Assembly: GCA_902796225.1 (NCBI GenBank)
Contig: CADBOO010000095.1
Span: forward strand, 1 to 43,560
Length of the DNA: 43,560 nucleotides
Reading direction: 5' to 3'
DNA from: an uncultured Ruminococcus sp.
Lineage (GTDB): Bacteria > Bacillota > Clostridia > Oscillospirales > Acutalibacteraceae
Of this stretch, positions 1 through 43,560 are shown piece after piece (the first letter of the stretch is position 1; every line of letters starts with the position of its first letter). The notes under the pieces are model-generated. The model was not told the origin of the DNA, did not search any database, and saw only the letters and a program-made list of their open reading frames with translations. Both the position numbers and the translations under genes were made by a program.

Positions 1-98
<98 letters not shown>

Positions 99-99
99 C

Positions 100-146
100 A
101 TCTGATAATGAGTTCTATTTCTATGTTAACCTTATCTGATAATGAG
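100..146. repeat. 13-bp direct repeat downstream of 5S rRNA
   Basis: The sequence atctgataatgag occurs at 100-112 and again at 134-146, between the 5S gene and its terminator. It may be a small duplication in the rRNA trailer or part of the processing region. No function can be read from it. Confidence 0.6.
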
Positions 147-162
147 ATTCTTTTTTACTATA

Positions 163-190
163 CCGCCTTGTGTTTTATCAAGGCGGTTTA
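163..190 (+). terminator. rRNA operon terminator
   Basis: An inverted repeat, ccgccttg at 163-170 and caaggcgg at 179-186, with a tttta tail and a short A/T-rich loop. Position after the 5S gene makes it the likely end of the rRNA transcript. Confidence 0.75.
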
Positions 191-210
191 CTTCTTATTT
201 GGAATAATAC

Positions 211-239
211 TTGCATATTATGACGCTTAGTGTTATAAT
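211..239 (+). promoter_or_regulatory. sigma-A-type promoter for the LRR-dockerin gene
   Basis: TTGCAT at 211-216, a 17-nt spacer, and a perfect TATAAT at 234-239, about 45 nt before the start codon at 284. Confidence 0.75.
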
Positions 240-283
240 GACTGCATTATAAAAGCAGATCGCTTTCTCGAGGAGGCTTTGTG

Positions 284-2467
284 ATGAAGAAGATCATTTG
301 TATCATATTAACTGTGTTGATGTTGGTATCTGTTTCGGGTATATCGGTATCTGCCGCTCAGAAGTGGATTGCCGCGACCGGCGACGATTCCGGTACGACC
401 GGTGACTGTACATGGAAATACATCTCATCTGACAAGACAATGCGCATCTCCGGCCATGGAGCGATGGCGGATTATTCTGAAAAGAGTCAGCCTCCTTTTC
501 TGATGTATGATATCGAAACCATTATTATTGAAGACGGCGTCACGCATATCGGTGATCGATCGTTTGCGTATGCAACCTCCCTCAAACAACTTTCAATTGC
601 AGATTCCGTGAAATCCATCGGCGTGAGTGCTTTTGCGTTTTGTACCGGTCTGAGATCCCTGACGCTGCCGAAGAATCTGGAAACGATCGGAGAGGAAGCT
701 TTTTTCGGCTGTGATCGCATCGGCGGAGAGCTTGTGATTCCGGATAACGTCGAAGAAATCAGCAAGCAGGCTTTTCGCGCCTGCAAGAGCCTCAAAAAGC
801 TGACGCTTGGTGAAAAAACGGAGTTCGTTGACGAAGCCGCGTTTATGGATTGCTTTTTGCTTGAAAAAATCGATTGCAAAAACCTGATGACCATCTCGGA
901 TTATGGATTCAAAAACTGTCTGGAAATGCAGGAAGTCAATATCAGCAGCGTTCAGGTGATAGGCAAAGAGGCTTTTGCGAATAACTTGGTGTTGAGTATC
1001 GTCGAGACATCGCCCGATTTGTTTTTGGCGATGGGCGCTTTCAAGAACAGCCAAATCCAGGCGATCGTGTTCTTTTCGAGAATGTGCGTTCTGGAAAACG
1101 ATACGTTCGGAGCCGATTCGATACCGGAAAAGACAATAATCGTCGGCTACAAAGGATCCTCTGCCGAGCGGTATGCGACCAAATATAACAGAGAGTTTTA
1201 TGAGATGACCGACAACGATACCGTGATCAAAAAGGTGGAATTGAATGTCACCGATCCCGTAGCAGGCAAGAAGCCCTCTTATGAAGCGACTGTCCCTTCG
1301 GCTTATGCAAACCAATACCAGATCGACGATTTTTCCTTTGAGGACGGTACATGGACCCACGGCATCGCATGGTATGATACCACCGAAGGCAGACGCATCA
1401 CGCCCGATGAAACATTCAAGGGCGGTCATGCTTATGAGGTTTGTGCTTATCTGACTCCCAAACAGGGCTATCGCTTCTATTTCAGCCAGACCGGTACTGC
1501 AGGCGGAACGATCAACGGCAGGACGGCTAAGTTTGAATACAATAAACCCGATACCAGAAATCCCATGATCTTTTATGATTATGATGCGCTTGAGGTCACC
1601 TATACAGATCTCAGCGAGCTGAACCTCTCCCTGACGCCTCCCGCATTCCATGCGGCTCCTGCGACTGAGGCTCAGACAACTACCGAAGGAATCACTGTTT
1701 CCGGTGTCAGCTGGAGCGGATTGTCAGAGGGCGGGACTTTCGATGCGGATACCGCATATACCGCTACTGTCAGCGTAGCCGCAGAAGAAGGGTATCGCAT
1801 CACCGCTGATGCGACTGCTGAGATCAACGACGCGAACGCCGTTGTGAAGGTCGCCGAAGACGGCTTGACCGCTACTGTCAGCTATACGTTTGCACCGCTT
1901 GAGGATCCGCGTCAGGCGATCGGGAGTATCGCACTTACCGTTACCGCTCCTGCATCGGACGAAACGCCGATCGATCGGGCGCAGACCGATACCGACGGCG
2001 TCCGTATCGACGGCGTGAAATGGAGCGTTATCGAAAATGATACTCCCGTTCAGATGGAACAGGGCGCGGTGTTTGAAGCAGGCAAGGTATACGCGGTAAC
2101 CGTGACGGTCAGCGCGGATGATGATCACATCATCTCAGAGACATTGACTGCTTCTGTCAACGGTGAAAGCGCTTCTGTCGTGCCGGATGAAGATCTCGCA
2201 ACCTGCACCGTAACCTATACCTTCCCGGCGCTGCCGGATAAAACACCCGGCGCGCTGCTCGGGGACGTCGACGGCGACGGTGTCGTGAATATTTTCGACG
2301 CCTCGGCGATCCAGAAGCACATCGCGAGTATGCCTCTGCCAAGTTTCAATGATCAGGCGGCAGATGTTGACGGCGACGGAGTGATCACGATTTTTGACGC
2401 TTCGCTGATCCAGAAATATGTAGCAGGAACTCCGATCGCTTATCCGATCAATCAACCGCTTACGTGA
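284..2467 (+). CDS. Secreted leucine-rich-repeat protein with C-terminal dockerin
   Basis: A 727-residue secreted protein. Residues 1-24 form a signal peptide (MKKIICIILTVLML...). About residues 55-290 are BspA-type LRR_5 repeats, seen as recurring units such as IGDRSFAYATSLKQLSI, IGVSAFAFCTGLRSLTL and IGEEAFFGCDRIGGELVI. Two related Ig-like segments follow (about 430-530 and 535-640), each with a GVxWS core and a YxxTVxVxA strand. The last ~70 residues are a type I dockerin with two calcium loops, GDVDGDGVVNIFDASAIQKH and DVDGDGVITIFDASLIQKY. The dockerin implies non-covalent attachment to a cohesin-bearing scaffold; the LRR part is an adhesion or recognition fold, ligand unknown. ATG 284 was chosen over the in-frame GTG at 281 because AGGAGG (271-276) is 7 nt from the ATG. 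Domain assignment is firm; biological role is open. Confidence 0.9.
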   Translation: MKKIICIILTVLMLVSVSGISVSAAQKWIAATGDDSGTTGDCTWKYISSDKTMRISGHGAMADYSEKSQPPFLMYDIETIIIEDGVTHIGDRSFAYATSLKQLSIADSVKSIGVSAFAFCTGLRSLTLPKNLETIGEEAFFGCDRIGGELVIPDNVEEISKQAFRACKSLKKLTLGEKTEFVDEAAFMDCFLLEKIDCKNLMTISDYGFKNCLEMQEVNISSVQVIGKEAFANNLVLSIVETSPDLFLAMGAFKNSQIQAIVFFSRMCVLENDTFGADSIPEKTIIVGYKGSSAERYATKYNREFYEMTDNDTVIKKVELNVTDPVAGKKPSYEATVPSAYANQYQIDDFSFEDGTWTHGIAWYDTTEGRRITPDETFKGGHAYEVCAYLTPKQGYRFYFSQTGTAGGTINGRTAKFEYNKPDTRNPMIFYDYDALEVTYTDLSELNLSLTPPAFHAAPATEAQTTTEGITVSGVSWSGLSEGGTFDADTAYTATVSVAAEEGYRITADATAEINDANAVVKVAEDGLTATVSYTFAPLEDPRQAIGSIALTVTAPASDETPIDRAQTDTDGVRIDGVKWSVIENDTPVQMEQGAVFEAGKVYAVTVTVSADDDHIISETLTASVNGESASVVPDEDLATCTVTYTFPALPDKTPGALLGDVDGDGVVNIFDASAIQKHIASMPLPSFNDQAADVDGDGVITIFDASLIQKYVAGTPIAYPINQPLT

Positions 2468-2477
2468 TCGAATACGA

Positions 2478-2500
2478 AAGCTCCCCGAAAGGGGAGCTTT
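2478..2500 (+). terminator. Terminator after LRR-dockerin gene
   Basis: Stem aaagctcccc / ggggagcttt with a short loop, 10 nt after the stop codon. The U-tract is short, so termination may be partial. Confidence 0.7.
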
Positions 2501-2548
2501 ACTGTTGCATTTTACAAAAAAGTGTGCTAAAGTGGGATAAACAGTGAA

Positions 2549-2567
2549 ATGCTACGATACGTAGCAT
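2549..2567. promoter_or_regulatory. Perfect palindrome, candidate operator for the XRE regulator
   Basis: Arms atgctacg (2549-2556) and cgtagcat (2560-2567) separated by 3 nt. It lies between a possible weak promoter (TTGCAT 2505-2510, 17 nt, TAAAGT 2528-2533) and the likelier promoter at 2598-2626, just upstream of the XRE regulator. An autoregulatory binding site is an inference from position and symmetry. Confidence 0.45.
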
Positions 2568-2597
2568 AAATAACCCCATAATGTCAACTTGTTTTGA

Positions 2598-2626
2598 TTG
2601 CGCTACCTTAACGGATGCGGTATGAT
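2598..2626 (+). promoter_or_regulatory. Promoter for XRE regulator gene
   Basis: TTGCGC at 2598-2603, 17-nt spacer, TATGAT at 2621-2626. The leader to the ATG at 2658 would be about 25 nt and contains AAGGAGG. Confidence 0.5.
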
Positions 2627-2657
2627 GGAGCCACCATCAACGAAGGAGGTCAACACC

Positions 2658-3536
2658 ATGTTGAACGAAACAATCAAAAATCTCAGAAAGCAGAACAATC
2701 TTACTCAGGAACAGCTTGCCGAAAAGCTGAACGTATCGCGTCAGGCGATCACCAAATGGGAATCCGGCGCGGGTCAGCCGGACATCGGCAACCTCAAGGC
2801 CATCGCGCAGGTATTTGATATCAGTTATGACCAGCTGCTGAGCGACGGCGACGTCACCGGGCGCGACAATGTCAGCCGCACCGAATTCGACGTTTTCGGC
2901 GAAAGCGATTTTGAGATCAGCTGCGACTGCGTCAAAGAACTGAACATTACCGCGGGCGACTTTGAGAAGATTGCCGTGGAAATCAGAACCGACCTGCCGG
3001 ATAAGGCGTATCATCTCGCAAAAGTCCGTCTTGAGAACGGCAGGGGGAACGATCTTGCCGTCGTAAAGATCCGTCCCGATAAAAAATATGTGCGCGAGGA
3101 GACCGGAAAGCCTATGACAAAGCAGGAAGCAAAACAATACCTGACCGTCAATGTCATCCTGCCGCTGGCGTTTGCCGATAAGATCGAGCTGTCCGGAGAC
3201 GCGGAGATCCTTACGATCCATGATTTTGCCGAGCCGAAGCATATCGAGTTCGACGGTAAGGCGCACATCGTCAATATCCGCAGCGCCAAGGGTCACCTTG
3301 AGCTGAACTCCGGCACGGATATGGAGATCCGTTACGACGGTTCGATGGAACAGCTCGACGTCAACCAGCTCAACGCGGTTTCAAATCTGTATCTCACCAA
3401 GGATGCGCGCGTCAATGTTTACAACAAAGGCAGATCATGCGATCTTGTATTTGACGGCTATGAGAATGTACCGGACGCAGCGCATCAGGTCGAGCTCAAC
3501 GGCAGAAAGACCGAATTGACCGTCAGAAGCGAATGA
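2658..3536 (+). CDS. XRE-family transcriptional regulator with C-terminal beta-rich domain
   Basis: A 292-residue protein. Residues 1-65 are a helix-turn-helix of the Cro/C1 (HTH_3) type: the LTQEQLAEKLNVSRQAITKWESG core is textbook. After a short linker, residues ~75-290 form a repetitive beta-strand domain (LNITAGDFEKIAVEI, IELSGDAEILTIHDF, LELNSGTDMEIRYDG) that resembles the DUF4097-type adhesin-like beta-helix found in several Clostridia regulators. No membrane helix is seen. ATG 2658 is preferred to an upstream in-frame TTG because AAGGAGG (2643-2649) is 8 nt away. The flavodoxin-like gene follows 68 nt later on the same strand and may be its target. The signal sensed by the C-terminal domain is unknown. 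Confidence 0.85.
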   Translation: MLNETIKNLRKQNNLTQEQLAEKLNVSRQAITKWESGAGQPDIGNLKAIAQVFDISYDQLLSDGDVTGRDNVSRTEFDVFGESDFEISCDCVKELNITAGDFEKIAVEIRTDLPDKAYHLAKVRLENGRGNDLAVVKIRPDKKYVREETGKPMTKQEAKQYLTVNVILPLAFADKIELSGDAEILTIHDFAEPKHIEFDGKAHIVNIRSAKGHLELNSGTDMEIRYDGSMEQLDVNQLNAVSNLYLTKDARVNVYNKGRSCDLVFDGYENVPDAAHQVELNGRKTELTVRSE

Positions 3537-3604
3537 TTCGATGATCTCAACGGCGGAAAGCCGACGGCTTTTCGGATGATTCGATCGCAGAAAGGAAAAC
3601 ACCC

Positions 3605-4294
3605 ATGAAAACAGTGATCATTCACGGCCAGAACCACAAAGGTTCGACCTGTCATATCGCGCGGATACTCGCCGGAAAAATCGGCGGCGAACTGACCGAA
3701 TTCTTTTTGCCGAAGGATTTCGGAGAATTCTGCCTCGGATGCACGCAGTGCTTTTGTGAGAGCGAGACGAAATGTCCGCACTTCGAAAAGCTGAAACCGC
3801 TGACGGATGCGATAGACGCAGCGGACGTCATCATTCTGGCAAGCCCTGTATATGTCTTTCACGCGACCGGTTCGATGAAAGCGTTTCTCGATCACTACGG
3901 CTGGCGGTGGATGGCTCACCGTCCCGAGGAAAAAATGTTCAAAAAGCAGGGCGTATCCATTTCCACCGCCGCGGGCGCGGGAATGAAATCGACCAACAAG
4001 GATATGGCGGACAGCCTGTTTTACTGGGGCGTTGCAAAAAACTACAAGATCGGCGTCGGCGTCGCCGCTACGGACTGGAACGGCGTGAATGAAAAGAAGA
4101 GAAAGAAGATCGATACCGCGACGGACAAGATCGCGAAAAAGATCCTCCGCCGTCAGGGCAAGGTAAAGCCCGGTCTGAAAACCAAAGCGATATTCCACGT
4201 CATGCGCATGCTCCAAAAGGACGGCTGGAACCGGGCGGACGCCGACTACTGGAAAGAAAAAGGCTGGACGGAAAAGCGCCGCCCGTGGAAATAG
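3605..4294 (+). CDS. Flavodoxin-like / NAD(P)H-dependent FMN reductase family protein
   Basis: A 229-residue cytoplasmic flavoprotein-like protein. The N-terminus KTVIIHGQNHKGSTCHIA is the phosphate-binding loop of the flavodoxin-like FMN reductase fold, and SPVYVFHATGSMKAFLDH is the family's second flavin-contacting segment. Between them, CLGCTQCFCESETKCPHF (about residues 43-60) is the Cys-rich stretch seen in iron-sulfur flavoprotein and NADPH-dependent FMN reductase relatives; it may bind a metal or cluster, or be redox active. The C-terminal 60 residues are basic (KVKPGLKTKAIFHVMRMLQ) and longer than in minimal family members. AAAGGA precedes the ATG by 8 nt. It probably shares a transcript with the XRE gene upstream. 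Substrate unknown. Confidence 0.8.
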   Translation: MKTVIIHGQNHKGSTCHIARILAGKIGGELTEFFLPKDFGEFCLGCTQCFCESETKCPHFEKLKPLTDAIDAADVIILASPVYVFHATGSMKAFLDHYGWRWMAHRPEEKMFKKQGVSISTAAGAGMKSTNKDMADSLFYWGVAKNYKIGVGVAATDWNGVNEKKRKKIDTATDKIAKKILRRQGKVKPGLKTKAIFHVMRMLQKDGWNRADADYWKEKGWTEKRRPWK

Positions 4295-4439
4295 CGGCAG
4301 CATCCTTGTTGATCAGGCATGATCGCCGTGCAAAAACGTCGGTTCGGAACACTATCGGCAGCTTCGGCGGTGATTCATGCATTTCATCTCGCCGATCCGG
4401 CATCTTACCCGTTCAGAATCGCCGCTTACCGTAAACGTG

Positions 4440-4468
4440 TTGTATTTTTAGTTTTGCGGTGTTATCCT
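4440..4468 (+). promoter_or_regulatory. Promoter for small membrane protein gene
   Basis: TTGTAT at 4440-4445, 17-nt spacer, TATCCT at 4463-4468; the start codon is 38 nt downstream. Confidence 0.55.
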
Positions 4469-4505
4469 AGAGTCACAGCAAACGAAATGAAAGAAGGAAA
4501 CACGC

Positions 4506-5072
4506 ATGACAACAAAAACACTCAAAACTATCCAGACAATATCAAAGATCGGTAAGATCCTCAGCACGATCGTTTTTATTTTCAGCATCATCGGCTTTGT
4601 CGGCTGTATCGTCGGCATGATCGGTCTGGCCGTAATCCCCGACGGCGGGTTCAAGATCGGCGGCGTGACCATTCGCGGGCTTGTCGAGACGAACGCCGGG
4701 ATCAGCATGGGCACTGCCTATACCTCGATGGCGATCGCCGTTATCTTCTGTGCGGGCGAGGCGGTTCTTGCAAAATTCGCCGGAAATTATTTCAAGCATG
4801 AACTCGACGCCGGCACTCCCTTTACCTTTGACGGCGCTAAGGAAATGCTTCGCCTCGGTATCCTTGCGATCTGCATTCCTGCTGCTACATCGACTGTGGC
4901 TGCGATCACCTATGCGATCATGTCGAGCGCGATCCCCGATGTGGACAAAATAGATTTCTCGAATGCGTTCTCCATCGGTCTGGGAATCATGTTCATCATC
5001 ACGAGCCTGATCTGCAAGCACGGCGCAGAAGTCACACAGAAAACCGATCCCGATCAGAATGCAATGGGCTGA
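4506..5072 (+). CDS. Hypothetical four-helix integral membrane protein
   Basis: A 188-residue protein with four hydrophobic segments at about residues 15-45, 70-92, 115-142 and 152-170, separated by short polar loops. The N-terminus (TLKTIQTISKIGKIL) is amphipathic and positive, and the tail (CKHGAEVTQKTDPDQNAMG) is polar. Size and layout resemble the DUF2975-type small membrane proteins often found beside XRE regulators, but no diagnostic motif is visible, so the family is a suggestion only. AAGGAA lies 8 nt before the ATG. It has its own promoter and terminator and so appears monocistronic. Confidence 0.75.
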   Translation: MTTKTLKTIQTISKIGKILSTIVFIFSIIGFVGCIVGMIGLAVIPDGGFKIGGVTIRGLVETNAGISMGTAYTSMAIAVIFCAGEAVLAKFAGNYFKHELDAGTPFTFDGAKEMLRLGILAICIPAATSTVAAITYAIMSSAIPDVDKIDFSNAFSIGLGIMFIITSLICKHGAEVTQKTDPDQNAMG

Positions 5073-5094
5073 TCGTCCACTGAGAGAATACAGC

Positions 5095-5138
5095 AAAAAA
5101 TCCCTCCCGATCGATCGTGATCGGGAGGGATAATTCTT
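5095..5138. terminator. Bidirectional terminator between convergent genes
   Basis: Stem tccctcccgatc (5101-5112) with gatcgggaggga (5119-5130). On the minus strand the stem is followed directly by six U residues (complement of aaaaaa at 5095-5100); on the plus strand the tail is taattcttta. It serves the membrane protein gene from the left and the SDR gene from the right. Confidence 0.8.
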
Positions 5139-5156
5139 TATTAGAATAATTGTCGA

Positions 5157-6194
5157 TTAACCATAGAATCGGACACAGCGGTCAGCGCCTTCTTCGGGGC
5201 CGAATTCCGCAGCCCATCCGAGGGACTCCAGCTTTTTGCTGTCCAGCGACGAGTTGCTCATCAGGTTGTAGCCCGCAGCCTCGGCGTCGTCGGGATTCTC
5301 GTAGGTGAGTTGCGTCCCGGCTGCGTCGGCGATGCACTTGGCGATCTGGCTGATGGTGATGATAGAATTCGGGTTCGAGATGTTGTAGGCGTTCTGACTC
5401 TCGCCGCTGAGCAGGATCGCAAGCAGCGCGGTCGCACAGTCGAGCGAGTAGCAGTAGGATCTGAGCTGACTGCCGGCGGACTTCATGACGATGTCCTCAC
5501 CTTTGACGGCGTTGCGGGTGAACTGTGCAGTCGCGCGGTTATCAAAGGGCGTCACGCCGGGGCCGTAGATATGTCCGGGTCTCGCGATAACGGTATCCAT
5601 GCCGAACTCCATGCTGTATGCGACGCACAGCGTCTCGGACGCGCGCTTGGAGCTGGGGTAGGAGGCGCGCTGGTTGAGAATATCAAGGTAACCGTAGTCG
5701 TTCTCGAAATACGGTTCCATGCCTTCCTTCTGACCGTAAACCTCGCTGGAGCTGATATACAGCACGCGCTTTGTGCCTTTTTTGACCGCCATCGAAAGCA
5801 GGTTGTTCAGACCGATGAAGTTTGCCGCCATGGTCTCGACGGGTTCCGCAACATATGCGGCGGGATTCGCGTTGGACGCGGCGTGGATGATGTAATCCGC
5901 CTCGACGTCGATTCCCTCGGCCTTGGTTGCGTCATAGTAGACAAAACCGTAGTCGGGACCTTCCTTCATATGCGGAAAACGGTCGGCGGGTTCCTCGTGG
6001 GTACGCGCGGCGTGGATAATGCGGATGTTCGCGTCGTCGTGGGTGTTGAGGTAGTAGATGATGTCACACACGCAGGAGCAGATGAGTCCGCTGCCGCCGG
6101 TGATCAGGATGGTCTTGCCGTAGAGCTTTTTGATGTCCTTGACGTGGGGGATGACCCTCTCAACGTCCTTCCAGTATGCGTCGTTATAAATCAT
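5157..6194 (-). CDS. Extended SDR, NAD-dependent nucleotide-sugar epimerase/dehydratase type
   Basis: A 345-residue Rossmann-fold protein of the extended short-chain dehydrogenase family (UDP-glucose epimerase / dTDP-glucose dehydratase type). It has the nucleotide-binding loop TGGSGLICS near residue 32, the YIIHAASNANP strand, the SSSEVYG serine, the catalytic YPSSKRASE (YxxxK) motif, and ARPGHIYGPG. One oddity: the third glycine of the usual GxxGxxG loop is replaced by Cys (GGSGLIC). It is the last gene of a three-gene minus-strand operon, separated by a single base from the cytidylyltransferase gene. In that context it probably makes or modifies the polyol or sugar phosphate that is then activated with CTP. 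The exact substrate cannot be read. Confidence 0.85.
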   Translation of the reverse strand: MIYNDAYWKDVERVIPHVKDIKKLYGKTILITGGSGLICSCVCDIIYYLNTHDDANIRIIHAARTHEEPADRFPHMKEGPDYGFVYYDATKAEGIDVEADYIIHAASNANPAAYVAEPVETMAANFIGLNNLLSMAVKKGTKRVLYISSSEVYGQKEGMEPYFENDYGYLDILNQRASYPSSKRASETLCVAYSMEFGMDTVIARPGHIYGPGVTPFDNRATAQFTRNAVKGEDIVMKSAGSQLRSYCYSLDCATALLAILLSGESQNAYNISNPNSIITISQIAKCIADAAGTQLTYENPDDAEAAGYNLMSNSSLDSKKLESLGWAAEFGPEEGADRCVRFYG

Positions 6195-6195
6195 A

Positions 6196-6912
6196 TTACT
6201 TTAACCAGGTCGTTCTTTCGGTGTGGAGAAGAACCTCAAACAGGTCGAGGTCTTCGGTGGTCGTGATCTTCATATTTTTCTCGGCGCCCTTGGAGAAATA
6301 GACCGTCTCGCCCAGCGCCTGCATCAGCGTACAGGAAGCGGCGGTGTTCGCAATTCCCTGCTCTGCCGCCTGCTCATGCGCCCAGAGGAGCTTGTCCAGC
6401 GCATAGGTGTGAGGGGTCTGGGTACGGTAGAGATTCTCTCTCGGGATCGAGGTGGTGGAGGACAGTCCGCCGTCGCGGCTGTAGAAGACAGCCTCGACAC
6501 AGGGAATCGCCGCAACCGCGCTGCCGTGCTTTTTGTATACGGCAAGGGAGTTGCTGATGATCTCGCTGGATACCAGACAGCGGTTGCCGTCGTGGATCAT
6601 GACGATGGGATTCTCTTTTTCGTGCGCTTCCTTGATCGCCATCAGACCGTTGTGGATTGATTCCTGACCGGTGTCGCCGCCGGGAACGATCGCCTTGAGC
6701 TTTGTGATATTGAACTGAGAAGCGTACGCCTTGACAACGTCCATCCAGTTGGGCAGCGTGACGATAACGATCTCGTCGATGCTGGGATGACGCTCAAATG
6801 CCTCCAGTGTGTATACGATGAGGGGCTTGTTGTTAACGTGGATAAACTGCTTGGGGATATCCTGACCCATACGCGCGCCGATGCCGGCGGCGGTCAGTAA
6901 TGCAACTACCAT
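6196..6912 (-). CDS. IspD/TarI-family CTP:polyol-phosphate cytidylyltransferase
   Basis: A 238-residue cytidylyltransferase. The N-terminal LLTAAGIGARMGQDIPKQF is the CTP-binding loop shared by IspD and TarI; the middle MIHDGNRCLV corresponds to the HDAxRP segment; the C-terminal KITTTEDLDLFE is the conserved KxTxxEDL motif. IspD (methylerythritol-phosphate pathway) and TarI (ribitol-phosphate, wall teichoic acid) cannot be separated by length. The neighbours, a CDP-glycerol-type polymerase upstream and an SDR downstream, favour a CDP-polyol role over isoprenoid synthesis; this is inference. The start has AGAGG about 8 nt upstream on the minus strand. Spacing to the next gene is 1 nt, so translation is probably coupled. 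Confidence 0.85.
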   Translation of the reverse strand: MVVALLTAAGIGARMGQDIPKQFIHVNNKPLIVYTLEAFERHPSIDEIVIVTLPNWMDVVKAYASQFNITKLKAIVPGGDTGQESIHNGLMAIKEAHEKENPIVMIHDGNRCLVSSEIISNSLAVYKKHGSAVAAIPCVEAVFYSRDGGLSSTTSIPRENLYRTQTPHTYALDKLLWAHEQAAEQGIANTAASCTLMQALGETVYFSKGAEKNMKITTTEDLDLFEVLLHTERTTWLK

Positions 6913-6968
6913 TGGAAAAACCTCTTTTCTTTATTGACTGCCGGAGATTGCTCCGGATGATTGTGTGT

Positions 6969-8186
6969 TTACATTTCGTTCTGGATGATCTTGCGGATCG
7001 CTTCCGCAGCTCTCTCGGACGCATGACCGTCGTCGATGCTGCCCTTTTCTTTGAGGAACTCATCACAGCGCTTGACGAACTTTTCTTCGTCAAAGTTCAG
7101 GATGTTCTTGATCAGCTGATCGTTATCGGATGATGTGGGGAAGGGAAGATAATCCAGCGGGAAGAACATCGTACGCTCGTGCTCTTCATAATTCTCAACG
7201 TCCGTCGCAAAGGTAAAGCCCGGTTTGCGGCGCAGCATGTATTCGCAGATCCAGCTGGAATAATCGGTGATGCCGACGTCGATGATCGCCATCAGATCCT
7301 GGATATCGGGATAACCGCTGGCGTTGATGACATAGTTGGGGAACATGTTGAACTTCAGATACTTCTTCGTACGCGCATGATAGCGGGCAAGGATGACCCA
7401 CTTGCCGCCGAAACGCTTTGTCAGCGCCTCGTGCAGACGATCGTAATCGATCATGTACGGACGCAGATCCTGATCGTCGCGGAAGGTCGGCGCATACATA
7501 CAGATCTTTGCGTTCATGGGGATATCGTACTGACGGCGGATGGATTTGTCCAGCTCTGCCATCTTTGCTTTATCCTTACATAACAGGATGTCGTTACGCG
7601 GATGACCGAATTTCCAGATAGGAGTCTTTTTCCAGAAATCCTCGCGATAGATCTCATCCTCCATATCGGAGTTACTGATGATATAGTCGGTCATGCGGCC
7701 CTCGCGTGCCGCCTTGCGCAGCCAGCTCTTGTCGTTATTGGCGTCACGGCCGAACTTCTTGATGCCCAGCGAGCCGTGCCATGTTTCGATCAGCACCTGA
7801 TTCCTCTTCTTGCGATAACGAACAAAGGCGGTGCTGATACCGTTATCGACGATGACCTTTGCGCTTGCGAGTTCTTTAAAGAACACATAAGAATTGCGGA
7901 GAACGGGACGAACCTGTTCGGGGAAGAACATCGGTCCCAAACGGGTGTTTTTCATGACCGTCCATACCAGATCGACGTCATAGCCCGCCGCGATGATACC
8001 GTCACAGATACCCTTGGGGTTACAGTCGTAATTGCCGGTAAAGTTGAGGAAAATGATTTTATTTTGCTGGACTTTATTGAACGGCTTGATTAAAGAGATA
8101 AAGATACGTTTGATACCGGAGTCGATTTTTCTGATGATCGTCATCAAAAAACCGACGCCGAAGATCGCGTCAAGAAATCGAAACAA
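6969..8186 (-). CDS. CDP-glycerol:poly(glycerophosphate) glycerophosphotransferase family protein
   Basis: A 405-residue protein of the TagB/TagF/TarL family, which polymerises glycerol- or ribitol-phosphate from CDP-polyols at the cytoplasmic membrane. Diagnostic segments are LIETWHGSLGIKKFGRD, ISNSDMEDEIYREDFW, FGHPRNDIL, KICMYAPTFRDDQDLRPY, VILARYHARTKKYL and DVGITDYSSWICEYMLRRKPG, the last including the catalytic-site TDYSS. The single-domain length suits a primer-type or short polymerase lacking an extra N-terminal glycosyltransferase. The start is taken as TTG 8186, with AAAGGA 10 nt upstream; ATG 8144 is a possible later start with a poorer ribosome site. It is first gene of the minus-strand operon, behind a near-consensus promoter. 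Confidence 0.88.
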   Translation of the reverse strand: MFRFLDAIFGVGFLMTIIRKIDSGIKRIFISLIKPFNKVQQNKIIFLNFTGNYDCNPKGICDGIIAAGYDVDLVWTVMKNTRLGPMFFPEQVRPVLRNSYVFFKELASAKVIVDNGISTAFVRYRKKRNQVLIETWHGSLGIKKFGRDANNDKSWLRKAAREGRMTDYIISNSDMEDEIYREDFWKKTPIWKFGHPRNDILLCKDKAKMAELDKSIRRQYDIPMNAKICMYAPTFRDDQDLRPYMIDYDRLHEALTKRFGGKWVILARYHARTKKYLKFNMFPNYVINASGYPDIQDLMAIIDVGITDYSSWICEYMLRRKPGFTFATDVENYEEHERTMFFPLDYLPFPTSSDNDQLIKNILNFDEEKFVKRCDEFLKEKGSIDDGHASERAAEAIRKIIQNEM

Positions 8187-8233
8187 TTTCAGTTCATCCT
8201 TTCAAATGATTCCAATATTTCATTCTTATGCGT

Positions 8234-8262
8234 ATTGTACCATTATTCCCTATATTTGTCAA
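8234..8262 (-). promoter_or_regulatory. Near-consensus promoter of the CDP-polyol operon
   Basis: On the minus strand: TTGACA (8262-8257), 17-nt spacer, TACAAT (8239-8234). It is one of the best sigma-A promoters in the window and sits about 48 nt before the TTG start. Confidence 0.8.
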
Positions 8263-8440
8263 TAAATTCGCTTTCCTTAATCGCCAATATTGACCGCATG
8301 AAAAGCGAGTTTTTCGGCGCATATGACGGATATTATGACGCCGCAAAAAGCCCATCTGCGCGGATGTCGTCCGTATAATTCCGATGGCGAATAATGTCTG
8401 CGCGATCAATCTCTTTTGTCAAGAAATTAACGGATTGCTA
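8263..8440. other. Intergenic stretch between divergent promoters, no feature seen
   Basis: Between the minus-strand promoter of the CDP-polyol operon and the plus-strand promoter of the aromatic operon. No credible reading frame, structural RNA or strong symmetry was recognised; reading frames here lack ribosome sites and overlap the promoter. Confidence 0.5.
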
Positions 8441-8469
8441 TTGACTTTTACGCTTTAACGTGCTATAGT
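8441..8469 (+). promoter_or_regulatory. Promoter of the aromatic amino acid operon
   Basis: TTGACT at 8441-8446, 17-nt spacer, TATAGT at 8464-8469. Transcription from about 8476 would include the leader peptide gene and its attenuator before pheA. Confidence 0.8.
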
Positions 8470-8497
8470 AAATCTATCATGGAAAAGGAGCTTCGGC

Positions 8498-8605
8498 ATG
8501 TTTTTAGTATCGCACAATCAGACAACCCGATTTATCGATACCGACGCGCGCTTTTATGCGGGCTTTTATTGTTGTGCTCCTCAGAATCTGACTGTCCGTG
8601 TGTAA
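8498..8605 (+). CDS. Leader peptide of the aromatic operon (Phe/Tyr attenuator peptide)
   Basis: A 35-codon open frame with a good ribosome site: AAAAGGAG (8483-8490) 7 nt before ATG 8498. Residues 19-24 read FYAGFY, with two more Phe at positions 2 and 12, so 6 of 35 codons are Phe or Tyr (all TTT or TAT) and none is Trp. The peptide lies between a strong promoter and a Rho-independent terminator, immediately before genes that make Phe and Tyr. This is the layout of classical ribosome-mediated attenuation leaders such as E. coli pheL. Scarcity of charged tRNA-Phe or tRNA-Tyr would stall a ribosome at about 8552-8569. The peptide itself probably has no function. Peptide expression is inferred, not observed. 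Confidence 0.75.
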   Translation: MFLVSHNQTTRFIDTDARFYAGFYCCAPQNLTVRV

Positions 8606-8649
8606 CAGGCGCTGTAAGTGGATGATTTGCGGTTCTGTTTTTCGGACAG
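8592..8649 (+). promoter_or_regulatory. Antiterminator pairing of the Phe/Tyr attenuator
   Basis: ctgtccg at 8592-8598, inside the end of the leader-peptide frame, is exactly complementary to cggacag at 8643-8649, which covers the loop and 3' arm of the terminator. A ribosome stalled at the FYAGFY codons leaves 8592-8598 free to pair and prevents terminator formation. A ribosome reaching the stop codon at 8603-8605 covers it, so the terminator can form. Confidence 0.65.
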
Positions 8650-8663
8650 AACCGCTTTTGTTT
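8629..8663 (+). terminator. Attenuator terminator in the aromatic operon leader
   Basis: Perfect 10-bp stem gcggttctgt (8629-8638) / acagaaccgc (8646-8655) with a 7-nt loop and the tail TTTTGTTTG. It precedes pheA and has no gene ending before it except the leader peptide, so its role must be regulatory. Confidence 0.85.
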
Positions 8664-8722
8664 GTTAATTTTGTAAAGTGAAAAAGGGCTGCCGTGATGG
8701 TCAGCCGTAAAGGGGAATGGTT

Positions 8723-9835
8723 ATGGATGAACTGACAAAAGCGAGAGAAACGATCAATAAAACCGATGAAGAAATGGCGCGTCTGTTTGAAGATCGGATG
8801 CAGGCGGCAAAGATCATCGCGTCCTACAAAAAGGAGCACGGTCTGCCGATCTATGACGCGGCGCGCGAGCAGGCGGTCGTCGAGCGCAGCAAAGCGTTTA
8901 TCAAGGATCCGGAGATCGGCGCTTACTATACCCGGTTCCTCGGCGATATGATGGCGATCTCTAAGCAATACCAGGAGCGCCTTATCAGCGGCGAAAAGAT
9001 CGCTTACTGCGGTATCGAGGGCGCTTTTGCCAATATCGCCGCGACAAAGATCTTTCCGTACGGAAAGCGGATCTCGTATCGGGATTTCCGCAGCGCATAC
9101 GAAGCGGTGGAAAACGGCGAATGCGACTGCTGCGTCCTGCCGGTCGAGAACAGCTATGCCGGCGAGGTCGGCCAGGTGATGGACCTGATGTTCTACGGAT
9201 CGCTCTACGTCAACGGCATCTACACCCTGCGCATCGCCCAGCATCTGCTCGGCGTACCGGGCGCTTCTCTCAAAACGATCAAAACGGTCGTCAGCCATCC
9301 GCAGGCGCTGGCACAGTGCGCGGAGTATATCCGCAAAAGAGGGCTCAAGACCGTCGAATACACCAATACTGCCGCCGCTGCAAAAGCGGTGAAAGAGGCA
9401 GGCGATCCCACCGTTGCGGCGATCGCTTCGGTCGAGACCGCGCGTATCTACGGGTTGGAGCTCCTCGACCACGACATCAACGAAAGCGCGATGAATTCCA
9501 CCCGCTTTGCGGTATTCTCCCGTGCGGAGAACCGCAAGCTCAGCACGCCGGACGGCAACTTTATCCTGATGTTCACGGTCAAAAATGAAGTCGGCGCACT
9601 GGCGCAGGCGCTGAATGTTCTGGGCAGTTACGGATTCAATATGCGCGCGCTGAAATCCCGTCCGATGAAGGATCTCGCGTGGCAGTACTATTTTTACATC
9701 GAAGCAGAAGGCGACGAGACCGGCCGCAACGGCGCGGATATGCTCAAGCATATCTCCCTGCATTGCGACAGGCTGAAGGTCGTCGGTCATTATAGCGAAG
9801 AAGTATTATTGGAAGATGGTGAAATGTATGTCTGA
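8723..9835 (+). CDS. pheA: Bifunctional chorismate mutase / prephenate dehydratase (P-protein)
   Basis: A 370-residue cytoplasmic enzyme that converts chorismate to prephenate and then to phenylpyruvate, the Phe branch. Residues 1-90 are an AroQ-type helical chorismate mutase (ARETINKTDEEMARLFEDRM, KIIASYKKEHGLPIYDAARE). Residues ~95-270 are the prephenate dehydratase, with YCGIEGAFANIAATKIF, VLPVENSYAGEVGQVMDLM and the diagnostic NSTRFAVFSR. The C-terminal ACT domain (GALAQALNVLGSYGFNMRAL, KSRPMK) is the usual Phe-binding feedback site. ATG 8723 is used rather than ATG 8717 because AAAGGGG (8709-8715) is 7 nt from the former. It is first structural gene after the attenuator and overlaps aroB by 8 nt. 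Confidence 0.95.
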   Translation: MDELTKARETINKTDEEMARLFEDRMQAAKIIASYKKEHGLPIYDAAREQAVVERSKAFIKDPEIGAYYTRFLGDMMAISKQYQERLISGEKIAYCGIEGAFANIAATKIFPYGKRISYRDFRSAYEAVENGECDCCVLPVENSYAGEVGQVMDLMFYGSLYVNGIYTLRIAQHLLGVPGASLKTIKTVVSHPQALAQCAEYIRKRGLKTVEYTNTAAAAKAVKEAGDPTVAAIASVETARIYGLELLDHDINESAMNSTRFAVFSRAENRKLSTPDGNFILMFTVKNEVGALAQALNVLGSYGFNMRALKSRPMKDLAWQYYFYIEAEGDETGRNGADMLKHISLHCDRLKVVGHYSEEVLLEDGEMYV

Positions 9836-10853
9836 CAGCAAAGTATTGAGAATGGAGCTGGGCGAGAACAGCTATGATATCGTTATCGAGCGCGGCGCGC
9901 TGAAACGCGTCGGCGAGCTGTTTGATCTCAACCGCAAGGTGATGATCGTCACCGACGACGGCGTACCCGAGGAGTATGCCGATACGGCCGCGGATTTTGC
10001 CGCGGAAAGCACCGTTTTTACGGTGCCGCAGGGCGAGACCAGCAAGGAACTGGGATGGATGCGCGCGATCCTGACAAAGATGCTCGAGCGCGAATTCACG
10101 CGCCGTGACTGCGTTGTTGCGGTCGGCGGCGGCGTGGTCGGCGATCTCGCGGGATTTGTCGCGTCAACCTATATGCGCGGCGTCGATTTTTACAGCATCC
10201 CGACGACCGTTTTGTCCCAGCTGGACTCCTCGATCGGCGGCAAAAACGGCGTCAACCTCAACGATATCAAAAACATGGTCGGTACCTTCTATCAGCCGAA
10301 GAAGGTCGTGATCGATCTCGATCTGCTGAACACCCTGACGACCCGCCAGATCTGCAACGGCCTTGCAGAAGCGGTCAAAGCGGGGCTTACCTCTGACAAA
10401 GAGCTGTTCGAGATATTTGAAACCGGCAACGTAGCCGCGCATATCGACGAGATCGTTCTGCGTGCGCTTTTGGTTAAAAAGAGCGTTGTCGAGCAGGATG
10501 AGAAAGAAACCGGTCTGAGAAGGATCCTTAACTTCGGACATACCATCGGTCATGCGATCGAAAGCTTTGAGCATCTCAACGGATTGTATCACGGCGAATG
10601 CGTTGCGCTGGGAATGATCCCCATGGTCAGCGACGAACTGCGTCCGCGCCTTTTGAAGGTGCTGGAAACCATCCATCTGCCTACCGAGATCGATCTGGAC
10701 GTCGACGCGGTCGCCGAAGTGCTGATCCACGATAAAAAGATCCAGGGCAATTCCGTTATCTGTACCGTTGTCAACGAGCCGGGACAATTTGAAATGAAAA
10801 CCATTCCGTTCGGCGATTTTGCCCCGCTGATCGAGATGGTCAAAAAGCAGTAA
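9828..10853 (+). CDS. aroB: 3-dehydroquinate synthase
   Basis: A 341-residue NAD- and zinc-dependent enzyme for the second shikimate step (DAHP to 3-dehydroquinate). Visible motifs are VAVGGGVVGDLAGFVASTY, IPTTVLSQLDSSIGGKNGVN, GLAEAVKAGL (metal-binding Glu), NFGHTIGHAIE and YHGECVALGM (metal-binding His). Length is normal for the family. The frame also contains ATG 9816, but ATG 9828 has GGTGA at the right distance and fits the family N-terminus better. It overlaps the end of pheA by 8 nt and ends 1 nt before aroC, indicating translational coupling. Confidence 0.96.
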   Translation: MSDSKVLRMELGENSYDIVIERGALKRVGELFDLNRKVMIVTDDGVPEEYADTAADFAAESTVFTVPQGETSKELGWMRAILTKMLEREFTRRDCVVAVGGGVVGDLAGFVASTYMRGVDFYSIPTTVLSQLDSSIGGKNGVNLNDIKNMVGTFYQPKKVVIDLDLLNTLTTRQICNGLAEAVKAGLTSDKELFEIFETGNVAAHIDEIVLRALLVKKSVVEQDEKETGLRRILNFGHTIGHAIESFEHLNGLYHGECVALGMIPMVSDELRPRLLKVLETIHLPTEIDLDVDAVAEVLIHDKKIQGNSVICTVVNEPGQFEMKTIPFGDFAPLIEMVKKQ

Positions 10854-10854
10854 G

Positions 10855-11946
10855 ATGAAGAATACTTTCGGAAGCAATCTTGCTCTGACGCTGTTCGGAG
10901 AAAGCCACGGCGAGATGATCGGCGCGGTACTGGACGGTATTGCGCCGGGAATCGTGATTGACGATGCGTATATCCGCGCGCAGCTGAGTCTGCGCAGACC
11001 TGCGGGGAAGATCTCCACCGCACGGCGCGAAGCGGATGAATACCGCATCGTCAGCGGCGTTTTTGAGGGCAAGACCACCGGCACGCCCCTGACGATCCTG
11101 ATCCCGAACACCTCTCAGCACAGCAAGGATTATTCCGCGACCCGCGCCTTGGCGCGTCCGGGACACGCGGATTATACCGCCTACGCGAAATACCACGGCT
11201 TTGAAGACTGGCGCGGCGGCGGACATTTTTCTGGCAGGGTCACCGCGGCATTGGTCGCGGCGGGCGCGATCGTGTTATCTGCGCTCAAGCAGAAGGGCAT
11301 TCTCATCGGCACGCATATCGCGTCCTGCGCAGGGATTACGGACAGGGAGTTTGACGATCTCAGCAAAGAGATCCCCGCGCTGAATGAAAAGGCATTCGCA
11401 GTCCTCGACGACAGCAGGGGCGCAGAAATGCGCGAGGCGATCGAAGCGGCTGCTGCGGACGGCGATTCGGTCGGCGGCGTGCTGCAGACGGCGATCCTCG
11501 GCGTCCCCGCAGGCGTCGGCGAGCCGTGGTTCGATACCGTCGAGGGCGTATTATCTCATGCGCTGTTCAGCATTCCCGCGATCAAAGGCGTTCAGTTCGG
11601 CGACGCGTTTGCGATGGTCAACGGCAGAGGAAGCGAATATAATGATAGCTATTATATTTCTGATGAAGAAATAAAAACCGTCACCAACCATAACGGCGGT
11701 ATCAACGGCGGCATCACCAACGGTATGCCGATCATCTTCTCCTGCGCGGTCAAGCCCACTCCGTCGATCTTCAAAGCGCAGAAGACCGTCGATTTCTTCG
11801 GCAGGAACGACGCCGTACTGGAGCTGAAGGGCAGACATGACCCCGCGATCATCCACCGCGCAAGGGTCGTCGTCGACAGCGTTGCGGCTTTGGCGATCGC
11901 CGATTTGCTCGTGACAAGATTCGGAACAGACTATTTTATGAATTAG
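10855..11946 (+). CDS. aroC: Chorismate synthase
   Basis: A 363-residue FMN-dependent lyase for the last shikimate step (EPSP to chorismate). Motifs: NLALTLFGESHGEMIGAVLD with the conserved His of GESHG, LSLRRPAGKISTARRE, ALARPGHADYTAYAKY with the second catalytic His, RGGGHFSGRVTAALVAAGAI, GDSVGGVLQTAILGVPAGVG and ELKGRHDPAIIHRARVV near the C-terminus. It starts 1 nt after the aroB stop. A 52-nt gap follows before aroE-aroK; it contains only a weak ggtcag/ctgacc symmetry. Confidence 0.96.
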   Translation: MKNTFGSNLALTLFGESHGEMIGAVLDGIAPGIVIDDAYIRAQLSLRRPAGKISTARREADEYRIVSGVFEGKTTGTPLTILIPNTSQHSKDYSATRALARPGHADYTAYAKYHGFEDWRGGGHFSGRVTAALVAAGAIVLSALKQKGILIGTHIASCAGITDREFDDLSKEIPALNEKAFAVLDDSRGAEMREAIEAAAADGDSVGGVLQTAILGVPAGVGEPWFDTVEGVLSHALFSIPAIKGVQFGDAFAMVNGRGSEYNDSYYISDEEIKTVTNHNGGINGGITNGMPIIFSCAVKPTPSIFKAQKTVDFFGRNDAVLELKGRHDPAIIHRARVVVDSVAALAIADLLVTRFGTDYFMN

Positions 11947-11998
11947 ACATGGTCAGGTAATGTTTCAGACGGAACACTGACCACTCATCACTGACATT

Positions 11999-13231
11999 AT
12001 GGACTACGGATTGATAGGCGAGAGGCTGCCCCATAGCTTCTCCAAAGAAATACATGAAAAGATAGCCGATTATCAATATTCTTTATTAGAATTAAAACCC
12101 GATGAGGTCGAGCGTTTTATTCTTTCAAAGAATTTTAAAGCGATCAACGTTACGATCCCCTACAAGCAGACGGTCATCCCGTACCTTGACGAGATCGCGC
12201 CCGAAGCGCAGGCAATCGGCGCTGTGAACACCGTCGTCAACCGCGGCGGCGTTCTCTATGGGTACAACACCGATTTCGGCGGGATGCGCGCGCTGATCGA
12301 ACGCACCGAGGTCGACCTGAAATATAAAAAAGCGCTGATCCTCGGCACCGGCGGCACTTCGCGCACGGCAAAAGCGGTCTGCGAGCGTCTGGGCGCAAAG
12401 GAGATCCTGCGCGTCAGCCGCAGCGGTCGGGAGGACTCGATCACCTACGAGCAGGCGTATGCCGATCATGCCGACGCGGACGTCATCATCAACACTACCC
12501 CCTGCGGGATGTTTCCGGACATATTTGATCATCCGATCGATCCCGGCAGGTTCCCGAACCTGTCCGGTGTGATCGACGCGGTATACAATCCGCTGAATAC
12601 CGAACTCGTGCTGCAAGCCCGCGATCGCGGACTGAACGCGTCGGGCGGGCTGTATATGCTGGTCGCACAGGCGGTACTGGCGGCTGAGTACTTTATGGAT
12701 AAAGAGCTGGACGCCGTCAAGCTGACCAACGAGATTTATGACGAGATATATTTCTCTAAAAGAAATATAGTCCTGTCCGGTATGCCCGGTTGCGGCAAAT
12801 CCACTGTCGGCAGGATCGTCGCCCGACAGCTCGGCAGGGATTTCATCGACACCGACGCGCTGATCGTAGAACGGGCGGGAGAGATCAAACGGATCTTTGC
12901 CGAACACGGTGAAGCGTATTTCCGCGACCTTGAGACCGAGGTGATCAAGGAGCTCGCGCCCGAGGGCGGCAAGGTCATCTCTCTCGGCGGCGGCGCGATC
13001 CTGCGTGACGGGAATGTCGACGCTCTGCGACGCAACGGCGAGATCTTTTTCATCGATCGTGCGCCTGAATCCCTGATCCCCACCGACGACCGACCCCTTG
13101 CCGATGAAAAGGCAAAGATCACGGCGCTGTATGAGCAGCGGATCGACCGGTATATGGCGACCGCCGACTATATCATCGACGGCGACTGCGACCCCGAAGA
13201 CGTCGCCGACAGCATCATCAACGGAGAATAA
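11999..13231 (+). CDS. aroE-aroK: Shikimate dehydrogenase-shikimate kinase fusion (AroE-AroK)
   Basis: A 410-residue fusion of two consecutive shikimate-pathway enzymes. Residues 1-~250 are AroE: GLIGERLPHSFSKEIH at the N-terminus, INVTIPYKQ with the catalytic Lys, GAVNTVVN, GYNTDFGGMRALI with the catalytic Asp, ILGTGGTSRTAKAV as the NADP loop and GGLYMLVAQA. After a short linker, residues ~257-410 are AroK: Walker A SGMPGCGKSTVGR, FIDTDALIVE, YFRDLETEVIKEL, ISLGGGAIL and the LID segment DDRPLADEK. There is no internal stop or frameshift and all key residues are present, so both activities are expected. No strong ribosome site precedes ATG 11999, so translation may rely on coupling or a weak site. 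Confidence 0.94.
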   Translation: MDYGLIGERLPHSFSKEIHEKIADYQYSLLELKPDEVERFILSKNFKAINVTIPYKQTVIPYLDEIAPEAQAIGAVNTVVNRGGVLYGYNTDFGGMRALIERTEVDLKYKKALILGTGGTSRTAKAVCERLGAKEILRVSRSGREDSITYEQAYADHADADVIINTTPCGMFPDIFDHPIDPGRFPNLSGVIDAVYNPLNTELVLQARDRGLNASGGLYMLVAQAVLAAEYFMDKELDAVKLTNEIYDEIYFSKRNIVLSGMPGCGKSTVGRIVARQLGRDFIDTDALIVERAGEIKRIFAEHGEAYFRDLETEVIKELAPEGGKVISLGGGAILRDGNVDALRRNGEIFFIDRAPESLIPTDDRPLADEKAKITALYEQRIDRYMATADYIIDGDCDPEDVADSIINGE

Positions 13232-13239
13232 CAGACACA

Positions 13240-13341
13240 GTCATTGCGGGGCTTTTCTGAAAGCCGCGGCAATCCCCCTGTCGATCCGACCGGTTCAAAA
13301 GGAAGGGGATTGGCGTCGGGACAGATCTACCCCGGAATGAC
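13240..13341. repeat. MITE-like palindromic intergenic element inside the aro operon
   Basis: A ~100-bp element fills the aroE-aroK to aroQ gap. Its ends form imperfect 12-bp terminal inverted repeats: gtcattgcgggg (13240-13251) and ccccggaatgac (13330-13341), 11 of 12 matching. Internal inverted pairs include ggctttt/aaagcc near 13250-13265 and caatcccc/ggggattg. The GTCATTGC...GCAATCCCC style resembles widespread bacterial intergenic palindromic repeats. It would be transcribed within the operon and fold strongly. Confidence 0.65.
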
Positions 13342-13360
13342 ATTGTTTTTGGAGCAACAT

Positions 13361-13789
13361 ATGAGAATCTTAGTTATCAACGGCCCGAATCTGAATATGC
13401 TCGGTATCCGCGAACCGGAGCTCTACGGCCGTGTCACGTATCGGGATCTGTGCGATATGATCCTTGAATACGCACTGAAAAAGAATATCGAAATCGAATT
13501 GTACCAGAGCAACCACGAAGGCGATCTGGTCGACAAAATACAGGAAGCGTACGGCGAGATCGACGGCATCGTCATCAATCCCGGCGCCTATACCCATACC
13601 AGCGTCGCCATCCTCGACGCGCTGAAAGCGGTGCAGATCCCCGCTGTCGAGGTCCATATCTCCGATGTGGACGCGCGTGAGGAATTCCGCCGGATCAGCT
13701 ACATCCGCGCCTATTGCAGGGCGACGATCAGCGGCCGCGGGGTACAAGGGTATCTCGACGCGATCGACCTGCTGAAAAACGGTGACTGA
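13361..13789 (+). CDS. aroQ: Type II 3-dehydroquinate dehydratase
   Basis: A 142-residue enzyme of the dodecameric type II dehydroquinase family (3-dehydroquinate to 3-dehydroshikimate). Motifs: LVINGPNLNMLGIREPELYG with the active-site loop and Tyr, YQSNHEGDLVDKIQEAYG, VINPGAYTHTSVAILDAL and VEVHISDVDAREEFRRISY with the catalytic His. The frame is open further upstream through the MITE-like element, but ATG 13361 with GGAG 6 nt before it gives exactly the family length. The stop codon lies 1 nt before the aroA start. Confidence 0.95.
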   Translation: MRILVINGPNLNMLGIREPELYGRVTYRDLCDMILEYALKKNIEIELYQSNHEGDLVDKIQEAYGEIDGIVINPGAYTHTSVAILDALKAVQIPAVEVHISDVDAREEFRRISYIRAYCRATISGRGVQGYLDAIDLLKNGD

Positions 13790-13790
13790 C

Positions 13791-15008
13791 GTGAACGCGA
13801 CCATCTATCCGTCGAAAGCGCACGGCGTCGTTACTGCTCCGCCGAGCAAAAGCATGGCGCATCGCCTGCTGATCTGCGCGGGACTGAGCAGGGGAGAGAG
13901 CGTCGTTCGCAATCTTGCGTATTCCAATGACGTCGAGGCGACGATCGCCTGTCTGCGTGCCTTAGGCGCACGGATCGATCTTGACGGCGATACGGCGACT
14001 GTAAACGGCGTCGATATCCGCGACGCGATCGGCAAGACAGCCGTCCTGCCCTGTAACGAATGCGGCAGTACCCTGCGATTCTTTATCCCGATCTGCCTGC
14101 TCTGCGGCGAAGAACGCGTCCTGACCGGCTCCGGGTATCTGCTGAATCGCCCGCTTAGCGTATATGAAGAAATCGCGGCAGAGCAAAAACTGCGGTTCGA
14201 AAAAACAACCGGCCGACTGACCGTGTGCGGCAGACTGCACAGCGGCGTATATGAGGTCGCGGGCAATATCAGCTCCCAGTTTATATCGGGGCTGCTGTTC
14301 GCACTGCCGCTGCTCGACGGCGACAGCGAGATCCGTCTGATCCCGCCCGTCGAAAGCAGACCGTATATCAATATGACCGTCAGCGCCCTGCGTGATTTCG
14401 GGCTCGAGATCACCGAAAGCGGCGATTCCTATTTTGTCAAAGGCGGTCAAAGCTACAGTCCTGCGGATATCACCGTCGAGGGCGACTGCTCCAACGCCGC
14501 ATTTTTTGAGGCGCTGAATGCAGCCGGCTCATCGGTCGCCGTCGAAGGGCTTCGCGCGGATTCTCTGCAGGGCGACAGGATCTATAAAATTCTTTTCGAG
14601 AATATTAAATCCAAAAAAACACCGATTGATATCGCCGATTGTCCCGATCTGGGACCGGTATTGTTCGCGGTAGCGGCATTGTACGGCGGCGCTGCATTCA
14701 CCGGCACGCGACGGCTGCGGATCAAGGAAAGCGACCGTGCCGCGGCGATGCAAACAGAGCTGAAAAAGCTCGGCATAGACATGACGATCGGGGAGAACGA
14801 CGCCGTTGTGCATCAGGGCAGGCTCCATGCCCCGTCAGAACCGCTCGACGGTCACAACGACCACCGTATCGTGATGGCGCTGTCCGTGCTTTTGACCGTC
14901 ACCGGTGGGGTGATCCTCGGCGCGGAAGCGGTCAATAAAAGCTTCCCCGATTTCTTCGATAAACTGAAAGACGCAGGAGTAAATTGTACCTATGGAATGG
15001 ATAAGTAA
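13791..15008 (+). CDS. aroA: 3-phosphoshikimate 1-carboxyvinyltransferase (EPSP synthase)
   Basis: A 405-residue enzyme joining shikimate-3-phosphate and phosphoenolpyruvate. Visible landmarks: TAPPSKSMAHRLLICAGLS, NECGSTLRFFIP, GSGYLLNRPLSVYEEI, NISSQFISGLLFALPLL, VEGDCSNAAFFEALN, ADCPDLGPVLFAVAAL, RLRIKESDRAAAMQTEL and DGHNDHRIVMALSV. The loop that reads GNAGTAMRP in E. coli is ECGSTLRF here: Gly96 and Arg100 are kept, while positions 97, 98 and 101 differ. The start is taken as GTG 13791, since GGTGA is 5 nt upstream; GTG 13782 is in frame but has no ribosome site. The last 17 nt overlap tyrA. Confidence 0.95.
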   Translation: MNATIYPSKAHGVVTAPPSKSMAHRLLICAGLSRGESVVRNLAYSNDVEATIACLRALGARIDLDGDTATVNGVDIRDAIGKTAVLPCNECGSTLRFFIPICLLCGEERVLTGSGYLLNRPLSVYEEIAAEQKLRFEKTTGRLTVCGRLHSGVYEVAGNISSQFISGLLFALPLLDGDSEIRLIPPVESRPYINMTVSALRDFGLEITESGDSYFVKGGQSYSPADITVEGDCSNAAFFEALNAAGSSVAVEGLRADSLQGDRIYKILFENIKSKKTPIDIADCPDLGPVLFAVAALYGGAAFTGTRRLRIKESDRAAAMQTELKKLGIDMTIGENDAVVHQGRLHAPSEPLDGHNDHRIVMALSVLLTVTGGVILGAEAVNKSFPDFFDKLKDAGVNCTYGMDK

Positions 15009-15855
15009 TTCAAGAATATTGATCGTCGGCTTGGGACTGATCGGCGGCAGCTATGCCCGCGCCTTAAAGCGTCTGGGCTACCATGTCACCGCGATCGACA
15101 CACGCAAAGAAGCGATCGACTACGCCCTCGAAAACCATATCATCAACGACGGCTCGACCGAGGTCGACGAAGCGGTCGTATCCTCTGCGGACGCGATCAT
15201 CTTCGGCTTGTATCCGAAGGTATTCGTGAACTGGATCGAGCAGTACCAGCAGTATTTCAAGCCCGGCGCGATGCTGACAGACGTCACCGGCGTCAAGAGC
15301 TGTGTGGTCTATGATATCCAGAATATGCTGAGGGACGACGTCGAATTCATCGGATCCCATCCGATGGCTGGGCGCGAGGTCTACGGCGTCGAGAATTCCG
15401 ACGACGGCATCTTCCGCGGCGCGAACTTCATCATCACGCCGACCGAAAAAAACACGGCAAAAGCGATCAGATGGATCGGCTCGCTGGGCAGGATCCTCGG
15501 CTTTTCACGCATCTCCGTCCTCTCGCCAGAAGAGCACGACGAGATGATCGGCTACCTCTCTCAGCTGACCCACTGTATCGCGGTCGCGCTGATGACCTGC
15601 TCCGACAACGAGCATCTGGTCGATTACACCGGCGACAGCTTCCGCGACCTGACCCGCATCGCGAACATCAACGACCTGATGTGGAGCGAACTGTTCATGC
15701 TCAACCGCGACTCGCTGCTCAAATACATGGATATTTTTCTCGACGAATTCGCCTCGCTGCGCGATATGATCCGCGACGGCAAAGTCGACGAGCTGCGCGA
15801 AAAAATGCGCCTGAGCACGAAGCGGCGCGCATACTTTAATAAAGTGAAGAACTAA
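14992..15855 (+). CDS. tyrA: Prephenate dehydrogenase
   Basis: A 287-residue NAD-dependent enzyme converting prephenate to 4-hydroxyphenylpyruvate, the Tyr branch. The Rossmann loop is ILIVGLGLIGGSYARAL; the active-site region is FIGSHPMAGREVYGVEN with the conserved HPMAG; YLSQLTHCIAVALM and the Arg-rich DSFRDLTRIANIN are also typical. There is no ACT domain, so feedback by Tyr would have to act elsewhere, for instance at the leader. It overlaps aroA by 17 nt. The final codons (GTG AAG AAC TAA) belong to a dispersed repeat that starts at 15844, so the repeat supplies the natural stop codon. Confidence 0.95.
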   Translation: MEWISNSRILIVGLGLIGGSYARALKRLGYHVTAIDTRKEAIDYALENHIINDGSTEVDEAVVSSADAIIFGLYPKVFVNWIEQYQQYFKPGAMLTDVTGVKSCVVYDIQNMLRDDVEFIGSHPMAGREVYGVENSDDGIFRGANFIITPTEKNTAKAIRWIGSLGRILGFSRISVLSPEEHDEMIGYLSQLTHCIAVALMTCSDNEHLVDYTGDSFRDLTRIANINDLMWSELFMLNRDSLLKYMDIFLDEFASLRDMIRDGKVDELREKMRLSTKRRAYFNKVKN

Positions 15856-15897
15856 GAGTGAAGAGCTGCGGGAGGGCTTCGCCCTCACCCGATTCCT
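15844..15897. repeat. Dispersed intergenic repeat, copy 1 (overlaps end of tyrA)
   Basis: The segment from gtgaagaacta through gattcct contains a small hairpin gagggc-ttc-gccctc. A second copy with few substitutions and an extra ~14 nt occurs at 36993-37060, directly after glyA. In both places the element begins at the very end of a coding gene. Confidence 0.75.
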
Positions 15898-15923
15898 TTT
15901 GGCTTTTCAGGAAGGTGTAATAT

Positions 15924-16958
15924 ATGAATATGAACTTGGAATTCACCAAACGACTGACCATCCCGATGGAAGTCAAAAAAATGTATCCCCTCGACGATGA
16001 ACTCATCGATCTGGTGGAACAGCGCGACAAAGAACTCAAAGACATTTTTGCGGGACGTGACGACCGCATCGTGCTGATCATCGGTCCGTGTTCGGCGGAC
16101 AAAGAGGACAGCGTACTGGACTATATCTGCCGCCTGAGAAAGGTGCAGGACAAGGTCGCCGATAAGATCTTCATCGTTCCGCGCATCTATACCAATAAGC
16201 CCCGCACCACCGGTTCGGGATATAAGGGGATGCTCCATCAGCCCGATCCCAACAAAAAGCCCGATATGTTCAAGGGCATCGTCGCGATCCGCTCGATGCA
16301 CATCCGCGCGCTCAGGGAAACCGGTTTTTCCTGCGCGGACGAAATGCTCTATCCCGAAAACCACCGCTATCTGGACGATATTCTCGCCTACGTCGCGGTC
16401 GGCGCCAGATCGGTGGAAAACCAGCAGCATCGTCTGGTCGCGTCCGGCGTCGACGTTCCCGTCGGCATGAAAAACCCCACCGGCGGCGATCTGAGCGTCA
16501 TGATGAATTCCATCACCGCGGCGCAGAAGGGGCATACCTTCCTCTATCGCGGATGGGAGGTGCATTCGCAGGGCAATCCGTATGCCCATGCGATCCTGCG
16601 CGGCTATATGAACAAGCACGGCGAAAGCCTGCCGAATTACCATTTTGAGGACATCATGCATCTGGTGAGGCTCTATGCCGCGGGAATGTTCAAAAATCCT
16701 GCCTGTATCATCGATACCAATCACAGCAATTCCGGCAAGAATCCCTTTGAACAGCCGCGTATCATCAAAGAGGTCATGGACGCGCGGCGCTATGACAGCG
16801 AGATCCGCCGCCTCGTCAAAGGCTTCATGGTCGAAAGCTACATCGAGGACGGCTGTCAGAGCGTCGACGGCGGCGTCTACGGCAAGTCGATCACCGACCC
16901 CTGCCTCGGTTGGGAAAAGACCGAGCGCCTGATTCTCGAACTGGCGGACATGGCATAG
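15924..16958 (+). CDS. aroF: 3-deoxy-7-phosphoheptulonate synthase (DAHP synthase, class I)
   Basis: A 344-residue class I (E. coli AroF/G/H-type) DAHP synthase, the entry step of the shikimate pathway (PEP plus erythrose-4-phosphate). Motifs: LIIGPCSADKEDSVLDY, VPRIYTNKPRTTGSGYKG, GARSVENQQHRLVASGVDVP, VGMKNPTGGDLSVMMNSI, CIIDTNHSNSGKNP and the C-terminal YGKSITDPCLGWE. The N-terminal ~45 residues correspond to the arm that carries feedback regulation in this class; the specific inhibitor cannot be told. AGGAAGGTG lies 6 nt before ATG 15924. Last gene of the operon, 68 nt after tyrA across the dispersed repeat, and followed by a strong terminator. The symbol is generic for the isozyme family. 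Confidence 0.94.
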   Translation: MNMNLEFTKRLTIPMEVKKMYPLDDELIDLVEQRDKELKDIFAGRDDRIVLIIGPCSADKEDSVLDYICRLRKVQDKVADKIFIVPRIYTNKPRTTGSGYKGMLHQPDPNKKPDMFKGIVAIRSMHIRALRETGFSCADEMLYPENHRYLDDILAYVAVGARSVENQQHRLVASGVDVPVGMKNPTGGDLSVMMNSITAAQKGHTFLYRGWEVHSQGNPYAHAILRGYMNKHGESLPNYHFEDIMHLVRLYAAGMFKNPACIIDTNHSNSGKNPFEQPRIIKEVMDARRYDSEIRRLVKGFMVESYIEDGCQSVDGGVYGKSITDPCLGWEKTERLILELADMA

Positions 16959-16990
16959 CCGATCCGAAAACAAAATAACCGATCAATGAG

Positions 16991-17020
16991 AAGTTGCATA
17001 TTCGTATGCAACTTTTTTTA
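16991..17020 (+). terminator. Terminator of the aromatic operon
   Basis: Perfect 10-bp stem aagttgcata / tatgcaactt closed by a ttcg tetraloop (17001-17004) and followed by a T-run. It ends the nine-gene aromatic operon. Confidence 0.92.
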
Positions 17021-17048
17021 TTTTCACGGCAATAGCGGAGGTGATCAT

Positions 17049-17930
17049 ATGATTACGATCCAATCGGGGAAATTGACCATCCCCGAAGAAGACCGGTTTG
17101 TCGGATTCGCAGGCGACAATCTCGGCAACAGCAAGACCTTTGTTTTGCCCGATCACGGGGCGGACAGCGGCTGCTATACGCTCTGTCTGAGGTTTGACGA
17201 CGATTCTGTCAGGGCGATCCCTCTGACAAAATCCCTCAGCGGCAGCGATCTTGTGCTGACATGGAGCATCAAAAAGTCCCATCTTCTTAAGGCGGGCGTT
17301 GTTATGGCGCAGCTGAAATACGTCGGCAGCGACGACGTGATTCTGCATACGAGCCGTGACTATTTTATCATCGCAAACAGCGCCGAGCTGTCAGACGACG
17401 GCAGCCCGGAGTATATCGTGCGCGAAGAGCTGGAGGAACGGCTTTCCTCCTTATTTGATGAGGACAGTGCGATCAGAACCTACTTTGATGATGCGCTCGA
17501 CGGCAAGGTCGACAAAACGACAACCATCGCGAACCTGCCGCTCAGCAGCAGGATCAGGGCGTCCGATCTGACGGAGAATCTCAGCGCTTATATCAACCCG
17601 TCGACGGTACAGCCCGGCGTTACGAACGGTTACAACGGACAGTTCGGCAAGACCTATGACGGAAAGCCGGTGATGTGTTCCGGCACAAGCGAATGGATCC
17701 CGTTGGCGACGGCAGCCGGGCTTTCGTCGAAGATGGCGCTTTCACCGCAGCTGAGCAGTATTTCCGATGTGGACGGCCTGCCGACAGGTCAGCTTTTCAC
17801 CTGTCAGGGCGGCGTCGGGCTCAAAACAGAGAACAATTATCTGGAATTGGCAAAATCAGGCTCTGTTTATACCAAGGCGGAGATCGACGCCATGATCGGC
17901 AATATCCAAACGCTGCTGAGCAATATTTAA
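17049..17930 (+). CDS. Phage-type baseplate/tail fibre protein (BppU-like)
   Basis: A 293-residue protein with phage tail character. The N-terminal ~120 residues form a beta-rich domain (GFAGDNLGNSKTFVLPDH, LVLTWSIKKSHLLKAGVVMA, VILHTSRDYFIIANSA) of the type found in BppU-family baseplate upper proteins. A middle linker (LDGKVDKTTTIANLPLSSRI) and the C-terminal YTKAEIDAMIGNIQTLLSNI are phrases common in tail-fibre and minor structural proteins. AGCGGAGGTG precedes ATG 17049. It lies directly before a holin and an endolysin gene. No other virion, portal or terminase gene is nearby, so this is a fragment or a retained cassette. Family placement is from sequence style and may be refined. Confidence 0.65.
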   Translation: MITIQSGKLTIPEEDRFVGFAGDNLGNSKTFVLPDHGADSGCYTLCLRFDDDSVRAIPLTKSLSGSDLVLTWSIKKSHLLKAGVVMAQLKYVGSDDVILHTSRDYFIIANSAELSDDGSPEYIVREELEERLSSLFDEDSAIRTYFDDALDGKVDKTTTIANLPLSSRIRASDLTENLSAYINPSTVQPGVTNGYNGQFGKTYDGKPVMCSGTSEWIPLATAAGLSSKMALSPQLSSISDVDGLPTGQLFTCQGGVGLKTENNYLELAKSGSVYTKAEIDAMIGNIQTLLSNI

Positions 17931-17980
17931 GACGATTATTTTGTCAAATCAGAAAAATAAGCATAGTATGGAGTGAGGAC

Positions 17981-18214
17981 ATGAGAAAACACATCAAAAT
18001 CTCCGATTGGCTTAAGGCCGCCCTGATACGCGCTGTCAGAACCTTTGCCCAGACTGCCGCCGCCATGATCGGCGTCGCGGCGCTGATGAGCGAGGTCAGC
18101 TGGGCAGAGGTACTCTCGGCGTCGCTGCTCTCGGCGATCCTGTCGATCCTGATGAGCGTCGGCGGCCTGCCCGAAGCAAAGGACAGTGAATCATTTGGCA
18201 ACTTCGGCCGATAA
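17981..18214 (+). CDS. r1t-type phage holin
   Basis: A 77-residue membrane protein with a helical core, RTFAQTAAAMIGVAALMSEV then SWAEVLSASLLSAILSILMS, followed by VGGLPEAKDS. The FAQTA...VSWxxVLSAxxLxAxxSxLxSxxGLPE pattern is characteristic of the r1t holin family, which permeabilises the membrane so that the endolysin can reach the wall. GGAGTGAGG lies just before ATG 17981. The next gene starts inside its last 29 nt, the usual holin-endolysin arrangement. Confidence 0.82.
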   Translation: MRKHIKISDWLKAALIRAVRTFAQTAAAMIGVAALMSEVSWAEVLSASLLSAILSILMSVGGLPEAKDSESFGNFGR

Positions 18215-19136
18215 GATCATTCAGATAGCCCGCGCCCAGATCGGGGTAAAGGCTACCGATATCAAGAAGTGTAAATACAACACATGGTACTATGGCGGCG
18301 TCGTATCCGGCAGCGGATACGACTGGTGTGTCACCTTCGTCCAGTGGGTGTTCAACGAAGCGGGCGCACGCTCGCTGCTCTATACAAAAACCGCCAACTG
18401 CGGCGTTCAGGCAAAGGCTTTTCAGGACAGAAAACGCCTTGTCACCTCCGGATTCAAAAAAGGCGACGTTGTTTTCTTCCACTGGAGCAACGAGCCGTCT
18501 GCCATGGTTCCCGGAACCTATGTCAGCGACCATGTCGGGGTCGTCGAAAAGGTCAATTCCGACGGTACGCTGACGACAATCGAGGGCAACACCGGCTCGT
18601 CCTATAACGGCGAGGTCATGCGCCGCGTACGTTCGCTGAGCGTAGTATCCTGTGCCGGCAGACCGGATTATTCGGGATCCTCGGCGCCTGTGACGGATAT
18701 ACCCCCGCACATGCTGTACCGCGTCCGCGCGGGTGGCAAATGGTACCCGGAGGTCAGCGATCTGAGCGATTACGCCGGCGTTATCGGAAAACCGATCACC
18801 GACGTTGCGATGAAAGCGACCGCCGGAAGGGTGCGATATCGCGTGCATCTCAAGGGCGGCAAATGGCTGCCGTATGTCAGCGGATATAATATCTCCGATC
18901 ACGCGAACGGTTATGCCGGCACCGGCAGACAGATCGACGCGGTGGAGATCTACTATGATACGCCCGCCGATATCGTCAAAGAGAGGGGATACTATAAGGC
19001 GAAATACCGTGTATCTCCGACCTCGGGCGGCTATTATCCGTGGCAGTATGACAACGAAACGTCGTCCGGTCAGGATGGATACGCCGGCGTTTTCGGAAGA
19101 ACCGTCGACAGGCTGCAGGTCACTCTCTCAAAATAA
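18186..19136 (+). CDS. CHAP-domain endolysin with C-terminal ChW-like wall-binding repeats
   Basis: A 316-residue peptidoglycan hydrolase. Residues ~5-160 are an amidase/endopeptidase CHAP domain: YDWCVTFVQWVF with catalytic Cys48, VSDHVGVVEKV with His116 and TIEGNTGSSYNGEV with the Glu/Asn pair. The C-terminal half holds three imperfect Tyr/Trp/Gly-rich repeats (YRVRAGGKWYPEVSD, YRVHLKGGKWLPYVS, YRVSPTSGGYYPWQY), each ending in a DYAG/GYAG turn, similar in style to ChW wall-binding repeats. The start is uncertain: GTG 18186 has AAAGGA only 2 nt away, while TTG 18195 has it 11 nt away. There is no signal peptide, in line with export by the adjacent holin. Confidence 0.85.
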   Translation: MNHLATSADKIIQIARAQIGVKATDIKKCKYNTWYYGGVVSGSGYDWCVTFVQWVFNEAGARSLLYTKTANCGVQAKAFQDRKRLVTSGFKKGDVVFFHWSNEPSAMVPGTYVSDHVGVVEKVNSDGTLTTIEGNTGSSYNGEVMRRVRSLSVVSCAGRPDYSGSSAPVTDIPPHMLYRVRAGGKWYPEVSDLSDYAGVIGKPITDVAMKATAGRVRYRVHLKGGKWLPYVSGYNISDHANGYAGTGRQIDAVEIYYDTPADIVKERGYYKAKYRVSPTSGGYYPWQYDNETSSGQDGYAGVFGRTVDRLQVTLSK

Positions 19137-19155
19137 TCCAATCATTTCCAATTTG

Positions 19156-19195
19156 GACAAAACGCGTCGGAATACCGGCGCGTTTTGTCATATTT
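19156..19195 (+). terminator. Terminator after the endolysin gene
   Basis: Perfect 11-bp stem gacaaaacgcg (19156-19166) / cgcgttttgtc (19179-19189), followed by a weak T-rich tail. Confidence 0.7.
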
Positions 19196-19250
19196 GACAA
19201 AGACGGATACATTTTAATGGAAAAATAGTATAATATTTTAATCTTTCCTA

Positions 19251-19280
19251 TTGACAAAAGATGTGTTTTGATGGTAAGAT
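19251..19280 (+). promoter_or_regulatory. Promoter of the surface repeat protein gene
   Basis: Consensus TTGACA at 19251-19256, 18-nt spacer, TAAGAT at 19275-19280, 38 nt before the ATG. Confidence 0.7.
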
Positions 19281-19317
19281 ATATACGTTAATTAGTATCA
19301 AATTGGAGATGATAGAT

Positions 19318-20043
19318 ATGAAAAGAGTTCTTTCAGTCGTCCTGGTTGTTATGATGATTTTCGCTCTGGCTGTTTCTGCTTCCGCGTTGAAGAGCCCGGG
19401 TCAGAAGGATTATTATAAAATCGAAGTTGGTTCGGAAGGTAAAGGTCATGCCGAAAAGTCTGCCGACAAGGTTGAGATCGGCACCGATGGCACGGTAACC
19501 TTTACCGCGATCGAGGACGGCGGCTTCTTTACCAAATGGATCATCGACGGTAAGTATACCGTTGTTTCCGGCAGCGAATATGACGACGTACTGGTTATCA
19601 AGCCTGAGTCTGATATCCTTGCAGTCGCGAGCTTCTCCGAAGAGAAGGATTACCTGAATGTTTACGCAAAGCCCGAACCGCCGGAATACGGCGAAGCTAC
19701 CGCTGATCCCGCCCGCATCAAGAAGGGCTCCGACGGTACATCTACCCTGACTGCTACCGAGAAAAACGGCAGCACCTTCCAGGAGTGGAAGCTTGAGTGC
19801 GAATATGACATCGTTTCCGGCGACCTCAAGTCCAAGGTTCTTGTCATTCGTCCCAAGACCGACGTTTATGCGACCGCGTACTTCACCAAGCCCGGCGAAG
19901 AGCCGACCGAGCCCAGTACCCCCGATAAGAAAGACGAAGATAAGCCTTCGCCGAAGACCGGTTATCCGCTGTTCTTCGTATTCGGCATCATGGGTCTTGC
20001 GCTGATCGCAGGCGTAGTTGCGACAAAGAAGATCAAAGGTTGA
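19318..20043 (+). CDS. Sortase-type surface protein with two tryptophan-containing repeats
   Basis: A 241-residue exported protein. Residues 1-23 are a signal peptide (VLSVVLVVMMIFALAVSASA). Two homologous repeats follow at about 33-107 and 115-190. They share the pattern FxxWx(I/L)(D/E)xxYx(I/V)VSG, then VLVI(K/R)P and a (S/T)D pair. This resembles divergent bacterial surface repeats of the PF18998/InlB-B style, but no exact family is claimed. A Pro/Thr/Lys spacer leads to SPKTG (211-215), a hydrophobic helix (PLFFVFGIMGLALIAGVVA) and a KKIKG tail, the form of a sortase anchor. It sits directly before an amino-acid ABC operon whose permease carries the same module. GGAGA precedes ATG 19318. 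Ligand unknown. Confidence 0.82.
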   Translation: MKRVLSVVLVVMMIFALAVSASALKSPGQKDYYKIEVGSEGKGHAEKSADKVEIGTDGTVTFTAIEDGGFFTKWIIDGKYTVVSGSEYDDVLVIKPESDILAVASFSEEKDYLNVYAKPEPPEYGEATADPARIKKGSDGTSTLTATEKNGSTFQEWKLECEYDIVSGDLKSKVLVIRPKTDVYATAYFTKPGEEPTEPSTPDKKDEDKPSPKTGYPLFFVFGIMGLALIAGVVATKKIKG

Positions 20044-20064
20044 TCTGATCCATAATTGCAAATC

Positions 20065-20096
20065 AAAGCGGTGACCTTGTGTCGCCGCTTTTTTAT
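20065..20096 (+). terminator. Terminator after surface repeat protein
   Basis: Stem aaagcggtgac (20065-20075) / gtcgccgcttt (20081-20091) with one G-U pair and a T-run. Confidence 0.85.
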
Positions 20097-20223
20097 GTCC
20101 GAAAAAGGTCAGTCGTCCGATTCTGTTGCGAATCAGGCGCGGTGATCGCTGTTTTGCGGGATGCGTCGGGAATTGCACCATTGTTCTTTCCCGACCCGCA
20201 TTTTTCTTTGTGCAATATACATA

Positions 20224-20252
20224 TTGACTTTAGCGCACTAATACGGTAAAAT
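20224..20252 (+). promoter_or_regulatory. Promoter of ABC transporter operon 1
   Basis: TTGACT at 20224-20229, 17-nt spacer, TAAAAT at 20247-20252. The leader to ATG 20318 is about 60 nt; no riboswitch fold was recognised. Confidence 0.65.
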
Positions 20253-20317
20253 AGGAAACGTCGTTGTGTTGGATTTTCCGGCACAAACTGTATGAAATAC
20301 TTTTTGGAGGAAATGTA

Positions 20318-21202
20318 ATGAAGAAATTTATCGCATTGATGCTCGCTCTGCTGATGGTAGGTGCAGTACTTGCCGGCTGCGGCGAGAAGAAGGACGATAC
20401 CAAATCCGAGTCCGAGGCCAAGGCTACCGCTGATGAGGCTGCAACCGTTGCCGAGACCGAGGAAGAGGTCACCGAGGCTCCCGCAGTTGAAGGCGCAGAA
20501 GCTGACGTCGCTTATATCACCGAAAAAGGCACTCTGCTCGTAGGCGTTACCGATTTTGAACCGATGGATTCAAAGGATGCTTCCGGCGAGTGGGTCGGTT
20601 TTGACGCAGATATGGCAAAGCAGTTTGCCGAGTATCTCGGCGTCGAGGTTGAATTTGTTGAGATCGACTGGGACAACAAGATCCTCGAACTGAACAACAA
20701 GAACATCGACTGTGTCTGGAACGGTATGACCCTGACAAAGGACGTCAAGGCTGCTATGACTACTTCCGATCCTTACTGCAACAACGCACAGGTAGTTGTT
20801 GTCAACAAGGATGCTGCGGATAAGTATAAGACTGCCGACGACTGCAAAGAGCTGAACTTTGCCGTTGAATCCGGTTCTGCCGGTCAGGAACAGGCTGATG
20901 CTTACGGCTTCGTTTACACCGAGGTTAAGGATCAGGCTACTGCTCTGATGGAAGTTGCCGCCGGTACTGCCGACGCAGCGATCATCGACTCTCTGATGGC
21001 TGCCGCCATGGTAGGCGAGGGTACAGGCTATGAGAATCTGACCTATACCGTCAAGCTCAATTCCGAAGAATACGGCGTCGGTTTCCGCAAGGGCTCCGAT
21101 CTTGCCGCAAAGTTCAACGAGTTCTTCAAGCAGGCTACTGCAGACGGTACCGTTGACGAGATCGCCGAGCTGTACAAGATCACTGCCGCACTGATCAAAT
21201 AA
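20318..21202 (+). CDS. Amino-acid ABC transporter substrate-binding lipoprotein (SBP_bac_3)
   Basis: A 294-residue lipoprotein. Signal peptide with lipobox LAGC (VGAVLAGCGEKK), then an acidic, Ala/Glu-rich spacer of about 40 residues (KSESEAKATADEAATVAETE), then a family 3 periplasmic-type binding domain: LLVGVTDFEPMDSKDASGEW, GFDADMAKQFAEYLGVEVEF, VWNGMTLTKDVKAAMTTSDP, AVESGSAGQEQA and GTADAAIIDSLMA. It captures a polar amino acid or similar ligand outside the membrane and delivers it to the permease encoded next. The specific ligand cannot be read. GGAGG lies 8 nt before ATG 20318. A terminator separates it from the permease gene, which would favour excess binding protein. Confidence 0.92.
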   Translation: MKKFIALMLALLMVGAVLAGCGEKKDDTKSESEAKATADEAATVAETEEEVTEAPAVEGAEADVAYITEKGTLLVGVTDFEPMDSKDASGEWVGFDADMAKQFAEYLGVEVEFVEIDWDNKILELNNKNIDCVWNGMTLTKDVKAAMTTSDPYCNNAQVVVVNKDAADKYKTADDCKELNFAVESGSAGQEQADAYGFVYTEVKDQATALMEVAAGTADAAIIDSLMAAAMVGEGTGYENLTYTVKLNSEEYGVGFRKGSDLAAKFNEFFKQATADGTVDEIAELYKITAALIK

Positions 21203-21226
21203 TCAGAAAAAAGACGATAACGAAAA

Positions 21227-21253
21227 GCTCCCAAGCTGCTTGGGAGCATTTTC
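21227..21253 (+). terminator. Intra-operon terminator between binding protein and permease
   Basis: Stem gctcccaa (21227-21234) / ttgggagc (21240-21247) with an attttca tail. It lies between the binding-protein gene and the permease gene of the same transporter, so partial read-through is expected. Confidence 0.8.
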
Positions 21254-21291
21254 ATATATGATAAAGACAGCATGAAGTTTTGAGGGAAGTT

Positions 21292-22344
21292 ATGAAGAAA
21301 AAGGTATGGATCGGTATTGCAGTCGCATTGATCCTGGCGCTGTTGGGTACCTTTATCTGGTATGTTTATTTCACCGGCTATGATTACAGCATGGCGGATG
21401 ACAGCAGCATGACGATCGGCGACTATACGGTTTCAGCGGGTGCGGACGGTTCCGGAACGCTGGAAATGAAGGAATATCAGAATAAAGCGAAGGGGATTTC
21501 CGGCGTCCAGCTGAATGCCGAAGCGAACGGATCATCGTTCTTTATGTGGGTGATCGACGGCGATTACGAGATCATTGCCGGCAATATCAACAACGAGGTC
21601 ATCCGCGTCAAGCCGAATTCCGACCTGCGGATACTTGCAATGTATAACGACGGTGTGAATGCCGGTCCCGCAAATGTGAAGATCGTATTCAGCACATTGA
21701 ACGAAGGCTTTGTGCAGACATTAAAGCTGTTTGCGGTCACACTGCTCGGCGCGATCCCGCTGGGTCTGATCATCTCATTCGGCACGATGAGCAGATTCAA
21801 GCCGATATCGATACTGATGCGCGTCATCGTATGGATCGTACGAGGATCGCCTCTGATGCTCCAGCTGTTGATCATCTTCTATATGCCGGGTATGCTGTTC
21901 GGCAACAATATCTGGGGCGGCAATGAGATCGGGCGCTTCTGGGCGTCTGCAGTCGCGTTTATCATCAACTACGCCTGCTATTTCTCCGAGATCTTCCGCG
22001 GCGGTATCCAGGGCGTACCGATCGGTCAGCACGAGGCGGGACAGGTTCTCGGACTTTCCAAGAGCCAGATCTTCTTCAAGGTCACGCTGATGCAGATGAT
22101 CAAGCGCATCGTACCGCCGATGTCCAACGAGATCATCACCCTTGTCAAGGACACCTCGCTCGCGCGTATCATCGCGCTGCAGGAGGTCATCTGGGCGGGA
22201 CAGGCGTTCATGAAGAGCTCCCACGGTATCCACGGCATCATCTGGCCGCTGTTTACGACAGGTATCTACTATCTGGCGTTCTCGGGTCTGCTGACGCTGC
22301 TGTTCGGATGGATCGAGAAAAAGCTCGATTATTTCAAGGTGTAA
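21292..22344 (+). CDS. Amino-acid ABC transporter permease with extracytoplasmic insert domain
   Basis: A 350-residue permease, about 120 residues longer than usual HisM/GlnP-type subunits. A first helix (residues ~5-27) is followed by an insert at ~28-128 outside the membrane. Its core, SSFFMWVIDGDYEIIAG then VIRVKPNSD, matches the repeats of the surface protein at 19318-20043. The permease domain proper starts near residue 130: FVQTLKLFAVTLLGAIPLGL, VWIVRGSPLMLQLLIIFY, the EAA-type cytoplasmic loop EAGQVLGLSKSQIFFKVTLM, and SLARIIALQEVIWAGQ. ATG 21292 with GAGGGA 5 nt before it is preferred to an upstream in-frame TTG. The ATPase gene follows after 12 nt. The role of the insert is unknown; docking or ligand sensing are possibilities. 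Confidence 0.9.
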   Translation: MKKKVWIGIAVALILALLGTFIWYVYFTGYDYSMADDSSMTIGDYTVSAGADGSGTLEMKEYQNKAKGISGVQLNAEANGSSFFMWVIDGDYEIIAGNINNEVIRVKPNSDLRILAMYNDGVNAGPANVKIVFSTLNEGFVQTLKLFAVTLLGAIPLGLIISFGTMSRFKPISILMRVIVWIVRGSPLMLQLLIIFYMPGMLFGNNIWGGNEIGRFWASAVAFIINYACYFSEIFRGGIQGVPIGQHEAGQVLGLSKSQIFFKVTLMQMIKRIVPPMSNEIITLVKDTSLARIIALQEVIWAGQAFMKSSHGIHGIIWPLFTTGIYYLAFSGLLTLLFGWIEKKLDYFKV

Positions 22345-22356
22345 GGAGGTTCTGCT

Positions 22357-23100
22357 TTGGTTATTCTGGAAGTTAAAGACATTCACAAGAGATTCGGCAG
22401 GACCGAGGTACTCAAAGGCATCGACTTTACGCTGGAAAAAGGCGAGGTGCTGTCGATCATCGGCTCCTCTGGCTCCGGCAAGACCACGTTGCTGCGCTGT
22501 CTGAACTCGCTGGAGTTTGCAAACAAGGGACAGATCATCGTCGGGGGAGAGACCATCTTCGACGCCGATATCAACAAGCGTCCGTCCGAAGCAGAGCTGA
22601 GGCAAAAGCGTCTGCATTTCGGGCTGGTGTTCCAGAACTTCAACCTGTTTCCGCAGTACAGCGTGCTGGAAAATGTCACGCTTGCGCCGAAGCTGTTGAA
22701 AAAAGCGTCCAATGAGGAGATCGAACAGACCGCGATGGAGCTGATCGAAAGCGTCGGGCTCAAGGAAAAGATCAACAATTATCCCTGCGAGCTGTCCGGC
22801 GGACAGCAGCAGCGTGTGGCGATCGCCCGTGCGCTGGCGCTCAAGCCCGAGATCCTCTGCTTTGACGAGCCGACCTCTGCGCTCGATCCCGAGCTGACGG
22901 GCGAGGTACTGAAGGTCATCAAGTCGCTTGCCGATAAGCACATGACCATGATCGTCGTCACCCACGAGATGTCCTTTGCTCACGACGTATCCGACAAGGT
23001 CATCTTTATGGATCAGGGCGTGATCGCCGAACAGGGACCGCCGACGATCCTCGAGCATCCCGCAACAGAACGCCTGCAGAATTTCCTGACGTCGTTCTGA
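22357..23100 (+). CDS. Amino-acid ABC transporter ATP-binding protein (GlnQ-like)
   Basis: A 247-residue ATPase that powers the transporter encoded just upstream. Walker [22 protein letters not shown]-loop [18 protein letters not shown], signature [15 protein letters not shown], Walker [16 protein letters not shown] and the switch His in VVTHEM are all intact. The tail [20 protein letters not shown] is typical of polar amino-acid transporters. The start is TTG 22357; AAGGAGG (22343-22349) overlaps the permease stop and is 7 nt away. No ATG is available at this position. Confidence 0.94.
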
Positions 23101-23252
23101 TGCATACACTTTTGCATATATGCATTTATCGGCTGAACGATTAATGAAAGCATATAAACATATAAAAGAGAAAAAAGTGTATATATTTGCCGCCTGACAA
23201 ATACAGGCAATTGTTCAATCCTATAAAAATGGAATAACTATGCACAATTCGC

Positions 23253-23281
23253 TTGCGAAACGCAGCCGATTGATGTATATT
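23253..23281 (+). promoter_or_regulatory. Promoter of ABC transporter operon 2
   Basis: TTGCGA at 23253-23258, 17-nt spacer, TATATT at 23276-23281. The upstream gap from 23101 is A/T-rich and shows no other feature. Confidence 0.55.
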
Positions 23282-23322
23282 GTATACTGTTGGAAAAAAC
23301 AAAAAAGAAATGAGGTAAAACA

Positions 23323-24096
23323 ATGAAAAAGTTTCTTGCTATCGTTCTTGCGATCGCGATGATCGCTTCCGCTATGGTACTGACCGGCTGCGGCGAGAAA
23401 AAGAAAGACAAGCTGACAATGGCGACCAACGCCGAGTTCCCTCCTTATGAGTATAAAGAGGACGGCAAGACCGTCATCGGCATCGACGCCGAGATCGCAC
23501 AGGCGATCGCCGACAAGCTCGGTATGGAGCTTGAGATCGTTGATATCAAATTCGACTCCATCATCGCCGGCGTTCAGACCGGTAAGTATGACATGGGTAT
23601 GGCGGGTCTGACCGTAACCGAAGAGAGAAAGAAGAGCGTTGATTTCTCCGACAGCTACGCGACAGGTATCCAGGCGATCATCGTTAAGGAAGACAGCAAA
23701 ATCACTTCTATCGACGATATCCTTGACAAGGACGCAGAATACAAAGTCGGCGTACAGCTTTCGACTACCGGCGACATCTATATCACCGGCGATTTCGAAG
23801 ATGCCGGAAAGTCTAAGGATCTCATCACCGAGTTCCAGACCGGTAACGACGCCGTAGCGGCGCTTTCCGCCGGCAAGATCGACGCGGTAATCATTGATAA
23901 CGAGCCTGCGAAGAGCTATGTTGCCGCAAACAAGGGTCTGAAGGTTCTCGATACCAAGTATGTGACCGAGGATTACGCGATCTGCTTCTCCAAGGACAAC
24001 CCCGAGCTGAGAGATAAGGTCAACGATGCGTTGAAGGAACTCATCGCCGACGGTACCGTAAAGAAGATCATCGATAAGTATATCACTGCCGATTAA
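23323..24096 (+). CDS. Amino-acid ABC transporter substrate-binding lipoprotein (second system)
   Basis: A 257-residue lipoprotein. The signal peptide ends in the lipobox LTGC (AMVLTGCGEKKKD) with almost no spacer, then the family 3 binding fold: LTMATNAEFPPYEYKEDGKT, IGIDAEIAQAIADKLGMELE, DMGMAGLTVTEERKKSVDFS with the ligand-contacting Arg, YKVGVQLSTTGDIYITGD and KIDAVIIDNEPAKSYVA. It differs clearly from the binding protein at 20318-21202, so the two systems are not a recent duplication. ATG 23323 with GAGG about 8 nt upstream. The ligand is probably a polar amino acid. Confidence 0.93.
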   Translation: MKKFLAIVLAIAMIASAMVLTGCGEKKKDKLTMATNAEFPPYEYKEDGKTVIGIDAEIAQAIADKLGMELEIVDIKFDSIIAGVQTGKYDMGMAGLTVTEERKKSVDFSDSYATGIQAIIVKEDSKITSIDDILDKDAEYKVGVQLSTTGDIYITGDFEDAGKSKDLITEFQTGNDAVAALSAGKIDAVIIDNEPAKSYVAANKGLKVLDTKYVTEDYAICFSKDNPELRDKVNDALKELIADGTVKKIIDKYITAD

Positions 24097-24117
24097 TCAA
24101 ATACGATAACACCGACA

Positions 24118-24144
24118 CAGGGCGGAGCTGATCCGCCCTGTTTT
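24118..24144 (+). terminator. Intra-operon terminator, ABC system 2
   Basis: Perfect 9-bp stem cagggcgga (24118-24126) / tccgccctg (24132-24140) with a TTTTA tail, again between binding protein and permease as in system 1. Confidence 0.88.
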
Positions 24145-24225
24145 ACCATGTAAAAAACTGCTTTCTGATCAAATGCATTATCATCTGTCAGAAATCAGTA
24201 TATAAGAAGTATCGGAGGTTATTCC

Positions 24226-24960
24226 ATGCAGGAATGGTTTGCTGATCTGCAGGAGCAATTCCAACTGAATTTTATTGAGCAGGACAGATGGCACTCGCTG
24301 CTGATCGGTCTCGGCAACACGATGAAGATCACATTGTTTGCTGCGCTGATCGGCGTCGCCATCGGTATTGTGGTTGCTGCTGTCAGATCTACCTATGACA
24401 ACAACAAGGAAAACATGAAGCACAACAAAAGCTTCGGTTACTACATATTCGGATTCTTCAACGGGTTATGCAAGGTGTATCTTACGGTGATCCGCGGAAC
24501 CCCTGTTGTTGTCCAGCTGTTGATCATCTACTTTATCATCTTCGCCTCGTCCACCAACGATATCCTGATCGCGACGCTCGCGTTCGGCATCAACTCCGGC
24601 GCGTATGTCGCCGAGATCCTTCGCGGCGGCATCATGTCGATCGACAAGGGTCAGTTTGAGGCGGGCCGTTCGATCGGATTCAACTATGTCCAGACGATGA
24701 TCTATATCATTATTCCGCAGGTGCTCAAGAACGTTCTGCCGACACTGCTCAACGAGTTTATCGCGCTGTTGAAAGAGACCTCTATTGCCGGTTACGTCGG
24801 CGTGGTCGATTTGACGCGTGCAGGTGATGCGATCCGCGGCGCGACCTTCAGCGCGTTCATGCCGCTGATCGCGGTAGCGCTGATCTACCTGCTGATCGTC
24901 ATGATACTGACATGGATCGTCGGTATCATCGAAAGGAGGCTGCGTAAGAGTGAACGATAA
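24226..24960 (+). CDS. Amino-acid ABC transporter permease (second system)
   Basis: A 244-residue HisM/GlnP-type permease of normal size, without the insert seen in system 1. Landmarks: [59 protein letters not shown], the EAA loop [20 protein letters not shown] and [20 protein letters not shown]. About five membrane helices are visible. CGGAGG is 7 nt before ATG 24226. The last 11 nt overlap the ATPase gene. Confidence 0.93.
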
Positions 24961-25693
24961 TGTATTGATCAAGGTCAACAACCTGAAGAAGCACTTCAAG
25001 GAAGGCACCATCCATGCGCTCAACGGCGTGGATATGGAGATCAGCCGCGGCGAGGTCATCGTCATCATCGGTCCCTCCGGATCGGGCAAATCGACCTTTT
25101 TGCGTTCGCTGAATCTGCTGGAGCTGCCGACCGACGGCGAGATCCTCTTTGAGGGCGAAAGCATCACCGCGCCGCATATCAATATCAATAAGCACCGCCA
25201 GAAAATGGGCATGGTCTTCCAGCATTTCAACCTGTTCCCGAATATGACCGTGCTGAAGAATATGACCATCGGACCGCGCAAGGTGCTGAAGATGTCCAAA
25301 GAGGAAGCCGAGGAAAAGGCAAAAGCGCTGCTTGAGCGCGTCGGCCTCAGCGATCGTGCCGATGCTTATCCGTCCCAGCTTTCCGGCGGACAAAAGCAGC
25401 GTATCGCGATCGTCCGCGCATTATGCATGGAGCCTGACGTGATGCTGTTCGACGAGCCCACCTCTGCGCTCGACCCCGAGATGGTCGGCGAGGTACTGGA
25501 CGTCATGAAGGAGCTGGCGCACGAAGGCATGACCATGGCGGTCGTCACCCATGAGATGGGCTTTGCCCGGGAAGTCGGAACCCGCGTGGTGTTCATGGAC
25601 GAGGGCGTGATCGTTGAAGAGGGCACCCCCGAAGAGATCTTCGATCATCCCAAGTCGGAACGTTTGCAGAGTTTCTTGGCTAAAGTTCTTTAA
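24950..25693 (+). CDS. Amino-acid ABC transporter ATP-binding protein (second system, GlnQ-like)
   Basis: A 247-residue ATPase with Walker [22 protein letters not shown]-loop [18 protein letters not shown], signature [15 protein letters not shown], Walker [16 protein letters not shown] and switch VVTHEM. The C-terminus [20 protein letters not shown] is the polar amino-acid type. GTG 24950 is the start, inside the end of the permease gene, with AAAGGAGG 12 nt upstream. A strong terminator follows. Confidence 0.94.
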
Positions 25694-25716
25694 AAGAATT
25701 ATATCAATCAACAAAA

Positions 25717-25753
25717 GGGCTGTCGCATCTATCTTGCGACAGCCCATCTTTTT
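25717..25753 (+). terminator. Terminator of ABC operon 2
   Basis: Perfect 11-bp stem gggctgtcgca (25717-25727) / tgcgacagccc (25735-25745), followed by atcttttttt. Confidence 0.92.
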
Positions 25754-25812
25754 TTCTGATACAACGCAGAATGCCGAAAACCAGCGCCGAAAGCAATCGT
25801 ATCTTGCCGAAG

Positions 25813-25828
25813 GCCAAAAATCTTTGGC
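25813..25828. promoter_or_regulatory. Inverted repeat beside the XRE promoter, candidate operator
   Basis: gccaaa (25813-25818) and tttggc (25823-25828) abut the -35 element at 25829. Position suggests autoregulation by the XRE protein encoded next; no direct proof. Confidence 0.35.
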
Positions 25829-25857
25829 TTGATTTCATGAAAGTGATATGTTATAAT
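25829..25857 (+). promoter_or_regulatory. Promoter of the membrane-bound XRE gene
   Basis: TTGATT at 25829-25834, 17-nt spacer, perfect TATAAT at 25852-25857. The leader is short (about 22 nt). Confidence 0.75.
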
Positions 25858-25887
25858 AAATCCAATTGTTATGCATAGGTGATTCAA

Positions 25888-26487
25888 GTGGATGATTTCA
25901 AAAAAATCGTTGCTGAAAATATCATAAAAGTACGCACCTCACTCGGCATGACGCAGGCACAGCTCGGCGAAGAGCTGAGCTATTCCGACAAAAGCGTGTC
26001 GAAGTGGGAGAGAGGCGAGTCTGTTCCCGATGTGTATGTGCTCAAACACATCGCCGATCTTGCAGGCGTGACCGTGGATTATCTGATCACGAAGCACGAT
26101 CCCAAGGAGGAAGCCGGGATCAAGAAGCCTGTCCCCAAGGAGCATCGCTACAGCCGCCGCTTTATCTCTCTGACGGTTCTGGCGGGCATCTGGACGCTGG
26201 CGGTGACGATATTCGTCATCCTGTGGATCTGCGGTATCATGAACTGGCTGGTGTTTGTCTACGCCGTGCCGGTATCGCTGGTCACCATGCTGGTGCTCAA
26301 CTCCGTATGGGGTACCCGCGAGGTCAATCTGTATCTGATATCCGGATTGGTATGGGGCGTGATCGCATCGATCTATCTGACCGCACTGGAGCTGAACTGG
26401 TGGCAGATCTTCCTGCTGGGCGTGCCGGCTCAAGTTATCATCATCCTTGCATTTTCGATCAAGAACAAACCGAAAACGCAGGAATAA
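25888..26487 (+). CDS. Membrane-anchored XRE-family regulator
   Basis: A 199-residue protein joining a DNA-binding and a membrane domain. Residues 1-68 are an HTH_3 domain (LGMTQAQLGEELSYSDKSVS then KWERGESVPDVYVLKHIADL). After a charged linker (~70-92) come four hydrophobic segments at about 93-115, 118-138, 145-165 and 170-190, ending in KNKPKTQE. Such fusions are common in Clostridia; the membrane part may sense an envelope signal. The start is taken as GTG 25888, because AGGTGA (25877-25882) is 5 nt upstream; an in-frame GTG at 25879 overlaps that ribosome site. Target genes are unknown; it is flanked by strong terminators and appears to stand alone. Confidence 0.85.
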   Translation: MDDFKKIVAENIIKVRTSLGMTQAQLGEELSYSDKSVSKWERGESVPDVYVLKHIADLAGVTVDYLITKHDPKEEAGIKKPVPKEHRYSRRFISLTVLAGIWTLAVTIFVILWICGIMNWLVFVYAVPVSLVTMLVLNSVWGTREVNLYLISGLVWGVIASIYLTALELNWWQIFLLGVPAQVIIILAFSIKNKPKTQE

Positions 26488-26503
26488 TCTTGCTTTCTAC
26501 TGT

Positions 26504-26543
26504 GAGTAGAGCCTTGAAAAAGCGCTCTACTCCTATTTTTTTG
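26504..26543 (+). terminator. Terminator after membrane-bound XRE gene
   Basis: Stem gagtagagc (26504-26512) / gctctactc (26524-26532), then a run of T at 26536-26542. Confidence 0.88.
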
Positions 26544-26576
26544 CCCGTAGAATCATTCTGCGGCTATTGTAGACTG

Positions 26577-26588
26577 CGCACGCGTGCG
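26577..26588. promoter_or_regulatory. 12-bp perfect palindrome upstream of degV promoter
   Basis: cgcacgcgtgcg is fully self-complementary and ends 6 nt before the -35 element at 26595, a position that suits a regulator binding site. Inference from symmetry and location only. Confidence 0.4.
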
Positions 26589-26594
26589 AATAGA

Positions 26595-26623
26595 TTGCAT
26601 GCGCCGCTGTTTTGGGTGATAAT
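26595..26623 (+). promoter_or_regulatory. Promoter of the degV-hemolysin III operon
   Basis: TTGCAT at 26595-26600, 17-nt spacer, GATAAT at 26618-26623. Confidence 0.65.
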
Positions 26624-26711
26624 GGTAGCGAACCGCAGCAAGCCGATCTTTGTCCCGGCTGTGATATCGACGGCGTTTGCGGAAAAACAGAGACCCACAG
26701 GAGTGATTACC

Positions 26712-27596
26712 ATGAGCTATATCATCAGCTGCTGCACCACCACCGATATGACAAAAGAGCACTATGAGAAGCATAACGAAAAAGTCATCGGCTTCCATTA
26801 CTCGATCGACGGCAAGGCTTACACCGACGATCTGGGCGAAACGATGTCGATGAAGGAATTCTATCGCCATATCCGCAACGGCGCCGACACCTCGACCTCA
26901 CAGGTTCCGGTCGGCGAATACGTCGATTATTTCAGAAAGCTGCTGTCCACCGGTCAGGACGTTCTGCACGTGACCCTGTCCTCCGGTATTTCCAGCACCT
27001 TCCAGAGCGCAACGACCGCGGCAGATATGGTCGCTCCCGATTTTCCGGATCAGAAGCTGTACGTCGTTGATTCCCTGTGCGCTTCCTCCGGCAGCGGACT
27101 GTTCGTGGACCTGCTCGCCGCAAAGCGCGACGAGGGCGTCGGGATCGACGAGGTGTATCAGTGGGCGATAGACCACCGTCAGGAGATCTCTCATTGGTTC
27201 TGCTCGACCGACCTGACCTATTATATCAAGGGCGGCAGAGTGTCTAAGGTCAGCGGCGTTATCGGCGGCGTGTTCCAGATCTGCCCGCTGCTCAACGTCA
27301 GCCCCTCCGGCAAGCTCGTCCCGATCGCAAAGATCCGCACAAAGAAAAAGGTACTCACCGCGCTGGTGGACAAGATGGTTCAGCATGCGCAGGGCGGACT
27401 TGACTACGACGGACTTTGCTATATCTCCAACTCCGACTGCTACGAGGACGCGGCATTCGTCAGAGACCTGATCCTTTCGCGCTTCAAGAAGCTCAGAGAG
27501 GTACCGATCTTTGATATCGGCACCACGATCGGCTGCCATACCGGTACCGGTACGGTCGCGCTGTTCTTCATGGGAGATAAAAGGGAGGATGCGTGA
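26712..27596 (+). CDS. DegV family fatty-acid-binding protein
   Basis: A 294-residue cytoplasmic protein of the DegV/EDD fold. Family members bind a long-chain fatty acid and several act as FakB, presenting the acid to the kinase FakA; no fakA gene is in this window. Landmarks: SYIISCCTTTDMTKEHY at the N-terminus, TSTSQVPVGEYVDYFRKLLS, LHVTLSSGISSTFQSATTAA (the SSGxSGTxQ-type loop), VVDSLCASSGSGLFVDLL and YYIKGGRVSKVSGVIG. Length is normal. An open frame extends far upstream through the terminator and another gene, but AGGAG (26699-26703) fixes ATG 26712. Its stop overlaps the next start by 1 nt, so the two genes are translationally coupled. Confidence 0.92.
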   Translation: MSYIISCCTTTDMTKEHYEKHNEKVIGFHYSIDGKAYTDDLGETMSMKEFYRHIRNGADTSTSQVPVGEYVDYFRKLLSTGQDVLHVTLSSGISSTFQSATTAADMVAPDFPDQKLYVVDSLCASSGSGLFVDLLAAKRDEGVGIDEVYQWAIDHRQEISHWFCSTDLTYYIKGGRVSKVSGVIGGVFQICPLLNVSPSGKLVPIAKIRTKKKVLTALVDKMVQHAQGGLDYDGLCYISNSDCYEDAAFVRDLILSRFKKLREVPIFDIGTTIGCHTGTGTVALFFMGDKREDA

Positions 27597-28300
27597 TGAA
27601 CGCGGCACGTACGCTCTCCGATGAGCTGTGCGTCGTCACCCGCAAATACAAAACGCCGCTTCCCGATTATACGCGCGGCGAAGAGATCGTCAATATGGTG
27701 ACGCATATCGTCGGCGGCGCTCTTGCGATCGCGGCGATCCCGCTTCTGGTGGTATTCGCGTCGCTGCACGGCAATCCGTGGGCGATCGTTTCCGGCGCTG
27801 TTTACGGCGTTGCACTGGTGATGATGTTCACCGTTTCCAGCGTCTATCACGGGCTGAATCCCGGCAGGGCTAAGCGTGTGATGCGCATCATCGACCACTG
27901 CGACATCTATTTTCTGATCGCAGGCACCTATACGCCGGTGCTGCTGTGCAATATCCGTCCGGTAAGTCCCGAAGTCGCATGGACGCTGTTCGGCGTGGAA
28001 TGGGGACTCGCGGCGCTTGCCGTCACCCTCAACGCCATCGATCTCAAGCGCTTTGAAAAGCTCTCTATGGCTTGCTATATCGGCATGGGATGGTGTATCG
28101 TGGCAGCGATCACCCTTGCGATCAAAACCATGACGTCGACCGGATTCATCCTGCTGCTGCTCGGCGGAATCGCGTTCACTGTCGGCGCGGTGCTTTACGG
28201 ACTGGGCAAGAAGGTGCGGTATATGCACTCGGTCTTCCATGTATTTGTCGTGATCGGCTGTGTGCTCCAGTTCTTTGCGATCCTGTTTTATGTAATGTAA
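27596..28300 (+). CDS. trhA: Hemolysin III / PAQR family membrane protein
   Basis: A 234-residue seven-helix membrane protein of the hemolysin III (TrhA/YqfA, PAQR) family. Family signature residues are present: EEIVNMVTHIVGGALAI near the start, VSSVYHGLNP, RIIDHCDIYFLIAGTYTPVL and the C-terminal MHSVFHVFVVIGCVLQF, whose His residues would form the metal site in the membrane. PAQR relatives are proposed to be lipid hydrolases or membrane homeostasis factors; cytolysis is not established for most. The ATG overlaps the degV stop (tgatg); GGGAGG is 7 nt before it. Pairing with a fatty-acid-binding protein fits a lipid-related role, by inference. Confidence 0.9.
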   Translation: MNAARTLSDELCVVTRKYKTPLPDYTRGEEIVNMVTHIVGGALAIAAIPLLVVFASLHGNPWAIVSGAVYGVALVMMFTVSSVYHGLNPGRAKRVMRIIDHCDIYFLIAGTYTPVLLCNIRPVSPEVAWTLFGVEWGLAALAVTLNAIDLKRFEKLSMACYIGMGWCIVAAITLAIKTMTSTGFILLLLGGIAFTVGAVLYGLGKKVRYMHSVFHVFVVIGCVLQFFAILFYVM

Positions 28301-28315
28301 CCGAATAACCCGTCA

Positions 28316-28352
28316 GGGGCTGTTGCGTAGTTTTGCGACAGCTCCTTTTTTT
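28316..28352 (+). terminator. Terminator of the degV-hemolysin III operon
   Basis: Stem ggggctgttgc / gcgacagctcc (G-U pairs allowed) followed by seven T residues. The stem resembles that at 25717-25745. Confidence 0.85.
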
Positions 28353-28445
28353 GCTTTCCGGACGGTCGGACGCTGCGATTACCGTCGATTTTTAATTCAA
28401 AAAAAGAAATATTTGTTACCCCCGTTCACAATCCTGTCATAATGC

Positions 28446-28474
28446 TTCCAATTTATGTATATCTATATTATAAT
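28446..28474 (+). promoter_or_regulatory. Promoter of the CHAP-dockerin gene
   Basis: TATAAT at 28469-28474 with a weak -35 (TTCCAA, 28446-28451) at 17 nt; the start codon is 38 nt downstream. Confidence 0.5.
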
Positions 28475-28512
28475 TGCATATAAGAATAATAGTTACAAAG
28501 GGAGGTGTTCTT

Positions 28513-29829
28513 GTGAATCTGCTGAGAAAACTGACCGCATTCATTCTTGTGTTTTCCCTGTTGGCGGGCACGGTAGCTGTTATATCTGCCGCGGTATCGC
28601 CCGATGAGGTCATCCCCGGCGAGACGATCGCGCCTGAGATCCCCGACGAGTACGAGGCTGACAGTCCCCGCAGCGCAGATCTCGCGGACACCTCGGCGAC
28701 AAGCTACACGCCCCGCTTATCCGCCCCCGCAAAGACGAACAAGTATTATTATTCCGACCTGAATCCTTTCTATAAATACGGATGGGGAATGCCGAACTGT
28801 ACCTGCTACGCATGGGGCAGAGCATACGAGATCCTCGGCAGAACGCCGAATCTCAGCCTCTACAGCGCCTATCTCTGGTACGGGTACAACAAGGACAACA
28901 AGATCTATTCCTACGGCACGACGCCGAAGCTCGGCGCCATCGCCTGCTGGGTGTATTCCAGCGGCACCTCCGGACATGTAGCGGTTGTTGAAAAGATCGA
29001 GAACGGCGTCATCACCTTCTCCAACTCCGCATACAGCGGCACGACCTTCTATACCAATACCGCACCGGTCAATGATCCCTCCAACGGCAACAAATACTGG
29101 ATCTTCCAGGGATATATTTATCTGGGCGATTTTATTTCCGGCGGCACAACGACGCCTTCGCAGGACACGACCACCGGAGATGTGTACCGGATCACTTCCT
29201 CTGACGGCGTCAACCTGCGCAGCGGCGCGGGGACAAGCTATAAGGTCCTCGGCGGCATCGGTTACGGAAAGGACGTCACGGTCACAAAGACCAAGATAAA
29301 CGATGGATACACATGGGGCTATACAACGTATAACGGCGTTACCGGCTGGTTTGTGACCGACTTCGCTAAGCTGATTTACAGAAAGACCGATCCGACTGTG
29401 CCGACCGTAAAACCGACGACTCCCCCGACAGTCAAGCCGACGACTGCTCCGACCGTGAAACCGACAGCAAAGCCGACAACTAAACCTACCGTAAAGCCGA
29501 CTGTAAAGCCGACTGTGAAGCCGACAACAGCGCCGAAAGCAACAGCGGCGCCGACCATAAAACCGACCGCTAAGCCCACACAAGCGCCTACCCAGCCGCC
29601 TCAGATAGAAGAAACGCCCGAAGAGCCGGTACGCATGATGATGATGGGCGATCTTGACGGCGACGGCGATCTGACGATCATGGACGCGACCCGTGTTCAG
29701 ATGATCGTAGCGGATCTGATGGTTCCTACCGACTACATGCTGATGGTCGGCGATTTTGACGGCGACAGCGTATTCAGCATCATGGACGCGTCGTCTATCC
29801 GTATCCAGCTTGCATTTCTGGATGATTGA
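28513..29829 (+). CDS. Secreted CHAP-SH3 peptidoglycan hydrolase with dockerin
   Basis: A 438-residue exported protein. Signal peptide 1-26; CHAP domain about 75-205 with NCTCYAWGRAYEILGR (catalytic Cys96), GHVAVVEKIENGVITFSN (His155) and a following Asn/Ser segment; bacterial SH3 domain about 222-290 (GVNLRSGAGTSYKVLGGIGY, GVTGWFVTDFAKLIY). A Thr/Pro/Lys linker built from short PTVKPT-type repeats spans about 293-370. The last ~63 residues are a dockerin: GDLDGDGDLTIMDATRVQ and GDFDGDSVFSIMDASSIRIQ. CHAP enzymes cleave peptide bonds or amides in peptidoglycan, and SH3b domains bind the wall. Adding a dockerin would place the enzyme on a cohesin scaffold. GTG 28513 has GGAGG (28501-28505) 7 nt upstream. 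Confidence 0.92.
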   Translation: MNLLRKLTAFILVFSLLAGTVAVISAAVSPDEVIPGETIAPEIPDEYEADSPRSADLADTSATSYTPRLSAPAKTNKYYYSDLNPFYKYGWGMPNCTCYAWGRAYEILGRTPNLSLYSAYLWYGYNKDNKIYSYGTTPKLGAIACWVYSSGTSGHVAVVEKIENGVITFSNSAYSGTTFYTNTAPVNDPSNGNKYWIFQGYIYLGDFISGGTTTPSQDTTTGDVYRITSSDGVNLRSGAGTSYKVLGGIGYGKDVTVTKTKINDGYTWGYTTYNGVTGWFVTDFAKLIYRKTDPTVPTVKPTTPPTVKPTTAPTVKPTAKPTTKPTVKPTVKPTVKPTTAPKATAAPTIKPTAKPTQAPTQPPQIEETPEEPVRMMMMGDLDGDGDLTIMDATRVQMIVADLMVPTDYMLMVGDFDGDSVFSIMDASSIRIQLAFLDD

Positions 29830-29863
29830 CCTGACGGAATGTTTACATAAAATGATATAAAAC

Positions 29864-29895
29864 AGGAGCTGTCCGCGGGGACAGCTCCTTTCGTT
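29864..29895 (+). terminator. Terminator between convergent dockerin genes
   Basis: Perfect 11-bp stem aggagctgtcc (29864-29874) / ggacagctcct (29879-29889), tail ttcgttt. The reverse complement lacks a long U-run, so it mainly serves the plus strand. Confidence 0.85.
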
Positions 29896-29942
29896 TATGC
29901 GTGATTCTGTTATGCGTGATTGTGATTTTGTTATGTGTGATT
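29895..29942. repeat. Three short direct repeats
   Basis: ttatgcgtgatt occurs at 29895-29906 and 29910-29921, and as ttatgtgtgatt at 29931-29942, just before the end of the minus-strand protease gene. Function unknown. Confidence 0.6.
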
Positions 29943-29948
29943 CCCGGA

Positions 29949-31652
29949 TCACCAGACGATATAAAGCGGTTCCTCGATTCCGACCAGCACGCGCTGGATC
30001 TTGGTGCAGTCAAGGATGCTGACGACTGCGTCCGCGTCATAATCGGCGAGCTTTTCCTGATACTCGCTGAACGTATCGATATCGGCGATCCTGCGCTGGA
30101 TCTTGGTGACGTCCAGAATGGATACCTCGCCGTCGAGATCGACGTCGCCGATGACGTCGACCTTGTTGGTGATCGCTTTGATGACAAACGTTCCGCCGAT
30201 GGTATCCTCGAACCAGAGGTAATACAGATCCATCAGATCTCTCGGACGGCTGTCATACCCGATGATATAGCAGTCGCCTTTCTTGGCATTCGGCAGAAAG
30301 ATGGAACGTCCGCCGCCGACTGTCAGCCATTCACAGGCGCCGATCGACATCCCGGTGCTGTTTTCTGTCTGTTTAACGGTGACGCCGATTCCCGCCCTGC
30401 CGCGCGGAACGGTCAGATTATCAATGTCGATACACAGGTAGCCCTGATAGTCGATCGTACCCGTGCCGAGCGTAGTCCATTGAGCCTTATCGTTGACCGG
30501 AACGCCGTCCTTGTCCAGCGGGATTAACGACAGTGTATATTCCGATCCGGAGGAGGTGGATTCAAAGACGATCTTGTCAAGCTCGTTGAAGCCCTTTGAA
30601 AAATCAAAAACGTTGACATAGGTCACTTCTTTGTTGGCGTTGACCAGTGACGATATGTCTTCGGTGATATAATCGAATTCACAGGTCGCGCCGTATTCCT
30701 CGTTCTGATACAGCCGGTTGTTCTCGTCGAACTGCTCCAGACCCGCAATTGTATAGCTCGGACCGAAGCGCTTGTCAAAGAGGTACTGATCCTCATAAGA
30801 TATCCAGAAGTAACCGCCGTCCGCGCTCCATCCTTCGCCCCAGCTGTTTTTGCACAGCCACGCGCCGTCGGCGTCGGGACGGTGATCCTCGTTAAAGTTT
30901 TCCCTGCTGTAATCGTCATCCCAGCCGAGAATCGTGATCGCATGACCGCGCAGCTGCGCGGTGGTCAATCCCTCAAAGTCGCAGCAGTAAGCGCCGGTAT
31001 TGTAATTGTAATACTGGGATTCGTAGCTGAAGTTTCCGACGGCTGCTCCGTAATTGTACACGGCGGTTTTGACGGTATCGCGGTCGTCGGCTTTCAGATA
31101 GATCAGCGAGCTTGCGCCGACGAAGACAGGCAGATTTTTTCCGCCTGTCTGATAATCCTCATATTCCATGTTCTGCGGAAAATCCTCTTCCTTGACAACG
31201 CCGCTGTAAGAGGTCAGATATCCCATCGCGATATACGGGTAGCCTGCGTCGTAGTAGGTGCGCTGCCAGCCTGTTTCGTCATCCCGCTTGACCGCCCAGT
31301 AATTCATGTGCATGGGGGAAAACTGTCCGGTAAAGATCCCCGCCTTGTTCGCGGCGATCTCCATCACCGAGGTCGAGGCGTATGCCCAGCAGGTGTTGAA
31401 CCGCTGATTGCGGACCGGCGTAGCCAGCTCACGATTGCTGTAGGATGAGGGCAGCGCCTCGTCCGGTTCCAGATCGGTACCGACCTGAGGATAGTCCGCC
31501 GCAACGATCCCGAGATCCGCCTGACGTTCGGTAGGCGCCAGATCCGGATGCCGTTCAACAGCCGTGATATCCTGTCGTGCAGCGCTTGCGCCGACGGCGC
31601 AGGATGCGAGCAGCGTGATCGCTAAAATGATTGCACAAAACCTTTTTTTCAT
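29949..31652 (-). CDS. Secreted papain-like (C1A) cysteine protease with dockerin
   Basis: A 567-residue exported protease. Signal peptide 1-24 (RFCAIILAITLLASCAVGAS). A propeptide-like region leads to the C1A catalytic domain: TPVRNQRFNTCWAYAST with oxyanion Gln83 and catalytic Cys88, GHAITILGWDDDYS with His236, and WLCKNSWGEGW with Asn268. The usual GxCGSCW is shortened to NTCW, as in divergent bacterial C1 enzymes followed by a lectin-like domain; residues ~310-490 are beta-rich and fit that. The C-terminus is a dockerin: GDVDLDGEVSILDVTKIQRR and DYDADAVVSILDCTKIQRVL; the second calcium loop has unusual spacing. ATG 31652 was chosen over an upstream in-frame ATG because AGGAAG precedes it and the signal peptide begins there. 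Confidence 0.92.
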   Translation of the reverse strand: MKKRFCAIILAITLLASCAVGASAARQDITAVERHPDLAPTERQADLGIVAADYPQVGTDLEPDEALPSSYSNRELATPVRNQRFNTCWAYASTSVMEIAANKAGIFTGQFSPMHMNYWAVKRDDETGWQRTYYDAGYPYIAMGYLTSYSGVVKEEDFPQNMEYEDYQTGGKNLPVFVGASSLIYLKADDRDTVKTAVYNYGAAVGNFSYESQYYNYNTGAYCCDFEGLTTAQLRGHAITILGWDDDYSRENFNEDHRPDADGAWLCKNSWGEGWSADGGYFWISYEDQYLFDKRFGPSYTIAGLEQFDENNRLYQNEEYGATCEFDYITEDISSLVNANKEVTYVNVFDFSKGFNELDKIVFESTSSGSEYTLSLIPLDKDGVPVNDKAQWTTLGTGTIDYQGYLCIDIDNLTVPRGRAGIGVTVKQTENSTGMSIGACEWLTVGGGRSIFLPNAKKGDCYIIGYDSRPRDLMDLYYLWFEDTIGGTFVIKAITNKVDVIGDVDLDGEVSILDVTKIQRRIADIDTFSEYQEKLADYDADAVVSILDCTKIQRVLVGIEEPLYIVW

Positions 31653-31683
31653 ATGAATCTTCCTCGTATATTTATACACATTA

Positions 31684-31712
31684 ATAATATCATATTTTCC
31701 GCTGAATGTAAA
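31684..31712 (-). promoter_or_regulatory. Promoter of the protease-dockerin gene
   Basis: On the minus strand: TTTACA (31712-31707), 17-nt spacer, TATTAT (31689-31684). It overlaps the forespore-type promoter of gpr on the other strand. Confidence 0.6.
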
Positions 31713-31732
31713 CATCTTTTTTGTTCATAATA
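31704..31732 (+). promoter_or_regulatory. Sigma G/sigma F-type forespore promoter of gpr
   Basis: GAATG at 31704-31708 and CATAATA at 31726-31732 with a 17-nt spacer, matching the B. subtilis sigma G pattern GHATR / CATNNTA. The next gene is gpr, a known forespore gene. The match is to a short degenerate pattern, so support comes mainly from context. Confidence 0.6.
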
Positions 31733-31765
31733 ATGTCATAGAAATGTAATAAATGAGGGAAAAAG

Positions 31766-32650
31766 ATGGAGAGAAGAACCGACCTTGCGGTCGAGGAACG
31801 CGAGCTGCTGGGCGAAGATATCAAGGGGGTCGATTACGAGACCGAGACCGTCGGCGGACTGCGCATCGAACGGCTGCGGATCCGTACCGATCGCGCGGGA
31901 CAGCTGCTGAAAAAACCCAAGGGCACCTATATCACCGCCGAGCTGCCGCCGCTGACAGACAATGTCCGCGATACCGACGACCGCCTGATCGCACTGTCGC
32001 GCGAGATCCGAAGACTGCTTCCCGTCAACGGACTGGTACTGGTCGCGGGATTGGGAAACATCGAGATCACTCCCGACGCCCTCGGACCGAAGACGGCGTC
32101 AAAGGTGATGGCGACGCGCCATATCTCCGGCGAGATCGCGCGTTCCACGGGGCTGGACTGTCTGCGTGCGGTAGCGGTGATGAACACCGGCGTCACCGGT
32201 CAGACCGGCATTGAATCCGGCGAGCTGCTGCTGGGCGTCATCAAGCGGATACGGCCGTCCGCGCTGATCGTAGTGGACGCGCTTGCGTCACGCAGGCTGA
32301 GCAGACTGGGCTGTACGATCCAGATCTCCGATACCGGCATCTCGCCCGGCGCGGGAGTCGGCAATCACCGCGCGCGGATCGATGCGTCAACCATGGGCGT
32401 ACCCGTGATCGCGATCGGCGTTCCGACAGTCGTCGACGCGCTGACGCTCGCTTTTGACCTGCTGGATATCGACGACGAATCGGAGAGCCTCCGTCTCAAG
32501 AGCGAGGTCTCGCCGAAAGGCAGAGCGATGGTCGTCACCCCGAAGGAGGTCGACCTGCTGATCGACCGCGCCGCAAAGCTGATCTCGCTGTCCGTCAACT
32601 ACGCCCTGCAAAGCGGCATCGAGGTCGAGGATCTGCTGGATCTGTTATGA
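31766..32650 (+). CDS. gpr: Spore germination protease GPR
   Basis: A 294-residue aspartic-type endopeptidase (A25 family) that degrades small acid-soluble spore proteins during germination. The N-terminus RRTDLAVEERELLG corresponds to the zymogen propeptide region with the RTDLAVE motif. Other conserved parts: GTYITAELPPLTDN, LVAGLGNIEITPDALGPK, MNTGVTGQTGIESGELLLGV, LIVVDALASRRLSRLGCTIQ, SDTGISPGAGVGNHR and VPVIAIGVPTVVDALTLA. Length is somewhat short of B. subtilis GPR but all core blocks are present. GAGGGA lies 6 nt before ATG 31766. It is followed by spoIIP, a gene order conserved in spore formers. Confidence 0.95.
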   Translation: MERRTDLAVEERELLGEDIKGVDYETETVGGLRIERLRIRTDRAGQLLKKPKGTYITAELPPLTDNVRDTDDRLIALSREIRRLLPVNGLVLVAGLGNIEITPDALGPKTASKVMATRHISGEIARSTGLDCLRAVAVMNTGVTGQTGIESGELLLGVIKRIRPSALIVVDALASRRLSRLGCTIQISDTGISPGAGVGNHRARIDASTMGVPVIAIGVPTVVDALTLAFDLLDIDDESESLRLKSEVSPKGRAMVVTPKEVDLLIDRAAKLISLSVNYALQSGIEVEDLLDLL

Positions 32651-32771
32651 TGACTGCGGCATTCGATTCCTTTTGCATCACTCCCTGCTGCGAATGACGG
32701 ATTCTTCATCCGTGACCCCGACTGTGTTCATACATTCCCTCGCCTGCGCATAAACATATACAGGTGAGAGT

Positions 32772-33854
32772 ATGAAAGTGCGTATCGTCAAACGAATAGC
32801 CGTCCTTGTGTCATTCCTGCTGATCATCGGCGCAGGTCTGTCGGTCGCGGCATACCGCGCGGCAGGATGCTTCGATCTGTTCGGCGATTCTGCCGTAGCG
32901 GCACAGCTGATGGCGTTTTCCAACGGATCTGTATATGATGCGCTCTCTGAAGAAGAGCCGGAGGATGATCCTGCGCCGTCGGCGTCAAAGCCTGCCGCAA
33001 AACCGCTTGCCGTGAAAGAACCGTCTACAGCCGTACCGACCGAAAAGCCGGACAAAGTGACCCATTCCGGCGATACCTATCCCGTGGTGGAGATCAGCAG
33101 CTCCGACGGCAATATGCAGTATGACAACATCGAATTCCATAACACCACCTCTTACGATCCCGACATCGGTTCCCTGCTGGATGCGGATCTGCCCTTTACG
33201 CTGAAGGACAACAGCACTGTCCAGGTGCTGATCTATCATACCCATACCTGCGAACGCTACCTCGAAGAGGACTGCGGATACTACTATGACGATTACTATC
33301 CGCGTTCTACCGACGGCGAAAAAGGCGTGATCGCAGTAGGCGACAGGATCGCCGCGTCGCTCAAGGCGCACGGCATCGGCGTCGTCCATGACAAGACCCT
33401 CCACGACTATCCCTCATACGACGGCTCCTACGGGCGCAGCTGGGACACGATCACCGAGTACAAGAAGAAGTATCCCGGCATCGTGGTGACGCTGGATATC
33501 CACCGCGACGCGATGACCGCCGACGACGGCACGAAGTATAAGCCGACCTTCACTTATAACGGCAAAAAGGCGGCGCAGATCATGATCATGAGCGGTCACG
33601 GCGACAGCGATGATTTCCCGACATGGGACGAGAACCTGATCTTCGCGACGAAGCTGCAAAAGGAATGCGAGGACAGCTTTCCCGGTATGACCCGCGCGCT
33701 GTATTTCGGCGATTTCAGCTACAACATGGATTTCAACAACGGATCGCTGCTGATCGAGGTCGGCACCGACGCGAACACCGTCGACGAGGCGGCATATTCC
33801 GGCGAATTGCTGGGGAGAGCGCTGTCCTCGGTATTGACCGCATCCGCAAAATGA
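32772..33854 (+). CDS. spoIIP: Stage II sporulation protein P (peptidoglycan amidase)
   Basis: A 360-residue membrane-anchored amidase/endopeptidase of the DMP complex, which thins septal peptidoglycan during engulfment. An N-terminal helix (residues ~8-28) anchors it; a Pro/Lys/Glu-rich linker covers ~60-100. The catalytic domain shows VLIYHTHTCERYLEED, AVGDRIAASLKAHGIGVVHD, VVTLDIHRDAMTADDGTKYK, MIMSGHGDSDDFPTWDEN and NNGSLLIEVGTDANTVDEA, the family's metal-binding His/Glu blocks. AGGTGAGAG precedes ATG 32772. The 121-nt gap from gpr holds a small acggat/atccgt hairpin (32697-32713) without a T-run, so co-transcription is plausible. Confidence 0.95.
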   Translation: MKVRIVKRIAVLVSFLLIIGAGLSVAAYRAAGCFDLFGDSAVAAQLMAFSNGSVYDALSEEEPEDDPAPSASKPAAKPLAVKEPSTAVPTEKPDKVTHSGDTYPVVEISSSDGNMQYDNIEFHNTTSYDPDIGSLLDADLPFTLKDNSTVQVLIYHTHTCERYLEEDCGYYYDDYYPRSTDGEKGVIAVGDRIAASLKAHGIGVVHDKTLHDYPSYDGSYGRSWDTITEYKKKYPGIVVTLDIHRDAMTADDGTKYKPTFTYNGKKAAQIMIMSGHGDSDDFPTWDENLIFATKLQKECEDSFPGMTRALYFGDFSYNMDFNNGSLLIEVGTDANTVDEAAYSGELLGRALSSVLTASAK

Positions 33855-33876
33855 CCGTCCGTTCGTTCACAATTCC

Positions 33877-33910
33877 GCACCAAGGCTCAGGCTTTGGTGC
33901 GTTATTATTT
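33877..33910 (+). terminator. Terminator after spoIIP
   Basis: Stem gcaccaa (33877-33883) / ttggtgc (33894-33900), extended by neighbouring pairs, then gttattattt. Confidence 0.78.
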
Positions 33911-33961
33911 GGGTAATCCGACAAAAAACGCTCAGGAGCGGCGTATCGCCGGGTGTTTGCC

Positions 33962-33990
33962 TTGCAAATGCCGGGAGGATTTGCTATAAT
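33962..33990 (+). promoter_or_regulatory. Promoter of the acidic membrane protein-dusB operon
   Basis: TTGCAA at 33962-33967, 17-nt spacer ending in an extended TG, and TATAAT at 33985-33990. The leader to the ATG is about 110 nt with no recognised riboswitch. Confidence 0.75.
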
Positions 33991-34108
33991 ACACATAATA
34001 ATGCGGTAGTTTGTGTTATTATACGAACCTGCGGTGATGACCGGGCGTCCGACGGACGATGGGATCGCATGATCCGACCCGCCGCGATTCGTGTCAAAGG
34101 AGCTTATG

Positions 34109-34690
34109 ATGATCAACAATAAGTGGTTACAAAAGATATTTGCCGTATTGACCGTCCTCGTCTTTCTGACGGGATTCTCCGTGATGACCGCGTATGCCGA
34201 TCCCGGCGACGACGGCGGCGAATCGGTCGCCGATGACGGCGGAGAGATCGACGGCGAAGATAATAACGATTCGGGCAACGACGATTCTTCCTCGCAGCCG
34301 GATGACAGCAGCTCGAGCAGCGTCAGCGAGCAAAGCGGCGTCGATAACGATACGGACAACGACGACGGCGACAACGACGGAGGTTCCTCCTCATCGTCGG
34401 TCGCGATCCCCGAACAGATCGACGATCTCCGCAGAAAGTATCTCGGCGACGACGATGACGACGATACCGATACCGAAGAGTCGGAGAGTCAGCCGAACGA
34501 GAACCTCGACAATCTGCCGACGGTAGCAAAAGAGGAAGTCACCGCCGCGACAGCGGAACCTTTACCGGACGTCGAAGTCAGCGACGCGACCCTGTTCTCG
34601 GGTATTGTCATGTGGGTCTGCGTAGCGGTCGGCATTTCGGTCGTAGTGGGCGTTATGGTCTCCAAGCGTACCCACCGCAGAGGTCCCTGA
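34109..34690 (+). CDS. Acidic, Asp/Ser-rich exported membrane protein of unknown function
   Basis: A 193-residue protein that matches no family I recognise. An N-terminal hydrophobic segment (IFAVLTVLVFLTGFSVMTAY, then ADPGDD) looks like a cleavable signal. Residues ~30-135 are extremely acidic and low in complexity, built from Asp, Ser, Glu, Asn and Gly (ESQPNENLDN at the end of the tract, with a DDDDDD run before it). A C-terminal helix (LFSGIVMWVCVAVGISVVVG) and a basic tail KRTHRRGP follow, giving an outside-facing acidic tether held at the membrane. The acidic tract could bind cations or basic wall components; this is speculation. AAAGGAG (34096-34102) favours ATG 34109 over ATG 34106. 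The stop codon overlaps the dusB start. Confidence 0.75.
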   Translation: MINNKWLQKIFAVLTVLVFLTGFSVMTAYADPGDDGGESVADDGGEIDGEDNNDSGNDDSSSQPDDSSSSSVSEQSGVDNDTDNDDGDNDGGSSSSSVAIPEQIDDLRRKYLGDDDDDDTDTEESESQPNENLDNLPTVAKEEVTAATAEPLPDVEVSDATLFSGIVMWVCVAVGISVVVGVMVSKRTHRRGP

Positions 34691-35646
34691 TGCAGATCGG
34701 CAGTCTGACGCTGAGCGGTTATGCGGCGCTTGCACCGATGGCGGGCGTTGCCGACAGAGCCTTTCGCGAGCTGTGTATGCGCTTCGGCGCGGGATACTGC
34801 GTCAGCGAGATGGTCAGCTCCAAGGGGATCGCCTACAATTCCAGAAAATCCGCGGATCTGATGCAGGTGTCTTCCGCAGAACATCCCTGCGCGGTGCAGA
34901 TCTTCGGTACCGAACCGGATACGATGGCAGATGCGGCGCGGTTTGCGCTGAGGTACAAGCCCGACGCGATCGATATCAACATGGGCTGTCCCGCACCGAA
35001 GATATCCGGCAGCGGTTCAGGTGCGGCATTGATGAAAGATCCCGCTCTGTGCGGCAGGATCGTGAACGCCGTGTCAAAGGCGGTCGACCTGCCGGTCACG
35101 GTCAAGATCCGTTCCGGGTTCGACAGCGACCACATCAACGCGGTCGAGATCGCAAAGATTGCCGAGGATAACGGCGTTGCGGCGATCACCGTCCACGGCA
35201 GAACGCGCGATCAGTTCTATGCGCCACCCGTCAACTACGATATCATCCGCGACGTCAAGCGCGCGGTGCAGATCCCCGTGATCGGCAACGGAGATGTTAT
35301 CGACGCGCAGTCGGCAAAGCGCCTGTATGAGTACACCGGCGTCGACTACATCATGGTCGGACGCGGCGCGCTGGGCAATCCGTGGATCTTTTCCGAGATC
35401 AACGCGTATCTGGGAGAGGACAAGCTGATCGAAAGACCGTCGCTTGACGAAAAGCTCCGCGTGCTGAGCAGACACATCGCCGATCTGGTCGCCTACAAGG
35501 GCGAAGCTGTCGGGATGCGAGAAGCCCGCAAGCACACCGCCTACTATCTCAAAGGCTTCAAAAACGCCGCAAAGCTCCGCAGTCTGGCGTTCTCTATGGA
35601 AACGCTCGACGACCTGCAGGACCTGTTGTCCGCGATCCGCGGATGA
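34690..35646 (+). CDS. dusB: tRNA-dihydrouridine synthase B
   Basis: A 318-residue FMN enzyme that reduces uridines in tRNA. Motifs: APMAGVADRAFRELCMRFGA at the N-terminus, QIFGTEPDTMADAA, DINMGCPAPKISGSGSGAAL with the catalytic Cys, VTVKIRSGFDSDHINAVEIA, ITVHGRTRDQFYAPP, IPVIGNGDVIDAQSAKRLYE and GVDYIMVGRGALGNPWIFSE for FMN phosphate binding. Length is normal. The ATG overlaps the TGA of the acidic protein gene by one base, with AGAGG 6 nt upstream. Coupling of dusB to an exported acidic protein is unusual. Confidence 0.94.
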   Translation: MQIGSLTLSGYAALAPMAGVADRAFRELCMRFGAGYCVSEMVSSKGIAYNSRKSADLMQVSSAEHPCAVQIFGTEPDTMADAARFALRYKPDAIDINMGCPAPKISGSGSGAALMKDPALCGRIVNAVSKAVDLPVTVKIRSGFDSDHINAVEIAKIAEDNGVAAITVHGRTRDQFYAPPVNYDIIRDVKRAVQIPVIGNGDVIDAQSAKRLYEYTGVDYIMVGRGALGNPWIFSEINAYLGEDKLIERPSLDEKLRVLSRHIADLVAYKGEAVGMREARKHTAYYLKGFKNAAKLRSLAFSMETLDDLQDLLSAIRG

Positions 35647-35742
35647 ACGGTCAGACGTGAATCATACAAAAGCAATTGCTTCCGCAGCATTTATTATAGT
35701 CAAGAAATATCAAACAGAAAATCAAGATTTTTGGAGGGTATT

Positions 35743-36996
35743 ATGTACAAGGATTTGATGGACTCAATCGGATTTGTGAAAAACTATGACGCAGAGATCG
35801 GCGACGCGATGGCGGCCGAGCTGAAGCGTCAGCAGCAGAACCTCGAGCTGATCGCCAGCGAGAATATCGTATCTCCGGCAGTCATGGCGGCGATGGGTTC
35901 GGTACTGACAAACAAGTATGCCGAGGGCTATCCGGGCAAGCGCTACTACGGCGGCTGCTATGCGGTAGACGTTGCCGAGGAACTGGCACGCAAGCGCGCG
36001 TGCGAACTGTTCGGCGCGGATCACGCCAACGTCCAGCCCCACTCGGGTTCACAGGCAAATCAGATCGTCTATTTTGCGATGCTCGAACCGGGCGATACCA
36101 TCATGGGCATGAGCCTCAGCGAGGGCGGTCATCTGACCCACGGCTCGCCCGTCAATATCAGCGGCAAGTATTTCAACGTCGTCAGCTACGGCGTCGATCC
36201 CGAGACCCACTGCATCGACTACGATAAGGTCCTCGAGACCGCAAAGGAGTGCAAGCCCAAGCTGATCGTATGCGGCGCTTCGGCGTATCCGCGCGCGATC
36301 GACTTCAAGCGCTTCCGCGAGATCGCCGACGAGGTCGGCGCATACCTGATGGTCGATATGGCGCACATCGCGGGTCTGGTCGCAGGCGGCCAGCACGAAA
36401 GCCCCGTGCCGTATGCGCACTTTGTCACCACCACGACCCACAAGACCCTGCGCGGTCCGCGCGGCGGCATGATCCTCTGCAAGGAGGAATTCGCCAAGGC
36501 GATCGACAAGGCGGCGTTCCCCGGTATGCAGGGCGGTCCGCTGATGCACATCATCGCGGCAAAAGCCGTTTGCTTCAAAGAAGCGCTGCAGCCCGAGTTC
36601 AAGGCGTATGCCGAGCAGATCGTCAAGAACTGCAAGGCGCTTGCCGACGGTCTTCTCAAGCGCGGTCACAAGCTCGTATCCGGCGGTACGGACAACCATG
36701 TCATGCTGATGGATCTGCGTGAGGACGGCGTCACCGGCAAGGATCTCGAGCATAACCTCGACGAGGTACACATCACCGTCAACAAGAACACCATCCCCGG
36801 CGAACCTCTGTCGCCGTTCGTAACCTCCGGTATCCGCATCGGCACAGCCGCCGTCACCACCCGCGGACTGAAAGAGGACGACATGGACGTTATCGCCGAG
36901 TGCATCTCGCTGGTCATCAAAGACTTCGAGGGCAACAAGCAGGCGGTCCTGGATAAGGTCGCCGCCCTGTGCGAGAAATACCCCTTATATCAGTGA
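35743..36996 (+). CDS. glyA: Serine hydroxymethyltransferase
   Basis: A 417-residue PLP enzyme interconverting serine and glycine with tetrahydrofolate. Landmarks: [96 protein letters not shown], the PLP-binding [17 protein letters not shown] and the C-terminal [20 protein letters not shown]. Length is normal for the family. TGGAGGG lies 7 nt before ATG 35743. The stop codon is followed at once by the second copy of the dispersed repeat. Confidence 0.97.
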
Positions 36997-37060
36997 AGAA
37001 CTAATAAATAAGAAATAAGAGTTAAGAGTTGTGGGAGGGCTCCGCCCTCACCTGATTCCT
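36993..37060. repeat. Dispersed intergenic repeat, copy 2 (after glyA)
   Basis: Runs from gtgaagaacta through gattcct and contains the hairpin gagggc-tcc-gccctc. Same element as 15844-15897, with an insertion of about 14 nt (taataaataagaaa) after the first block. It overlaps the glyA stop codon. Confidence 0.75.
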
Positions 37061-37113
37061 AACTCCTAATTCCTAATTCCTAATTCCTAATTCCTAATTC
37101 CTAATTCCTAACT
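37058..37113. repeat. Tandem heptamer array between glyA and rarA
   Basis: Eight head-to-tail 7-bp units: cctaact, six exact copies of cctaatt (37065-37106), then cctaact again. Flanking aagagtt (37024-37030) and aactctt (37110-37116) are inverted relative to each other, so array and dispersed repeat may form one larger element. No CRISPR-like spacers. Confidence 0.9.
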
Positions 37114-37146
37114 CTTCACTATCCATCAATTCCCGGAGGAATCCAC

Positions 37147-38412
37147 ATGAACATCCCCTTAGCCGATCGGCTGCGTCCCGAATCGCTCGACGACATCGTC
37201 GGTCAGAAGGAGCTTCTCGCTCCCGGACGGCCGCTGCGGAAGATCATCGAGAGCGGGAACATCCCCAATCTGATATTCTACGGACCCTCCGGCGTCGGCA
37301 AAACGACCCTCGCGTCCTACATCGCGCGGATCACCAACCGTTCCTTCAAAAAGCTCAACGGCACCACCGCGGGAACAGCCGACATCAAAGAGATCGTGTC
37401 GTCGCTGAACACCTTTGAGGGGCTGAACGGCGTGCTGCTGTACCTCGACGAGATCCAGTATCTCAACAAAAAGCAGCAGCAGACCCTGCTCGAATTCATC
37501 GAGAACGGCTCTATCACGCTGATCGCCTCGACGACCGAGAACCCCTACTTCTATATCTACAATGCGATCCTGTCGCGCTCAACGGTATTCGAATTCAAGC
37601 CCGTCGAGCCGGACGAGGTCTCACGCGCGGTGCATCGTGCGATCCGCATCCTGTCCGAAGAGAAGGGCAAGCCGATCGGGTTCTCCGACGAAGCGGTCGC
37701 CCATATCTGCAGGGCGTGCGGGGGAGATGTGAGAAAGTCGCTCAACGCCGTCGAGCTGTGTGTGATCGCAGGCGACAGCGGCGATATCGTCACGGTGGAC
37801 GAGGATCTTGCCAAGTCCCTGACACAGCGTTCCGGGGCAAAATACGACCGCGACGGCGATTCCCACTACGACGTGATCTCCGCGTACCAGAAGAGTATGC
37901 GCGGCAGCGACGTCGACGCGGCGCTGTTTTATCTGGCGCGTCTGGCAGAGGCGGGCGATCTGATCTCCGCCTGCCGCAGACTGGTCGTCTGTGCGTGCGA
38001 GGACGTGGGACTTGCGTATCCGCAGATCATCCCGATCGTCAAATCCTGCGTCGATATCGCCATGCAGGTCGGGTTTCCCGAGGCGCGCATCCCGCTTGCG
38101 GACGCGGTCATCATGGTATGCCTCGCGCCCAAGTCCAATTCCGGCGAAAGCGCGATCGATAAGGCGCTCGCCGACGTAAAAGCAGGACTCGGACAGGTCG
38201 TTCCGCGACAGCTCCAGAACAAGCATTTCGACGGCGAGGAGAGGGAAGAGAAGGGTCAGCATTACCTGTACCCGCATTCGTATCAGAACCACTGGATATC
38301 CCAGCAATACCTGCCGGACGATATCAGGGATCACCGCTATTATACATGCGGCGACAATAAAACCGAGCAGGCGTACAAAGCCTACTGGGAAAAGATCAAA
38401 GGGAAGAATTGA
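37147..38412 (+). CDS. rarA: Replication-associated recombination protein A (RarA/MgsA AAA+ ATPase)
   Basis: A 421-residue AAA+ ATPase of the clamp-loader family that acts at stalled replication forks. Landmarks: PLADRLRPESLDDIVGQKEL, Walker A FYGPSGVGKTTLASYIARIT, Walker B GVLLYLDEIQYLNKKQQQTL, sensor 1 TLIASTTENPYFYIYNAILS, arginine finger SRSTVFEF, sensor 2 GGDVRKSLNAVE, and the C-terminal tetramerisation region SMRGSDVDAALFYLARLAEA, ACEDVGLAYPQ. Length is normal. CGGAGG is 8 nt before ATG 37147. It is probably transcribed alone or by read-through from glyA. Confidence 0.96.
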   Translation: MNIPLADRLRPESLDDIVGQKELLAPGRPLRKIIESGNIPNLIFYGPSGVGKTTLASYIARITNRSFKKLNGTTAGTADIKEIVSSLNTFEGLNGVLLYLDEIQYLNKKQQQTLLEFIENGSITLIASTTENPYFYIYNAILSRSTVFEFKPVEPDEVSRAVHRAIRILSEEKGKPIGFSDEAVAHICRACGGDVRKSLNAVELCVIAGDSGDIVTVDEDLAKSLTQRSGAKYDRDGDSHYDVISAYQKSMRGSDVDAALFYLARLAEAGDLISACRRLVVCACEDVGLAYPQIIPIVKSCVDIAMQVGFPEARIPLADAVIMVCLAPKSNSGESAIDKALADVKAGLGQVVPRQLQNKHFDGEEREEKGQHYLYPHSYQNHWISQQYLPDDIRDHRYYTCGDNKTEQAYKAYWEKIKGKN

Positions 38413-38418
38413 GCCTAT

Positions 38419-38448
38419 GCCTCCGAGCGATCGGGGGCTTATTTTTTT
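38419..38448 (+). terminator. Terminator of rarA
   Basis: Stem gcctccga (38419-38426) / tcgggggc (38431-38438), one G-U pair, then ttattttttt. Confidence 0.88.
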
Positions 38449-38553
38449 GACCTTGCTTCCCGCTATGTGCAATATGCGGAAAAATAACCAAAATTCCCGT
38501 AGAAAATTATACACCCAATAATTCTATTAAAGAAATTAAAATCTTGTCATATT

Positions 38554-38562
38554 TGCTATGAT
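38554..38562 (+). promoter_or_regulatory. Possible extended -10 promoter of the starch operon
   Basis: TGCTATGAT forms an extended -10 element 55 nt before the start codon. No good -35 is seen at 17 nt, so the call is tentative. The rest of 38449-38616 is A/T-rich without another feature. Confidence 0.4.
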
Positions 38563-38616
38563 ATATTTGTATAAGTGCTATTATGCAAAAATATGCTGTA
38601 AAGGAGGAAAACTATC

Positions 38617-40659
38617 GTGAGAGTATCAAAAAAGTCCCAAAGGACGCTCTTATCCTTTGTGCTGATCGCGGCTTTGATGGTGTCGGTTATCGCCTGTACA
38701 CTTGTCGTTCACGCTCAGCCCAGCACCGAACTCGCTTCGACCGGTGCGGATAACTACTATCTTTGGGGCATCAACAGCAACGACCCCGATTTCGGCGCGA
38801 TGCATTCGCCGACGGGATCTTTCTCCTACGATGGAACAAAAGGCTATTACTACTACGATCTTAACGGCGCCAGCGGCGACTACTGCTTTGTCGTTTCAAG
38901 ATCCAACGACTCCGGAGCAAATGCGGTAAAGGCTCCCGCAGTCGGCAACGTACAGAATTCCGGCAAGTATTACCTCTCGCAGGGCAACTACCACGGATAT
39001 GCCTGTATGCATATCTGGAATCCTGCCGGTGAAGCGGTACGTATCTACTTTACCTCAGAGAGCGCCGGTCTGAACTGTATCGCACAGTCAGAGGCGGGCA
39101 GCGTCACACCGACGCCCACCACGGCAGGTCCGACCACATCTTCTCCCACCACAGCGCCTCCCGTCACCGGCGGCTATGTGTATCTGAAGAACAACGCCGG
39201 CTGGCAGAACTGCTATGCGTACATGTGGACGACGGGCGCAGCGGATCAGAATGCTTCCTGGCCGGGCGCAGAGATGGAGAGCATCGGCAATAACGTCTGG
39301 CGCTACAAGGTGACCGGCAGCTATGCCAACATCATCTTCAACGGCGGCGGCGACAGCACCAAGACCGACGACATGGCGTTCCCGGGAACCGGCAAGATCT
39401 ACGATAACAAGTCCGGCTCGTGGAGCAACTACGGCGGCAGCTCCGATCCCACCACCTCGAATCCGACCACATCCAATCCCACGACCTCGAATCCGACCTC
39501 ACCCCCTCCGACGACCAATCCCTCCGGCAAGCAGATCGTTTACTGCGAGAACGAAGCAGGCTGGGGCATGGTCAACGTCTATATGTGGAACAGCGGCACC
39601 GATTCCAACGCGGGCTGGCCGGGCGCCAACATGACCAAGATCGGCGGCAACATCTGGAGCTACACTCTGCCCAAGAGCTTCAAGAACATCATCTTCAACG
39701 GCGGTTCCGATTCGAACAAGACCAATGATATGGAGTTCCCCGGCTCCGGCTACATCTACAACAACAAGACCGGCAAATGGTCGATCTATGATACCTCGCC
39801 CCTGCAGGTACAGTCCTTCGGCACCGACGTCGAAGCGCCTCAGTATGCCGGCGTAGGCATCACCCTGACCGCATCCGCGACAGGCGAGGGCACGGTCTAC
39901 TACAAGTTCTCCGTGAACTCCACCGTGATCAAGGACTACGGCACCGCGAACAAGGCTCTCTGGACGCCGACTGCAGCAGGCACCTACACCCTGACCTACG
40001 AATTCAAGGATTCGAAGGGCAACACCAACAAGCGCACCAAGAGCTATCAGATCACCGACGGCGCATCCCTGTCCAGCCCGTTCATCAAGACGGTCACTCC
40101 CGCGAACGGTCAGCAGATCAAAAAGTCTGCGACGTGCAGCATCAAGGTGACCGCCGGCGGCGGCAACACCGGTACAAAGCTGCTGTTCTATAAGTACACC
40201 GTCAAGGATGCTTCCGGCAATATCGTCAACGTTCCGTATTACACCAAGAACTCCAGCTACAGCTTCACGCCCTCGGCGCTTGGCAGGTACACCCTGACCG
40301 TCAGCGTACAGGCTTCCGATAATACGCTTGCAGAACGCGACTATATCTACGACAGCGTTACCAACCCGTCCAATCCCTCTGACGAGACTGCTCCCGCCGT
40401 GACGCCTACTCAGGGCGGCACCCAGAGCCAGCAGCCTACGTCCACTTCCGGCGGCGCCACTCTGGTCGGCGACTCCGACGGCGACGGGCAGGTCACGATC
40501 CTCGACGCGACCCGCGTCCAGAGATGGCTTGCGGATCTTGTGACCGACAAGGAAATCAATAAGAAGAACGCAGACGTTGATTTTGACAACACCGTCACGA
40601 TCCTCGATGCGACCCGCATCCAGCGTTTCATCGCCGGATTGATCTCAAAATTCAGTTAA
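38617..40659 (+). CDS. Secreted starch-binding protein with two CBM26 modules and a dockerin
   Basis: A 680-residue exported protein without a catalytic domain. Signal peptide ~1-33; an N-terminal beta domain of unknown type (~45-155, NYYLWGINSNDPDFGAMHSP); a Thr/Pro linker; CBM26 starch-binding module 1 (~187-272, NNAGWQNCYAYMW, ASWPGAEM, IIFNGGGDSTKTDDMAFPG); a TTSNP-repeat linker; CBM26 module 2 (~307-391, NEAGWGMVNVYMWNSG, AGWPGANM, IIFNGGSDSNKTNDMEFPG); two Ig-like domains (~395-590); and a C-terminal dockerin (~613-680, GDSDGDGQVTILDATRVQRW, DVDFDNTVTILDATRIQRF). The architecture recalls the starch-adherence (Sas) and amylosome proteins of Ruminococcus bromii. It would hold starch near a cohesin scaffold. 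GTG 38617 is preceded by AAAGGAGG. The amylase gene follows after 15 nt. Confidence 0.93.
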   Translation: MRVSKKSQRTLLSFVLIAALMVSVIACTLVVHAQPSTELASTGADNYYLWGINSNDPDFGAMHSPTGSFSYDGTKGYYYYDLNGASGDYCFVVSRSNDSGANAVKAPAVGNVQNSGKYYLSQGNYHGYACMHIWNPAGEAVRIYFTSESAGLNCIAQSEAGSVTPTPTTAGPTTSSPTTAPPVTGGYVYLKNNAGWQNCYAYMWTTGAADQNASWPGAEMESIGNNVWRYKVTGSYANIIFNGGGDSTKTDDMAFPGTGKIYDNKSGSWSNYGGSSDPTTSNPTTSNPTTSNPTSPPPTTNPSGKQIVYCENEAGWGMVNVYMWNSGTDSNAGWPGANMTKIGGNIWSYTLPKSFKNIIFNGGSDSNKTNDMEFPGSGYIYNNKTGKWSIYDTSPLQVQSFGTDVEAPQYAGVGITLTASATGEGTVYYKFSVNSTVIKDYGTANKALWTPTAAGTYTLTYEFKDSKGNTNKRTKSYQITDGASLSSPFIKTVTPANGQQIKKSATCSIKVTAGGGNTGTKLLFYKYTVKDASGNIVNVPYYTKNSSYSFTPSALGRYTLTVSVQASDNTLAERDYIYDSVTNPSNPSDETAPAVTPTQGGTQSQQPTSTSGGATLVGDSDGDGQVTILDATRVQRWLADLVTDKEINKKNADVDFDNTVTILDATRIQRFIAGLISKFS

Positions 40660-40674
40660 AGGAGGAAACAGAAC

Positions 40675-43071
40675 ATGAAACACATCACTCGTGTGATCTC
40701 GCTGCTGTTATGCGTTGCGCTGATGGCGACCGTTGCTGTTTACTCCGCGGTATCAGCCGGCGCTGAAACAGCAGACGAACTTGCCGATACCGGCGCGTCC
40801 GGCGTCACGATCCATGTCAAGGGCGAGACCGGCGGCAAGACATTCACCCCGTATCTCTACTATTGGAACGCCCAGCCGACCGACAAAGAGGTCGCTTATC
40901 CCGGCGTCAAGATGACCGCAGACAGCTCTCAGGTCGGCGGCAAATGGTACACCTATTCGTTCGCGGGCACGACCAAGATCAACTTCCGCGTCACCGACGG
41001 CACCACCGGACTCTCCGGTCAGAAGTTTGAAGAGATGTCCGTCACCGCTCCGGGCGAATACTGGGTCAAGGACGGCCGTCTGAAGACCCGCAATCCCGAC
41101 GACTTCGATTCCTTCGACAGCGTCGATATGCGTCAGGATTCCATCTACTTTGTCATCACCACCCGTTTCTATGACGGCGACAAGGGCAACAACGTCCACT
41201 GCTGGGATGACACCAAGGCAAACAACCCCGACTCCGACCCCGCATGGCGCGGCGACTTCAAGGGCCTTGCCGATAAGCTCGACTACATCAAGGCGCTGGG
41301 CTTCTCTGCGATCTGGATCACTCCCGTCGTCGAGAACGCTTCCGGCTATGACTACCACGGCTACCACGCGATCGACTTCAGCAAGGTGGACGCGCGTTAC
41401 GAAAGCTCCAACTTCACCTATGAAGATCTGATCCAGGCTGCCCACAACAAGGGCATGAAGATCGTCCAGGACGTCGTTTGGAACCACACCGGCAACTTCG
41501 GCGAGACCAACCTCGAGCCGCTGTTCACCAAACAGTATTCCAAGGTCACCGAGCTGTCCGACATGAAGGCGACCATGATCCCGACCAAGAAGCTGATGGA
41601 TTACTGCGGTATCACCTCTGCCGACCAGTACTGGAAGCTGCCCGACGGCACCCAGTACGGCAAGCGTCTGCAGATCATGAAGCAGACCGAAGGCTTTACC
41701 GGCAACGTCTCCAAGGACAAGACCTGCAACTCCAAGAACTACTACCACAACGGTTACTACGGCAACTTCAACTGGGATAACTACACCAACAAGTACAGCC
41801 AGATCGCGGGCGACTGCGTCGACCTGAACACCGAGAACAAGGCTGTCGCCGACTACACGGTCGAGGCATATTCGAGCTACCTCGATATGGGCGTAGACGC
41901 ATTCCGTGTCGATACCGTCCGCCATATCCCGCGTCTGTCCCTGAACAAGTGGTACAACGACCGCATCAACGCGGCTGCAAAATCCGCAGGCAACAACAAC
42001 TTCTATATGTTCGGCGAGATCTGCTGCCGTTACAGCCAGGTATGGTATCGTGACGCGGCGTCCGAATCCGTCCAGTTCTACACCTGGGACGATAACGATT
42101 CGTGGCTGTCCAAGTACAGCAACAACACCGATCCCGATTCGATCTCGAAGAACCTCAACGCCTCGATCGATCACTGCGAGGCGTATGTCAGCACCTCCAA
42201 CCAGCCGACCTCGAACAACGCGTTCCTCAACGGCGTCACCTACCATGCGCCGGACTACTCCAAGAACTCCGGCATGGGCGCGATCGACTTCCAGATGCAC
42301 TGGATGTTCGACTCCGCAGGCGGCGCGTTCGGCATCGCGAAGGCTGAGGACCAGTACTACAACGACTCCACCTGGAACGTCACCTACGTCGATTCTCACG
42401 ACTATTCTCCGGATAACAACCAGTTCCAGCGCTTCACCGGCGGTCAGCAGACATGGGCTGAAAACCTCAACCTGATGTTCACCTTCCGCGGTATCCCGTG
42501 CCTGTACTACGGCTCCGAGATCGAGTTCCAGAAGGGCTGCAAGATCGACGACGGTCCCAATATGCCGCTTGCCAACACCGGCCGTGCATATTACGGCGAC
42601 AAGATCGAAGGCTCTGTATCCGCTTCCGACTTCAGCACCTACACCGCTTCGGGTACTGTCAACAGCACCCTCAGCTCGCCGCTGTCGAAGCACCTGCAGA
42701 AGCTCAATGCGATCCGCCGTGCCGTACCGGCGCTCCAGCTGGGTCAGTACACCGTCAACGGTTCCCATGTATCCGGCGATATGGCGTATATCAGACGCTA
42801 CACCGGCAAGTACACCGATCCCAAGACCGGCGGTACATCGAACGTCGACTCCCTCGCGTGCGTAGCGGTATCCGGCGGCGCGACCTTCAAGGGCATCCCG
42901 GACGGCAAGTATGTCGATGCTGTCTCCGGCGACGTCAAGCAGGTATCCGGCGGTACGCTGACAGTAGGCGCCTCCGGCAAGGGCAATATGCGCGTATACG
43001 TATGCTGCGCTTCCGGCTTCAAGGGCATCTCCGGCGCGATCGGACCCTCCGGCCAGACCTACCTCAAGTAA
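40675..43071 (+). CDS. Secreted GH13 alpha-amylase with N-terminal CBM26-like module
   Basis: A 798-residue exported amylase. Signal peptide ~1-29; a CBM26-like module (~43-110, PYLYYWNAQPTDKEVAYPG); then a GH13 catalytic barrel from about residue 155. The four conserved regions are visible: KIVQDVVWNHTG (I), GVDAFRVDTVRH with nucleophile Asp413 (II), FYMFGEICCRY with acid/base Glu448 (III) and TYVDSHDYSP with His575-Asp576 (IV). GFSAIWITPVVENASGYDYH is also typical. A C-terminal beta domain ends the protein. No dockerin, sortase motif or membrane helix is seen, so it is probably released or held by starch. AAAGGAGG overlaps the upstream stop region, 8-9 nt before ATG 40675, so it forms an operon with the CBM26-dockerin gene. 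Confidence 0.95.
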   Translation: MKHITRVISLLLCVALMATVAVYSAVSAGAETADELADTGASGVTIHVKGETGGKTFTPYLYYWNAQPTDKEVAYPGVKMTADSSQVGGKWYTYSFAGTTKINFRVTDGTTGLSGQKFEEMSVTAPGEYWVKDGRLKTRNPDDFDSFDSVDMRQDSIYFVITTRFYDGDKGNNVHCWDDTKANNPDSDPAWRGDFKGLADKLDYIKALGFSAIWITPVVENASGYDYHGYHAIDFSKVDARYESSNFTYEDLIQAAHNKGMKIVQDVVWNHTGNFGETNLEPLFTKQYSKVTELSDMKATMIPTKKLMDYCGITSADQYWKLPDGTQYGKRLQIMKQTEGFTGNVSKDKTCNSKNYYHNGYYGNFNWDNYTNKYSQIAGDCVDLNTENKAVADYTVEAYSSYLDMGVDAFRVDTVRHIPRLSLNKWYNDRINAAAKSAGNNNFYMFGEICCRYSQVWYRDAASESVQFYTWDDNDSWLSKYSNNTDPDSISKNLNASIDHCEAYVSTSNQPTSNNAFLNGVTYHAPDYSKNSGMGAIDFQMHWMFDSAGGAFGIAKAEDQYYNDSTWNVTYVDSHDYSPDNNQFQRFTGGQQTWAENLNLMFTFRGIPCLYYGSEIEFQKGCKIDDGPNMPLANTGRAYYGDKIEGSVSASDFSTYTASGTVNSTLSSPLSKHLQKLNAIRRAVPALQLGQYTVNGSHVSGDMAYIRRYTGKYTDPKTGGTSNVDSLACVAVSGGATFKGIPDGKYVDAVSGDVKQVSGGTLTVGASGKGNMRVYVCCASGFKGISGAIGPSGQTYLK

Positions 43072-43092
43072 GCATGATCCAATCTGTCACGA

Positions 43093-43124
43093 AGACCTGT
43101 CCTCACCCGGGGGCGGGTCTTTTT
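43093..43124 (+). terminator. Probable terminator of the starch operon
   Basis: agacc (43093-43097) pairs with ggtct (43116-43120) around a GC-rich loop, followed by five T residues. The stem is short, so the call is moderate. Confidence 0.6.
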
Positions 43125-43143
43125 GTGCTGCACAGATAGGGTG

Positions 43144-43201
43144 CATGACGACGTGACGCGTAATTACCCGTCAACGGTGGACGCGTAATCGGTCGTCACC
43201 C
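43144..43201. repeat. Long direct repeat, copy 1
   Basis: A 58-bp unit, atgacgacgtgacgcgtaat through gtcaccc, recurs at 43501-43558 with one visible mismatch (attacccg versus atcacccg). Internally gacgcgtaat occurs twice and the ends gacgac/gtcgtc are inverted. Confidence 0.9.
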
Positions 43202-43265
43202 TGACCGGCTTTACATCAAAGCCTTCCCCTTGAGGGAACTCCACTGTCAAAGGAAACGCCCCCAA

Positions 43266-43409
43266 AGCCTTCCCCTTGAGGGGAAGGGGGACCGCTTGCG
43301 GTGGATGAGGTGGAGACCTATCCGGGTAATCAATGAACGGGATGAGGCAGAAACGCTTCCACCTCATCCGCTTCACTTCGTTCAGCACCTTCCCCTCGAG
43401 GGGAAGGCT
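43266..43409. repeat. MITE-like inverted repeat element
   Basis: Two inverted arms. On the left, agccttccccttgaggggaa (43266-43285) is followed by gtggatgaggtgga (43301-43314). On the right, tccacctcatccgc (43358-43371) is followed by ccttcccctcgaggggaagg (43388-43407). Each arm also contains its own short palindrome, ccttcccc/ggggaagg, and a related agccttccccttgaggga occurs earlier near 43220. No transposase frame is present. Confidence 0.8.
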
Positions 43410-43500
43410 GTATTAAGGGAAGGCTCTATTGACACGAACGCTTGTATCAGACAGGATGGCTCTGTTGACCGGATGGCTGAATCCGTTCATCTGACAAAAC

Positions 43501-43558
43501 ATGACGACGTGACGCGTAATCACCCGTCAACGGTGGACGCGTAATCGGTCGTCACCCG
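43501..43558. repeat. Long direct repeat, copy 2
   Basis: Second copy of the 43144-43201 unit, ending 2 nt before the window edge, so the repeat series may continue. The whole stretch 43125-43560 carries these repeats and no credible gene. Confidence 0.9.
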
Positions 43559-43560
43559 TC

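Follow-up and report, generated by a model that had tools for sequence, protein, structure and literature searches.

The window (the whole 43,560-nt stretch of DNA analyzed) contains an eight-gene operon predicted to produce chorismate, Phe and Tyr, and this operon is preceded by a leader that, judging from its sequence and modeled folds, is very probably a ribosome-mediated transcription attenuator. Phe is likely sensed by the leader, and interchange between Phe and Tyr codons suggests that Tyr may be sensed as well. The leader seems to be a new, undescribed sequence family of a known type of switch.

With respect to its parts, all of which lie on the forward strand, the element opens with a sigma-70-type promoter (8441–8469; TTGACT-17-TATAGT) that matches 10 of 12 consensus positions and has an extended −10 with TG before it. 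A similar promoter precedes the leader in the relatives displayed. Behind the promoter, a Shine–Dalgarno sequence (AAGGAG, 8485–8490) serves a putative leader peptide ORF of 35 codons plus stop, running from the ATG at 8498 to the TAA at 8605 and conserved across 24 aligned rows. The 35-residue peptide, MFLVSHNQTTRFIDTDARFYAGFYCCAPQNLTVRV, has six Phe/Tyr codons (F2, F12, F19, Y20, F23 and Y24). An intrinsic terminator (8629–8663; stem 8629–8655, T-rich tail to 8663) lies between the leader and the first gene, and the 3′ arm of this terminator overlaps CGGACAG (region 3, 8643–8649), the 3′ strand of an antiterminator whose 5′ strand is CTGTCCG (region 2, 8592–8598). The complementarity of these two strands is exact over 7 nt. 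Promoter, leader, terminator and antiterminator were thus all located where the initial annotation had placed them, although the antiterminator in fact exceeds seven pairs, as AACAG (8604–8608) is able to pair with CTGTT (8635–8639) and adds an inner helix. Region 1 (GCGGGC, 8558–8563), which was absent from that annotation, comprises the Ala21–Gly22 codons, and its bases 8559–8563 could pair with region 2 as a protector (1:2) helix.

Known RNA models did not account for the element. Specifically, no Rfam family scored above threshold at the leader, the sole above-threshold match in the window being a 5S rRNA, and none of the three sub-threshold matches near the leader (E 4.4 to 5) was an amino-acid leader. 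The T-box model likewise had no match in the window upstream of the operon, and no known RNA families were matched in the pheA loci of 20 relatives. A partial 5S rRNA occupies window positions 1–100, at the contig end.

Individually, the promoter and terminator signals hardly differ from chance in this region: between 8200 and 8900 on both strands, 2 promoter-like sites compare with 1.3 per shuffle, and a single terminator-like site with 0.9. Such counts would suit a region without a regulator, in which a constitutive promoter happens to have a fortuitous small ORF and a partial terminator as neighbors. We nonetheless consider that explanation extremely unlikely, as the element is conserved in 30 genomes, its spacing and alternative pairing are kept, and a scan of relatives is specific for Phe/Tyr (see below). 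What raises the attenuator as a whole above chance is its conservation.

The operon behind the leader, with ORFs named by NCBIfam and Pfam and all on the forward strand, starts with pheA (chorismate mutase–prephenate dehydratase, 8717–9835), for which ATG 8723 may be the start, relatives mostly aligning from residue 2 or 3. It continues with aroB (3-dehydroquinate synthase, 9816–10853), aroC (chorismate synthase, 10855–11946), an aroE–aroK fusion (shikimate dehydrogenase and shikimate kinase, residues 3–249 and 255–408; 11999–13231), aroQ (type II 3-dehydroquinate dehydratase, 13244–13789), aroA (EPSP synthase, 13782–15008), tyrA (prephenate dehydrogenase, 14992–15855) and a DAHP synthase of the AroF/G/H type (15924–16958). 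The fusion reduces to eight ORFs what had been counted at first as nine genes from pheA to the DAHP synthase. Homology in aroQ begins at residue 38, and its true start is therefore probably downstream of 13244. Apart from gaps of 52 nt (11947–11998) and 68 nt (15856–15923), the ORFs are adjacent or overlapping and would be transcribed as a single unit; a terminator-like hairpin with a T-run (16988–17017) lies behind them. A pattern scan of the operon returned 15 further terminator-like sites, with a shuffle mean of 8.0 for the whole region. The same eight genes follow the leader in the same order at 13 of 14 clade loci, the contig of the remaining one (L040) ending after aroC. A GGGAGGGCTTCGCCCTCACCCGATT palindrome is found at 15870–15894, between tyrA and the DAHP synthase gene, and elements resembling it lie between leader and pheA in L012, L036, L041 and L052. 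Behind the operon, 17981–19136 encodes a holin-like small membrane protein (assigned by eye) and a CHAP-domain protein, a pair that looks like a phage-derived lysis cassette.

In terms of conservation, 93 of 100 genomes drawn from the genus had a PheA match, and these relatives fall into two groups, 21 (including the window) having at least 56% identity and the rest 32–39%. Named genomes supplied a second set of 80 loci, and many of these genomes were metagenome assemblies from rumen or gut that carry the label Ruminococcus or Clostridia. Our alignment comprises 24 distinct leaders, all from loci with PheA at 60% identity or more; loci omitted at this level were L015 and L016 (contig ends), L020 (no leader found), L045 (upstream region reads as coding) and seven duplicates, and L011, whose leader the Shine–Dalgarno filter missed, was entered by hand. 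In L020 (G058), a promoter of this type runs directly into a short terminator-like hairpin, a leader being absent, and pheA is split across two contigs.

The 24 aligned leaders share the core FxFARFYAGFY and are enriched in conserved codons for end products of the pathway, with F/Y making up 212 of 767 residues. The Arg, Ala and Gly of the core are present in 24/24. Counting from the Ala of Ala–Gly, position −2 is F in 22/24 (otherwise C or W), whereas positions −1 (Tyr 18, Phe 6) and +2 are F or Y in every leader. The window leader is poorer in F/Y than those of its relatives, with Asp at −7 and −5, where most relatives have aromatics. Mapped on the pheA tree, five aromatic columns underwent 15 changes, 4 of them crossing between aromatic and non-aromatic, so that at least 11 of 15 remain aromatic; across all seven aromatic columns there were 28 changes, with 13 crossing and 15 remaining aromatic. 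Binomial probabilities are 1.9e-6 (11 of 15) and 8.8e-6 (15 of 28) at a null of 1/6 that is assumed, the five-column set having been picked after inspection of the data. A single-base missense change turns a Phe or Tyr codon into another aromatic codon in only one of six to eight cases, so the meaning of the leader codons is under selection.

Whether both amino acids are read is less certain than the attenuator itself. The same attenuator could respond to Phe as the one limiting amino acid, with the Tyr codons as tolerated spacers, and we regard this as a real possibility that falls somewhat short of an even chance. It agrees with the position of pheA as the first gene of the operon and with the greater abundance of Phe, which predominates in five of the seven aromatic columns, as well as with the Corynebacterium glutamicum aroR leader, which, according to a review, responds to Phe limitation and not to Tyr (PMC11802643). 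The preference for Tyr over Phe at column −1 (18 against 6 of 24), where four changes on the tree include none to a non-aromatic residue, and the presence of tyrA within the operon speak against it. That the leader controls the operon by reading both Phe and Tyr, as had been proposed initially, is therefore upheld with regard to attenuation, whereas what points to Tyr is codon interchange, and aroR as described in that review is insensitive to Tyr.

A second reading of the conserved core deserves mention, as arrest peptides that sense an amino acid are known, TnaC sensing Trp being one. RFYAGFY could by analogy be a nascent-chain arrest peptide that detects a free aromatic amino acid within the ribosome, which would explain why R, A and G are fixed in 24/24 alongside F/Y. 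However, the Ala–Gly codons coincide with region 1 GCGGGC, and RNA pairing can explain their constancy (GCG in 24/24, GGC in 23/24); moreover, L081 and L086 have K in place of R yet keep GCG GGC. We thus view arrest as very unlikely, and attenuation by a translating ribosome as the preferred reading.

Attenuation finds further support in RNA pairing. Across the 24 rows, every terminator cell that has a letter on each side is paired (100%), as are 89.3% of the cells of the seven-pair antiterminator. Failures of the latter are concentrated in its two outer pairs, which fail in 9 and 8 rows; the five inner pairs are all formed in 23/24 rows, with a single failing cell. Sliding the antiterminator partner by 1–3 columns reduces pairing to 31–44%. 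Conservation of the Phe/Tyr codons and of both stems in relatives, a check that the initial annotation had called for, is therefore borne out in the 24 aligned leaders, with 23/24 for the antiterminator core. It had also called for covarying stems, and here the outcome is divided. At one inner antiterminator pair, three rows (the window, L003 and L033) have U-A and the other 21 have C-G, a two-sided change that may be one event because the three U-A rows form a single clade on the pheA tree. The shuffle control is mixed as well: none of 500 shuffles reaches the observed number of paired cells, of cells with a two-sided change, or the covariation score, whereas 160 reach the number of pairs with a two-sided change and 486 the number of further pair types. 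The helix between region 1 (CGGGC) and region 2 is paired in 99% of cells with no two-sided changes, and RNAalifold prefers another fold, in which region 1 forms a local hairpin with CGCGC just upstream.

The spacing of these elements is consistent with a switch operated by a ribosome. Codon 24 in window numbering (codon +3, Y24) begins 22–27 nt before the region 2 core, and in 16 rows this distance is 27 nt. In seven rows, window included, the stop codon begins 9 nt past the first base of the region 2 core; in the other 17 it begins 4–6 nt ahead of the core. Both placements cover region 2 if a ribosome footprint from −15 to +12 is assumed. Predicted folds agree in the window: for 8582–8663, which includes region 2, the minimum-energy fold is the antiterminator with AACAG:CTGTT, the centroid being the terminator, and for 8600–8663, which lacks region 2, the minimum-energy fold is the terminator. 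In a ribosome scan that assumes a leading edge 12 nt from the first base of the A-site codon, the window is predicted to form the antiterminator with A-site codons 1 and 13–29 and the terminator with codons 2–12 and 30 to the stop. Stalling at F19, Y20, F23 or Y24 would accordingly yield the antiterminator in this model, whereas stalling at F2 or F12 would not. The proposal that a stall at codons 19–24 frees region 2 and that finishing the peptide covers it thus agrees with the folding model, given the assumed ribosome edge.

Across all aligned rows, the window included, the RNA running from region 2 through region 3 is predicted to form at least four of the five core antiterminator pairs in 24/24, with region positions taken from the alignment. 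In the full-length RNA, the antiterminator is predicted to be more stable than the terminator in 12/24 rows only, and equilibrium energies are in this sense mixed. The ribosome scan of relatives is also mixed, with L007, L009, L014, L040 and L052, for example, giving the terminator at every position, and region 2 misplaced in L005, L018 and L035. Given these full-length energies and terminator-only relatives, the switch has to operate on RNA that folds as it is being transcribed, as known attenuators do.

We propose the following mechanism. RNA polymerase would start at the 8441–8469 promoter, with a ribosome following on the leader ORF. When charged tRNA-Phe and tRNA-Tyr are plentiful, the ribosome would reach the stop codon and cover region 2, such that the 8629–8655 terminator forms and transcription stops before pheA. 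When Phe-tRNA, and probably Tyr-tRNA, is scarce, the ribosome would instead stall within FYAGFY at codons 19–24 and leave region 2 free to pair with region 3, joined by the inner AACAG:CTGTT helix, whereupon the terminator would not form and the eight genes would be transcribed. If the leader were untranslated, region 1 could take up region 2, and termination would be expected.

The main control might alternatively lie with a protein that binds DNA at the promoter, the leader having a secondary role. The promoter spacer contains a conserved CTTTAAYGTG, and this stretch is almost identical among aligned rows and recurs in some relatives before genes that by eye resemble parts of amino-acid transporters. 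In the window's own genome, however, there is a single exact copy of the motif, and allowing one mismatch gives 7 sites versus 8 for a reversed control; such a protein would also leave the leader unexplained. This arrangement is, in our estimation, improbable. As an observation in itself, the promoter stretch CTTTAAYGTGYTA (window 8453–8465) is strongly conserved and recurs before transporter-like genes in L271, L276, L282 and L283.

Turning to the distribution of the attenuator, a model built on the 24 leaders (R1) matched 30 of 161 genus genomes with E below 1e-30, at one site each. Of these, 24 carry rows of the model, the window's own genome included and L003, L004, L019, L033 and L038 being assigned by coordinates, and six are new (G044, G102, G107, G108, G137 and G154). 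A further 28 places with E from 1e-30 to 0.01 lie outside this count; three were inspected, of which the one in G149 proved to be a Phe/Tyr leader. Of eight new or re-found loci that were checked, pheA comes directly after the leader in seven, and at the eighth, in G044, the contig stops at the terminator. Among 200 genomes sampled from the family, the best R1 match besides the window was in G246 (E 1e-13), where the leader MRKAGFSYWFTYVRFYAGYFFGTQNTAAART lies ahead of pheA–aroB, and the next was in G282 (1.3e-6), where a Phe/Tyr leader precedes DAHP synthase–aroB–aroA–aroC–pheA. A search for leader plus terminator in 102 pheA upstream regions gave 34 Phe/Tyr leaders, versus 0 to 7 for nine other amino-acid pairs that were unmatched for amino-acid frequency, with the window and L009 themselves below its thresholds.

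Diverged leaders extend beyond the reach of R1. PheA was found at E up to 1e-40 in 109 of 160 family genomes, and 28 of the 109, the window included, carry the aro-operon type (at least 48% identity). Our survey scanned these 28 and found a diverged Phe/Tyr leader upstream in 16, again including the window, with terminators judged by eye. Within the 16, the leader stands before a DAHP synthase gene preceding pheA in four and before another pheA-preceding gene in others. ORF hits in L209 and L232 were discarded by eye as spurious. A second operon layout consists of DAHP synthase (Bacillus subtilis type), tyrA, aroB, aroA, aroC and pheA, and a Phe/Tyr leader precedes its DAHP synthase gene in 4 of 20 stretches (L259–L262), many of the stretches ending short of the operon head. 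A second leader family, FYFYYF..GCP/DCP, lies before aro operons in L214, L223, L225, L226, L229, L078, L079, L101 and others, and in several of these leaders the (D/G)CP codons are nearly complementary to CGGACAGTCC ahead of the terminator. Antiterminators were also sought by longest complement in 26 leaders belonging to other families, and clear strands emerged in few, such as GGACTGTCC:GGACAGTCC in L214. Upstream of pheA in L021, L022 and L224, no Phe/Tyr leader was found; a GTTAAC-type palindrome behind the promoter suggests a DNA-binding repressor there instead.

The leaders may also reach outside the aro genes. In G149, G119 and G075 (L162, L169 and L170), a gene resembling paaK, with the PaaK model as best hit at a score under that model's curated cut-off, comes after an FSFTF.FT.F...RV.LLC leader and terminator (leader at 1116–1205, forward strand, in L162), and in G033 the same type of leader precedes a DAHP synthase gene (L259, 1149–1232, reverse strand). 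No such leader was found in the remaining 27 of the 30 paaK loci read, and the sequence motif of an iorB-like neighbor (by eye) occurs in 25 of those 27. Five loci scanned for a Phe/Tyr leader before iorA-like genes linked to paaK had none. Synthesis of phenylalanine from phenylacetate by rumen bacteria is an old observation. If the association is real, phenylacetate activation would join the same Phe-starvation regulon and be marked as a route to Phe, and a leader in common with a phenylacetate-CoA ligase-like gene makes use of phenylacetate for phenylalanine in these bacteria testable. Taken together, the surveys raise the prospect, which we hold to be evenly balanced, that throughout this family of Clostridia from gut and rumen the genes for shikimate, Phe and Tyr synthesis are governed mostly by Phe/Tyr leaders that diverge quickly, and not by T-boxes. 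This reading takes in at least four leader families (by eye) on two aro layouts, one family being shared between a DAHP synthase gene (one genome) and a gene resembling phenylacetate-CoA ligase (three other genomes). These leaders would offer a ready natural set of Phe/Tyr sensors for rumen and gut bacteria.

Leader-peptide attenuation of aromatic amino-acid synthesis is an enterobacterial textbook case, and the aromatic genes of Firmicutes are usually described as controlled by T-boxes, TRAP or repressors. In the literature searched, from which subscription papers were mostly absent so that the absence is a weak one, such leaders were undescribed in Clostridia. T-box riboswitches respond to uncharged tRNA, whereas the window leader would be read by a ribosome. 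The window's genome has eight T-box matches on other contigs, five of them over the cut-off; one match lies before pheS, and one that falls below the cut-off lies before a TrpB-like gene. Leader-peptide and T-box strategies thus coexist in this genome, divided by gene. As for known leaders, the Escherichia coli pheA attenuator has a known structure, Phe-only codons and a single gene behind it, and the C. glutamicum aroR leader was reportedly described by Neshat et al. in 2014.

According to the review, E. coli pheA is controlled through the leader peptide PheL (pheL) by charged tRNA-Phe (PMC11802643), and the present leader resembles it in having a leader peptide, probable tRNA-Phe control and a chorismate mutase–prephenate dehydratase gene behind it. 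It differs from E. coli pheA in its Phe and Tyr codons, eight-gene operon, Clostridia host and lack of an Rfam leader match. The Acholeplasma uORFC-13-1 motif (24 representatives) also combines a candidate leader ORF, with at least one Phe codon, and a terminator with an aro gene behind, although it is located before aroF and the accessible part of its description does not mention Tyr codons (PMC8632094). The closest parallel in kind is aroR, which the same review describes as a Phe-Tyr-Phe leader before the aroF operon, responsive to Phe limitation and unaffected by Tyr availability (PMC11802643). The suggestion that mixed Phe/Tyr control of a complete shikimate operon may be undescribed accordingly stands for this lineage within the literature searched, whereas the kind of leader is known, with aroR as its precedent. 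Like the present leader, aroR is a mixed Phe/Tyr leader before an operon containing DAHP synthase; unlike it, aroR belongs to Actinobacteria and is described there as unaffected by Tyr, the likeness between the two being one of description.
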